From the NCBI GenBank assembly GCA_947561715.1, contig OX387198.1, positions 14,880,001-14,944,000 on the forward strand: a stretch of 64,000 nucleotides of DNA, given 5' to 3'. Shown one piece after another: positions 1 to 64,000 of this stretch. Within the stretch, counting starts at the first letter, position 1; the number at the start of each line of letters is the position of its first letter. Origin of the DNA: Ascidia mentula (lineage: Eukaryota; Chordata; Ascidiacea; Phlebobranchia; Ascidiidae). Made by a program: the position numbers and the translations under genes. The notes under the pieces are model-generated. The model was not told the origin of the DNA. It did no database searches and saw only the letters and a list, made by a program, of their open reading frames with translations.

Positions 1-1
1 A

Positions 2-1118
2 TATGGTGGAAAACAAGGTGGTGGTGGTGGTTATGGAGGTGGTGGCTATGGTGGAGGTGGTGGCGGTGGCGGCGGCAGCTACAGTGGGGGCGGCAGCTAC
101 AGAGGTGGGGGCGGCAGCTACAGAGGTGGGGGCGGCGGCTACGGAAGTGGCGGCGGCTATGGAGGTGGTGGCGGTTATGGTGGAGGTGGAAGAGACGGAG
201 GCTACCGAGGAGGTAGAAATTACGAAGGTAATTCATCATACTGAATGCTGCAATGCCTGTAAATACAATGTACACAAGTTAAAACACAACTATTTTACAA
301 TTGTTTTTCTTTTTTTGTAAGCAATGTACCTATTACACCTAGAGCTTAGTACATTATATTATAATACATGAACAGTTTTATTTTACATATATTTGCCATG
401 GAGTTATCTGTTTAATTTGTTAATTTTATTAGCCACTTCATGCATGTACTTGTCAGGTTTGGCACAGTAAACTTACAAACCTGGCTGGGATTTTTGCCAG
501 GCACTGTTTAAGGTTTTGCCTAAAAACACCTTTGGCCTGACATACTTTGTTTATTTAACTAACTACTTGTAAGCGTATTTGTAGTGTTTGGATTGCAGTA
601 GATCAGATATACATTTATTTTATCAGGGACTTTCCACCTCCAGTTAGTCGTATATTAAATGGCGCGTGGTTTAGAATTTACTGTCTGTCGATATGAACCT
701 TCTTTGAACGGCCCTAAGTGTCCTTAATGCCGAGTGGAGTAATTCACGAGGTACATAGAAAATACCGTGGAGCAAGGACTCCCCAAGAATTTATTGCCTG
801 TTACCTAAGGTAAGATGGCCAACACTAAATGTTAGTTGTATCAAGATTAAGTTCAGGCAAACTTTATCCATGTGTTTATAGTTAGTAATCACCAAGGGGC
901 AAAACTGGTACTGGTCTGTATGTAATTTTTGTTTTTACATTGTATTTTTACAGTCATTAGCAAACTAATTTATAAAATTTAAAGGTTTGTATATTAATAC
1001 ATGTTTTTGAACACATTGCCCTGGAATATTTTACAACCTTAGTAACACACTTTTTTTTGTTAAAACAGGAAATAGTCGCTATGGTGATCGTGATGGAAGT
1101 AATTATGATAATTATTAG
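2..1118 (+). CDS. Glycine-rich RRM RNA-binding protein, 3' end (CIRBP/RBM3/GRP-like)
   Basis: Only the 3' end is in the window. Positions 2-227 encode a Gly/Tyr/Arg-rich tail (GGGGY, GGGSYRGG repeats) like the low-complexity tails of CIRBP/RBM3 and GRP proteins. The donor GAAG|gtaatt at 227/228 joins in phase 1 to 1069-1118, giving the ending EGNSRYGDRDGSNYDNY. Reading through the donor instead gives a short ending (EGNSSY, stop 242-244), so intron retention makes a second C-terminus. A cassette exon lies inside the intron at 627-809. The family binds RNA and regulates mRNA stability, translation and splicing. The RRM is off-window; the call rests on the tail and on the cassette exon shared with the B-type genes near 23 and 31 kb, which lie on the opposite strand. 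Confidence 0.75.
627..809 (+). other. Cassette (poison) exon in glycine-rich RRM gene, copy 1
   Basis: The acceptor is tttattttatcag|GG (AG at 625-626) and the donor is CCTAAG|gtaagatgg (after 809), so this is a 183-nt exon. Spliced in after 227 it adds about ten residues and then stops at TAA 656-658. That leaves about 150 nt to the next exon junction, enough to expect nonsense-mediated decay. Its first 96 nt are identical to the exon at 31581-31765, on the other strand about 31 kb away, and nearly so to 23237-23421. The flanking intron, apart from about 18 nt at the acceptor, does not align. Inclusion in mRNA is inferred. Confidence 0.7.
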
Positions 1119-2634
1119 AAGTGCCGTACTGAATGGACAGCTTGTGAATATTGTTTCATCGATGCCAAACTAACTGATGCTCACCTACCCATTTGATGCA
1201 CCGCTGACAAAACAAGATGGCAGTGAATCAATTCTGTTTTTAATACGCCCATGGCTCATTTCAAGTTTGTTGTGTATACTGCTCTCTGATAGAATACAAG
1301 CTGCTGCAAGTTTAATTCTCATTGTTTGTACACTCCACGCTTTCTGTGTTTTAAACCACGTACTTTCGTAATTGTACATTTTGGATAAACCATCTGTTGA
1401 ACTGTTAAATTGAAATACTTGTGTTTCTTTGGTAACAAAGGCCGAAGAGCATGTTTAGGTGTTGAAGATAAGGGTTAGTTTGCATAGCATTGCATTTTGG
1501 TTTGCAATTAAGAAGAAATTGCTTTCTTAAAGGAAAAGTTTAAATTAATTGAATATTTATCCCAGATAAGTTTCAAACTGGATTTTGGCCATGATTTTTT
1601 ATTTGGTAGGCCACATGTAGGGAAAAAACATGCTAATAAGGAAATGTGTTTCTATCATGTCGACATGTTGTGATTTAAAAGTGGTGTCACAACATCTCAT
1701 TTTGTAATGTTATGAGGAGCCCTTCGTGATACACAGTAAATTTTGATTAGCCCAAACAATTTGAAACCAACTGTATTTCTTAGGGCATTGTAGTACTTTG
1801 AAGCTGCCACTTAGGGAACAAAATAAGTCGCGGGGAATAAACTTCTCAAAAACACAATTAAAGGAAACCGCGCTTTTGGGGAAATAATCTTATTGCCCTA
1901 CCAAATCTTGCTACCCTTTTCAGCATTTCAGTGAGTTTGTTGGTGATTTGAATGTTATGAACTTGCATTGCGTTTCTTTCGGCTACTAATTTCACTCCGT
2001 AAGTACGTACTACACTTTAGACGCAGCCACTTTAGCTAAGAGTTCGTCCATATCAAGCTCTTCTCATTTGTAGGATTGCCATATCGTGCTTATTTCTGCT
2101 TCTGAGGAGCACAAATCTTATTTTATGTGGTAACTGAAGTGTTCAACAGTTGCGATACTAGTAATATGCCTTCCAGTAGAGCGCCACTGCCTTTTGGAGA
2201 AGGCTAGTCAAAACGCTTCTCGTGCGTCGGAGGTCCAGAAACTCTTCTAGAATTATAATGGGGCTGGTGCAACTAACTCACGCAGGTAGGACATAAAGAA
2301 CGTAAGTGAACTGAATAATTTACGAAAGAAACGGAAAATTCTGATTTGCTTTATTCCTAACTTTTTTTTTAACAAGGCTATACGCATTTATCATACAAAA
2401 AAACTCTAACCATAGGACATATATATAGTGAATGTATGTAGTGTATGGCTGTATGCATGGACTATGTCGCAACTGCCACTTTCATCTACGCTATATATTT
2501 ACGAATTGTTTAGGGGTTTTTACGTCACACTCATAGTTTTCCTACATATATATGTAATTTCTACTGCAAATTAAATAAATTTGGTACAAATCCAAGGTTT
2601 TCCATCAAAATGTTTTCAAACAAGCCAATTGTTT
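1119..2634 (+). other. 3' UTR and AT-rich intergenic DNA
   Basis: The first few hundred bases are probably the 3' UTR of the upstream RRM gene. An AATAAA lies at 1836-1841, and it is unclear whether this or an earlier variant is used. I see no further conserved reading frame up to the LTR element. Confidence 0.5.
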
Positions 2635-2636
2635 GC

Positions 2637-2819
2637 AATTATCCTTATTCAAATAGAAATAATATTAGTTTCCTACAGCAGTGCACGGCAACTAACCAAA
2701 ACTAAAACTCAGCCCACAACAGTTCAGGCTTGCACTGGGGTTTTACGGAAACAACGGTATTTGTGAAGTAACAACGGTACATTGTGCTGACGTCAAATTA
2801 TCAATACATCACATAACAT
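2637..2819 (-). repeat. 3' LTR
   Basis: Direct repeat of 4802-4984 with a few substitutions. Shared sequence runs from AATTATCCTTATTC to CACATAACAT on the plus strand. It includes a CRE-like TGACGTCA-type site (gctgacgtcaaat). Confidence 0.75.
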
Positions 2820-2840
2820 TCAGATCACGAGGAGCCTTCT

Positions 2841-4354
2841 TTACCGAAACAGGGACGGGCTTTTCCGGCGCGCTTTCGTATAGACTGCTTCGACACCGAA
2901 CAACGAATTGGCGATGCGCGCTCGCTCTACGACAAAATTTGTAAAGGCGAGATATCCGGCTTGGGATCCAGTCTCGTCGAGCATTGAACGGAACGTTTGA
3001 TCCACTTCTCTTGAAGCCGGAACGGCAGTTTTCGAATTAGCTGTCTTAACGTATCCAAGGAGTTCAAGCTCGCGTACTCCTCGATATCTTCGAGTGAGCT
3101 GCGACACTTTTCTAACAAGTCAGAAAATTCCATCCGGTCCTCTGGTCGACCTTGCTTGACTGGCGGAAATTTTTTGAGTCGGCGCTCACAGGCGTTGGTA
3201 ATAATATGGGGTTGTCCGTAATCGTATTCAAGTCGGGAACGGGCTTTCAAGTATCCTGAGATCTTATCCTTGCTGTAGATCTCAAGCTTAGCAGCAATGA
3301 AGTCTTCGCAGAATTGCAGCAAACAAACTAGCCGTGAATCTTGGGACTTCGTTCGGCTATGAACATGGGACTCAATAGCACGAACAAATGACCAGTAGTT
3401 CAACGGATCACCATCAAACTTTCTGACCGCGGGCTGGGGCAAAACAATTCGCTGTTGTATGAAGTCCTCTTCTGGGACGTATCTACGCGACGGAGAGACA
3501 ACATGCTGTATGTTCGACGGAAAGGGATCAGAACCTTGATATGACTTAGCAACGGATGCGCTGACAGATTGCGGGAAAAACGGCTTCGTCCATGCAAGTT
3601 GGGGGTGACCGTGCCACGACAGGGACAGCAGGTTGGTAAGCATTTACCGGCGCACTTTTAAATTCAGGTCGCAGCCCCCCGACAGAGGAACTTGTCACGG
3701 GAGGATGTCTTGTGTCACTCAAATAGGGATCTCCAGCAATGGATTCTTCCTTCCACGCTCGTACCTCAGCCTCGGCTATTTCAACCTCATCGTTGACCTG
3801 TTTCCTTCTTCGTTCAGCCTCAAGTTCTGCTTGACGCCTTGTCATATCAGCTTGCTGCCTTGTCATATCAGCTTGCTGCCTCTTAATCAAAGCATCTTCA
3901 TTGACCTGACGCTGTGGCACTCGAGCCAATTGAAGTTTAACACGAGCGGCTATTCTCTGAAGGGTAATCGAGGAGGTGGTGGAAACAGAGCTATGCACGT
4001 CAACGTGTGAGCTCAACGATCGGCTTGATATAGTCTTCCGACGCCCGATTGACTTCTTGGCGTTGGCAAACCACTCCTCCAAACGAGAGTCAAGTTCACA
4101 TTTCGCGCGCTGACAATCCTGTCTTGCTAGAGCTAATTCTTCGCTGTTTTCAGCAAGCGGCGCATAGGCATCAATCAGGTCGGAAAAACATTTCTCCGGC
4201 TGTGGCAGGTAACAAGCACAGCGTTGTCAATGTTCAGCATTAACTCTTCAACACGCAGACAAGATTGTTGCCATGCGTGCGCGCAGCTGGACACTAGCAA
4301 AACCGCCGGGTCCTCGACTGTGGAAGACGAAGACGGTGAAGCAGGATCACACAT
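2841..4354 (-). pseudogene. Frameshifted gag-like gene of BEL/Pao type
   Basis: Reading the minus strand, a likely start MCDPASPSSSS lies at 4354. The frame then shifts near 4180 into a charged coiled-coil region containing a tandem RQQADMT repeat (about 24 bp repeated at 3835-3890). It shifts again near 3600 into a segment with the DUF1759 gag signature LPQPAVRKFDGDPLNYWSF, followed by a helical region, and once more near 2930, ending at 2841. DUF1759 is typical of Pao/BEL gag proteins, which form the retroelement particle. At least three frame changes make this a broken copy. There is no downstream pol region before the LTR. Confidence 0.65.
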
Positions 4355-4456
4355 TTCGAATGGTAATAAATCCGAATGGTAATAAATCCAAATGGTTCGA
4401 AACGGACTGAGAATAAATCCAAGTAGTTCGAAAAGGGGCTGATAATGAATCAATTA

Positions 4457-4710
4457 GTTCGAAACGATGTTGCGCTGCCCTTGGCAGTCAGTCAGACGGG
4501 CGTGACTGGTTGCGCCCGGACAGTGCAACAGACGGGATTTCTGCAATGGTTCTTAACACACAACACTTCTTCTTCAAAAGGAACGGGTCAACTTTATTCG
4601 GAAGGCGCTGCGTGTTAAGAACCATTGCAGAAATCCCGTCTGTTGCACTGTCCGGGCGCAACCAGTCACGCCCGTCTGACTGCCAAGGGCAGCGCAACAT
4701 CGTTTCGAAC
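4457..4710. repeat. Near-perfect inverted repeat (100-bp arms) inside the LTR element
   Basis: Arms 4457-4559 and 4612-4710 are reverse complements over about 99 bp except for one extra CAGT in the left arm (cagtcagtcagac against a single copy). The spacer is 52 bp. It lies between the 5' LTR and gag, where a retroelement's leader would be. RNA from either strand would fold into a long hairpin. The two open frames crossing it are by-products of the symmetry. Confidence 0.9.
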
Positions 4711-4801
4711 TATTGTGGAAACAGTCACAAAAATATCGGCTTCTTCCCAATCAATCACACAGCAACATTAGCAGATTACAACTTGCATTTTAATTGCCTT
4801 A

Positions 4802-4984
4802 AATTATCCTTATTCAAATAGAAATAATATTAGTTTCCTACAGCAGTGCACGACAACTAACCAAAACTAAAACTCAGCCAACAACAATTCAGGCATGCAC
4901 TTGGGTTCTACGGGAACAACGGTATTTGTGACGTAACAACGGTACATTGTGCTGACGTCAAATTATCAATACATCACATAACAT
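4802..4984 (-). repeat. 5' LTR
   Basis: Partner of 2637-2819. On the minus strand this copy is upstream of gag, so it would carry the promoter. Confidence 0.75.
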
Positions 4985-5580
4985 AGTGGCGATGTAACAG
5001 TGGTATTACATTGCATTAAACGCGTGTGCGTTTTAGGTCATCGTGGTGAAAATAATATATCATGCTGTGATTGAAACAACCATCAATGTATCGCCAGTTG
5101 TGTTGATTAAACCGATATAACCATAGTATACTCCTAGTTCTGTGGGGGTGCCTCTAAAATGCCATCGTAGGCATTAAATCTAGGCACTGTAGGCATCGTA
5201 GGCATTGACAGCCTAGACTCAATACCTATAATGCCTACAATGGGTTCTTAGAGGGCCGACTATACTGTGGAACAGAGTTATAGAAATGTATTCTATGGAT
5301 TTTGCCATGGTACAGAGCATGCGTGCGTGGTATTTTTACAAGGCCACTAGAATCAGTTTTCAGTCCGAAGGCATGAACATTTTCGAACGATATGGACGCA
5401 AGTTTCTCGCGTTTCTCGCAATGGCTCGAAGTTCGTTCGAATTATGATTTGAGTTTGTTTGAAGTTTGAAGTTTGCTCGAAGTTCGTTCGAATAATAATT
5501 TGAGTTTGTTTGTCCACATAAATTCAAAACATACTATCGATAATAACAAAAAATAATACGCATTTATTTGTGGCTGTAGG
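4985..5580. other. Intergenic region with gtaggcat repeat cluster
   Basis: Upstream of CENPW. At about 5155-5255 there is a cluster of direct and inverted copies of a gtaggcat/atgcctac motif. Related motifs recur at 6085-6105, 6345-6410 and 20320-20530, which suggests a small dispersed element. At 5395-5510 there is a short tandem of gaagttcgttcgaat-like units. No gene is visible. Confidence 0.45.
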
Positions 5581-6628
5581 ATGAAACGTTTGGTCCAACG
5601 CAGAAAAGTAAAAAAAGGAATACAAACAAGTTTAAAGCATTCCAAATTATCAAAAGACGTCGAGTTGTTGGTAGGTTGTATAAGTAGTCTTAAAAGTTAC
5701 CATCACTTCAGAAATAACATCATGTTCATTACGGTTTTCCTGCTATAAAACTATATACTGACTGCATCAATTAACAACATGTTAAAATTGTCCTCCAACT
5801 ATAATCGGAATACAATTATGGAATCTTGCTATTTTAGGTATGGCTTGATGCTTTGGTGTTTATCAAGGAGTTGGTTAAAGTGGCTGAATCACAAGCAAAA
5901 GACAGGAAGTCTAAGCTGATAGAGGAACAAGATATTAAACAAGTTACTAAAGTATGTTTGTTGTTACTTGAATGGGCTTGCAGCAACCTACGTGGCAAAT
6001 AACAAAACTAAATCTAATTAACCTAACCCCAAACCAAATTGGAAAATTATATAGCTATTGCACAGCAATGTCTTTAAAGACCTGTTGTGGGCATTGTAGG
6101 TGTTGAAAAAATCCTTTAATGTACACTTTGGGGAAAATGTCATTTATGTATATGATCCTCTGTGCTTTTTTGCAAAAAAATGGCAAATCTGCTAAAACAA
6201 GAGCTAATTTATCAACATACATAAAACATTCTAATACTTTAAGCATTATTTCTGCAATTAACATTTGGCGAAAAAAATTCTCCACACAATTTGCAAATTT
6301 TTAATTTGGGTTAAGTTAATTAGATTTAGTTTTGGTATTTGCCATGATGCCTGCAAGATTCACAACAAGTTTTAAGAGGCACAATGCCCACAATGGTAAT
6401 TTAGAGGAACCCGTTGCATAGCTATTAATATAAGTATATAAATACCATAAATATAAATTTTCCACTGAAAAACAATAATAGTTTATACACCTTTACAACA
6501 TCAAAATTTGTGTATTCTTATTTTACATTTGTACAAAAATACCATGTAGCTAATTTATGCGAAGTGGTCATTTTTAAGGGCTGGATTACATTTTGTTTCA
6601 GGAAGTTTTACACAAACATCGATTATGA
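5581..6628 (+). CDS. CENPW: Centromere protein W-like histone-fold protein
   Basis: Exons 5581-5670, 5838-5951 and 6602-6628 join in phase 0 to give 76 aa. The first exon is basic (MKRLVQRRKVKKGIQTSL), the second holds two histone-fold helices (VWLDALVFIKELVKVAESQA, then a helix ending IKQVTK), and the third gives EVLHKHRL before TGA. Order, charge and spacing follow CENP-W, including an end resembling its VILKKSRG. CENP-W pairs with CENP-T in the CENP-T-W-S-X complex and builds kinetochores on centromeric DNA. Human CENP-W is 88 aa. The acceptor at 6600/6601 serves the last exon, and the TGA (6626-6628) overlaps the HAUS2 start. A read-through of donor 5951 would give a different ending. Such a short protein is easily missed by gene finders. 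Confidence 0.75.
5956..6370. repeat. Inverted-repeat element (MITE-like) in CENPW intron 2
   Basis: About 38-bp arms, tggcaaata.caaaactaaa from 5993 and its reverse complement ending at 6344, are near-perfect inverted copies. Weaker symmetry extends outward to about 5956 and 6370. The interior carries the gcattgtagg motif seen elsewhere in the window. It begins only a few bases after the exon 2 donor. Confidence 0.65.
6591..6627 (+). promoter_or_regulatory. Shared splice acceptor and HAUS2 start
   Basis: The acceptor ttttgtttcag at 6591-6601 precedes both the last 27 nt of CENPW and, 23 nt further on, the HAUS2 ATG (6625-6627, A at -3). Cis-splicing here completes CENPW. Spliced-leader trans-splicing at the same AG would make a monocistronic HAUS2 mRNA with a very short leader, as is common in Ciona operons. 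Which event occurs is not visible in DNA. Confidence 0.5.
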
Positions 6629-7622
6629 ATAGAGACGGTGGTGACACTCTTTATAACCCATGGGTTCAATCCACATGCCACCCTTTTGATGAAATGATTG
6701 GTATTTGTGATGGTGCAATTACCGATAAAATCAATGTAAGGCCCAAACATTTGCTTTTGAATGCAGTGCAATATTTTTTTTTTGCAAATTCACATTTTTT
6801 TTAACTTGATGTCTGTCAACCCTTCTGGACTATTAAAAAGACTAATTTTAATTTCAGACTGATTCTAAAGATCACCACGAATCATCTGTGGCTCAACGCT
6901 TGCAAATTCTCATGGAGATGTCTCAAATGGCAACAGATATTCGCAGCGCAAAAATGTCTCTGGTGAAACTGCAACTAAGGCAGCAATGCAATGATCTTGT
7001 GTCTGCCGAGACCCTGGAACAGAAGCTTGCAGAAGTTTCTTTGCTCACTGAGGAGTTGGAATCTTTAATCACAAATCAGGATAAGCTTCTACATCATTTG
7101 CAAACACCTTACCAGAGCAATCAGTTAATTCTGGAAGTTCAGCATCATCACCAAGCTGTTAAAGTTTTTAAAAATTTGTGTGAGTAGGAATTATTTAAAC
7201 CAGTGGTTCTTAACCTTTTTTGCATTTTTTCAATGAAATGTAATTTGTTCAAGTAACTGCTCATGTGGCAATTGGCACCGCCTAATTTTAAAAAAAAACT
7301 AGACCACAAGTATCAATAGTTAAAAGTGAAAAACTAGAGGAATTTCCCCCGATTTTTTTAAACCCCTAAAAGATCTTGGTCATGTCTGTAAATATAGGTA
7401 CAACTTTTTTCAACAATTATTTGATTGTGGATTTTATTGAAATTTGCTTTAGCTGCAACCTTATCTGGCCTCCATGATCAATTCAACTTACTGGACTGGC
7501 ACAAAAAGAATAATATTGAAAATGCTTCTGTCCTGGAACTGCAACAACTCTCCCAGCGGTGTTTGGACCTTGTTGATGTTTCCAAGACTTTGACCAAGGC
7601 AACTGAACGTGGCAGAAAATAA
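6625..7622 (+). CDS. HAUS2: HAUS augmin-like complex subunit 2
   Basis: Exons 6625-6735, 6858-7179 and 7453-7622 (phases 0 and 1) give 200 aa, against about 235 in human. The N-terminus keeps the NPW motif (LYNPWVQSTC). It is followed by a long predicted coiled coil (about residues 45-120, LQILMEMSQMATDIRSAKMS onward) and a second helical part (SATLSGLHDQFNLLDW to the end), as in HAUS2. Augmin binds spindle microtubules and recruits gamma-tubulin for branching nucleation in mitosis. The start overlaps the CENPW stop as ATGA, so the two genes form one dicistronic unit. An AATAAA overlaps the stop codon at 7618-7623. The helical rather than motif-rich nature of the family keeps confidence below certainty. 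Confidence 0.8.
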
Positions 7623-7623
7623 A
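7618..7623 (+). terminator. Poly(A) signal overlapping the HAUS2 stop
   Basis: AATAAA includes the TAA stop (7620-7622). A following acceptor-like tattttcag|g at about 7809, 43 nt before the ATG5 start, could take a trans-spliced leader for ATG5. Confidence 0.5.
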
Positions 7624-7851
7624 GAGTCACGTTCGACAGTTATACTGATCAAAATGTGTTGTGAAAATTTGCGTGTACTTTCATAACTGTCAAAAATCGA
7701 TATTGTTGTTTTGTTTTGTCTGTTTTCAATTTCTTGCTGTCTTTTTTTTAAATGACTTGTGTTTTTAAATGACTCCTTTCCCCAAAAATGTGCATTTGTA
7801 TTTTCAGGTGTAGGTATGTAGTATTGAAAAATATAAAACACAGAAAAGCTC

Positions 7852-8640
7852 ATGTCAAGAATTACAAAAAGTCTCTGGGAGGGAAAGCTGCCTGTCTGCT
7901 TTGAACTTGCCCGGCATGAAATAGACGGACCTGATGAACCTGCAACGTTATATCTAATGGTCCCCAGGACGTCATATCTTACGCTCTTTTCACAACAGAT
8001 TAAGGAATTTTTCAAGAACTTGATCAGCCTTAAGGTTGATGAAGAAATTTGGTTTGAATATAATGGTTCTCCTCTTCGTTGGCAGTATCCGTGTGGCGTT
8101 TTGTTTGATCTTCTGTGCAATCCATCCACAGACCTGCCATGGAGCATAACTGTCCATTTCCAGAACTTTCCTGATGATGTTCTTTTGCACTGTGAGTGTG
8201 ATGATGCCATCGAATCTAACTACATGATGACCTTGAAAGAGGCCGATCAAATAAAGCACAAAGGTCAAGTAATCAGCAGCATGAGTCGCAACCAACACTT
8301 ACAACTGTGGCATGGCATTAAGATGGAGAACTTTGATGAGTTTTGGTCGATTAACAAAAAGTTCATGGAAGGTTTTGAAGGGGGGAATACTTTCAAAAAC
8401 ATTCCTTTACGTGTTTATTTCGGAGACAAACTATTCCAGCGACAATTTGCTCCTGATGAGACGACCACATTGGGGACAGTGCTTTTGGAGATTTTTCCAG
8501 ACTCATTTTCTGATGGCAAATGCATGTTAAACGTTGCGATTCAGGGGATTTCCCCACCGTTGTCATCACCTCTGCAATGGCTGAGTGAAAACCTCAGTTA
8601 TGCTGACAACTTTTTGCATATTTGTGTCCAATCAGAGTGA
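7852..8640 (+). CDS. ATG5: Autophagy protein 5
   Basis: A single uninterrupted frame of 262 aa aligns with animal ATG5 along its whole length. Recognisable blocks are SLWEGKLPVCFEL (UblA start), YLTLFSQQIKEFF, EIWFEYNGSPLRWQYPCGVL, DLPWSITVHFQNFP, EADQIKHKGQVI and the C-terminal PLQWLSENLSYADNFLHICV. Lys137 in the KHKGQ motif matches human Lys130, the residue conjugated to ATG12. The ATG12-ATG5-ATG16L1 complex then acts as the E3-like enzyme for LC3/GABARAP lipidation in autophagosome formation. Human ATG5 is 275 aa and split over many exons; here it is intronless, but neighbours on both sides have introns. The start is chosen because it aligns with the family N-terminus. A poly(A) signal lies at 8694-8699. 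Confidence 0.95.
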   Translation: MSRITKSLWEGKLPVCFELARHEIDGPDEPATLYLMVPRTSYLTLFSQQIKEFFKNLISLKVDEEIWFEYNGSPLRWQYPCGVLFDLLCNPSTDLPWSITVHFQNFPDDVLLHCECDDAIESNYMMTLKEADQIKHKGQVISSMSRNQHLQLWHGIKMENFDEFWSINKKFMEGFEGGNTFKNIPLRVYFGDKLFQRQFAPDETTTLGTVLLEIFPDSFSDGKCMLNVAIQGISPPLSSPLQWLSENLSYADNFLHICVQSE

Positions 8641-8693
8641 TCATCTGATGCTCCTGAAAGTTGTGCAATACTTCACATATGATCGTTATATAC

Positions 8694-8699
8694 AATAAA
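8694..8699 (+). terminator. Poly(A) signal for ATG5
   Basis: AATAAA 54 nt after the ATG5 stop codon. Confidence 0.6.
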
Positions 8700-9143
8700 C
8701 TGTGCTGTGACTAACTCACATATTACTATAGCATTGAAAGTTATTAGGCCTTATAAACCCATTGTGGTTGTGCTGGTTGTCATGGTATTTGACTGTGTAG
8801 AATATCAAACAATCTATAAACAAAAGTTTGAAATGGAAATAGTATTGCATATAAATTTCATTGTGTCCACAGTTGCATAACGTATATATAAAGTTTTAGT
8901 TATATTTGGATATTAATTTCATGAGTATTTGGGCCAATGAAAATATGTTATGCATGTTTTTGGAATATGTTACAATTACCTGCTAAAAAGTTTACAGAAA
9001 TATTAATTTTGCCAAGAATGTTGGTTTGACTTTTGCCAATATTGTGAAAGGCACTTGATGTAGTCTTTTTTGTATTTCATTGCTTATATCTCTATATTTC
9101 ACTCATCTTATTAAGCACCAGATATTTCTAAAAGTCTATAACA
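8700..9143. other. Intergenic region between ATG5 and TSR1
   Basis: AT-rich, with no conserved frame. It should contain the TSR1 promoter or trans-splice acceptor. Confidence 0.5.
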
Positions 9144-12100
9144 ATGGCTGTTACTGGTGCCAGTCACAAAGCAGGGGTCTGGAAACAACAGAATAAGTCC
9201 CACAAAACCGGCCGACACAGAAGCAAAGGAGAGATTGATGTTCAGAATAAAGGTATTAACATTTTCAAAAGTTTGTAGTAAGAGGAAATTGGCAAACATA
9301 TATTTTCAGGAAGAGTCGATGTAAAAAATTTGTCCACAAAACAGAGAAAGGTTTTGCAAAAAGCGTCAAGGCGAAACAGAACACAACAGATAAGATCACA
9401 AAAACGTGAAGAGGTATTGACTATTGCTTGATTAGGCTTAATTATTTTGTTAATGTGGATAGAATATGCCAGCTAGCCAGCTTAATTGATTTAGAGAATC
9501 TGTCCATTACATAAAAAGTTTGTATTATGATTATTGGATTTTTGCTACCCAATGTTATTGCTGTTTTAAGGCAAAATTATTGCTTTTTAATCAGTCACTC
9601 TACATTTTTCCCGATTCCATAAAACTGAAATTATTGAAGGTATTAAACAAGAAGCGTTCTGTTGGGAGTGGTCACAGTCCACCGCACCTCATAACCCTCG
9701 TACCTTTGCACGATTCTGTTAATATTGCGGAGCTCTGTACTGCCATTCAGAGCTGCGATGAGGAAAGCATTCCAAGCTTTCCACCCCAAGCTACTGGAGG
9801 TTTTACAGTCAATTTGCCCAGACTAAAACACAGATATCAGGTAAAATGTCCATTATCAAACTTGCTGAGAATTAAACTATGAATGTAAACAATGTAAACA
9901 CAACTATTGGTATTGTGGAAAAACGTTGGAGTTCTTCTGTTCACATTTGTATATTTTTCTTCTTGCATTAGTGTTGTCTGTCTTATGTACTCAATCATAA
10001 GTTGCCCTCGATTATAGTTTTAGGCGCTTAATTGTAAGTCAGTTGGAAAGATGTTAACTATGAAATGTTGGCCACCCTTGATTATAAGTCATTTGCAAAT
10101 TGCAATGTTTATGATCTAATAAATATGTTAATTTACATAAATATATAAAAAAAACTGTTTTAACCAAATAATATTTTATGCAATGGCATGATTGGCAGGA
10201 TCGCCCCACTGTGCAGGTCCTTGCTTGGCGATCACAGCTATCGTATCGCGACCATTAGGTTTGCAGGCTTGGCAGCCCAGGCATTGCAGGCTAATGTTAT
10301 AACCAAGTTTATTACATTGTGACTTGTGAAAACCGTCCTAATTTACCGATTCTGTTCAGGTCATCCAACCAGTTTCCTCCTCACTATCAGATGTTCTTGA
10401 TTGTGTTCGAGTTACCGATTCAGTGGTGTTTCTTCTAAGCTGTCGTGATGACTGTATTGACGATGTGGGAAATAATTTACTGCAATGCCTGATTGCCCAG
10501 GGTTTGCCATCATCAGGTTAATAACCAGTTATTTAGTGATGGGTGTACATTGTATAATTTTCTGATTGTCAACCATGAAAAACATTAGATATCATATTTG
10601 ATTTAATTTTTGTGAGGAGATGTGTGTATCATTAGTATTGAAAAACTGCCAATGCCCATGAAAGTGTATGACTTGCCCTAGGACACTAATCTTTGGGAAA
10701 TGAATCCCAATACTATTGCCATAAAATTCCTGAAACAAAATATTCCAAAATATTGTTAAATAAAAAAATCCCAAAATGTTTGTTAAACAAATGAGCCATA
10801 ATAATCACTGAGGCAAGATCAAATTTGGTCACCAGCTGCACTGATGAGACCGGATAGGTCAAAACAGTGTACACTGGCTGCAACCCAATACATACAAATT
10901 TTTGTTGTAGTGTTTTGTATGCATGGGATAGACAAGTTGCCAGTAAAGCAGCGTAGCTCAGTGAAGAAAGAAGTAGCCAAAGTAATTGAACAATACGTTG
11001 TTGATCCAAAAGTTCTACCTGTTGACAATCAACAAGAGATATGGAATCTGCTGCGATGTGTAAGTTGGTTATAAAATTTGTTTGTTTTTTAAAAAACTGT
11101 TATTTGTGTTGATCATAAAATCATGATAATGCACAACAGTCAATATGTTACAAAGTAACTAAATAAAATTACATTTGTCTGTTTTTTGTTCAAATGCAAC
11201 ATGAAAATGTTAAAATATAAACATTGTTGGCTCTATTGCTTATATATGATTTTTTTGTGATGCTGAACCTGGCGGTTCTGTTGGTTTTATGTTTTCCTTG
11301 GCCACAGTGTTTCCAACTTGGTTAATATCCATGGGGTTACACCTAGTTTGATACCCAATGGTTACTGGAGGATGTATAGTCACCACAAAGTGGAAGTCCT
11401 CCAAGCTATTTAGCTGACAAGATCATTGCAAGCCAAACCATAGCTGCACTGATCAGACCTATTAGTTCGAAACAGTGGCCATGTATGCAGCTCACTATAA
11501 AAAAACATTATAAAAAAAAATTAAAAATTAAAAATTTTAATCTCAATGTATTCTATCTCAGGTTGGAGAGATGAAGCAGAGAGAAATTAGAATGAGAAAT
11601 GGCAGATCTTACATGTTGGTGGAAAAGTATGACTATGTTTGTGAAGACAACTATGAAACTGGAGTCCTCAAGGTAAAGCAAAACACTTTTTTCTCTTAGA
11701 ATTTCGTGAAACCTTTTTCAATAGCACTGTGGACATGCTACTGTTAACTCCATTGTCTACGTCTAACCTTCAAATCTGTGATGTTTAGATTTCTGGGCAT
11801 GTTCGTGGTTCAAGATTGGATGTTAACAAACTCATCCATTTGGTTGGTTGGGGAAATTTCCAGATAAAGCAAATTGATAAAATTGCAGAGCACTGTCCTT
11901 GGAATATGTCAAAATCAAAAGTCAACAAAAACGAGATGTCTGTTGATGAAAAAATGGCAAGTGTTGTCACAGGCTGAAAATTTTTGGGGAACTTCCTATT
12001 TTCTGCTTTTAATTACCGTTACTTGTGGACAAGCTTTAGGACTTTAGGACAAACGTATTTGCACTAATCGTTTCATAAATGGCGCATTGCATAATTCTAT

Positions 12101-15100
12101 AACAGTATGGATAACTAGAATGTTATATTTAAAGTAGAACTTGCACCTAGTTGTCTATTATTTTGGAAGAGGGGGCTTGAATATATTTGCAACCAATTTA
12201 GGATCAAATATGCATTTATGTAGTCAAAAGTTTTGTCAAAATATTTTCTATATAATTAGCTATCCTATCAAAACTGACAAACATATAGAAAAATGTGGGT
12301 CCAAGGGTTCATCATGGTTTTACATACGAATACTTTTGTCAGATAGATCTACCAACTGACAATGTTTTTTACCGTTTGCTCTGATAGTTTATATATATTT
12401 AAGTGAATCTAAAGAACGTCCCAAGATATACACGAAACCAAGACTCAAAATATATACATTCTGAAATATACAGAAATATATATTCCACCTTGAGGTTTTT
12501 GTTGGTGTGTACATTTTCTTCTAATCAAAATAATTAAAGTTTTAATACTGCAGTTTAACTGACGGTAAGTTGTTACGTAGGTAAATATAAAAGGTGAAAC
12601 TTATCATCCATTCGAAACGATCGATTCTTCACTTTTTCCCGACCCAACATTGCAACAAGATCTAACAATGGAGGCCGAAGTGGATCCACTCGATGGTGAA
12701 CAGACCTGGCCAACCGAGGAGGAAATAAATGAAGCTGAAGGTACAATAACTTGGAATTAAGTTATACATGAAAGGCCAGCGGTTCTCCAATTTTGTAACT
12801 TTGAAAAGATTGATGGCACTGCAATTATAAATATTTATCAGGATGACTTGTTCCCATGTTTACAATTTCCAGTCGCAGAAACCTGAGTGAACTTTATTTG
12901 CCTCCATTATTGCTAAAAATACTCCAATTTTCATTGTTTAAATTGTTACATGATGCCTCAGATAACTCAAAGCGATGCACGATTTGGGAACTGCTGTAAG
13001 CAAATGCTGTTCCACTTGTGCAAACATATCAGGGTAAAAACAAAATGACTATTTTTGTGGCAGTCACTATAATCTTGGCTGGGGCTTGTTAAAGAAACCT
13101 ACGTGCAACCTGTATGTTGTTCAAATCTTTTCTTTTTGTTAAGCTGCTCATTTGGTTAACAAACATGCTTTTCAACTGAAAATGAGAAATTCGTCTTTAA
13201 TGTAATTCGAAAAAAGGCTCAATTACAGTAAACTGAATGATAAACTAATCTTGTTATCCTTCTGTGTCAAATTAAAACTAAAAAGACTAAAAAATCTGGT
13301 GAACCAATGTTTTTTATTCTAACGTTTTGATCCTGTATGCAGAAATGTCCTCTGTCTTGACTAAAAAGAGAATGAAAAAGAAAGTGCCGAAAGGAACGTC
13401 AGATTATCAGGCTTCTTGGATCCTAGATGAAGGGAATGATTGGGAGGATGTGACAGATGAGGAAGAGGAGGATGAAATGATGAGAGAAGATGATGAGTTT
13501 CAACCGTGTGATGAAGAATCTTCGCAGGTGACCATGATATACTCGACCCCTTGTTGTGTAATTTACTAAATTACATTTTAACTATGTTTTTGTTGGAGAA
13601 TCTTAAATTCCATATTGTTGACCTCTTTGTTTACCCACACTTTTTCACATGTTAACAACTTAAAAGCAATTTGATACAAAACATTCATCATGTGCAATGA
13701 AAAGGAAACGAAGGCAGTGACAGTAACAGAATATACTGAAAATATACTTACTGGTTGTACTGGCGTTGTAAGAACGCTACCACAATAAACGCATTTTGTG
13801 TCGAACAAGGGTATTTGCTTCAATCTAAAAGGTGCCTTGTAAACGCATATTTATGTGCACCGTCTAAAACAATATTGTGATGCTGTTGCTGTCAGGCATA
13901 TTGTTCTTAAAAAAGAATCTGCCCTTGGGACATTTATATATTTTCTGACGTTTTGCATGCTAAGTTCACCAGAAGGCGCATTAGGACATTCACTTCGACA
14001 AACAAACTAATTATGCGAAAAATGGTTACCAACTATTAACAACAGTCTTGAAAATTAGCAATATGACTGTCATATCATATCATATGCACTGCATCATCAA
14101 AAGGCAGCATGCCTAATTCTTTGGTCAGGGTAACCCTGTCTATAACAAAACTAGTAATTTTTTTTTTTTTTTTAAAACATGTTTCGCTCTAATTAGCATT
14201 TCTAAAAAAAATATACAGAAAGGACAAAGTTAATTGATTTGCATGAGCAGTTTACACATTTTGCAAAGGAAAATGTTTTGTGTGTTTCCACAGATTGACA
14301 CAGAGGAAGACAGAGAGGATAGTCGCTCTGTTGCCATGAGTGAAGTGGAGGAAACTATGAGTCAGTACGATGAGAAGACGAGGGAAGATGACGATCAACT
14401 TGTGCGCTTTCGTGAGCAAAGAAGCCATGAGATGTTTCCTGATGAAATCGACACACCTGCAAGTGTGGAAGCAAGCAAGAGGTATGAAAAATTATAAAAA
14501 AGAAAGGGTTTTGGGCGTTTCTACTCAGTGACATGGCGCAAGACCATGCAAGATATGCAGCTGTGCAATCTGCAAATATAACCTTTCTTCGAATAAAACC
14601 TTTTTATTGTTGGTCAAGGGTGAAATTGCAGCATTTTGGACAACTATGACAAATGTTTAAGTGCTCCAATTATGAAGTCATAATTCTTACATTTAAAGGT
14701 TGGGGTATTTTGGCAAATTTTTGTTTATGTTTTCGTTTATGTAGGTGTGACATGTGAAAAATAGGCTGCTTGAGAAATGCTTTACTTCATAACCTCATGA
14801 AATTTTAATGTCTTTGGACTTTTGGGAAATGTTAATACTTGTGATAGAATCAAAGTACCTTCAAAAATCTGTTATTTGGGAGAAACCTGGTAGCAAATCC
14901 TCAGCCACCAGGGTTGTGAGTATCCTTCTTACTTGAATGATACATATTTCAGATTTCAGCGGTACAGAGGTTTGAAGAGTTTTCGTTCTTCCCCATGGGA
15001 TCCCAAAGAAAATCTTCCAGCGGATTACGCAAGAATTTTTCAGTTTCAGTCATTTGACAATGTGAAAAAGAGAATCCGTAAAGTGGAAACAAATGAAACA

Positions 15101-17647
15101 AATTCAATTGAGGTGAAATTTTTAGTATGGCACAAAATTGACATAAATTGTATTCAACACAATGCTTCATCAAACTTGTTCAGTGGTTCTTAACCGGGGA
15201 GGTGTCAGTAGTTGCAAAGAAAGCCATTGCAGCTAACTCAACTAAATTAATTGTTTCAGTATTTGTCTGAAGGGTAATGGGGGCCTGAATGCCTGGACCA
15301 ATAGGTAAGGAAGGCGTGTCTGAAAGTAGGTTAAGAACCACTGAACCTGTTTGTAGTTTCATCTTATTGCTTCAAACGAGTGTTTATGAATGTGATCAAA
15401 AAAAATATGTTTAATGAACCAATAGTTTTTGTTGAATCAATAGAATTTGTGCTTTTACAAACTGATTTTTTACAGTTTATACGCTGACTAAGCTTTTTGC
15501 AGTTAGCTTATATTATCCCATACTTGTTTTACTTATTCAGCCTGGCGTGTATGTGACTGTTCACTTAAAGGATGTTCCAAAGTCGTTTGTCACAGAACAA
15601 TCGACATGTGCCACCATGACCATGTTCAGTTTGTTTCCCCACGAACAAAAGGTAAATAGTTAAAAAGTATTTGGTTGTATCGTAAGTTAAATACTGTAGG
15701 TTCAATGGCTTTGCAGCCAAACTGAATCATAACCACATTTTTTATGAGTTGGAGTGAGATCTGAAAAATCAAGTTCCTGGTGAGGTTTGAACTCACAACC
15801 CCAGGGCTCCAGGAGCTCAGGGGTTAGGCTGTGTTCATTGCGGTCAAGATACACTGGTGCTTACACACAACTTGCCATGCAACCTTCATATTTATGTTAT
15901 TTAGTAACATTAAATACTGTATGTTGCAAAATACAGACCAGGGAAACATTGTGCTTACGGGCCTATTCCGATACTGTACGGTTACAGCGTGTTTTGTCCT
16001 TGCATCTCATTTGTTCTATGCTTGTGTTTAATTACCAATGCGCTCTTGTGCTGTGTCAGTGCAGCACTTTGTTTGGCGAGAACCTTATGTACTGTTTCCT
16101 GTTGTCTTTCGTTTTACAGTTGTGCCTAAGTTACAGCTGTGTTATGGCACAGTACATATATATATATATTTAGCAAAATTTCCTAAATGTGGTTGGGTAT
16201 TAATGAAAGAAACTGCACCAACAGTGCGAAAAATTTCGGTCAATTTTATTGCAGATGAGCGTTCTTCATTTTGCATTAAAGTCCTGTACCCAGCGCTCAA
16301 TCAAAAGCAAGGATGAACTTATTTTCCATGTAGGTTTCCGCCAATTTAAAGCTCGTCCTGTATTCTCTCTACATACCATAGGTAAGTTGTTACTTTCTCT
16401 ATTGAAGTGTTCCAGGAATAAAAAGTTGTTTTTAGGTTCCAAGCACAAATTTGAAAGATTTCTTCCACCACATGGAGTTGTTGTGGCTTCAGTTTATGCA
16501 CCAATTACGTTCCCACCTGCAAATGTGCTTGCCTTTGTAAAGAACTCAAATGGTAAACATCTAAATATGGTGAATATGATCATAATCATGGTAATCTGCC
16601 ACCACTTATATGTTGATGCAAGTTAGGCAATGTAAACACTATTTCTACATCAGTTTAATGTAAGTCTAAATAAATTACTACTGATGCTACCAGGCATGTT
16701 TTTTTGCTGCAAAGCTGTAACTTTAGTGCACATATTTTTTCTTTTCAGTTACAGTTTTGAAATGTTAATGATTGTAAGTTGGTTAGTTCATAAACTGTAA
16801 AGAAAACATTTTTTTTTCGAGTGTTGGACCATTGGCCCACCCGTCAAATTTGTGAAAATTTCTGGCCTGCCAAGCAATAACTTAGTGGTTCAGGTATTCC
16901 AATGCTTGTAACACCAATCCTAAAAATATTGTACAGATACTATTAATAAGTCAATGAATATGTTTTTTTAAGGTAACCTTGAACAAGTTGCAGCTGGAAC
17001 ATTGTTCAAAGTTGATCCAGATCGTGTTGTTGTCAAGAGAATAATCCTCAGTGGTCATCCGTTCCGAATCAACAAACGAGCCGCAACCATTAGATACATG
17101 TTTTTTAACAGAGGTAAATGACTATGACCGCTTACCTGGGGCACAAATAGTACATAACTGCATACAACACAGACCTGTGACAGCAACCTTCAGATATAAT
17201 TCAGTCTGCATGACATTAGTTAGAAGTTTAATAAGACTGAATTTGTATAGATGATGTTCATTGGTTCAAACCAGTGGAACTGAAGACAAAATGGGGTCGA
17301 AGAGGTCACATAAAAGAACCATTAGGTGAGAAAATAGTGAGCTTACGGCCTGATTAACTTGTTTCAATGATAAAATATGTTGTTGTGCTGCCAGACAAAG
17401 TATAATTTACAAAAACTAACCTTGTGGGTAAACTGTAACATGGATTTCATTTATTGAAAAATGTCTTGTTCAAGGTACGCACGGTCACATGAAATGTGTG
17501 TTTGATTCTCAACTGACATCCCAGGACACAGTAATGATGATGTTGTACAAGAGGGTTTTTCCGAAGTGGTCATTCAAGCCGTTAACCCCTGCACAGGAAT
17601 GCGATGTTGTTATGGAAGATAAGTTTGATGAGGATTTGTTCTCCTGA
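9144..17647 (+). CDS. TSR1: Pre-rRNA-processing / 40S maturation GTPase-like factor TSR1
   Basis: Seventeen coding exons join in phase to 811 aa (human 804): 9144-9252, 9310-9413, 9640-9840, 10360-10516, 10911-11059, 11562-11672, 11789-11956, 12581-12740, 13343-13527, 14294-14481, 14953-15112, 15541-15651, 16255-16381, 16436-16552, 16973-17113, 17251-17325, 17475-17647. TSR1 hallmarks are the basic start ([17 protein letters not shown]), [49 protein letters not shown], an acidic loop, [32 protein letters not shown] and [12 protein letters not shown]1 resembles a translational GTPase without activity and blocks early 40S subunits from initiating. Intron 7 is GC-AG (ATG|gcaagt at 11956/11957), forced by the phases on both sides. 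Introns 11 and 12 hold a MITE and a SINE. Confidence 0.95.
15181..15343. mobile_element. hAT-like MITE in TSR1 intron 11
   Basis: Terminal inverted repeats cagtggttcttaacc and ggttaagaaccactg bound 163 bp. The flanking 8-mers aacttgtt (15173-15180) and aacctgtt (15344-15351) match at 7 of 8 positions, the target duplication length of hAT transposons. No transposase is encoded. Confidence 0.85.
15695..15830 (-). repeat. tRNA-derived SINE
   Basis: On the minus strand it contains a B-box-like gttcaaacctcacc preceded by a tRNA-like 5' part, then tctcactccaactcataa. It is related to the copy at 45075-45225; partial copies appear at about 10255-10310 and 55710-55760. Lies in TSR1 intron 12. Confidence 0.6.
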
Positions 17648-17666
17648 CATAGTTGTGTGGGTGCTG

Positions 17667-17672
17667 AATAAA
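17667..17672 (+). terminator. Poly(A) signal for TSR1
   Basis: AATAAA 20 nt after the TSR1 stop, in gctgaataaaaaatatt. Confidence 0.65.
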
Positions 17673-17997
17673 AAATATTGAGTGGTCAGGGATTGCTGTT
17701 GTGAAGTCATGAGAATTAGTGGATCAATTTTTCTGTCAACCAGGTGCTAACTGCTGTAAGTAAGATTTGGCGTAAACACCCTTTGGAGAACTTCACTCTT
17801 CTAATTCTAATGAGGACATACGCATAAACATTTATGCTTCTACGAAAAGACAGGTAACAGCAGGGCATGGAAATGAAATCAACAAACTGATCTGATACAA
17901 TTTTTCAGAATATAAGCACATTCCAAATTTTTTTTTGAGTTTTTTTATTTTTGTCCAGACATCTCAATACACAGAGGATACAGACCAATGACAAAAG

Positions 17998-18003
17998 TTT
18001 ATT
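17998..18003 (-). terminator. Poly(A) signal for glycine-rich RRM gene A1
   Basis: AATAAA on the minus strand, about 210 nt after the A1 stop. It ends a convergent pair with TSR1. Confidence 0.5.
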
Positions 18004-18211
18004 AAAAATATACAAATTAGTTGACATTTTGGCCCAGCTTGGGTTCATGCTGAATTGCGCACGGAAAAAGTCCTCATAGGTACGATGCATACAGGATGCA
18101 CTCAAATACAAAAAGTAACAACAAAAATGCATGTAACTTTTGAAGTCAAATGCCAAAAATTGAACAGCACTTGTGCACAAATCAATTTGAATCCAATTAT
18201 CAGGTCACACT

Positions 18212-19564
18212 TTAGTAGCCTTTATATCCTCCCCCATAACCTTGATCATCGTAGTAACCACGGCCACCTCTTCCACCTTCATAATCATCATCTGGAATTT
18301 GTAATGTTGTTTTAAATCCAGTTTTTTAAATAATTATTACATCTTTTGTATGTGGGTACACTACACTAATAGAATTGTTATTCGGCATTTTAAAGTGTTT
18401 ATATGTTGTAAAATAACAGTTTAAGCATATATTCATTTGAAGATAAATTATCAATATAGGTCACTGGGCGTTAACAGAAATTTTCACAGTAGGCAGTCCC
18501 GCTAGTTATGAAAGTTATGTCACCACAATGTAATCGGGACTCTTACCTTACTGGGTCATAAACACAAAATACTCAGGAGGTCATGCTCCACCATTTTTTC
18601 TATGTGCCTTGTGTTTTATTCCTCTCGGATTACCAAGAGACTAAGCGTTTGTCTGTTCGTAGGAACCGACAGTTAGGGTTACAATGGCCGTGGCCAGTGG
18701 TGGATTCGTATTTACTTAGCAAGGGGGAAATTCTCGGGTAGGGGAAGGTCTGATAAAATAACAAATGACTGATATAAAAGCAAGAAAACACAGTGATTTT
18801 GCTACAAACAGTTGTAAGGAAAAAAGTTAACAGTATACCACAGAAAAGAGTTTAAAACAATATGTACAAAAGTTCTTTATTCCTATGCATATGGCAATAT
18901 ATGTATTTAACTGTACAGAAACAGTAAAATTTCATGAAAGTATTAGAGACCTATGCATGCATTTCAGCTCAAGATATGAATTCTTACCTCGTCCATATCC
19001 CCCGCTGCTGTCATATCTTTGTCCACCTTCATAGTCGTTATACTCTCCACCTCCTCCATGATTGTAGCGACCACTGCCTCCTCCACCATATCCACCGCCA
19101 TCCCTGTACCCATCACCTCCATAACCACCACCACCATAGCTACCACCTCGACCACCATAGCCGCCACCACCCCGACCACCATAGCCACCTCCACCTCCTC
19201 TATAGCCACCACCTCCTCCGCCATAGCCACCACCTCCTCCGCCATAGCCACCACCTCCTCCGCCATAACCACCCCCATCCCCATAGCGACCGCCACCTCC
19301 TCCTCCACCACCCTTGTTCTTTCTCTCTTCAGCATCCCTAACTGTCAATGCCCTGTTTTTGAATTCGTGTCCGTGCATTGCTTCTTTTGCTGCATTCGCA
19401 TCTCCAGCAGAGGTGAAGCTTACAAAGCCAAACCCACGTGACTTATCTGTTGAACGATCATAAATTATCGAGGCCTCCACAACCTCGCCAAATTCTGTGA
19501 AGAGGTTTCTCAGATCTGATTCCACTGCGATAAAGGGCAAATTCCCTACAAACAGCCGTGTCAT
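18212..19564 (-). CDS. Glycine-rich RRM RNA-binding protein, type A, copy 1
   Basis: Exons 18988-19564 and 18212-18291 join in phase 1 (GGACGAG|gtaaga, then cag|ATGATGATT) to about 218 aa. Residues 1-80 form one RRM with RNP2 LFVGNL and RNP1 KSRGFGFVSF. The rest is a Gly/Tyr/Arg repeat tail (GGGGGGYGG, GGRGGGGYGG) ending in DDQGYGGGYKGY. This is the CIRBP/RBM3/plant-GRP architecture, a cold- or stress-linked RNA chaperone and regulator of mRNA fate. ATG 19564 follows tttccgccatt and fits the family start. A longer frame begins at 19606, but that would read through an acceptor-like ttgttctag that may receive a spliced leader. A poison-type exon sits at 18547-18749. A second copy at 28 kb is broken. 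Confidence 0.85.
18547..18749 (-). other. Cassette (poison) exon, type A copy 1
   Basis: Minus-strand acceptor ttattttatcag|ACC and donor CCCAGTAAG|gtaagag. Joined to the A1 main exon it reads about 12 residues (DLPLPENFPLAK) and stops at 18712-18714, leaving 165 nt to the donor. It aligns, with divergence, to the type B exons, most clearly at both ends and around the GGAG...CTCC stem. It is therefore an old relative rather than a recent copy. Confidence 0.65.
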
Positions 19565-19966
19565 AATGGCGGAAACCAGCAGTACTAGAACAAATCTGTA
19601 ACACAAGTAATGCCATCATACAAGTCTCTTACGTATTCCAGAACTCACAAAACAGCCAGTATGCAAAAACATGGGCAGTATATGGTATACAGATTTGCCT
19701 ATTCACATTTTTTCAACTGTAAAGATCAGGCATATAGCCTACCCAAAATAAGTAAACTTTTGAAGTAAACAAAAAACAGTCTTGACCAATGTCCCTAAAC
19801 AAACCAATAAAATTAATTACTAAAATATAATGCAACATAGCTTCATCAATTATTTTGTTAAAACACTGCTTTTCCTAATAGTTTTTTTGCATAGTGATAT
19901 GGATAACATTTTAGCAAGCGAAAATTATTACACAACTTACACATTATTATTCATCATACACTAAAG

Positions 19967-20289
19967 CAGTGCTTTTCAACCTTTATAAATTTCATCCGCA
20001 CAATGCGGCCAAACCGCGCCTGAAATGTGTGCGAAACCCAGGATGTACATGACTACTACCAACAACAGCCAGGCTTTATGATAAATTGCCCTTTCTTGGA
20101 CGTTTCGAAATTTAAACGATTGGAAACCTACCGACGATTAAAGGGGAAGGACGTAACCAAATATGAAAAACTAAATAGCTTTTTATCGGGCGATTGTCAC
20201 CCGCACTCATCTGCACCATGTTGCCCATCCGCACAACAAATTTTCACATCCGCACCAGTGCGGATGGTCCCACAGGTTGAAAAGCACTG
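19967..20289. mobile_element. hAT-like MITE with exact 8-bp target duplication
   Basis: Terminal inverted repeats cagtgcttttcaacc / ggttgaaaagcactg and a perfect cactaaag duplication (19959-19966, 20290-20297). In unit 2 only the left half survives (from about 29045), so insertion preceded the segmental duplication. Confidence 0.9.
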
Positions 20290-20552
20290 CACTAAAGGGT
20301 TACTTTAAACACCCATTGTGGGCATTGTTTGTAGGCATAGAGGTCTTTGAGGAATATGCATTGTGGGCAATGAGAGACAAAAAGCGTACATTAAAATTAT
20401 GGGGTCTAGTGTACTATTGTACGTACCTATATGCTCTAGAAATCCTGTTGCATTGAAAAAATAAATCACTGGATTATGCTTCTGCTTTCACAACGGTCAG
20501 GGTTTACGCTTACAATGCCTGCGATGCCTACGATGCGTCTATCTAAAAAATG

Positions 20553-20859
20553 CAGTGCTTCCCAACCAGTGGGTCGCGACCCATTGGCTATTTCAGGTGT
20601 GTCTCGCATTTCTAAATGTTACAGTTTATTAGATCACGAATTTATTGCATTATCATTACTTATCATTTATGCAACAATGCAACAAATACGCAACAATTAG
20701 ATGTGTTGTGTCGCATTAGTACGTACGTAGGTAGTTAAGATGCAGGTTTTGTGTAACTGTTAATCTTATTTCCTTCGTTTGGTCATATCTCATTGTATAC
20801 CGCACAATAAAACTTGCATTTAAAGCGGGTCGCGAACTGAAAAAAGTTGGGAAGCACTG
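20553..20859. mobile_element. Second hAT-like MITE
   Basis: Ends cagtgcttcccaacc and gttgggaagcactg are inverted copies, with inner gggtcgcgac / gtcgcgaac similarity. Target duplication is degraded. Absent from unit 2 because of the deletion there. Confidence 0.65.
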
Positions 20860-21369
20860 ATCTAATGCACCGATCATTACATCTAATGACACTATAGTCG
20901 ACAAAACTATATGAACGCCCATAACTTTGCCGTTTTTCAATGAATTTCGGTGATTTTTGCACAAGTTGCATGGAACGGCATGTAATTTCAAAAAATATAA
21001 AAAAATTAAAAAAAACGATTTATAGGACGAATATTAATGTACATTGTCATAAATCTTTCATAGCAACTTTTATCAAACCGCGGCCACGACTATCATACAC
21101 CGTTGGAAACTACATTTAAAACCCTTTCCAACCATACCAAACTTGTCTAATTATCGCATCTGTAACATACGTCACAGAAACCAGTGTTTATATTTCGTAA
21201 TGTTTCGTGTGCAGCAATGCACATGCAAGTTTTGCAAAATCCCATACTGCGACCCATATGATAAACTCATCGAATGTTCTCGATTAAAGTGATTCATTTA
21301 ACATCTTGTTTACCACATAAAATGTTCTTCTATGCTTAGGTCATATCACACCTATGTTCTTGTATTATA

Positions 21370-21960
21370 TTACTTCGAGCGGTTAGTTATATCACGTGAC
21401 ATCATTGACCAACCAGCTCTCAGTACGGAGAGCTTTATAAAGCCCAGTTTAGACCGGTAAATTCATTCTATTTGATTCCATTCGATTCTGCTTGTTCTAT
21501 CGTATTTCTGTTACACTGCTATTATTACTGAGACTCTACAGGCCTTACTGCGAGATTTCGTTACCTCGCTGCGGAATCACTGTTCACACCAGAGGACCCA
21601 TCCAGGATTATTTCAAGCATCAGTGGGTGATTAGGAAAGGCAGTTAAGCAAGTTTCGAAAAGAACACCAAATTTTGAATTCGTTGCCCGGGGTGACGAAG
21701 TCCGGAGTTACATATTGCCTCATTGATATGACGAAAGACGGAGAGTCGGCAAATTTGCATACCATCCGAAAGGGCAAAACTCCCGAGTTGTTTGTACGCC
21801 GGGGTACTAACCCGTCGCGGCCCTTGGTTATTTTAGAGCACTGCACCAAGTGATTAGCAGGTTCGGAGTCGAGGGTTGTTTGCCACCGCTTCACGAGCTG
21901 TGTGGTCCTCTGTATTCATTGCGGCCAACACCTTGTGTGAATAGAAGTGTGCGAAGCCGT
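21370..21960 (+). other. Duplicated promoter-like block with short open frame
   Basis: Contains a TATA-like agctttataaagccc at about 21430, then a GC-richer transcribed-looking stretch, repeated at about 29700-30290 in unit 2. From about 21678 the plus strand reads LPGVTKSGVTYCLIDMTKD and then PELFVRRGTNPSRPL before a stop. The unit 2 copy differs by three synonymous and two replacement changes. The RRGTNP pattern loosely recalls AlbA_2/Schlafen-type domains, but I cannot identify it. It could equally be a retroelement or retrogene relic. Confidence 0.3.
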
Positions 21961-22884
21961 TGCACTACCATAGTATAGTTTACCAGACTGTGGTTTTACA
22001 ACAAGAAACAAGTTTGTTTTCGGCAATACTGCTTAAATTTTTGAAACCTACTTGTCAAACTGGGTGTCTCCCTATATCCACTGAGTCTGCATTTCTTGGG
22101 ACGAAAACAATAACGAATGATTAAATTTCAATAAGTCGTTGGAAAATCAGCACAGATTCCACGCTTGATAGCACATTCTCCTCTGTATCTTGTTTGTCAG
22201 GTTGTCCAGAAAAATTCAGTTTGTTTGTTTATTGTGAGTGCGACCTGGTTTATTGGCCTTAATTTTCCATTGTGTGGACTCTCTGTGTAAAAGTTTTAAC
22301 AATATATGAACTTACTTTTCACTATGGCAAGTTTGAGATTTTTTGGCAAAACTGGTCCTACTGCTGCGATTACTCCCTTTAAAAGTTTGTTCATGCATAT
22401 CATTAAACCTACATCAACACTGATGACATTGTGACTAAATATGTTTTATGTTATCGTCGCTCTGCTAACCACTGTACAAACAATTTGCATTGATATCATA
22501 ACTGTATTTTCAATTCACAAGCCAATTAAAAACCATTTGCAAAGCAATAATAACATGTTGGAAACAATGTATCATTAAAAAGCAATTGTTAAGGAGGTTT
22601 ATCATTAATTCTGTTGATCATTGTTCCTCCAACTAGCCAGAACCATTTTGCAAAAACACAAATGACAGGAAAAAACAAACTTGACTAGATGCAGCAGCAA
22701 GTTATACAACATGGTCCAACTTTACATCTTGACATCAAATGATACAATACAATGCAAAAAAAGAATTGCATGCACAATAATCCAGAATATGTGTGCTATG
22801 GTCACATATCATCTACCAAAATTCCAGGAAGGCAAGTCTACAGATTGTGGAACCTTCCCACATTATTTACACAGATTTAAGACT

Positions 22885-24630
22885 TTAGTAATCATCTTGT
22901 GAGTAATTGCTTCTACCACTTCTACCATATCCATCGCCACCTAGTGCATATAAAAAAACATTTGATCAAAGATTTGAGATGCCCATGAATAAACGTAGCA
23001 GGCTTTTTCAGAGTCAACATTTTTGTGGCTGCAAAATAACAATGTGTAGTTATCTCTAAAACACAGTATACCCAAACATGTTAAACTTAAAAAAAAATAA
23101 ATCCGATCAACAACAAGAAAGAATATTACCTGTTTTAATGAATTGGTATAAAAGTTATATAGCCTACTCATAGTATGTATTTAAACATATAGCGCTAATA
23201 TAACCTATTATCATGGTGTAGCCAAGGCCGTCTTACCTTACATTTGTAACACACAATAAACTCTTGGAGTTCTTGCTCCGTGGTATTTTCTATGTACCTC
23301 GTGAATTACTCCACTTGGCATTAAAGACACTTAGGGCCGTTCAAAGAAGGTTCATATCGACAGACAGTAAATTCTAAACCACGCGCCATTTAATATACGA
23401 CTAACTGGAGGTGAACAGTCCCTGATAAAATAAATGTATAATACTGACGTTTAATTCAACTGCACAATTATCAGTTCAAATATTACTCAAATAGTTAAAA
23501 CGAAAAAAATTATTGGCGCTAAATATGCACAGAGATACCAGTCTTACCTGTGCTCGGGGGCCTTATAATTTGCAATTTTTATTTTCATAAAAAAATCCAA
23601 ACATGTACTAGCCTTAAATTTAGGTGAGAGTTACATCTTAGTGTTTGATTTTAAGATTTTTTAAACCAACGGTTTTAGGTGTCTTTTTTACAGTATCAAA
23701 TAATAAAAAAGATGTTTTCATGAGGGATCCAGCTGAACGAACAAGTGAAAATTGCCCAGTTTTATATTTAATTAAGAAAGTAGTACACAGCTACCAAAAG
23801 TAAAAAGCATGGAAAAAATACATCTGATACATATACCAGATTGGAAAAAAATGTCGTGTTTTTAGCGAAAATTTACCGATAATCCGAAAAATATTAATGA
23901 GCTAATGCATTAACATACAAAAAAACGTTGTGATTGTCCACAATTAACGATCACCGAAACGAAATCCTTTGCGCAAAAAACAAACTTTCCAATCCGGTAC
24001 ATATATTGATAATGGTTGTGTGGAGTAAGATTTTTTATAAATTTATATATTTGTTTTTACAACCAATTAACATGAAAACAATAATATAGCACATATGATG
24101 GTAAATAATTCTTAATGATTTTAACTACCTCTGTAGCCTCCTCCATCATCATATCGATTGCCGCCATGACGATTGCCACCACCCCCACCACCACCTTCAT
24201 ATCCATCACCTCCCCTGTATCCTCCTCCTCCTCCACGACCACCACCATAGCCCCCTCCACCATAGGACCCACCGCCATAGCCCCCACCGCCATAACCTCC
24301 TCCACCTCCACCATAACCTCCTCCACCTCCACCATAACCTCCGCTGCGATAACCCCCTCCACCACCGCCGCCACGTTTTGGTTTTGCTTCACGAACTGTC
24401 AGCTTTCTTCCTTGTAAGTCATATTCATGCAATTCATCTTTAGCTTTTAGCGCATCATCAGAACTCTTGAACGTGACAAATCCGAATCCCCTGGACTTTC
24501 CAGTGTCACGTTCAAGCACAATCACTACATCATCCACAGGTCCATTGCGTTCAAATAATTCGGCTAAGTCTCCCTCCGTTGTTTCGTAGTCAAGATTTCC
24601 AACAAACAACTTGTTTTTTTCATCTCCCAT
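22885..24630 (-). CDS. Glycine-rich RRM RNA-binding protein, type B, copy 1
   Basis: Exons 24129-24630 and 22885-22940 join in phase 1 (TACAGAG|gtagtt, then ctag|GTGGCGATGG) to 185 aa. An RRM spans residues 6-85, with RNP2 KLFVGNL and RNP1 KSRGFGFVTF. A Gly/Tyr/Arg tail (SGGYGGGGGGYGG) follows, then the spliced ending GDGYGRSGRSNYSQDDY. Retaining the intron gives RGS and a stop. The start MGDEKNKLF is unambiguous and shared with copy 2. The same CIRBP/GRP-like role is expected. The intron of about 1.2 kb contains the cassette exon 23237-23421. Compared with copy 2, the RRM has several replacements (ERNGPVDDV against QRSGSVDSV), so the copies are diverging in protein while the cassette exon hardly changes. 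Confidence 0.88.
23237..23421 (-). other. Cassette (poison) exon, type B copy 1
   Basis: Acceptor tttatcag|GGACTG, donor AATGTAAG|gtaagac, 185 nt. After the B1 main exon it reads GTVHLQLVVY and stops (TAA), leaving about 150 nt to the donor. It is nearly identical to copies at 627-809 and 31581-31765. The hairpin GGAGcaagaaCTCC and the stem GGTAcatagaaaaTACC are visible. Confidence 0.7.
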
Positions 24631-24775
24631 TGTGATCCAGTAATTGATTTCTTACCACAGAAAAACAACAATTCAAGTCATTAAACGCAATTTCAATTGA
24701 CGAACAACAAAGTCACATGAAGCTAGCCAAAAATCCAGATAAACTAAATTAATTCCCAACATCATTTTATACTTG

Positions 24776-24886
24776 CTATTTATTAGAATTTAAAACTATT
24801 GCTTTAAATTTTTTGACACCACGCTTCCGCAGTGCAGGGAAGATAAAACGTGGTTCAACTGGAAAAGCGCGGTATGGCCCAACAAA
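24776..24886 (-). CDS. Unidentified C-terminal coding frame upstream of B1 (partial)
   Basis: Minus strand frame FVGPYRAFPVEPRF, then IFPALRKRGVKKFKAIVL and NSNK, stop at 24776-24778. A second copy lies at 33088-33198. The copies differ at three bases, all synonymous (TTC/TTT, CTG/TTG, CGG/CGA), which hints at protein constraint. It ends 145 nt before the B1 ATG on the same strand, so it could be the tail of an upstream cistron. The duplication break falls at its 5' edge, and upstream residues differ between copies. I do not recognise the protein. Confidence 0.35.
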   Translation of the reverse strand, partial: FVGPYRAFPVEPRFIFPALRKRGVKKFKAIVLNSNK

Positions 24887-25079
24887 ACCACCCTCATTCT
24901 GGCCGAATTCTGGTCGAATAATTTTGCAAATTTGCCACATTTCACAAGGTACAACAAACATTTACTAAAAATTGGTTTCTTTTGGATTAGAATTAAATTA
25001 CAGGGATGAGCAAGCAGTTCAATCTTCAAAAAACATTTAAACAAAATTTTCCGAAGCTGTATCAATCAAAAAAATCGCC

Positions 25080-25945
25080 TGGTTTTGCGATTCAGCATAA
25101 TGGCGGCATGCGAAAAACGTCCCTAATACAAAGAATTCTGCTCGGCGTTCTTGTAATAGGTGCCAATATTGACCAATATCAAGAGAACGGAAATTTAATG
25201 CTCTACAACATGCAATTAACTAATTTGAAATTAAGGTGCCGGATGACCTTCAAATCGCCCATTGAACACAACCCGCTTTTCGCGAATCAGCATAATGGCG
25301 CAATGTCGGCATGCGAAAAACTTCCCTATTAAAACAGTTCTGCTCGGTGTTCTTGCAATAGGTGCCAATATTGACTAATATCAAGAGATCGGAAATTTAA
25401 TGCTCTATAACATGCAATTAACAAATGTGAAATTAAGGTGCAGGATGACCTTCAAATCGCCCATTGAACACGACCCGCTTTTCGCGAATCAGCATAATGG
25501 CGTAATGTCGGCATGCGAAAAACTTCCCTATTAAAACAGTTCTGTTCGGCGTTCTTGTAATAGGTGCCAATATTGACCAATATCAAGAGATCGGAAATTT
25601 AATGCTCTACAACATGCAATTAACAAATGTGAAATTAAGGTGCCGGATGACCTTCAAATCGCCCATTGAACACGACCCGCTTTTCGCGAATCAGCATAAT
25701 GGCGTAATGTCGGCATGCGAAAAACTTCCCTAATACAAAGAATTCTGCCTGGCGTTCTTGCAATAGGTGCCAATATTGACCAATATCAAGAGATCGGAAA
25801 TTTAATGCTCTACAACATGCAATTAACAAATTTGAAATTAAGGTGCCGGATGACCTTCAAATCGCCCGTTGAACACGACCCGCTTTTCGCGAATCAGCAT
25901 AATGGCGTAATGTCGGCATGCACAAAAACTTCCCTAATTAAAACA
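25080..25945. repeat. Tandem satellite, about 203-bp period, more than four copies
   Basis: The phrase ggtgccaatattgac recurs at about 25160, 25361, 25564 and 25767, and each unit also carries cttttcgcgaatcagcataa and gaccttcaaatcgccc. Units differ by a few percent. The array lies between the two segmental duplication units. Confidence 0.92.
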
Positions 25946-26920
25946 ATTCTTCTGAATAGATGTGGGACCTTTGGTCAGTTCTTTTTTATTATTGAAGAAA
26001 GAGGGAAAAAACTGTAGCGGTGAATAATTGAAGAAAAAGGGGGCATAGGGGCAAAAAACAAACACAATGGCGCAAAAATACAAATTACTTGGTTCACGAC
26101 AAGCAGCTTAAACATGTTTTCATAAGATATTCAGTTGTTTTATTTTGACCACAGATGTTCAATTCAATAGTTCTTGTCGATTGAAATACGAATAATTGTT
26201 GGTCGCCTATTAGTGTATTGCATCTGTATATTACTTACCGACAACAACGAAGTGCACAGTTCAAAAAACATTCGAAAATAGTATGAAATTTCAGTACTGT
26301 TTTACAATATCACAATATGACTACAGTAAGAATTAAAACCGTTTCATAGGCAAAAGAAGCACGATACAGTTTTGCCAGCTTAAATTCCTTTAATTGTTTG
26401 TTGGTCGTGATAGCCATGGGGTTCGGTTTAAAATGGGAGCTTATTAGTTTCCTCTCCACTGCAGCTTTTTTTGGAGATTAGCCTCCAGGGTAACCTATCC
26501 GCTAATAAGGAGTCCCATAAACCTTGTGCTTTGGCTGGATTTGTATTACCATTCTGTAACCAAGTATACAAGGTCTTTGTGTGCCCACAGTGTTGTAAGA
26601 TATTTTTTTAGACGTATGTTGGCTTTTTTTGTTTGCGAAGGAACTGCGTCCCACTCCTCATGTAGACTTGCTACAAGCTTCAGAAACTTGACGAAAAATG
26701 TTGTATTTGGCTCAAAACCAAACTCTGTAACGAATATACCAACAGCTCAATAAGAGCAAATACTCCCTCCTCGTTAAAATTTTCTAAAAAAATGGTTTAC
26801 TGCGCTTTTTTTATAATTTTGTCAAGCCATGGAGGCTGTTGCGCATGTGGTTGGGTTTTTGGCTGAGAATTGATATCGCAATACTTTTGACACAATGTAA
26901 GGTTTTCAAAGAAATAAGAG
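25946..26920. other. Unassigned spacer between satellite and LINE fragment
   Basis: AT-rich DNA. The open frames here are short and resemble nothing I know. Confidence 0.4.
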
Positions 26921-26924
26921 TCTT

Positions 26925-27455
26925 CAATATTTTGCTATGGAACAACCGACGAATTTAAGAGCACCATAAATCTGTTTTGGTGCAGAAATCGTGTTTGGAG
27001 ATTGGTTATGTTTGGTTAAAAGGTTTGGATAACAGCGCTTTAAATTAAGAGGCAACATATGATTCTCATTATCTATCATACCCGCCCCGCCCATCCAATA
27101 TTTAGGATATGGTAACGCTTTTATTTCTTTCCCATTAGGGCTGTTGTTATCTTCCCGATAAGGGTTATACCTCTGGTCGCCCAAAGGTTCATAACTATGT
27201 TGGCTTTTTCAGGGAAGGGAGAAAGTTCAATTCAATTATTTCCAGATCCTTTTATTACCACCATAAGTCCGAAGTCCAGTATGTTGAAAGGGTTTATATT
27301 GCATGGATTCAGCGATTCGGGCATACGAAATAGGCAGAGAACTTTTCCATATTCACTTTGCAATCAGTCATTTCACCAAAGTCCTATAAAATTTGAAAGA
27401 TTTTTGAGAAATCAGTATCCGAACCTTTTGTAAAAACAATGGTATCGTCTGCAAA
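26925..27455 (-). mobile_element. Decayed LINE reverse transcriptase fragment
   Basis: The minus strand reads LFADDTIVFTKGSDTDFSKI, a stop, then DFGEMTDCKVNMEKFSA. This is the FADD catalytic box and following segment of an L1-like reverse transcriptase. Several stops and frame changes follow toward 26925. It abuts the left edge of duplication unit 2, where gene A2 should have its last exon. Confidence 0.6.
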
Positions 27456-27649
27456 TAGGGATAATTTTTATTCATTATTCAGCATTTTAAAGTGTTTATA
27501 TGTTGTAAAATAACAGTTTAGGCATATATTCATGTGAAGATAAATTATCAAGATGAATATAGGTCACTGGGCGTTAACAGAAATTTTCACAGTAGGCAGT
27601 CCCGCTAGTTATGAAAAGTTATGTCACCACAATGTATCGGGACTCTTAC

Positions 27650-27853
27650 CTTACTGGGTCATAAACACAAAATACTCAGGAGGTCATGCTCCACCATTTT
27701 TTCTATGTGCCTTGTGTTTTATTCCTCTCGGATTACCAAGAGACTAAGCGTTTGTCTGTTCGTAGGAACCGACAGTTAGGGTCTACAATGGCCGTGGCCA
27801 GTGGTGGATTCGAGTTTACTTAGCAAGGGGGAAATTCTCGGGTAGGGGAAGGT
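27650..27853 (-). other. Cassette (poison) exon, type A copy 2
   Basis: Same acceptor and donor as 18547-18749, 204 nt, with the same early in-frame TAA. Intact although the gene carrying it is broken, which fits recent duplication. Confidence 0.6.
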
Positions 27854-28092
27854 CTGATAAAATAACAAATGACTGATATAAAAGCAAGAAAACACAGTGA
27901 TTTTGCTACAAACAGTTGTAAGGAAAACAAGTTAAAAGTTAACCACAGAAAAGAGTTTAAAACAATAAGTACAAAAGTTCTTTATTCCTATGCATATGGC
28001 AATATATGTATTTAACTGTACAGAAACAGTAAAATTTCATGAAAGTATTAGAGACCTATGCATGCATTTCAGCTCAAGATATGAATTCTTAC

Positions 28093-28652
28093 CTCGTCCA
28101 TATCCCCCACTGCTGTCATATCTTTGTCCACCTTCATAGTCGTTATACTCTCCACCTCCTGCATGATTGTAGCGACCACTGCCTCCTCCACCATACCCAC
28201 CGCCATCCCTGTACCCATCACCTCCATAACCACCACCACCATCACCACCATAAGCCACCACCTCGACCACCATAACCGCCACCACCCCGACCACCATAGC
28301 CACCACCACCTCCTCTATAGCCACCACCTCCTCCGCTATAGCCACCACCTCCATAACCACCACCATCCCCATAGCGACCACCTCCTCCTCCTCCACCACC
28401 CCTGTTCTTTTTCTCTTCAGCATCATTAACTGTCAATGCCCTGTTTTTGAATTCGTGTCCGTGCATTGCTTCTTTCGCTGCATTCGCATCTCCAGGAGAG
28501 GTGAAGCTTACAAAGCCAAACCCACGTGACTTATCTGTTGAACGATCATATATTATCGAGGCCTCCACAACCTCCCCAAATTCTGTGAAGAGGTTTCTCA
28601 GATCTGAGTCCACTGCGATAAAGGGCAAATTCCCTACAAACAGCCGTGTCAT
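28093..28652 (-). pseudogene. Glycine-rich RRM gene, type A, copy 2 (broken)
   Basis: The RRM from ATG 28652 is intact (LFVGNLPF, KSRGFGFVSF) and close to A1. In the Gly tail the frame slips near 28250: GGC TTA TGG TGG TGA replaces GGC TAT GGT, ending the protein at about 137 aa with GGLWW. Behind the slip the old frame continues (GGDGYRDGGGYGG) to the donor at 28093. The last coding exon is missing because homology with unit 1 ends at 27475. If the main intron is still spliced, the stop lies about 150 nt before the junction and the mRNA should be unstable. An alternative is a short RRM protein with a trimmed tail. Confidence 0.75.
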
Positions 28653-31225
28653 AATGGCGGAAACCAGCAGTACTAGATCAAATCTGTAACACAAGTAATG
28701 CCATCATACAAGTCTCTTATGTATTCCACAACTCACAAAACAGCCAGTATGCAGAAACAAGGGCAGTATATGGTATACAGATTTGCCCATTCACATTTTT
28801 TCAACTGTAAAGATCAGGCATATACCCAAAATAAGTAAACTTTTGAAGTAAACAAAAAACAGTCTTGACGGGACCAATGTCTCAAAACAAACCAATAAAA
28901 TAATTACTAAAATATAATGCAACATAGCTTCATCAATTGTTTTGTTAAAACCGGTTTCCTAATAGTTTTTTTGCATAGTGATGGATAACATTTTAGCAAG
29001 CGAAAATTATTAACTTACACATTATTATTCATCATACACTAAAGCAGTGTGCTTTTCAACCTTTATAAATTTCATCCGCACAATGCGGCCAAACCGCGCC
29101 TGAAATGTGTGCGAAACCCAGCATGTAATTTCAAAAAATATAAAAAATCCAACGATTTATGGGACGAATATTAATGTACATTGTCATATGTAACGTATGA
29201 TGTCTATGGTATAAAAATCTTGGTGTCGAGATTATTGTGCGTTATTGGGCCTTGATAAATTGTCGTCGGATGGTATAGTGGTTATCGTGACTATCGTTGT
29301 TAATCAGATATTTCACATAAATAAACATTCATTTCTGATTTGGTGACGAACCTTCTGTGGCGAAACATTACATCATAAATCGGTCATAGCAACTTTTATC
29401 GAACCGCGGCCACGACTATCATACACCGTTAGAAACTACATTTAAAACCCTTTCCAACCATACCAAACTTGTCTAATTATCGCATCTGTAACATACATCA
29501 CAGAAACCAGTGTTTATATTTCGTAATGTTTCGTGTGCAGCACATGCAAGTTTTGCAAAATCCCATACTGCGACCCATATATGATAAACTCATCGAATGT
29601 TCTTGAGTAAAGTGATTCATTTAACATCCTGTTTATCACATAAAATGTTCTCCTATGCTTAGGTCACATCACACCTATGTTCTTGTATTATATTACTTCG
29701 AGCGGTTCGTGATATCACGTGACATCATTGACCAACCAGCTCTCAGTACGGAGAGCTTTATAAAGCCCAGTTTAGACCGGTAAATTCATTCTATTTGATT
29801 CCATTCGGTTCTACTTGTTCTTTCGTATTTCTGTTACACTGCTATTATTACTGAGACTCTACAGGCCTTATACTTACTGCGAGATTTCTTTGCCTCGCTG
29901 CGGAATCACTGTTCACACCAGAGGACCCATCCAGGATTATTTCAAGCATCAGTGGGTAATTAGGAAAGGTAGTTAAGCAAGTTTCGAAAAGGACACCAAA
30001 TTTTGAATTCGTTGCCCGGGGTGACGAAGTCCGGAGTTACATATTGCCTTATTGATATGACGAAAGACGGAGAGTCGGCAAATTTGAATACCATCCGAAA
30101 GGACAAAACTCCCGAGTTGTTTGTACGCCGGGGTACTAACCCGTCGAGGCCCTTGGTCATTTTAGAGCACTGCACCAAGTGATAAGCAGGTTTGTTGTCG
30201 AGGGTTGTTGCCACCGGTTCACGAGCTGTGCGGTCCTCTGCATCCATTGCGGCCAACACGTTGTGTGAATAGAAGTGTGCGAAGCCGTTGCACTACCATA
30301 GTATAGTTTACCAGACTGTGGTTGTACAACAAGAAACAGGCTTGTTTTCGGCAAAACTGCTTAAATTTTTGAAACCTACTTGTCAAACTGGGTGTCTCCC
30401 TATATCCACTGAGTCTGCATTTCTTGGGACGAAAACAATAACGAATGATTAAATTTCAATAAGTCGTTGGAAAATGAGCACAGATTCCACGCTTGAGAAA
30501 CACCCTTGATAGCACATTCTCGTCTGCATCTTGTTTGTCAGGTTGTCCAGAAAAATTCAGTTTGTTTGTTTATTGTGAGTGCGACCTGGTTTATTGGCCT
30601 TAATTTTCCATTGTGTGGACTCTCTGTGTAAAAGTTTTAACAATATATGAACTTACATTTCACTATGGCAAGTTTGAGATTTTTTGGCAAAACTGGTCCT
30701 ACTGCTGCGATTACTCCCTTTAAAAGTTTGTTCATGCATATATTTAAACCTACATCAACACTGATGACATTGTGACTAAATATGTTTTATGTTATCGTCA
30801 CTCTGCTAACCACTGTACAAACAATTTGCATTGATATCATAACTGTATTTTCAATTCACAAGCCAATTAAAAACCATTTGCAAAGCAATAATAACATGTT
30901 GGAAACAATGTATCATTAAAAAGCAATTGTTAAGGAGGTTTATCATTAATTCTGTTGATCATTGTTCCTCCAACTAGCCAGAACCATTTTGCAAAAACAC
31001 AAATGACAGGAAAAAACAAACTTGACTAGATGCAGCAGCAAGTTATACAACATGGTCCAACTTTACATCTTGACATCAAATGATACAATACAATGCAAAA
31101 AAAGAATTGCATGCACAATAATCCAGAATATTTGTGCTATGGTCACATATCATCTACCAAAATTCCAGGAAGGCAAGTCTACAGATTGTGGAACCTTCCC
31201 ACATTATTTACACAGATCTAAGACT

Positions 31226-32942
31226 TTAGTAATCATCTCTTGAGTGATTGCTTCTGCCTCCACCTCTTCTACCATATCCATCGCCACCTAGTACATATAA
31301 AAAAACATTTGATCAAAGATTTGAGATGCCCATGAATAAATGTAGCAGGCTTTTTGAAAGTCGACATTTTTGTGGCTGCAAAATAACAATGTGTAGTTAT
31401 CTCTAAAACACGGTATACCCAGACATGTTAAACTTCAAAAAAAAAAATCCAATCAACAACAAGAAAGAATATTACCTGTCATAATGAATTGGTATAAAAT
31501 ATAGCCTACTCATAGTATGTATTTAAACATATATAAAGCTAATATAACCTATTATCATGGTGTAGCCAAGGCCGTCTTACCTTACATTGGTAACACACAA
31601 TAAACTCTTGGAGTTCTTGCTCCGTGGCATTTTCTATGTACCTCGTGAATTACTCCACTTGGCATTAAAGACACTTAGGGCCGTTCAAAGAAGGTTCATA
31701 TCGACAGACAGTAAATTCTAAACCACGCGCCATTTAATATACGACTAACTGGAGGTGGAAAGTCCCTGATAAAATAAATGTATAATACTGACGTTTAATT
31801 CAACTGCACAATTATCAGTTCAAATATTACTCAAATAGTTAAAACGAAAAAAATTATTGGCGCTAAATATGCACGGAGATACCAGTCTTACCTGTGCTCG
31901 GGGGCCTTATAATTTGCAATTTTTATTTTTATAAAAAAATCCAAACATGTACTAGCCTTAAATTTAGGTGAGAGTTACATCTTAGTGTTTGATTTTAAGA
32001 TTTTTTAAACCAACGGTTTTAGGTGTCTTTTTTAAAGTATCAAATAATAAAAAAGATGTTTACATGAGGGATCCAGCTGAACTAACAAGTGAAAATTGCC
32101 CAGTTTTATATTTAATTAAGAAAGTAGTACACAGCTACCAAAAGTAAAAAGCATGGAAAAAATACATCTGATACATATACCAGATTGGAAAAAATGTCGT
32201 TTTTTTAGCGAAAATTTACAATATTAATGAGCTAATGCATTAACATACAAAAAAACGTTGTGATTGTCCACAATTAACGATCACCGAAACGAAATCCTTT
32301 GCGCAAAAAACAAACTTTCCAATCCGGTACATATATTGATAATGGTTGTGTGGCGTAAGATTTTTTCTAAATTTATATATTTGTTTTTACAACCAATTAA
32401 CATGAAAACAATAATATAGCACATATGATGGTAAATAATTCTTAATGATTTTAATTACCTCTGTAGCCTCCTCCATCATCATATTGACGACCGCCGCCAT
32501 GACGATTGCCATAGTCACCACCCCCACCACCACCGTCATATCCACCACCTCCCCTGTATCCTCCTCCACGACCACCACCGCCGCCATAGCCCCCTCCACC
32601 ATAGCCCCCACCGCCATAACCTCCGCCGCCATAACCTCCGCCGCCATAACCTCCGCCGCCATAACCCCCTCCACCACCGCCGCCACGTTTTGGTTTTGCT
32701 TCACGAACTGTCAGCTTTCTTCCTGCGAACTCATGTTCATGTAAATCATTTATAGCTTTTTGCACATCATCAGAATTGTTGAACGTGACAAATCCGAATC
32801 CCCTGGACTTTCCAGTTTCACGATCAAGCACAATCACTACCGAATCCACAGATCCACTGCGTTGAAATAATTCGGCTAAGTCGTCCTCCGATGTTTCGTA
32901 GTCAAGATTTCCAACAAACAACTTGTTTTTTTCATCTCCCAT
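31226..32942 (-). CDS. Glycine-rich RRM RNA-binding protein, type B, copy 2
   Basis: Exons 32459-32942 and 31226-31287 join in phase 1 to 181 aa: MGDEKNKLF start, RRM with KLFVGNL and KSRGFGFVTF, tail of GGGGYGGGGYGG repeats, ending GDGYGRRGGGRSNHSRDDY. Retention of the intron would give RGN and a stop. Structure, phases and cassette exon match B1. The RRM differs at about a dozen residues and the Gly tail differs in length and repeat unit, so both copies look like functional, separately evolving genes. Confidence 0.88.
31581..31765 (-). other. Cassette (poison) exon, type B copy 2
   Basis: Acceptor tttatcag|GGACTTTCC, donor CAATGTAAG|gtaagac, 185 nt. The first 96 nt equal those of the exon at 627-809. 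It has the same early TAA in the joined frame. Confidence 0.7.
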
Positions 32943-33087
32943 TGTGATCCAGTAATTGATTTCTTACCACAGAAAAACAACAATTCAAGTCATTAAACGC
33001 AATTTCAATTGACGAACAACAAAGTCACATGAAGCTAGCCAAAAATCCAGATAAACTAAATTAATTCCCAACATCATTTTATACTTG

Positions 33088-33198
33088 CTATTTATTAGAA
33101 TTTAAAACTATTGCTTTAAATTTTTTGACACCACGCTTTCGCAATGCAGGAAAGATAAAACGTGGTTCAACTGGAAAAGCGCGGTATGGCCCAACAAA
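33088..33198 (-). CDS. Second copy of the unidentified C-terminal frame (partial)
   Basis: Same frame as 24776-24886 with synonymous differences only. Upstream here it reads SDPDERLC instead of GQNEGG, because the duplicated block ends at 33200. Which copy keeps the original upstream exon is unclear. Confidence 0.35.
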   Translation of the reverse strand, partial: FVGPYRAFPVEPRFIFPALRKRGVKKFKAIVLNSNK

Positions 33199-33200
33199 AC

Positions 33201-35770
33201 ACAACCGTTCATCCGGGTCACTGATACTGTATTTATTTCTATGGCCATTTGTCAAGTCGTTGTTTTGCCACATTGTCTTGAGCAGAGAACCTTTTTGCAC
33301 TACTGGTCGGTATGGGGCAAGTATTTTTTTAACGGACAGGTATTTTTTTAAAGACAGGCAACAACTATTGCTTGCTTATGCAACCAGTTTGGTGGCTGCA
33401 GATAAATGAACCAAAACACACAAAGGGTGGAAAAATCGCCTAGAAGTAGAAGAGAAAGTGATTCACGGAATCGGCTGATAAGAATAAAACCAAACATTCT
33501 TAAATTAAGACCAATTTACTTTTCTTTTTTTACGGACCATATGTGTCTCTAGCACCAGTACCAATCCGTGGCACTGTGGTATGGGACCTCTGGTCTTGAG
33601 CATGCAATTATTTAACTTTTTGTTTATCGTAGACAATTTAAACTCAATAGTTAGCTGATCCACGTCTTATGTTGCAAAAGAAGAAAAAATGTTGTGGTTT
33701 AGGCTACTAAAGTTTGTTATTGGCGGGTACCTTATGATACCAACAGTTGGGTTTTAAATTTTTTCATTCAACGACACAAAAAAGCACCAAAAGCACATGT
33801 TTTTGTAAAACATACTTTATTACGTTCCGAAGGATATGACGCCGAGAATGAGAATGACTTTGCGGTTATTTGGTACGCTTTTACAACCTTTTTTGCATTA
33901 ACAAAACGTATGTTTATGCCATTAAAATGCACATGACACGGCCATAGCAACTTTGCGTAAAACTAAAGCTACATCTACAACAAACATAATCCAAAGTTTT
34001 TCGGTTCTACGTCAACTAAAAACCTCAAAGGACAGGACAAGGTTTTACATCACACAAAAAATGCACTGTTGCGTCACAAACCAAAGGCTTATTTGTCCCT
34101 GATTATCGGAACACCAAAAGGGTATAGCAGCAACGACACTACTCTATACGATAAGACGGGGATGGTGCGTTTCTTTGCTCAGTGACATTAAATGACGTCA
34201 TTTTGGGTGTGATGTCATTGACATTACTTTGATGATTTCAACATTTCCAGTTAAAACTATATTGCGAAAAATGCATTAGTGGTTGATTGTGGTGAATTAA
34301 ATTGAACAAAAAGTGGTACCGTACAACGACAGAATAACGGTGTTGTGTTGCATAATCAGCTAATTTGGTCGATTTTTCTCGGCGGTCTTTGCCAGCCTCA
34401 AAATTCAATTAACCTACTTCTATCTTTTGCTGTGAGCGGACAAAACGACAATGCTAAATTGACGGTTTGTCTCTATCGTGTTTTCAAAAGTTCATGTATC
34501 ACGTTAGCGATCATAACTGCTGTAACAACAAGAACACCCTGTCCCAGTAACTGTTTTATTATTACACAACTAAATAAGACATAATAATTCGAGACAGCGG
34601 CCATCTGTATGCAGCTCAAAATAACATCAAAATCCGTTTGTTGCATTTCTTCATTTGTTGTCTCTTGTTTTAAGGCAATATTATACCAAACCAGTTGTAC
34701 AATGTTTTCCATTCCCACGTATAAGGCTTGCTGTCAGCACTTACACGACCAAAGCGCCTTCTATGACGTCACGCAACAATAATCTCGCGAACGAAATCGT
34801 GCGACTTTGATTAGCTGTATCTCAGAACCGAGTCGCTGTGTCAACCCACTTTTTTCGCCAAAAATGTTTTAAAGTTGTGAACATTTCTTAGTTTAATTAT
34901 TAACATGTTTTATTTTTCCGTGTCACATGCACTTTAATTGCGACGCTGTAGACCAGCGGTCACCATAGAGGCATATATAGGCTATATAATGTAAATATAG
35001 TGACGACCAGCGTCGGATTTGTACCAAAATGGTATCTATGTACAGGGCATTTCAAAGCAATATAACTCCTGACTGCTGTGTCAAAAATACTGGATCTGAA
35101 CAAAATTGTCAAAAGTGTAGTGACGTACAGAAAAACAAAATTGTAGTGTAAATGAATGCTTTCTTTTGAGGGCCTAAGCCCGGAGGACCGAAGTATGTTC
35201 TTCAGAGAACACTGCCCTGGACTCCAAAAAAAATTATCAGCGATAACACAAGCAAAAAGGTCATCGCCGAGTTAACGTGGCTGACATAACTCCTACTCTA
35301 CACACCTAATCTGATTACGTGAAAATGTTCAAACAAGATTTTTTGGTAGTCTACCAACTGATCGCACAGCAACGTGTTTATTTTTGGGTCTCGACTGATT
35401 ATACCCCAAAATATCTTTTATTCACACAATCTGAAACGGGTATTCCCCCTCTTTCGTCATTTGGCTACCAAGCGGACATGTCGATGTCGAATAATATACC
35501 GGGTTTTGTTTGTAATCTACGCTGTAAACTTACATTAAATGAATATGCGTGCAATTAAATGTGGTTACAGTCGCATTGCAGTTACATCTCTTGCCTTGGT
35601 ATGCCAAAGTATGTAGTTTTACAGTTTACCCAATGTTTCCTGCACGAGACAATACAATAAACCGAGATAATAAAAATCAACGAATACCTGGTACATTTTA
35701 TCCTAATTCACTTCTTGGTCGGCTTTCCTAGTTCATGCTGATATAATATCACTGGAATTATTTTAGGTTT
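33201..35770. other. Intergenic DNA with repeat remnants
   Basis: No convincing coding exon. Around 34590 a block (gacagcggccatctgtatgc) resembles repeat ends in TSR1 introns near 10850 and 11460. An acceptor ttaggtttctag just before 35775 may receive a leader for GEMIN6. Confidence 0.45.
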
Positions 35771-35777
35771 CTAGATA

Positions 35778-36440
35778 ATGGACAATGGTTGGCTGGAAAA
35801 ACCAACTAACGAGATAAAACTGTTCCTAAATAAGAAAGTGATTGTCACTCAAGTTGACAACTGTGCAACTACTGGTTGGGTTTACACCATTGACATCTTG
35901 ACCAGAAGGCAAGTCCACATTTTTCATTCAAAGTTCTGAGAAATTTCAGGGTTTTTAGTTAGGTTTGAATTTACCATAAATTATAAAAGAAGTGAAGACA
36001 ATGAAAAACTATCTTTGCCAGTTTGGTAAATTGCATTTATAATTTTTATTTCATGCATATTTTCTGTTTATAGCATAGTGTTGCACCAAGAACATAAAAT
36101 TTTCTGGGTGTTGGGACCCTCTGTGAAGAAAGTAACAATATGTGATGAATCAGGCGATGTTCCAGACAAGTTTTTCAATATATTTGATGCAAAAGAAGTA
36201 ACCTTAAATCAAACAGAACTGGAGACAAGAAAAGAGTGTGTTATACAATGGCTAAAGGCTAATCATTTGCCTGTCGAAGCAATGGATGACAAAATAGTTG
36301 TTTGTGATGCGGTAGAAGTAATGGCACCATACAGTGCAGACTCCTGTTTGGCGTCAAATCAAATAGTGCTTGTAAGAATTCAAAAACTCATTAATTCAAT
36401 GCCTTTACCAACTAGTTCCAAAAGGGAATTCGAAAACTAA
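35778..36440 (+). CDS. GEMIN6: Gem-associated protein 6
   Basis: Exons 35778-35908 and 36074-36440 join in phase 2 to 165 aa (human 167). The N-terminal Sm-like fold reads VIVTQVDNCATTGWVYTIDI, then SIVLHQEHKIFWVLG. The C-terminal helical part reads KECVIQWLKANHLPVEAMDD, VCDAVEVMAPYSADSCLASN and QIVLVRIQKLI, matching human KKWLEKNHIPI, PPYGPENCSSSNEIIL. GEMIN6 with GEMIN7 belongs to the SMN complex that loads Sm rings on snRNAs. The intron has a GC donor in ideal context (AGAAG|gcaagt). An AATAAA is at 36490-36495. Confidence 0.92.
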
Positions 36441-36453
36441 TAAGCTTTGATGG

Positions 36454-36495
36454 TTTATTGTGATAAAATGGAGATATTGTAGCAAAAAAAATAAA
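36454..36495. terminator. Overlapping convergent poly(A) signals of GEMIN6 and SRP9
   Basis: Minus-strand AATAAA at 36454-36459 would end SRP9 transcripts beside the GEMIN6 stop. Plus-strand AATAAA at 36490-36495 would end GEMIN6 further right. If both are used, the two mRNAs overlap by several tens of bases. Confidence 0.45.
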
Positions 36496-36752
36496 GGACA
36501 TCTTAAATATAAAAAACATATTATTACCCTTTAATGTTCAGATCAGGGATTTGTTAAAACAGTAATGTTTGGAATCGCATTCAAGATAAAAAAAATTATA
36601 CCACACATTCTTATGTGTATTTTTTTAAAACATCGTCAAAACTAAATCACCCAATTACAGATCACCTCATAATACAACGGAAGACATAACAAAAGTATCA
36701 ATCAATTGCAAAATTCCCCAATGCTTTTAAATGCTGAATTTTTTAAAAAACT

Positions 36753-37234
36753 TCAATGGTGTGCCATCATTCTTAGCAAAGAGCTTGTAAATTTTTCCAT
36801 TTTCTTTACATCATGTGCATGTTGCGTTGCATATTGCAATCTCTGAAATATTGACTATATGTTGAAATTACATGCAAATCTTTAACATTATTTAAATCAT
36901 TTGTATCTTGTGCATAAAACTACTACAAGAATAAACTAAAGTAATGAAATGGCATGGGCACAGTACATAATTATGAAGGGTATAGACCCATGCATATATA
37001 TTTTGAAACTTACCACTTGATCATCAGTAATCGTTAAAACCATCTTCTCATCGCAGTGTCTGTATTTTACTGTATATCTCACCTAGAAACAGACAGTAAA
37101 TTCATACATTGTTTCAACAAGGAACTCTTAAAAGCAAATAAAGTTCAATTACATCAACGTACATTGCTGGGGTCACTTTGGTATAATCGTTCAGCCGCCT
37201 TTACGAATTCTTCCCAGGATTCAATATACGTCAT
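36753..37234 (-). CDS. SRP9: Signal recognition particle 9 kDa protein
   Basis: Exons 37163-37234, 37014-37082 and 36753-36842 join in phase 0 to 76 aa (human 86). The parts read MTYIESWEEFVKAAERLYQS, VRYTVKYRHCDEKMVLTITD and RLQYATQHAHDVKKMEKF, then TSSLLRMMAHH. They match human YQTWEEFSRAAEKLY, VLKYRHSDGNLCVKVTDD and DQAQDVKKIEKFHSQLMRLM. SRP9 pairs with SRP14 on the SRP RNA Alu domain and slows translation during targeting to the ER. No single exon exceeds 30 codons. It is convergent with GEMIN6. Confidence 0.92.
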
Positions 37235-40181
37235 ATTATCTCGTAAAACAACAGTTTTAGTCGTAATTCAGTGCTGTGGGTGTGGGCAGTTTTCTAAAAG
37301 CCTTATTTCGGTGTTAGTCTGCCGAGTCTTTCACCAGTATTCCACAACGACACTAAAAAAACTAGAACCACGTAACTTCATAAATTTTTCACTGCAAAAA
37401 CCAACTCTTTTGCCGCGTGTGAGTCCAAGGCTATTGTATTTTGTCCGTTTCGCTTGAATGATAAACCCTTTGCAATTTCATGCAATTATTTGGCACAGTT
37501 CTTTTTCTGTTCTTTTCAAATCATGTGTATTTTGGGCAAAAAAACTACTAAGCAGATGAACAATGCATAAAAGAAAAAAACGCATGGGCACCGATGAAAC
37601 CACAAAGGTTGGTTCAGGCGCCCATGTTTAAGGTGGAATGTCACCGTCGCCAGTCGCACTGGGAGGTGATGAGTTGCGACAGGTTGAATATGACGGTAAG
37701 TGGCCACCCGGCCGTGCCGGCTAAAACAAAACGCATCGAAATGCAAACGCCAATTCGGTTTTCAGAACGTTTCCTTTGATCCGGACCGAACAAGACGGCC
37801 CAAAAAAAACTACTGAAATAAAACAAATGGATACATGTTCGATTTCTGCATGTTTCAAATCCTACGTGTGGCACTTTTTATACTAGCCTTTGTTACAAAG
37901 AAAACAAAAACACCAGTAATTTTTTTATTATAACCTCTTTCTATAACTGCCACAACTGGCCCATGCACTGGCTTAAATTCCAATAAATATCGCACAATTT
38001 ACTATTGGTGCGGTAAAAACTCAATAGCATGCGTATATAACACCACGAAATTTGTGATATGCCACACTTTGCTCAACTTTCATTTGAATAAATTTTGTGT
38101 GCTTTAAGTATGTTTGTTGTCCTTGGAACTATTTTACGTATACCAGTTGATACCTAAAAAGAATCCAAAAGCCTTCACGCTGCAAGCTGCTTAGACCGAA
38201 AGCAATAAATAAACCGGCTTGCTCATCAATCCTTGACAACAAAGAAAAACATACAATGTTGTTGGCGTCGGTTCTCGTAGTGTAACAATATCAAGGTGAT
38301 AATCTACTTCGCTAAAAGAAGACCAACAACTTGTAAACGCAATGTTTACTTTCGAAAGATACCCAAACCACAAACCCAGCGGTAAATTTATGGGACAAAT
38401 ATATCACGGACGTGTTGTTTTCCCTACAAACACTGACTTCAAGCGTCTTACCGCCGTCATTTCTTTGGGCCGGATATGAAATTGGAACGCATGGACTATA
38501 TAGCACATTGACTATACCGGTGGCCGGGAACCCAGGACTCCGGGGCCACACATGCAACTCTTTCCACTCTGATATGACTCCATGACAAGCTAAATGAGGA
38601 AATAAAGAATATAGTAAAAAAACGAAACATATTTAGCATTATTCGTGTTCTTGACGGTGAATCTGTTGCGCGTGGATTGAGAATCAAAATAAACCCCATG
38701 GGAACTTTGATTTTATGGTTCCGAATTTGTTTGAGTTTAATGCTAAAGAATGAAATTAGGCTCTTTGCATGCTAAGGGTTGCAGACTTCTTAACTGTTTA
38801 ACCTTTATTCACCAGGCCTCTTTCTGTGTCAGTGTTTGTATAAAAGGTTCACTGGTTCTATGACCGAATTGTGTAAACGAACGCAAGCAACACACATAAT
38901 TGTCGGGTAGTATTTGTTTATTAAGCGAAAACGGTCATTTACAATTCACGCGCCGACTCATTCTAGTCACCAAAACAACTGTGCCGTTTCCATGCGGAGA
39001 ATATCTGAAATGGGAACCAAAATTGCTAACAGGACCCTTTGATAAGTTTAAGTTTGATTGCTTATAGTAGTTTAACAGTTTAGAGCAAGTACAATAGCCC
39101 AAGAATTATTAAAGCTAGAAGGCACAATTAAAAGCTACAACAGCGCGTCGATCAATCCACCTACTACACCAGCAAGGGAAGGACAGAAAGCCAGAAAAGA
39201 GGCAACGTTATGTACAGTAGGCAGAGAAACGTGTCTGAAAATTCAATTCCATTCGCACAATGATGCTATACGAAAGATATACAGACGCACAAGTAGTTAA
39301 GGCACTCGAAAAGCAAGGCGAACGGGTCAACAAAACAATTGCGATGACATAACAGAAAACAGCGCCACGATGACGTCACACCCAAAGTCGGCCGGCGGAC
39401 CGGATGTGATGTCATTTGGTGCGGGCAGGATATCACGAGGTTCGGTAGCTGCGAGTGCACGCAGTCATTTGCAGGGGATTCAATTATTTATGCACGGCAA
39501 AAACAAGAGCAATCGGCTTGGTGATTATATCCGGTATCGCAATCCCAAGTCAGAAATTTGCAGCAACATGGCTACGTCGGATTAATCCAACCAACAACGC
39601 AAATACGTTGATTTTGGTTGAAACAGCCGAAATTGTAGCACATTAGGCGCCCTTTACAAGCAACAAAAAAGAACATGATCGCTTGTGTGAAACATAAAAT
39701 TTGCGTGTAACAATTCGAAAGATTAAGGGTTTACTGACAAACGACATCCAAACTGTGTAAATGGGAAAAAAAATGTGCAGGCGATTTATAAGTAATGTTA
39801 CGTCACACCACACAGACGGGTCATTAGTGCCACGTACAGCTCAAATGCCATCCACAGCCACACATCTTACACGACGAATTAAATATTATTGATGTTTACC
39901 ACTTGTACATTGCTACTGGACCAGAGCACATTATTTTGGTGATTCGATATATTCAAGTTGTAAATATATGTACAAACAAATAGCATCCTTCTTGCCATTT
40001 TTAATGATTCATGATATATATACATATATACACAGGGGATGGTCAGAATTATACAACAGAAACATATACAATGCAAATAGATGTTCTTCCATGCCTATGA
40101 TTGGCTTTCAAATGAGAGTACAGATTGGTGTTTTCTAGTTTTTAGAACTATTGGCATAATGAAAGACATGACAAAGTTTGC
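37235..40181. other. Gene-poor region with dispersed repeats
   Basis: At 37640-37700 the sequence ccagtcgcactgggaggtgat and its surroundings recur at about 57785-57870, marking a dispersed repeat. I found no exon with homology between SRP9 and the epsin 3' end. AATAAA (minus) at 40182-40187 may end the epsin transcript. Confidence 0.45.
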
Positions 40182-40222
40182 TTTATTAAGGCAAGGTCCA
40201 GGCACATTTTGGGAAGGTGTAT

Positions 40223-42355
40223 TCAAAACAGCGATGGGTTTTGTTGTGGAAATGCATTCATTTGGTTTACAGGCTGGCCAAAGGGGTTCGTTGCCACTTG
40301 CGGTTGCATTCCATAGGTAGGTTGCATTGGCATGGTGGTGGGCAATCCATACACATTTGGTGGCATTGATATAGGCGTCGGATTCATAACCAGATTCTGT
40401 TGAGGTGCTGTTGGTGCTTGGGAACCAAACTGAGGGCCCCCTTTCATTTGGTTAAGACTTGGGGAAGGACCTTTCTGATTAAAGGGATTGCGATGAGACC
40501 CCAAAGCACCAGATGTATCAACACTAAGGGTCTGGTAGTAGGTGGTTGCTTTTGGTTTGGCAACTAGGTTTTCAACATTAACCAGAGCAGCATTCTCCCC
40601 AAGAAAGGCACCAGCTTTGTCTGTAACCGTGCCTGGTTGTGCTTGGTTATCATTTATATCAAATCCATTTGATTGCTGTGGTTGCATAAAAGATGCAGAA
40701 TTGGTTGGTGCACTCATAGGCACCATGATGTTAGAGCTTGGAATGGTTTGTGTCGGAGCCATTGAACTAGCTGTTGAAATGTGCAAAGAGTCAAACTCTT
40801 TCAGCGGATCAAAGGAACCATTGGATTCAAAAGTTGTCGATGGGTTTGGGGCAAAAGCGTCAAAAGAAGAAGCACCATTGGAACTAGCAAAACTTGAAGC
40901 AGGTTGAGGTGGGGCATCCCACGCAGCAACAGAAGATACACCTTGCGATGACAAATCTCCAGACCATGGATCAACAGGTTGTGGTTTACTGGCAGTCGCA
41001 GAAGGACCAGGTCCCCATGGATCAAGAGGCTTGGCTGTTACTTTTTGTGGGGGTGGTAAAACCAATGCAGCATTTTTTGGAGGACTCCACTGGTTTGCAC
41101 TTTGTTGAGTTGTAATGTTGTTGCTTGCATTTGTTGCCACGGCAGCCCAGGCATCAGTTTGGGGTTGTGATGAACTGCCTGCATCATTAAACGGGTCAAA
41201 CACATTTTTTGGAGCTTGTGTTGTGGGGGCACTCCCTCCCCAAGGGTCCATCTGTTTGGTTTGTTGTTGTGGAGTTGTCTTGGCAGTTGTCTGACTCTCC
41301 TTCAATGCCATCTCCAGCTTCACCGTGTCATTTTCCACCTGCTGTTCTTTTTCCTTAGCTTCTTCACGACTTACAGCCAGCGCAACCTGCATGGTTATAT
41401 ACACTGTAATTGTTATCATAAAATTTCACCTTTATGTAGTTGACAATAACAAAATAGTAAACTAAACCAGTGGTTCTCAACCTTTTTTGCACTACAGGAC
41501 AAGTGCCAAGACAACTATCAGGGTCCCATAATTTTGTAAGCTAAAAAAATGATATATATTTGGGACTGGAAAAATACTTCATGTGGACTAGCAGTTGAAA
41601 AACATATTTGTCACGTATATTTAAAACTTGGGTTTATTTTACAATTGTAACAAACATTTTATTGCATAGCTTGTTGAAGATAACAGCACTGCTTAAACGA
41701 CAATGGCTTCCATAAATGATTACGCAATGTGATTGAAAACTTCCTGTGTCATCAGTCACAGCTGTAAAACTACAAGCACACACAAATGGCATCAAACCTT
41801 TACAGGAAGTTGACAAACAATTTACAAATCTATCTTGTGTACTGGTTACCTTACTGGCAGAGAAAGTAAAACAGAACTGAACAGAAAATCATTCAAAGGA
41901 GTTGATTGTTGAAAAAAGCAATTTTAAAAATTTAAGTCACCAAACTTTGCCTCAGTTAGTTGGATTTAATGATTATGATTACAAGCAATGCCTCCAAAAA
42001 GAGGACAAGATAAAAACCCAACTCCTATTTTGTGACAATAGCTTCTGCAAACATATTCCAAAGCAGGTTATATCTTCAAAAAATCCATGTGCTATGGCGT
42101 TGTTTCTATTAATCAAATGTTGATAGTTCGAACCTGCAATTGAAGGTCTTCTTCACCAGTTGTACTTGGCATGGCTTGCTTCATTTCTGTAGATAAAGAA
42201 GCACTGGTATGATCTTCCATGGTTGGGTAATTTTTTCCAAATTGATTTTGCTTGATTTTCTTCTTTTCCTTTTCTTTGTCTGATCTCTTCTTGCGCAGTT
42301 TGTATTCCATGTAGCGCAATTCCCGACTGATTCCATCTTTAAGTTCTTTAGCCAT
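40223..42355 (-). CDS. Epsin-like endocytic adaptor without visible ENTH domain
   Basis: Exons 42134-42355 and 40223-41386 join in phase 0 to 461 aa. The junction restores a ubiquitin-interacting motif, EEDLQLQ|VALAVSREEA. The C-terminal part has the epsin signature: DPW motifs for AP-2 (MDPWGG, LDPWGP, VDPWSG), DPF, a clathrin-box-like FDPLKEFDSL, the conserved FLGENAALVNVENLV block, and NPF motifs for EH domains (RNPFNQ, TNPFGQ). Epsins normally begin with an ENTH domain of about 150 aa that binds PtdIns(4,5)P2. Here the first exon instead gives a basic start, MAKELKDGISRELRYMEYKL then RKKRSDKEKEKKK. No acceptor is evident before ATG 42355, and no ENTH-like exon was seen up to USF. Either the gene lost ENTH, or distant 5' exons exist. 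Confidence 0.85.
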
Positions 42356-43990
42356 GATTTATTTTTTACTCCCAACCAATCAGCAAATTAATGGAAATAA
42401 AACTTAAAAAAACTAACCTCCAACAAGTTAAGCACAGAAAATTAGACTTTAATCTTTATTTTATTTTTATAAGTTTGGTCATAAACTATAGGCCCAGGCC
42501 TAAACTCCAAAATTAAACTTGTATTTTGCACCAAAACATTTGAAACCTCAGTGTGTAATATATTTGTTTCTATTTGGTAATCTGACAACTAAGGTAATTT
42601 TAAAGCTTTATAAGAGGATTATATGTTATAATAAGGTAACATAGTCAATGCAGAGTATAACTTCTTTGAGGCAAGCTACAGGTTCCAGACATTAGTTTTG
42701 TAAAGGAAGCTCATTCTTTATTTTCTTGGCACTAAGCTAATTGTAAACCGTATTATTTGTAGGCCTATAGGGAAACCATTTAACAATTAATAGATCATTA
42801 GACAAATTAAACGTTAACAAAAAACAACGTTGCCAAAAAGCAGGTAAAACCTGTTATTTCTTTTTGACAAGATCCACCACATAAAAAACTTTCTGCTCTG
42901 GCCATTACGGTCAAACCGCTACCTTCTATTCAATGGAATTCTCGCATAACAGAACACTCCCTGTATAGCAGGCCTGACCTGATGACGTTTTTCTTGTGTC
43001 CCTTGCTTGCTAACCTCGTCAGGTAAAATCACCAAACCGTGACGAGTTCATCAACAAAGTTTTGATGACGAGTCTGTTCCGAATTATGCAAGTGACCTTC
43101 ATCCGTTACTTTCAATTTCGTATTTGGTTTTTGACCGGTTGCATACTGTTGGCCTTACGAACCCATTCAACCTTTTTCCGTGTGTAACTGAATTAAACGC
43201 CTGTTATGTAGCAAACTCACGCCTGGACGCCTGAACAAATCAAAGGCTACATTATGTTTTATATTAGGAATAACAAGTGAGTATTCAGCTGGTTCGTGCG
43301 AACCTATTTGTTATTAGAATCTAGGAACCACATGTTACAAACATACTTGCTCAGATTTTGCAGCAAACCGAAGAGTGTATAGTTCTCAAGATATTCATAT
43401 CAGTTACCATGCATTGACGTTTTCCTTTCCGAAACTGACACAGTCTATGCAATTGGTTTCAGTCCTTAACTTCACAAAAGCTCATCATCTCTAAACCTCG
43501 TCTAGATTACCTTTAGATCTATAATTAGTCTGTTGTTCGCATCCTGGCCTAATTAACCCGTTTAGTAACAACTATTTAGAGCGATGTTGTTCTCAGCCTT
43601 ATTTGTTTCTTTGGCCTAAAAAAGTTGCTTGTAACATACTGTTTTGATAAATGACGAAATGTGCTAGAAGTTTACATCCAGAAAGTGGTGTGACCGGATT
43701 GTTGGAATGGTTCCAACACAGATTCAACAATCACGTTTTCTAATGTCATTTGAGCTGCATTAAAAATACAGCTAATTATAGAGCAGATGAATTAAATTCT
43801 TTTGCCTGGTGGCAACCATAACGTCTGGCTGTTGAAAACCTAAATTACGAAAACGACATATAAATGTCATATGACGTAATGTTAATTTTTTGTCACATCA
43901 AATTAAAACGTGCAGACGTTTGGCTTGGACTGCATCGCCCCATTATCAGCCGATTCTGATTTTTCGAGTGAATGTTTGAAAATACAATTT
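42356..43990. other. Region upstream of the epsin-like gene
   Basis: AT-rich, with no exon recognised on either strand. I looked for ENTH-domain residues on the minus strand and found none. Confidence 0.4.
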
Positions 43991-44014
43991 TTATACAGAA
44001 ATTGTTTCAAACGT

Positions 44015-44180
44015 TTATTGTGAAATATACTTTTGTATAACAAAATTTCGCTTCTTCAAGACAATGCCATCGGTTTCACTTTTAGGTCTCAACCAAGCTG
44101 ACAAACTTGTGTTGGTAGAAGAACCACCAATTTCGTGAAATCCAAATAAATCAAGAAAGTCCGACGCGACTTTTATTCTC
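44015..44180 (-). CDS. Possible terminal exon of unknown gene, or USF 3' UTR
   Basis: After a good acceptor (attgtttcttag) the minus strand is open: ARIKVASDFLDLFGFHEIGG, then SSTNTSLSAWLRPKSETDG, to a stop that overlaps AATAAA (44014-44019). I do not recognise it and no upstream exon joins cleanly. It may simply lie in the 3' UTR of USF. Confidence 0.2.
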
Positions 44181-44807
44181 GCTAAGAAACAATAATAAAA
44201 AAAACGTCTCACAAGTTTTGGAACGATCTATAATAAATCAGAAGAAAAGCGCGATGTTCCTAATGTAGGAAATGTTTAAATGCAAAACCTGTGGAAACGT
44301 TTTATCCTGATACGCCGAGTTCATGGTTTGTGTAAAACTTATGACGATTTTGTACACGTTCAAAAATCGCGAAAGTATATTTTTTCACAGAGTGTTATGT
44401 CATAATGCTAATTTGCTAAAAAAATTAAGTACAAAAGTAAGAGTTTTCTGGTCTATTCGCTGACATCATTTGGATACTCGGGTCGTATCTGTCCATCAAT
44501 TTAAAAGTGTTTGACTTAATCTTATTTTTTTTTAACAATTACAATGTGTGGCAGTCCCTGCATAACATTTTAACAATGAAAATTAAACCAACTAGACTTC
44601 AGTCTTAGTTCATACGTGAAATAGAAATTTTGAAGCACTGGTGGTGAAAAAGATTGTAGATAGGGCAGTGCTGCTTTCCGATATCTTGCAATCAGTAAAA
44701 TCTATTATAGCTGTTGCTGTGCTTGTCGGTACGCTGAACCAACTCGGCCATCCCAAAGCCCATGAATTGTCCACTTCCAGCAGATTTTGCGGCACACTTG
44801 CATGGAA

Positions 44808-47800
44808 TCAGTGTGAAGTGTTTGAGGTACTTGTGATGGCGACTTCAATGCCATGTGACTGCAGCATCTGACGTAGGATCGCGTTCTCTTGCTTTTTATC
44901 CTCAAGCTTCAAAACAACAAAAGTTTTTTTTGCAAAAAATTGTTTTAAAAAATTGTTTTTCACTTTTTTTCACACCCCTATACAGTTTTGCCTACAGGTT
45001 TTCATTTGTTTCAGTGCGTTGAGATTGGTTGAAGAAACTATCGAAAGGTTTGCCAAGATTAATTTTATATTATGAGGATTACAGGCTTCGCAGCTCAGGC
45101 ATTGCAGCCTAGCTGGATCAGGCACTTTTTGCCTACAAGTCGGAGCGAAATCTGAAAAATCAAGCACCCAGTGAGGTTTGAACTTATGACCCTGGGCTAA
45201 CCAGACCCAACGCCCTACCAGTGTTGTTGTTGAACTTGTAAACTAATTGTTTGCATATTAACACATAACATAGGTATCTGCGCATCAGGACTAGTTTTCA
45301 AGGGCACGAAGTAAAATACAAGGATTTGAATTTTAAAGAATACAAAAAGGCTAACAGTTGAGCAGGTAAATTGATATACCTGCATTCTTAACACCTCATG
45401 ATCGAGCTGTATCCTTTCCAAATCCTTTAAATTATCTGCATATCTTTGATTTGTGGTCTGAAGGTCAAGGATGTAATCACAAGTTTTGGCAAGAATTCCA
45501 CCCTTGCTCTGATGTCAGAAAACAGTGTTATAAGTTACATATAAAACAGTGTATAAAACAGCACAGAAAATTTTTAATTTTTATACGAGAAGTTTTTTTC
45601 AATAAATTGGAGTACTATAGTTTCAAGAGCACCGAAATTTCGGTTTTCTAAATTTATTCGGCTGAAACTAAGACTTCTACAATTTTGCAGATTTAATCAA
45701 CCGAAACCGAATGTTTTTTATACTACATGTGTCGCTGATATGCATAAAACTGTACGTAAGCTACATTATGTTCCTATTCCAACTTTTGCCATTGCCAAAT
45801 ATTTAATTTCAGCCAGATAAAAAAAATATTGTTTCGGTGCACCACTACTATCAGTTACCTAGCTATTCTCAAGGTCATCATCAATGACTGAATCAAAAAA
45901 GTAAAAGTGTATATAGCGGGCGAAAGCGAGCCACAAGAACAATGGTAAAGAGCCACTGTTTATAATCACTGGTCTATATATAAATCAGAATGTAGTTTTG
46001 GAGTAAATTTTTACCTGTCCCTGTTTTGTGTGATCCGATGCACAATCAGGAACAAGTTTTGATAACTTTGTTATCCAATTGTTAATTTTGTCCCTTCTTC
46101 GCCTTTCCACTATTGAAAACAATATTTAAGTTAAACTTTTGATTCAGCAAAAACCACAGAAGTCTCTATGTGAACCTTCATTGTGTTGGACCCTCCTGGT
46201 TGTGTCTCGGACAACAACTCCACGATTTGAATCCAGTTTTCTGTGCACATGGGGTGGAATTACTGACTGTATGTTTTTTAATTTATTTTTATCAACAACA
46301 CTTTTTTCTAGAAATTATAGCAAACCAGATGTTTATAGTGATTAGTAAATAAAAACTGGATCAAAAAACCAAAGGCCCCTGGCAGGCTGTCGATCGCACA
46401 CCGTATCAATAATAATGTATTAAAATCCCAACACAGCGATCTTTAGACAGCTCAGATCGATTTATTGAGAATCCAGATGTTTATAGAATACATAATTTAT
46501 TTGACATTAAAATTTTAATATTTTCTGAAATCACATGTGGATTTATTTTGACACAAAACAAAAAAGTTTCTTTAATTGTGAAAGTGGTGCGTCAAAAATT
46601 CAAAACAAATGTATGACTTACTGTACAAAGTTTCTTGGGGCCAACGATCTTGATCCTTGGCTGGTTTGAAGTACATCCTGGGGTGACATCATCACATAGA
46701 ATTGACCTTTGCAATAAAATGTTTTGTTACTTTTCCATTAATGGTAAAGCCACAAGTTTACAGTAAGTTTCACAAACATTCGAAAGCGAAAGTTTTTTAG
46801 ATTTTCAGATTGATGATGACACAAAATGTTTTTGAGTGGAAAATTCAAATCAATATTTGTCTTGTTATCTTAACAGGCAGTCAAACACACAGGTTTCAAT
46901 TTTAACACTTTCTAGACCATTTAGTTAGCAGAAATTCTAAATTTGAACAAGCCCAAAAGGAAGTTTGTATCAAGTGGAAATCATATTGGGCAATTTGTTT
47001 CAGAAAATATTTATGCCTGCTGTGACAGCAATTTGGCAAAAGTTGGCAATATCGCAGACAATATATGTGTGTGTGTACAAACTTAATAATCAGTTTTTCG
47101 ACTCACATAACAGGAATTTTGTGAAAATTAGTTTTAAGGGAGTTATGTTACAATTATACCAAATATGTTATCAATTACAATTGTCAGGAAGTACCAGCAT
47201 ATGTATGTTCAGGAAATATTCAGTAGCTCTGAGAAACACCCAATTTACTGTTATTCAGTTGTTTTGCAAAACCAGCCTAAATTTTTGTGTAAAAAGATTG
47301 AATAAAGTTATACAACAATTCAGTGGCTGTTCCAAACCTCCAGGGACATTTTGTTGATCTGCATTGTCACCAGTCTGAGTCAGGTCTGGACTGTCACTGG
47401 GATTGGATCCTGCTGAAGGAAAGTATGCGAACTTTGCACCCTGTCCATCTGACATTGTGTTGGTTGTCGTGCCATCCGACTCATTGTTAAAAGGATTGCT
47501 GACCAGCGCAACCTGCTAAAAAAATTACTTGATACAGTACATGTGAAATTTTTGAAGCGTAATCACTTTACCAGCGGTTTCAACAAACGTATAGTGTATT
47601 ACAGCACAAGTTTGATCAGAGTTTGACCACATATTGTTCATGATAAACAAACAAAAGGTCATTGTTAGTTTGGTGACAAACCCATATATACATCACAGAT
47701 TCCAAGCACAGCAAAATAAAATTTATTGTGTAAACAGTAGGGATGTGCCAGGGCGAACCCGAACCCAAATGTATTTGCCGAATATCAGCAGATTTCATAT

Positions 47801-50221
47801 TCGTGCGAACCCAAATAACACGCAAGATTCATATGCGAATATTCATTAGAGTGTAAACGGTTGTGTGATAAACTAACTAAGGTTCAGTGCTTTTTCGATT
47901 AATCAACAATGGGAGCATAGCACTATGAGTACAAGTGTAGTCGTTTTTGCTATTGTTTAATCACCATGGATGTACAAAAGGTAACGAAAATAGCGTTTCT
48001 CTTGCAGCACAATGCTTTTCGTCTAACACCGTATCTTAGAGTGGTAAAACAATGACAGTGAAACAATCGTTCGTCAAGGAACATAGGCGTAATCTATTGG
48101 TCATGTCTTACTTACACACGAATATATTTGGGTTCAGGCGAACAATGTTTTCTATTTATTTGGGTTCGCACGAACCCGAATCTTTGTCCATCTGGCACAT
48201 CCCCAGTAAACAGTGATGCCCAGAAATTGCCAGATAACATACACTTTAAATCCACTTCATTACAGATTTATTATGTCTTGGGTGCAGCGAAATGTGTATA
48301 TTGTTTGATGCACCCTTAATGAACTCATGCTTAGCATTGGCTATATATAATCTGTTGTGGAGCATATCTTATAATAGACATACCTGTTGACCTCCACTGC
48401 TAGCTCCAGCCTGTCCTGGCGACAGAATGCTTTGTATTCCATTGGTGGTTACAATACTTAATGTTGCTTGCTGATTATCATCGTTGCCCCCAACTTGCAC
48501 TACTCTGTATGTCACCTTTTGAAACACAACAATTTATGATATGGAACACTGGGATAAATTTAAAAAAAAGAAGAATTGGTCGCTACTTGTGACTTCATAC
48601 AGGCAGAGGCAGAAATACATAATAATTAGACAGGCATATATGATGTAGCAAAGTGCATTATTTAAAAAGTTGTATATATGCTCTATTTATGATTTATCCT
48701 CAGATATAGATTTGAACACTGAAAAAAACATTATCCCAGCCATATTGTGAAGTAAAATCTTTTGCATGCAAGATACACAACTTAAAGAATGCTGAACAAG
48801 AAATTTGCAATAGAGTTACTTAAGCCGAACAATAATATTTTGTTTCACCTGGCCATTGTCTCCTGAGCGAAATTGATATGTTTGTATTCCTGATTGTTGC
48901 ACGTCGCCAGTCATCGGGGATTGATCGTCCGAACCAAGCGCTTCACTCACATTCACATCTGTTTGTAAATAAGGTCATAACATTTACACTTACTGAATAC
49001 ACCATTTCTAAATCCATTAATTTTACAAAAAGGTTAATTCTGTAGCTGGCAAGTTCGTCTCAATGAGTCAATAGACATACACACTAATACCAAACCTACT
49101 TTTTAAAAATTGGCTTTATTAGCTGGTCACAGTCTGACAAAAATGCTCGGAAAGTCACACCCAAACCATGGGACACAATTTGATGGCCACTAGTTTGTAC
49201 TAAGGATGCACCAAAAGTTTGATTTGCTGAATTTGTTTGGCCGAAACTCAGTTTCGTCCAACTATTTTTGCAAAATTCATCCGAAACCGAAACTTTTTTA
49301 TTGCATACAATGATGACACACAAACTTTATTATACATTAGAATCATTGTTAAAACTGTATAAATGTGTTCATTTTATTTGTTTATTGTCACAGAAATGAT
49401 GAAAATCAACTTTACGCAGTTGGTACAGCAGTAAGGGTTAGTCTTTAAGTGCCAGTAAAATGAAGTAGGATAGGATTAGATCCAATTCAGCACACGATTT
49501 GTTTAAATTTATTGCAGTTAAAAAGATGGATACCAAAATTCATTTCGGTTTATTCAGTCGAATTAATTCGGCAACTTTTGCTGAATATTTGGTTCAAACA
49601 AATAAAAAAATTACTGTTTTGGTGCATCACTAGTTTGTACTACCTCCAACTCTCTTGGATTGTAAGTTTGCAGAAAACATGAGAGTTTCTTGCAACTTTC
49701 AGTTATTAATTTAATTAAAATCAGTAAAACATTTATAGTAAATTACTAACCGCGCATCAGATCCCCAGATTCCTCATCATCGAGACTCTCTCTGTGTTTA
49801 TCACTAGAAACATGACAAACTAAATACATTATTTTGTAATTTATAGTAATTGTATAGGTACATAAACAGTATAAAATAGAAACAAAATCGGTTTGGTAAA
49901 GCTTATCAACCAACTAGGGTGTCGAAATGTATTTGTATAGTGTCAAAAATAAAAAGTAACAGATAGTAATTTACTATTGCTTAATTTGTAGGTATGATAA
50001 TGTATTTCATACATGATTTTCTGTACTGTTTAAAACAAAGACCTTCGGTAGAAATGGTTACATTACTTCCTCAATCCACTAATGTCTTGTTAAATCCCGC
50101 ATAGTTACCCAAGCTGTGTTGCGTGTGATTTAGACAACGTAATAGCACACACTGTGACAAAAAGTATTGACAAAACAAATTTTTACCTGTTTTCGAGTGC
50201 TTGGTCCAACGAAATGTCCAT
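44808..50221 (-). CDS. USF: Upstream stimulatory factor (bHLH-leucine zipper)
   Basis: Ten exons join in phase to 325 aa (human USF1 310): 50187-50221, 49751-49803, 48849-48958, 48384-48515, 47338-47512, 46622-46706, 46176-46240, 46015-46109, 45380-45508, 44808-44906. The N-terminal part carries TYQFRSGDNGQVTYRVVQVG, like USF1 VFRTENGGQVMYRVIQV. The USF-specific region reads GQFYVMMSPQDVLQ. The basic region RRVQHNEVERRRRDKINNWI keeps the His-Glu-Arg residues that read CACGTG. Helix 2 is SKGGILAKTCDYILDLQ, and the zipper runs to QSHGIEVAITSTS. USF dimers activate glycolytic, lipogenic and stress genes. Vertebrates have USF1 and USF2; I cannot assign one. The introns hold three MITEs and a SINE. 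Confidence 0.95.
45075..45225 (-). repeat. tRNA-derived SINE in last USF intron
   Basis: Related to 15695-15830: ctgaaaaatcaag, gtgaggtttgaac and the caggcttcgcagc head are shared. On the minus strand the B-box-like gttcaaacctcac is present. Confidence 0.6.
45619..45848. mobile_element. hAT-like MITE in USF intron
   Basis: Ends agcaccgaaatttcgg and gtttcggtgcaccacta are inverted copies of the gcaccgaaa type. Flanks ctatagtt / ctatcagt look like a worn 8-bp duplication. Confidence 0.55.
47738..48205. mobile_element. hAT-like MITE in USF intron with exact target duplication
   Basis: Terminal inverted repeats tagggatgtgccag / ctggcacatcccca and a perfect gtaaacag duplication (47730-47737, 48206-48213). 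Internal repeats of ttcgcacgaaccc type occur near both ends. Confidence 0.9.
49201..49632. mobile_element. hAT-like MITE in USF intron with exact target duplication
   Basis: Terminal inverted repeats taaggatgcaccaaaa / ttttggtgcatcacta and a perfect gtttgtac duplication (49193-49200, 49633-49640). Confidence 0.9.
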
Positions 50222-50811
50222 TGCAGCACCTCGCGGCATTTAAATTCCACGCACCAAATCACGAGTTTAAGTCACGGGAACAAACAAGATCATGTGATGT
50301 CCCACCATTTCTCGAACAAGAATTCGTCCCTTTATATTCATCCGCCACATTATCCGCCTTTTCTTCATCGACTTTCTTCCATTTAAAATAAACTAATTTG
50401 TCATATTAAACGAAAATCCAACAATAAAATACCTGTTCTTGTAAAAAACTTTGGTATTAATAAAAGTTTAAACGGAAACACATTGTGTCTAATTAAGCAA
50501 AAAATATTTATTTGATCGTAAATAGGCCCTCTCTGTCTAAACTTTGTCAAAAGTAGGAATTTATACTGTGGTTGTGATAAATTTGAAGCATTGATTATAG
50601 GAATAGGAATAATAATTCCTTTTTATCGTTTCGGTCCCACAACCGTTTGTTAATTTTGAAATGTTTGTTTGTTGGCGATTATTATGATATCGATGGACAT
50701 TTTGCAACACGTTTGTAAAATTACCAACTTTTTCTAACAAATTCGCTTTTGGTGGAATGGCTTTGATCATTTTTATGATGTAACAAAAATAAATAAACAA
50801 AAGTGGAAAAC
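50222..50811. other. USF upstream region
   Basis: Holds the USF promoter or leader acceptor; no conserved frame seen. Confidence 0.4.
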
Positions 50812-50883
50812 TGCGTCGACCGGGAGTCGAACCCGGAACTAGTGCTTGGAAGGCACCAATGCTAACCGTTACACCATCGACGC
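50812..50883 (-). tRNA. tRNA-Gly (anticodon TCC)
   Basis: On the minus strand a 72-nt cloverleaf. The acceptor stem is GCGTCGA/TCGACGC with discriminator A. The D arm holds the A box TGGTGTAACGGTTAG, the anticodon loop is CCTTCCAA with TCC, and the T arm holds the B box GGGTTCGACTCCC. A Pol III stop (TTTT) lies just downstream (50807-50810). No intron. It reads GGA codons. Confidence 0.96.
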
Positions 50884-52700
50884 GTGCCGGTGATTTACGA
50901 TGTTTTTCGACTGAATTTGGAAGAAAAAAGCATTTCAGGTCAACGGAGTTACAGTGACGTAGTACGGGATGTTACTTACAGAGGTGTCAATTGCTATAAA
51001 TTAATATATCTGGACATGACCGGGATTTTAGTGTTTAAATCTGTAGAGCTTATAATATCCGAGATTTTTCTGACCTTTATAAACAGTGGTGGAATTCAAA
51101 TATTTTAGCATCCGGTTCTCTCACTAGCAGCATGCCATGGTAAGCGCGGGAATACATTACGCGAAGTGAAACACGTACCTATATATACGATTGTTAACAA
51201 CCGGAACAACCGGTTCGCATTGGTCAATAAATTACAAGAACCGGTTCGCACGAAACGTTGCGATCCTGTTGAATCCCTCCACTGCCCTTAAGAAAATTTC
51301 ATGCGTAGGGGTCCGCATACATTATCATTTTGTTAAAGGAGTTTGTGACTACAAAATGGTTGGGAACCACTTCCACAAGGCAAATAAGGGATTTGGATGT
51401 TATTAGAAGTTGTACCATGACAAATGTACTTTGGCCGCAAAAATTGGTCGACGTGACACTAATTTGTCAGAGATGCCTAATCAGATATATTTGGTACCCT
51501 ATTGTAATTTTTTTGGAATATGCTTTCCTTTTGCGCCATCATCAACTGATGGGTGAAGTAAACGCAGTCCAAAATGGGTCATTTACGTGTTGTGAGGTTC
51601 AAAGAAACATATTAAAAGGTGTAAAAAGGAAGTCTTACCATGAACCAGCAACTTTGGACAATCAACTATTCAAAACGTTTAAAAGATTCGTTATAGGAAA
51701 AAGGCGTTCGATTGAGATTGTAGCAACACGCATGTTTTCCTACATAGCCTTAGTCTTCACACATTTGGAACACAGACAGACCGAAGGCTGCAGAAGGTGT
51801 TAGGCTTTCCGGCAGAAATCGCACAGCCTTCTGGCATCCGGCTCGACGGCAGACGTTTTTCTTCATTTGTAACTTGTTAAATACCCGTTCGCACTTTTCT
51901 CTCTCTTAATTCGTTGTTAGGATTCGTTGTCATAATTCGCTTTCATTATTCTCTGTCATTAACTTTGCCTCCCAACTATAGTCTCGGTCATTTAACTAAC
52001 AACTGGCACGCGGTAGAAGTTACTCGCTCTGTCACTAACGCGCTTGAAACAAATTAAACTTTAAGCCACCTGGTATTGCAATCGTGTCTTTCAATTAATA
52101 AAAAAGTCTGCCACGGAGTCGAACTTAGTAACCTATACAGCAAGAACACGCAAGCAGACTTTAGATTCAGCAAAGCAGCGACTGGGAAATCATATTGGTA
52201 CGCAGCAAGATCGATCCAGAAATATTTTCGAAAAACATCGACGTGTTGTTGTAAGTTATACACCAAAACGGTACTGAGGAGACCTCTAAGTTGTAACAGT
52301 GGTGATGTCTGCAGGACACTATACAAAAGTTGACATGGTGCACACAAGTTGTTTATTGGGGTGCAAAAACAATTCTAGAAATTGCACAAAACAAACACAT
52401 ATAATTGTTCTACAATAAACGCCACAATGAAGAAAGGCACCAAGAGTTGACTGTTTTTTTTTGCGTGCACGATTAAATATGCGCACAGACGGTACAAAAT
52501 GCAAGAATGCCAAGGGTTCAACAGTGATTTCTAATCATCTGGCTACCACATAAAATAAATGTAACTTTTCAGTACCCTGTTAATTGCATAAAGTGGCAAG
52601 TTCATTGGGTACAGGCGTGACAGTGGTAAATTATGACACACTGTGTTTCTGGTAATATTGTAACTGTGCTTAGTACAACAAATAGGTAAATTATAAACTG
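50884..52700. other. Intergenic region with repeat debris
   Basis: Around 51075-51260 there are repeated ccggttc/gaaccgg motifs and an acagtggtggaattcaaa end, which suggest a hAT remnant. A 157-codon frame at 51330-51803 has no recognisable domain. AATAAA (minus) at 52704-52709 may end GNPNAT1. Confidence 0.4.
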
Positions 52701-52910
52701 CATTTTATTATGTGCTATTGGGGAATTGGGTGCACGAAAAGGTATAAAAAAGCAAAATACTTAATTGCTGCATGTTAGTTAATTTCTAAACCTGTTGTAA
52801 TTCTAACACAATGTAACTGATCATACACATTTAATGCATTCTATATTTTCTAACTATTCATGCAAAACAGCAAATTATCTAGTTACTAAAAATAAAATAA
52901 TATTGTATTT

Positions 52911-54201
52911 TTAATCGCGAAAACGAAGCTGCATAAACTTTTCAGGGTCTTCCTTGTAATTATAAACTCCATAAAAAGATATGTTTTCCTCTTTGCATTC
53001 AAGTGTAGTTTTGTAACATGTCAGTTTTTTGCTAAGGGCGGTGATAAGGCCAAGAATGCTGCAAAACAACAGATAATTAGGTCACATTTTACAAAGAAAA
53101 GGATAATGCAATGAATATGTAGAGAAATATTGAGTTCAGAACCATTGAAATGTGACTAATGACATCACCAGGGAAAGTTTTGCATGATGAATTACAACTT
53201 TAATGGTTATTATAAATGTACCCAAAAACAGAGAAAGGACATTCTGTTGCTCACCAATATGCCATAGGAAAAATACCAAAAATTTAAAAGAAGAAACAGT
53301 TAACAGTACAGACACGTTTGAAGAAATACTTACATCTTGCCAAACTTTCTTCCACGATATTGGCTGTCAATAACAACTTCTTCCACTCGACCCCTCTGCA
53401 AACACAAAATTTTAGAATAGGTTTTATAACAGACACTTATTTTTCAGTGCACTTATCTTGCAAATAGAAATACAAAAACATTAACGTTATTTAGTAATTT
53501 TTGCTGATTTAATAGAGAAAAAAAACAGGCTTAGTGTTTTGCATTAAAACAAAAAGGCTTGTGCCAGTTTAAGTAGACATACCAAAGCACAAGAGTGAAT
53601 AAATTTTTGTTCTACTTCCAGAGTTCCTGTGCCAACAATTTTTCCCCGACCTCCATCAGCTTCTGTATCTTCAACCACTAGACTGTAGTAACCTCCAGCT
53701 CCTTTCATTCCATTAAATCGGTCTAAATGCATTTTTAATGCAATTAGTCAAAGCAAATTTTATAATCTATATGGTACCAATTTACAAACCTAAAAAATCT
53801 TGCTTTGAAACTTCACCTAGCTTTGTGAGCTGAGCCAACACATCAGTAAAACCTAGAAATACAATTAAGGCAACATTTAACACATAAACCCAAACATTTA
53901 GTTTTTGGAAAGAGCTTAACATATGTTTGTTCAATTGTGCATGGCTAGTGATTAATTTTAAAGTTGAAAAAAACAGGATTTAAAACAACCGTAATAAATT
54001 AACCATAACAAAGCATTAGAAAAATTAAACCACACCTTTATCAAAGTCATCGGTTGATAAAGGCCGAATAACAATTCCTTCTTCGGGTTTTGTTGGTGAC
54101 AAGCCATCTACCTCGAATTTTAGTCCATAATCTGACAAATCCAAGTCATCCAAGAGTTTCGCATCGAACATATACACAGGAGAATCTCCTTCTTTTGTCA
54201 T
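52911..54201 (-). CDS. GNPNAT1: Glucosamine 6-phosphate N-acetyltransferase
   Basis: Exons 54036-54201, 53790-53852, 53583-53722, 53334-53395 and 52911-53058 join in phase to 192 aa (human 184). GNAT-fold landmarks are EEGIVIRPLSTDDFDKG, GFTDVLAQLTKLGEV, IVGTGTLEVEQKFIHSCAL (beta-4), the acetyl-CoA loop RGRVEEVVIDSQYRGRKFGK and the end TCYKTTLECKEENISFY. The enzyme makes GlcNAc-6-phosphate from glucosamine-6-phosphate and acetyl-CoA, on the way to UDP-GlcNAc. It is transcribed divergently from GNPTAB, with 365 bp between the two start codons. Confidence 0.96.
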
Positions 54202-54566
54202 ATTGTTTATAGTTGAAAAATTTTGTTAGTGGAATAGAATTTACCAAGTTGCAACGTGGAGATTTTGCATTTAATAAATTAACTAACACTGAAATTTCAC
54301 ATGAGCGGAAGAAGGGAAACCCCCATTTAAAAATATTGTGCAAATTTATGATTTTTATAGTTTCAATAATTTTAAAGTACACGTTTCAATGAACTTTATC
54401 TCGTAGGATTAACTTTTTGAATCATACGAAACTAGGCGTAAACACAAGCAGTAGATTCTTGTAATCGTATATTATATTTCGTTGCCGTTTTAAGACAACG
54501 CTTGTTAAACATGCATTGTTTATGAACGTTTTGCAGAAAAAATTCGCGGAGTTCGCAGATGGAATA
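54202..54566. promoter_or_regulatory. Presumed bidirectional promoter of GNPNAT1 and GNPTAB
   Basis: Only 365 bp separate the two ATGs. No TATA box is obvious. On the plus side an acceptor-like cgttttgcag at about 54535 could receive a spliced leader for GNPTAB; translation from ATG 54567 aligns with the family start. Confidence 0.5.
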
Positions 54567-57500
54567 ATGCTAAAGAGTGCAGTTTGTAAACTGATACAAC
54601 GGCAAACCTACACGTGTTTGTCCCACAAATATGGAATATATTTTGCATACACCGGCGTGGTGGTGGTTCTCTATTCCATGTTCCACTTTGGCGAGGTAGC
54701 CTATATTATTTTGTAGATTGGCTTCTTTATAGCAAGACTTCTAAATTAGTACTTGCTGTTTGGTTCTTACTTGTCTCTGTTTTGCCTATTTCCCATAAAG
54801 ATTGCAAATTTCCTCGGGTTTTTATGTGGGCTAGCTTTGCAACTTTCTGCTTATGCAAAGATTGCACAACAAATCTCGCTTTTTTATTTCAGGAACTGCT
54901 TGAGTGGAGTCATCATAAATACAATGTCACCTTCAGTATTTACCATGACAACATTGCTTCCCGGTCATTCCAGGACAGACTTTGCAGCCATCTTCCAATT
55001 GATGTTGTCTACACATGGGTAAACGGATCTGATCCAGAACTGATTGCGCAACTAAACAGTTTGAAGCTTGATATTGGCTTTAACAGTTCAAAACACAAAT
55101 CAAATAAAACTGATTTCAGTTGCAAGTTAAAAAACTGCATGCAACTTCCTTTGCTAATTATTGAATCACATTCAAATAAGGATTTCAATGCCAACAATGA
55201 GAATGTGGTCTCTACTTTTGATATTCATGTTGCAAAAGATGTTGTTGGTACAGATGCAATGAACGCCACAGTTATAAGGTAAAATCTTTTTTTTCATAAA
55301 TATAAAAATAAACTCTTGACCAATAAATACATAAGTGGACAGCTGTAAATGATATGCTACACATGTGTGTACAGGTACAAAGAACTGAAGGATGCAAAGT
55401 CAGCTTACTCCACCAATCACTCAAATTTCTTGTTTTTTGTGACAACTGACAATACTGCCCCGTATTCGATGAAACTAGAAAAATCTCTAATCCTTGAATC
55501 AATACCGGACAAGGTGAAAACCAAAGAAGATTTGCAAACCAAGCTGCCACAAGCATTGAAAGAGAAAATGGACTGGATGTACCTGGACAGTGGAAAAAAC
55601 CTGGCCTTTTTGTGGTTACAAGGTAACTACATAAAGATTAAGAACTGTACAAGCACTTGATTTAAGACGGGATCAACTTTTCCTAAATATCTATATATTG
55701 CCGGGATAAGTGGCTGATCCAGCTTGGCTGCAATGCCTTGGCTGCGAAGCCTGTGAACCTTTTGTCACAAATATATATTGTATATACACTTTTTTATTAG
55801 GGCAAGCAAATGTAAATAGTCACAGTAATGTTTGAGAACGTCAATAGAGAACACATACTTTGTGGATGTAGTAGAGGAATAACTCAAAATATTCCACAGA
55901 TTCCTCGCATGTTAATGAACTAATTAATGACAAAAGCAACTCCAGCATTAAAGATGGTTTCAAAATCGAGGAGGAAAAAGTGAAAGTGATGGAATGTTAC
56001 ATGGTCGGAATCACTGATGCTTCTACCGGGGAAGATGAGATTTCAAGAAGTCGCTTTGAAGACAATGAAGAATTAAGGTTTCATTCAAAAATAATTTGTG
56101 TGACAGAAAATGTTTTTTTCGCTTTTTTATGGTTAAGTGAATATAAGGCATTTTTTTTGTTAGCTTCTCTTCAACCACTGTTGGTTAAAAGATGTTCTGT
56201 CCCTTCTTATCAGTTCTGAGTATATGTGTGTTTTTATTTTATTTTCTATCTTGATGGGAAAAATTACGATTGAATATGCAAAGTTTTCAAAAGAATGTTA
56301 GTTGGGTAGTGCATAGGCGTCGATTTTTTAATGTTTTGTAAAATATTAAGGATGACCTTTCCAGGTTTTAAAAACAAAAAAAAAACATTTTGTCAGTCGT
56401 ATCGTCTTAAACATAGGCAAACGACGCAAATTCCGTTCCGTTTCGTGTCACTTTGTTTTTACACCGAACCATGTTGTTGTACATATTTTTTTCACTTGGT
56501 CTATTGCAGATTTGGTAATTATGAAGTGACAAACAAATCTACCATTATGCTAGAACAACTGCTGCGTTAAGTAATAATCCGTGAGACACTTGTGTTTGTC
56601 ATGATTGTGACAGTGAAATACAGGTCTTTTACTTAACGCAAAAATGTGGATTTTCTGACAATAAATTTTAATTTAAACGTAATCCAAGGTTGACAATACA
56701 CACTTTGTCACCCCTGTTTGTTTGTGAGGGGTGACAGGTCGACCCTAAATCAACGCCTATGGGGTAGTAACCAAATGCTTAATAAGGTCCATTAGATGTC
56801 CCATTGCAATGATTTGTTCCTGAGGTTTTTGTTCCTGATGTGATGATATTATTTTTTCAGATACTCTTTGAGGTCAGTGGAAAAGCATGCACCTTGGGTA
56901 CGTCACATATATCTTGTTACAAATGGACAGATCCCTTACTGGTTAAATCTTGACTCCAAGCGAATTACAGTGGTAAGTCAAAGTATGAAAAAGTGTTCAC
57001 CTGTCTCTGTTTCTGACATATTTGCAAGATTCTTCAGCAATCAAGAATACCTTTAACATATATATTTCTAAAATTAATTATCTAAGCTAACATTTTGTTA
57101 TACTGCTATTTTGCTGCCAGGCCTCCCAAATTATCAAAATCGTTCTTCGTGCCAGAAGAACGATTTTGATTAATTAACATTTTGTTCTTAAACCTTGTAT
57201 GCCCTGTATTTCTTCAGCAAATATTTAGTTTCAACATTTTATGTTTAAACAGGTGACACATGAGGAAATCTTCATTAACCAAAGCCACCTCCCAACTTTT
57301 AGTTCCCCGGCAATCGAGGCTCACATTCACCGCATTCCAGGGCTTGCTGAGCGATTCATTTATTTCAACGATGATGTTATGTTTGGAAAAGAGGTTTGCT
57401 AATAAATAACAGAAGTGTATATTAAAGAAATAGAGTCAATAATGATATAATATGTGAGATATGTGTGTATGACATTAGTAGTCTGGCCCTGTGATTTTTT

Positions 57501-60500
57501 TTAATAAATTGTGTTTATGTTTGCTACCTAACCCTTGCGTGAATAACAAAAGCATGGAGATTGAAACAAGTTGTTTTTCCAAACAAACTTCAGTCTTTAT
57601 TAATTATCAACATAACCCACAAAGGGGTTTCAACAAAAATGTCAAATAAAATCATTTCTATTTTGTGCAAAACTTAGATGAACAATAAACACATGAAATA
57701 AAATCACATGGGCAGTTGGGAACTGATAAAACCACATACATGCCCATGTGGCAACTGATTTCCTCACAGAGAATCATGCTCTGTCATAGAACCGCAGCCA
57801 GTTGCACTGGGAGGTGATGGGTTGTGACAAGCCGCATCTGACATTTTGCCACCTGAACGTGCTGGCCAAGCTTCATTATAGAATTGACATAATATGTAGG
57901 ATTTTGTAACTTGAGTTAACCTGTTCAAATCTGGTAACACAAATGTCACAAAAATCGATGTTGTAAAAGTTGTAACAAACAAGACAGTTTGTTACATACT
58001 GACTGACTTCTTGACCTAATTTGCATCAGGTATAATTTTTTTACAGGTTTGGCCCGAAGATTTCTATACAGAAAATGCTGGCCACAATATCTATCTTGCA
58101 TGGGCAGTTCCAAACTGTGCAGATGGTTGTTCACCAAGCTGGATCACAGACGGCTATTGTGACGCAGCTTGTAATGTCTCCGATTGCAACTGGGATGGTG
58201 GAGATTGCACAGGTCAATGAATTATTTCATCATGTTTATTTAATACTTGTGATAAAAGTTGTTAGTTCATTATCAGAAGGTTTTGGATGAACGATGTATA
58301 CTGTGCAATTTTTAAAGGAAATAAAGGAGGTGTTGTAAAACTACGGAATACAAGCCTTTTCTTATTTAAACGATTCATTTAAGTTCAAAGCAAACCCCTA
58401 AATGTTGAAAATCTAACACCTATTTTTACAAAACTAATAAATATATAGCCACATTGTTTATTTACAAATGCTTTGTCTAACGATGGCACAATTCATTAGG
58501 GTCAACAAATCTTGATGGATCAAACTTGTTTATGTATCACCTTCAAATAACGTGTAGACTTAGTTGATTGTTAGCATTATTTGAATCTTAGCACAATTTG
58601 ACTGAATAACATCCTAAAAAAAAAATATTTTTTTTAGGGGAAAATGTACGAATGGGTGTTGGTGTAAACAACAATTTTGGAAATCAACCTTGGATGTCAT
58701 CGTTATCAACCTACTGCAAAGCTGGATGCTCCAACAACTGGATAGCTGATAAGTTTTGTGATCAGGTCTTGAGAAATTGTTTTTGAATGCTTATCTTGTT
58801 CCACTAAATTATTTACTGCTGCAGAGCCTGGTACCTATGTATTGCTTTCGATAGAGGCTCTTCCCATTTATTTTAAGTGAGGTTTTGTGTAAGTCTACAC
58901 ACACAAGATTATCTTTGGGATCTTGGGTGTAATCTTTTTAGTTTTAGACTTCAATGAACAGTTTTTTGTACTTGGTAGTTGCTCCATAGTTGATAACAAA
59001 CCCTTTGTGAACTGCAATTTTGGCAGTATTTCTGTCTTGGATGTTTATGTCAAAAATTTTATGAATACCTTAATTTGCCCCAACAAAAATATGAGATAAT
59101 TTATGTCATTAGTTATTTATGCATACAGTTTAAGAACACCCTATTAAGTATTATCAGAAAAACAATCAACAAATGTATAAATGAAAGCTGAAGCATTTAT
59201 GCTGCATTCAGGTGGTAAATTATTTTTATTTTCAGGCATGTAATGTTGAAGAATGTGGTTTTGATGCTGGAGATTGTGGGATTAGCAATTACAAAAATAT
59301 GATAAAACTAACATCGAATTTAAAGAATAATACAACCTATAATCTGCCTTGGGGAAAATATCTTGCATACATTGACCTCACCAAAGTAAGAATTTTTTAC
59401 TTTTTCAATATTTTTGCAATATAACTTACAATAAAACACAAACCAAATTGTTTACGAATCTAGACTGGAAAATTTTTAAATTTTATTTTTTTCCATGAGT
59501 AATCATATCAGAAAAAATGGAATTGACAATCTTTAATTGTAGACCTTCTCCAAAGTAACTGCTGCAACATATAATGAGAATAAGGATGTGAGAACTGCCG
59601 CAGTGTCCAATAAGTATCATGTTTTAACCATTTTATTTCACAACAATGGAAATGAGACAACTGTGAGTTTACTGAAAGCAAACTGTGTTCACCTATCGTA
59701 AAATTTTTATAAAAGTTGTAAAACTGTATTATTATTTTTGTGGATACTTCTCTTGCATTTATCCTACTTTTGTTAAATATAATATTAGTTTTAAAACACA
59801 TTTTTTAAAAATATATTTTCGTTCTGCCAAAAATTTTTCTAAAAAACAGTTGTTTTTGTATCACTAAAGACATGATATTGATTTTAGGCAACATTTAACG
59901 TTACTGGAAACGTAAATGTTTCACATTCAGAAAAGGGTGACAATGCAACTAGTCGAGTTTTGTCGATTGTATTCAATGTTACTGCCTTCCCTTCCTCAAA
60001 TGACACAAACCACACAGTTGGCATTAATGGAGATGAAGAAATCGAACAACCCACTGAAAAGACCAGAGAAGAAACCAAACCATATGACCTGGTGTTTCTT
60101 GCTGTTCCTGAAGATAAAAAGTCACCAAAAATCAACTTTGATGAAACCAAAATCGAACTAGAGTTACCTTTTAACCTGGATTTAATCAACAGAACAGTTT
60201 TGCCTAAGCATGTCCAAGATGACCTTGCAGCACTTGATCATGACCTTAAAGAGGGTTATTTAACTGAGTTGGGGCATAAGAGATCTGCAAGGGAGCTGTT
60301 GGAACCATACTTTGAGCTGCTTAGAAACAACCAGGTTGAAAATAAAGAAAATCAATCGGTGTCAAATAATTCCAAGTTGCCCAGTGTTGAAGATAACAAA
60401 CCCCTGTCTTATGTTAGAGGAGATTTAGGTGAAGTGACGTCAAAAATATCACCTCAAGTTCCTCATCTATTTAGGTAAGTTTTAGTAAGTATGCTTTTCC

Positions 60501-63500
60501 TAGGTTTGAAAGCCGACATGCTACATTTTACTGCTATCCCATATTATTTCTTTACTGATTCTGGCCACAACTTTGGTAATGTTGGGGTAAAGAAATTGCC
60601 TTAAATAAAAACTCACCTTGTACAAAAGATTAGGCATTGCTCCTATGAATATCTTCTATGGACAATCTTTTTTTAAACATGAAAACTTTTGACAAGGTTT
60701 ATTTTTTTCACAGAAAAGAAAATTTTCCTGGAGCAAATGCAGATATATCGCACCAGAACAAAAGGTTGGCGTAAATTGAGTCCAAGTAAATTATCCGTAC
60801 TAAACAAATATATTAAAATGTGTTTCTGCAGCGAAGAAATATTTGTGGAGATTAACCGTCCTGGTAACAGAAAACTTATGTCACTTCAAAATGAAGGTTT
60901 TATGCCATGGGAAAAGGACACCGAGTTAAAGGACTTTCTCGATGAATTGGAAGAAAAGAGATTTCGAGAAGAAAGGTATCCTAAAGATTTTACTTTCACG
61001 TTAAAGTTTCTTGTTTTCCCGATTGGTGCAATTCAAAATCCGCTCTTACGTCTAAATATTTGCAATGACCCTAATTGACAGAGTGTATAATTTTTACTTT
61101 AACTTAGGGCTTCCCAAACTGGGGTTGCACGCCAAAATTTATTGCTCGCAAAAATTCAATGTCACCCCCAAAGTTCAATATTAAGTTGTAATGTTTCATA
61201 AAGTAAGCAATTATGCCGCTTTTCTGGAAGATACTGCAAAAAAAATGACTTTCCAAGTTAAACAATTTTCAGATCTTCAGATCTTTGCATTCGAAATGTA
61301 AAAATTTCGAAATACTGACTGAAAATGATGAAGGAAAACCTTGAAAACTGTTGCCTAAAAATAACTTTCAATTGTTTGTAGATACGCGACGTCATTCAAG
61401 AAAAGGAAGTTGTTGGATACTTTTGGTGATTCTCTTCGTTTCGTGAGCGGACTTTACAACAAAAGATTCGGATTTCGACAACGTAAAGTCCCCGCTCATA
61501 TGCCACACTTTATTCACAAGTAAGACATCTCTATCTGTTGTATTCTTACTTTGCCACCACCAACATGTATCATTAAGCCCACCCCCGAGTTTGCCTGATT
61601 TCAAGCCAAATTCCTTAAATTTGGGGCGAATTTAAAACCGTTCCATTTGCGCTTGGCTGTTTGTGAAATTTGGATCATAATTTGGCCTCGACTTATTTTA
61701 TCTTGTGTATTTATTTATTGGCATAGAAAACATTGTGGTTAGTTGATTTCCAGTGTTGTACTGAAATGTAATCGTACATGACCCTTTTTTAACAAAATCC
61801 CACAGCTCCGTTTGCCCGTTTTTTTGTTTTTATCTGGTAACCCTGGTTCATTATACTGAAAACTGTAAAGCAACAAACACTTCGTGGTTATCTGCTCTCG
61901 TATATATATTGACCGATCTGTTATGAGAGTCAACCATATAGTTTTTTTCGCATATAGTTGGGATTCTAAATTACCTGAAAATCTCCACCGATTTCTGCAT
62001 CAACTTATTTGTTTGTAGGTCGATTATGATCGAGTTGCAGAGTAAATTTCCTGCCGAATACGACCAAACATCATCGCACAAACTTCGACATTCTCAGGTG
62101 AAACAATCATGTTCATCTGTCGTGTATATTTTCCGAACTGACAAATATTTTAGCAGATTCAAAAGTTTTTTCTTTTGATTTTATGGTTTTATAAAAGGTA
62201 AAGTTTTACCTAAACTTGAAGTTTATTTTTTTATGTTTTGTCAATGTGACGTCAAATGTCTTGTTTGTATAAAAAGTAAAGTTTTAGTATAGTTTCGTTT
62301 GACTCCAACCTGCCAACTGATAAGTTTGATGTGAACATTTGCAGCTGAAACTTACTATATTTCTTCTGGCGTTTTTGAGCACACAAAAACTGACAGCTAT
62401 AAATTGGGTTTATAAAACATATGACTTTGAATATTTTGTCAACACAGGACATGCAGTTTGCATTTTCCTACTTTTACTACGTGATGAGCGAAGAAAAAGT
62501 GTTGAATTATTCTGAAGTGTTCGATCGGTTTGACACAGACAGTTCGGGTGTTTTGTCCGACAGAGAAATAAGGTTTGCATTAAATTAAAAAATACTACAC
62601 ATTACTGCATTTTGCGCTGAAACAAATAGTTATGACAATAATCGCCAGAAAGTATTTTCAATTAACTGTAAGTCAGAGCTTTACAATCGCTTAGTCCCCA
62701 AATTACTTCTACCCGAGCAAAACGGCTAGTCAAAAATGTGATAACGGATCTATTGCGTTTTATGCCTTAGATTTTTAGAACAAGATCTTTATCGTGAATA
62801 AGCTGCAGACAGATGGCCTTTATTGTTTGACATGTGAATGCTAGTACGGAACGTCAGTTGTCAATGCGCTAGACACCATTTCCTAGTTGCGGTTGACTGC
62901 GGCTTCGCGCAATTTAACCCCAACCATGGGAAATGGTATCTTATAACATCTATTCGCGCAATTTTACAAACGAAACTGAAATACCGGTCGCCTTTATTCT
63001 ATAATGTGCAATAAAATGATTGCGGCGTTCAAAAAGAATAGAAAGTGTGTGTAAAGTAAGTAAGGTGCTTGCTTGCCCAAAACCTTTTACGGATTAATTT
63101 GAGGTCCGCGGACTCAGGTTGAGAATCATTGAACTGAGTAAATACTTGTCATGAAATCCCGTTTACCACATAGGTATTCAACACTAATAAGACATGTTAT
63201 TCTTGTCCAATAAACAGCAAAGTGTAGCATGATAACTTGGTAAGCCCATAATTGGTTGGTTAAGTTTCTGTATGTTTTTGCAGATTGCTCGCAACACAGG
63301 TGTACGACCTTCCACTGACCTTGCAGGAATTGACTGGATTGGAAACCTATATTAAGGACTGTGCCTGGGAATTATACGGAACTCAATCAAAGGTAATAAA
63401 CTACCGTCCCTTAAAAAACTTTTTTGAAGTTAAACTTTTTTGAAAAACTTTAATATGTGAAAATCATTTTAAGAAAGTAGTTTGACAGTTTTTTTCTGCC

Positions 63501-63943
63501 GAAAATTGGTGAAATTGTAAATTGTTTCGCATTCTACTCAAACTCCGGTTTCTGAACCAAGGCATGAACCCGATAGGGTTCATGGGACTTACCTTAACAA
63601 CAATACTTTCAACGATGAAGTTCATTTTGTATGATGACTCAACTCAAAAACTTCCAAATTTGTGGTCTACAGGGATAAAGAATGAAACCCGGACTTAAAC
63701 CTTGAAACAAAATGTCAAGTTTCAAAACATTCTGTGTTTTTTTTTCAGAATTCTTCCAATACCTCAAACCATTCGCTGCAATCTTACACACAACCTGTGA
63801 AGGATCTGGACGAGTGGGCGACAACGGAGAAGTATTACGACACAAATATGCCCCTCGTTACCAGGGAGGTTATTCTTCATTGTGATCCGATCCTTGCATT
63901 GTTTTCTAAAACTTTTGGTGGAATGAAAAGATTCAAATACAAG
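54567..63943 (+). CDS. GNPTAB: N-acetylglucosamine-1-phosphotransferase alpha/beta precursor (3' end outside window)
   Basis: Eighteen exons in phase give 1062 aa so far: 54567-54695, 54893-55278, 55375-55622, 55900-56077, 56861-56972, 57253-57393, 58047-58212, 58638-58765, 59236-59385, 59543-59662, 59888-60474, 60714-60764, 60832-60975, 61382-61519, 62019-62097, 62448-62572, 63284-63392, 63749-63943. It starts [20 protein letters not shown] (cytosolic tail and first membrane segment). Then come Stealth regions [36 protein letters not shown] and [13 protein letters not shown], and two Notch-like LNR modules ([33 protein letters not shown]). An EF hand follows ([13 protein letters not shown]). 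The Golgi enzyme puts GlcNAc-1-phosphate from UDP-GlcNAc on lysosomal enzymes. The cleavage region reads RKLL858|D859TFGDSLRF. About 190 residues with the last membrane segment lie beyond 64000. Confidence 0.96.
56312..56761. mobile_element. MITE in GNPTAB intron 4
   Basis: Terminal inverted repeats cataggcgtcgattt / aaatcaacgcctatg. Flanking gggtagtg and gggtagta match at 7 of 8 bases. No coding capacity. Confidence 0.8.
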
Positions 63944-64000
63944 GTAGGAGTTGATTGAAGGTGATTTCAGTGGCTACGAATGTTTTTACTCAAAGAAATT

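Follow-up and report, generated by a model that had tools for sequence, protein, structure and literature searches.

The last intron of each of six clustered CIRBP/GRP-like genes of Ascidia mentula contains an exon-like block that we interpret, with a probability of about 80%, as a cassette poison exon that lowers the output of its host gene through splicing and nonsense-mediated decay (NMD). Judged by its sequence, the block is a well-supported candidate for such an exon, common by descent across the cluster, and probably acts as an on/off switch at the level of splicing, a type of control already described in mammals and plants. The stretch of DNA that was analysed (hereafter, the window) is 64,000 nucleotides long and corresponds to C2:14880001-14944000 of a 195.8 Mb assembly of 79 contigs.

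A search of the genome for RRM domains placed six glycine-rich, single-RRM genes, denoted g0 to g5, in one cluster of about 37 kb (C2:14876129-14912942), and these are the best 6 of 35 RRM matches. A preliminary description of this DNA had counted five such genes; this is correct for the window, but the cluster includes a sixth, g0, located upstream of it. Genes g0 and g1 are on the forward strand, and g2 to g5 are on the reverse strand. In all six, a single exon encodes both the RRM and the Gly-rich region, and the block-bearing intron is the only intron seen within the coding region, for the coding part that was read. The RRM/Gly exon ends in phase 1 in g0, g1, g2, g3 and g5, and by count in phase 2 in g4. 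The features of the cluster, with the evidence for each, are the following, where A and B denote two types of block:

Upstream of the window, forward strand: g0 block, 187 nt (sequence, frame)
Before the window, forward strand: g1 ATG at C2:14879735 and RRM at C2:14879744-14879992 (RRM search, frame)
1..227, forward strand: 3' part of the g1 RRM and Gly-rich exon (frame); donor AAG/GTAATT after 227, phase 1
627..809, forward strand: g1 block, A type, 183 nt; stop at 656-658, 151 nt before the donor
725..815, forward strand: core of the g1 block in common with the B-type block (g1 vs g2, 72% over 94 columns, E 2e-8)
1069..1118, forward strand: g1 last coding exon (frame); the product of block skipping ends in GNSRYGDRDGSNYDNY and a stop
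18212..18291, reverse strand: g2 last coding exon (frame)
18547..18749, reverse strand: g2 block, B type, 203 nt; stop at 18712-18714, 165 nt before the donor
18988..19564, reverse strand: g2 RRM and Gly-rich exon (frame; Pfam RRM_1)
22885..22940, reverse strand: g3 last coding exon (frame)
23237..23421, reverse strand: g3 block, A type, 185 nt; stop at 23390-23392, 153 nt before the donor
24129..24630, reverse strand: g3 RRM and Gly-rich exon (frame; Pfam RRM_1)
27650..27853, reverse strand: g4 copy of the block, B type, 204 nt (sequence, frame)
28093..28652, reverse strand: g4 RRM and Gly-rich exon, frame-shifted, a broken copy (frame)
31226..31287, reverse strand: g5 last coding exon (frame)
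31581..31765, reverse strand: g5 block, A type, 185 nt; stop at 31734-31736, 153 nt before the donor
32459..32942, reverse strand: g5 RRM and Gly-rich exon (frame; Pfam RRM_1)

The four proteins scanned against Pfam each contain one RRM_1 domain plus a Gly-rich tail, and their relatives include Clavelina RbpA/B and a Ciona protein named cold-inducible RNA-binding protein. By these features, the host genes are assigned to the same family as mammalian RBM3 and CIRBP, an assignment made at the family level only. In the RRM tree, g1 joins g3/g5 with support of 92/91, and the other relationships are mostly unresolved (2 of the 19 inner branches starred). The pairs g3/g5 (RRM dS 0.04) and g2/g4 (dS 0.06) are recent duplicates, and the five copies in the window are thus not five independent witnesses. 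The RRMs of g3 and g5 (24373-24630 and 32685-32942, both on the reverse strand) show an unusual pattern of their own, with dN of 0.116 exceeding dS of 0.042 and none of the 31 fourfold sites differing, and the introns of the two genes are 96% identical despite these replacement-rich differences; either positive selection on one of the RRMs or patchy gene conversion could account for this pattern.

Each of the six genes carries its block, of 183-204 nt, in the last intron, after the Gly-rich exon; the five blocks in the window, of 183, 203, 185, 204 and 185 nt, are located where they were originally reported. A clean acceptor, TTTTATCAG, and a strong donor, AAG/GTAAGA, had been described for all window copies and are indeed present in each; the same donor is found in g0, the acceptor of which is TTTTTGCTAG. 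All these splice sites are predictions from reading of the sequence. When the block is joined to the Gly-rich exon in g0, g1, g2, g3 and g5, the frame runs for 10-14 codons and then reaches a stop 143-165 nt before the donor (151-165 nt in the four intact genes of the window), whereas when the block is skipped the last exon of these five genes is read in frame. The early stop therefore stands, but the figures initially given for it, 10-13 codons and 150-185 nt, do not, and neither does its attribution to every copy: in g4, a frame shift in the Gly-rich exon puts the stop 149 nt before the block. Thus, a premature stop more than about 50 nt upstream of the next junction combined with in-frame skipping is found in five of the six genes, g4 being the exception. 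All six blocks contain stops in all three frames.

The broken gene g4 differs in other respects as well. Its last exon was not found with five exact patterns taken from the g2 last exon and 3' end, which matched g2 only and which a diverged exon would escape. The g4 block is 99% like that of g2, a split too recent to be informative. Within the g4 region (27000-28652, reverse strand), the sequence downstream of the gene copy resembles, by eye, a decayed reverse transcriptase fragment.

Under the proposed mechanism, skipping of the block would fuse the phase-1 end of the Gly-rich exon to the last coding exon, giving the full protein, whereas inclusion would append 10-14 unrelated residues and a stop that precedes a further junction. 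By the exon-junction rule, which we assume to hold for this animal, the block-containing mRNA would then be routed to NMD; UPF1 and SMG1 domains are present in the genome. The conserved stretch, most of which follows the stop and which in the most diverged pair comprises the last ~90-105 nt and the donor, likely holds the binding sites that would set the level of inclusion. Exon use, the ensuing NMD and, as originally proposed, control by the proteins of the genes themselves or by temperature are inferences.

The skip form appears to be the canonical protein because the C-terminus that it gives in g1, ...GSNYDNY, resembles those of five of the seven Clavelina RbpA/RbpB proteins (P0012, P0014, P0017, P0239 and P0240), which end in ...NYDGGRYDNY; another, P0242, ends in DRYSDRY. 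The block exon is absent from all seven Clavelina proteins, in a database the 90% clustering of which would hide short tail variants. The 114 aa protein P0139 was considered as a candidate alternative-exon isoform and discounted: its tail starts with GKS, as would be expected from read-through of a GGTAAGT donor.

An included block could also serve as an alternative terminal exon, such that a poly(A) site in or after it, or escape from NMD, would give rise to a stable isoform with a different C-terminus. Potential polyadenylation hexamers are available, namely, AATAAA in the g2 and g4 blocks and ATTAAA in those of g1, g3 and g5, and, within 300 nt past the block, ATTAAA in g0 and g3 and AATAAA in g4. 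The two products would differ in a short tail only, and for the long form of hamster CIRP, with a replaced C-terminus, a dominant negative role has been proposed, according to PMC7590145. However, the g0 block contains neither hexamer, the tails that inclusion would add show no relationship among g0, the A type and the B type, and one of the most strongly conserved parts of the block is the donor, for which a terminal exon would have no use. We consider this explanation distinctly unlikely, and a poison exon remains the preferred reading of the block.

The block had been called near-invariant, which is accurate within groups (94-98% identity among g1, g3 and g5, and 99.0% between g2 and g4) but not between them. 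Specifically, g1 is 93.9% identical to both g3 and g5 (170/181 each, with 6 gap columns), and g3 is 97.8% identical to g5. In contrast, g0 is 71-76% identical to g1, g3 and g5 overall (75.6% to g3), rising over the last ~103 nt of the block to 99% for g3 and 84% for g1, and the A and B blocks are only 56-60% identical overall, with clear homology in a core of ~90-105 nt (72%) that extends to 6 nt past the donor. Three islands are identical in all six copies: ACATAGAAAA, GGAGCA, and the donor with TAAGGTAAGA.

Comparison of the whole introns, which span 696-1188 nt (that of g4 being compared only to 350 nt past the block, given that its last exon was not found), delineates the limits of this conservation. 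The g1-g3 and g1-g5 comparisons each give a single match that begins 19 nt ahead of the block and ends 11 nt beyond the donor; thus, as originally reported, the remainder of the g1 and g5 introns (841 and 1171 nt, respectively) does not align. The 96 nt reported as identical between these two blocks belong to a perfect match of 115 nt, the first 19 nt of which precede the block. The g0 intron matches those of g1, g3 and g5 in the 3' part of the block, up to position +11 or +12, and in a 15-nt island within the block. Between g2 or g4 and g1, g3 or g5, there is a single match of ~90-105 nt ending at donor position +6 (E 2e-8 to 4e-8). Comparison of g0 with g2 or g4 yields only a 17-nt match (E 0.005-0.006) outside the B block, so that the homology of g0 with the B type rests on the score of the block alignment. 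The Smith-Waterman scores of the g2 block with g0, g1 and g5 are 62, 68 and 74, whereas 500 dinucleotide shuffles per pair scored at most 42, 34 and 30, respectively. The likeness of the A and B blocks is beyond chance.

Nothing was found in favor of the possibility that the block is a chance exon-like sequence or a dispersed repeat, the latter being the outcome that the preliminary description itself had named as fatal to its proposal. Whole-block searches of the 196 Mb genome, a type of search that can miss copies, yielded four matches with the g1 query and two with the g2 query, all within the cluster. The core pattern, with up to 3 mismatches allowed, occurs at 24 genomic sites, of which five are exact and one has a single mismatch, all six being in the cluster; there are none with 2 mismatches, and the remaining 18 have 3, compared with 22 sites for the reversed control. 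A dispersed repeat is therefore rejected at the sensitivity used, with no copy found elsewhere in the genome, and we regard this class of explanations as extremely improbable. A separate genome count with what we take to be the Ciona-type spliced leader sequence, followed by GT, gave 931 + 899 = 1830 copies and 0 + 0 for the reversed pattern, a contrast that by itself marks the animal as very probably an ascidian; among the matches listed, the copies at C1:15239664-15315846 are mostly 719-720 bases apart, with a few larger gaps.

The conservation of the block was gauged against the synonymous sites of the RRMs, which are at or near saturation among g0, g1, g3/g5 and g2/g4 (pS 0.64-0.95; dS 1.5-3.0 or not computable). 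Between g1 and g5, 10 of 18 fourfold sites differ, compared with 11 of 181 block positions (Fisher p 5e-7), and between g0 and g3, 10 of 18 fourfold sites differ vs 0 substitutions in 102 (p 4e-10), all these being comparisons of few sites in which synonymous positions are an imperfect neutral yardstick. For the recent pair g3-g5, the block (4/185) does not evolve significantly slower than the intron (about 43/1005; p 0.22, with counts derived from rounded identity). Thus, the block and its splice sites are conserved beyond the neutral expectation, between diverged paralogues only. The original proposal of a poison exon is supported by this combination of the anatomy of the block with conservation that spans the exon and its splice sites and then ends, in genes where the synonymous sites of the RRM are at or close to saturation; its description as old holds only relative to the duplications in this genome.

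Such a pattern could be mimicked by gene conversion among clustered paralogues, which would have spread a neutral or once-used block, so that the likeness would reflect recent copying rather than selection. The genes are all within 37 kb; g0 and g3 are 99% identical over 103 nt, including 73 consecutive matching positions, in a stretch where g1 differs from both; and one base state near the donor is common to g0 and g3 alone. On these grounds, and with g1 differing from g3 by 11 substitutions over the block, conversion may have contributed to the likeness of g0 and g3. However, the similarity among g0, g1, g3 and g5 (the g3-g5 pair apart) ends almost uniformly 11-12 nt beyond the donor, and that of g1 with g3 and g5 starts 19 nt before the block. 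End points at exon borders count against conversion because conversion tracts have no reason to stop there. Furthermore, the homology of A and B, at 72%, is too diverged for a recent event, yet ends 6 nt past the donor. The common donor-side end points are hard to explain by conversion alone, and as a general account of the block we find conversion unlikely; the retention of a poison exon is the interpretation that we favor.

The idea that the block is kept at the RNA level also gains support. The inclusion tail peptides of g0, A and B are unrelated, four of the six block lengths are not multiples of three, and indels of 1, 2 and 4 nt break the frame, so that RNA rather than peptide appears to be conserved, and a conserved peptide encoded by the block can be rejected. 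The conserved RNA does not appear to be a fold either. In the consensus structure of 23 pairs, none is changed on both sides, and the covariation term is +1.2; folding of the last ~105-110 nt of four individual copies gave z-scores of -0.65 (g1), -0.48 (g3), -0.97 (g2) and -2.16 (g0). The five window blocks had no match in Rfam at the gathering threshold. The sole Rfam match in the window at this threshold is a tRNA gene at 50812-50883 on the reverse strand. Pairing between the acceptor and the donor (7 bp including G-U, in all six copies) was set aside: 11% of simulated pairs, generated with base frequencies of our own choice, do likewise, and only about four of the copies are independent.

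An intron-borne structural RNA, such as a snoRNA, in place of an exon would fit the strong conservation of non-coding intron sequence and the mildly greater stability of one of the four folds, that of g0, compared with shuffles. Given that the other three folds are unremarkable, that there are neither compensatory pairs nor Rfam matches, and that the acceptor and the donor are themselves part of the conserved stretch, such an RNA is highly improbable. With no Rfam match, unremarkable folding and no covariation, it is the primary sequence that appears to be conserved, as would be the case if a regulated exon contained binding sites for proteins.

A bolder and rather doubtful extension of the poison-exon proposal is that the core is a common control site, such that the pre-mRNA of each gene would be bound, at the same ~105 nt element, by the proteins of the other family members, and the total output would be held constant or set by temperature across the paralogues. 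Under this tentative scenario, the element would be older than the cluster and would represent the chordate ancestor or counterpart of the vertebrate CIRBP poison exon. The age of the block and cross-regulation within the cluster make an interesting question, and comparison of the roughly four diverged versions of the block in the cluster would make it possible to delineate the functional core. In mammals, cold-shock RNA-binding proteins are already known to have poison exons under temperature control; a conserved one in an ascidian, an animal that takes on the temperature of the sea, would allow a test of whether the switch arose before the vertebrates.

A search of the open literature found no paper that combines poison exons and NMD in Ciona, nor one on alternative splicing of ascidian glycine-rich RNA-binding proteins, and the terms 'glycine-rich' and 'cold-inducible' do not occur in the available main text of one paper on ascidian alternative splicing (PMC10573349). 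In the Ciona ovary, CIRP protein is reported to be 1.6-fold lower at 22 C (PMC5550911), an observation made at the protein level that does not bear on splicing; this drop fits a warm-included poison exon and is no test of one.

The closest known parallel is exon 3a of mammalian RBM3, which, as described in PMC10165353 and PMC10350819, is found within intron 3, flanked by exons 3 and 4, is included in the warm and degraded by NMD, and is governed by exonic enhancers and silencers. As in RBM3, the ascidian block would be a stop-bearing cassette exon in a conserved intron of a related family with one RRM and a Gly-rich tail. However, the ascidian block is flanked by the Gly-rich exon and the last coding exon, and, since the former also encodes the RRM, the introns cannot be equated by number. 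Also, the temperature response and NMD have been demonstrated for RBM3, whereas the ascidian block is known from sequence and is compared by description. CIRBP, to which the ascidian genes are similar, contains a poison exon that is excluded on cooling (work cited in PMC10165353); the hamster CIRBP long form, which keeps the RRM and has its C-terminal residues replaced via an intronic stop (PMC7590145), is, unlike the ascidian block, described as intron retention. In Arabidopsis, the glycine-rich RRM paralogues AtGRP7 and AtGRP8 control their own and each other's alternative splicing, as presented in PMC3526319, the reference list of which includes a paper that names coupling to NMD in its title. 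AtGRP7 and AtGRP8 employ a cryptic 5' splice site within an intron, whereas the ascidian block would be a cassette exon, and we assume that the plant and ascidian switches are of independent origin.
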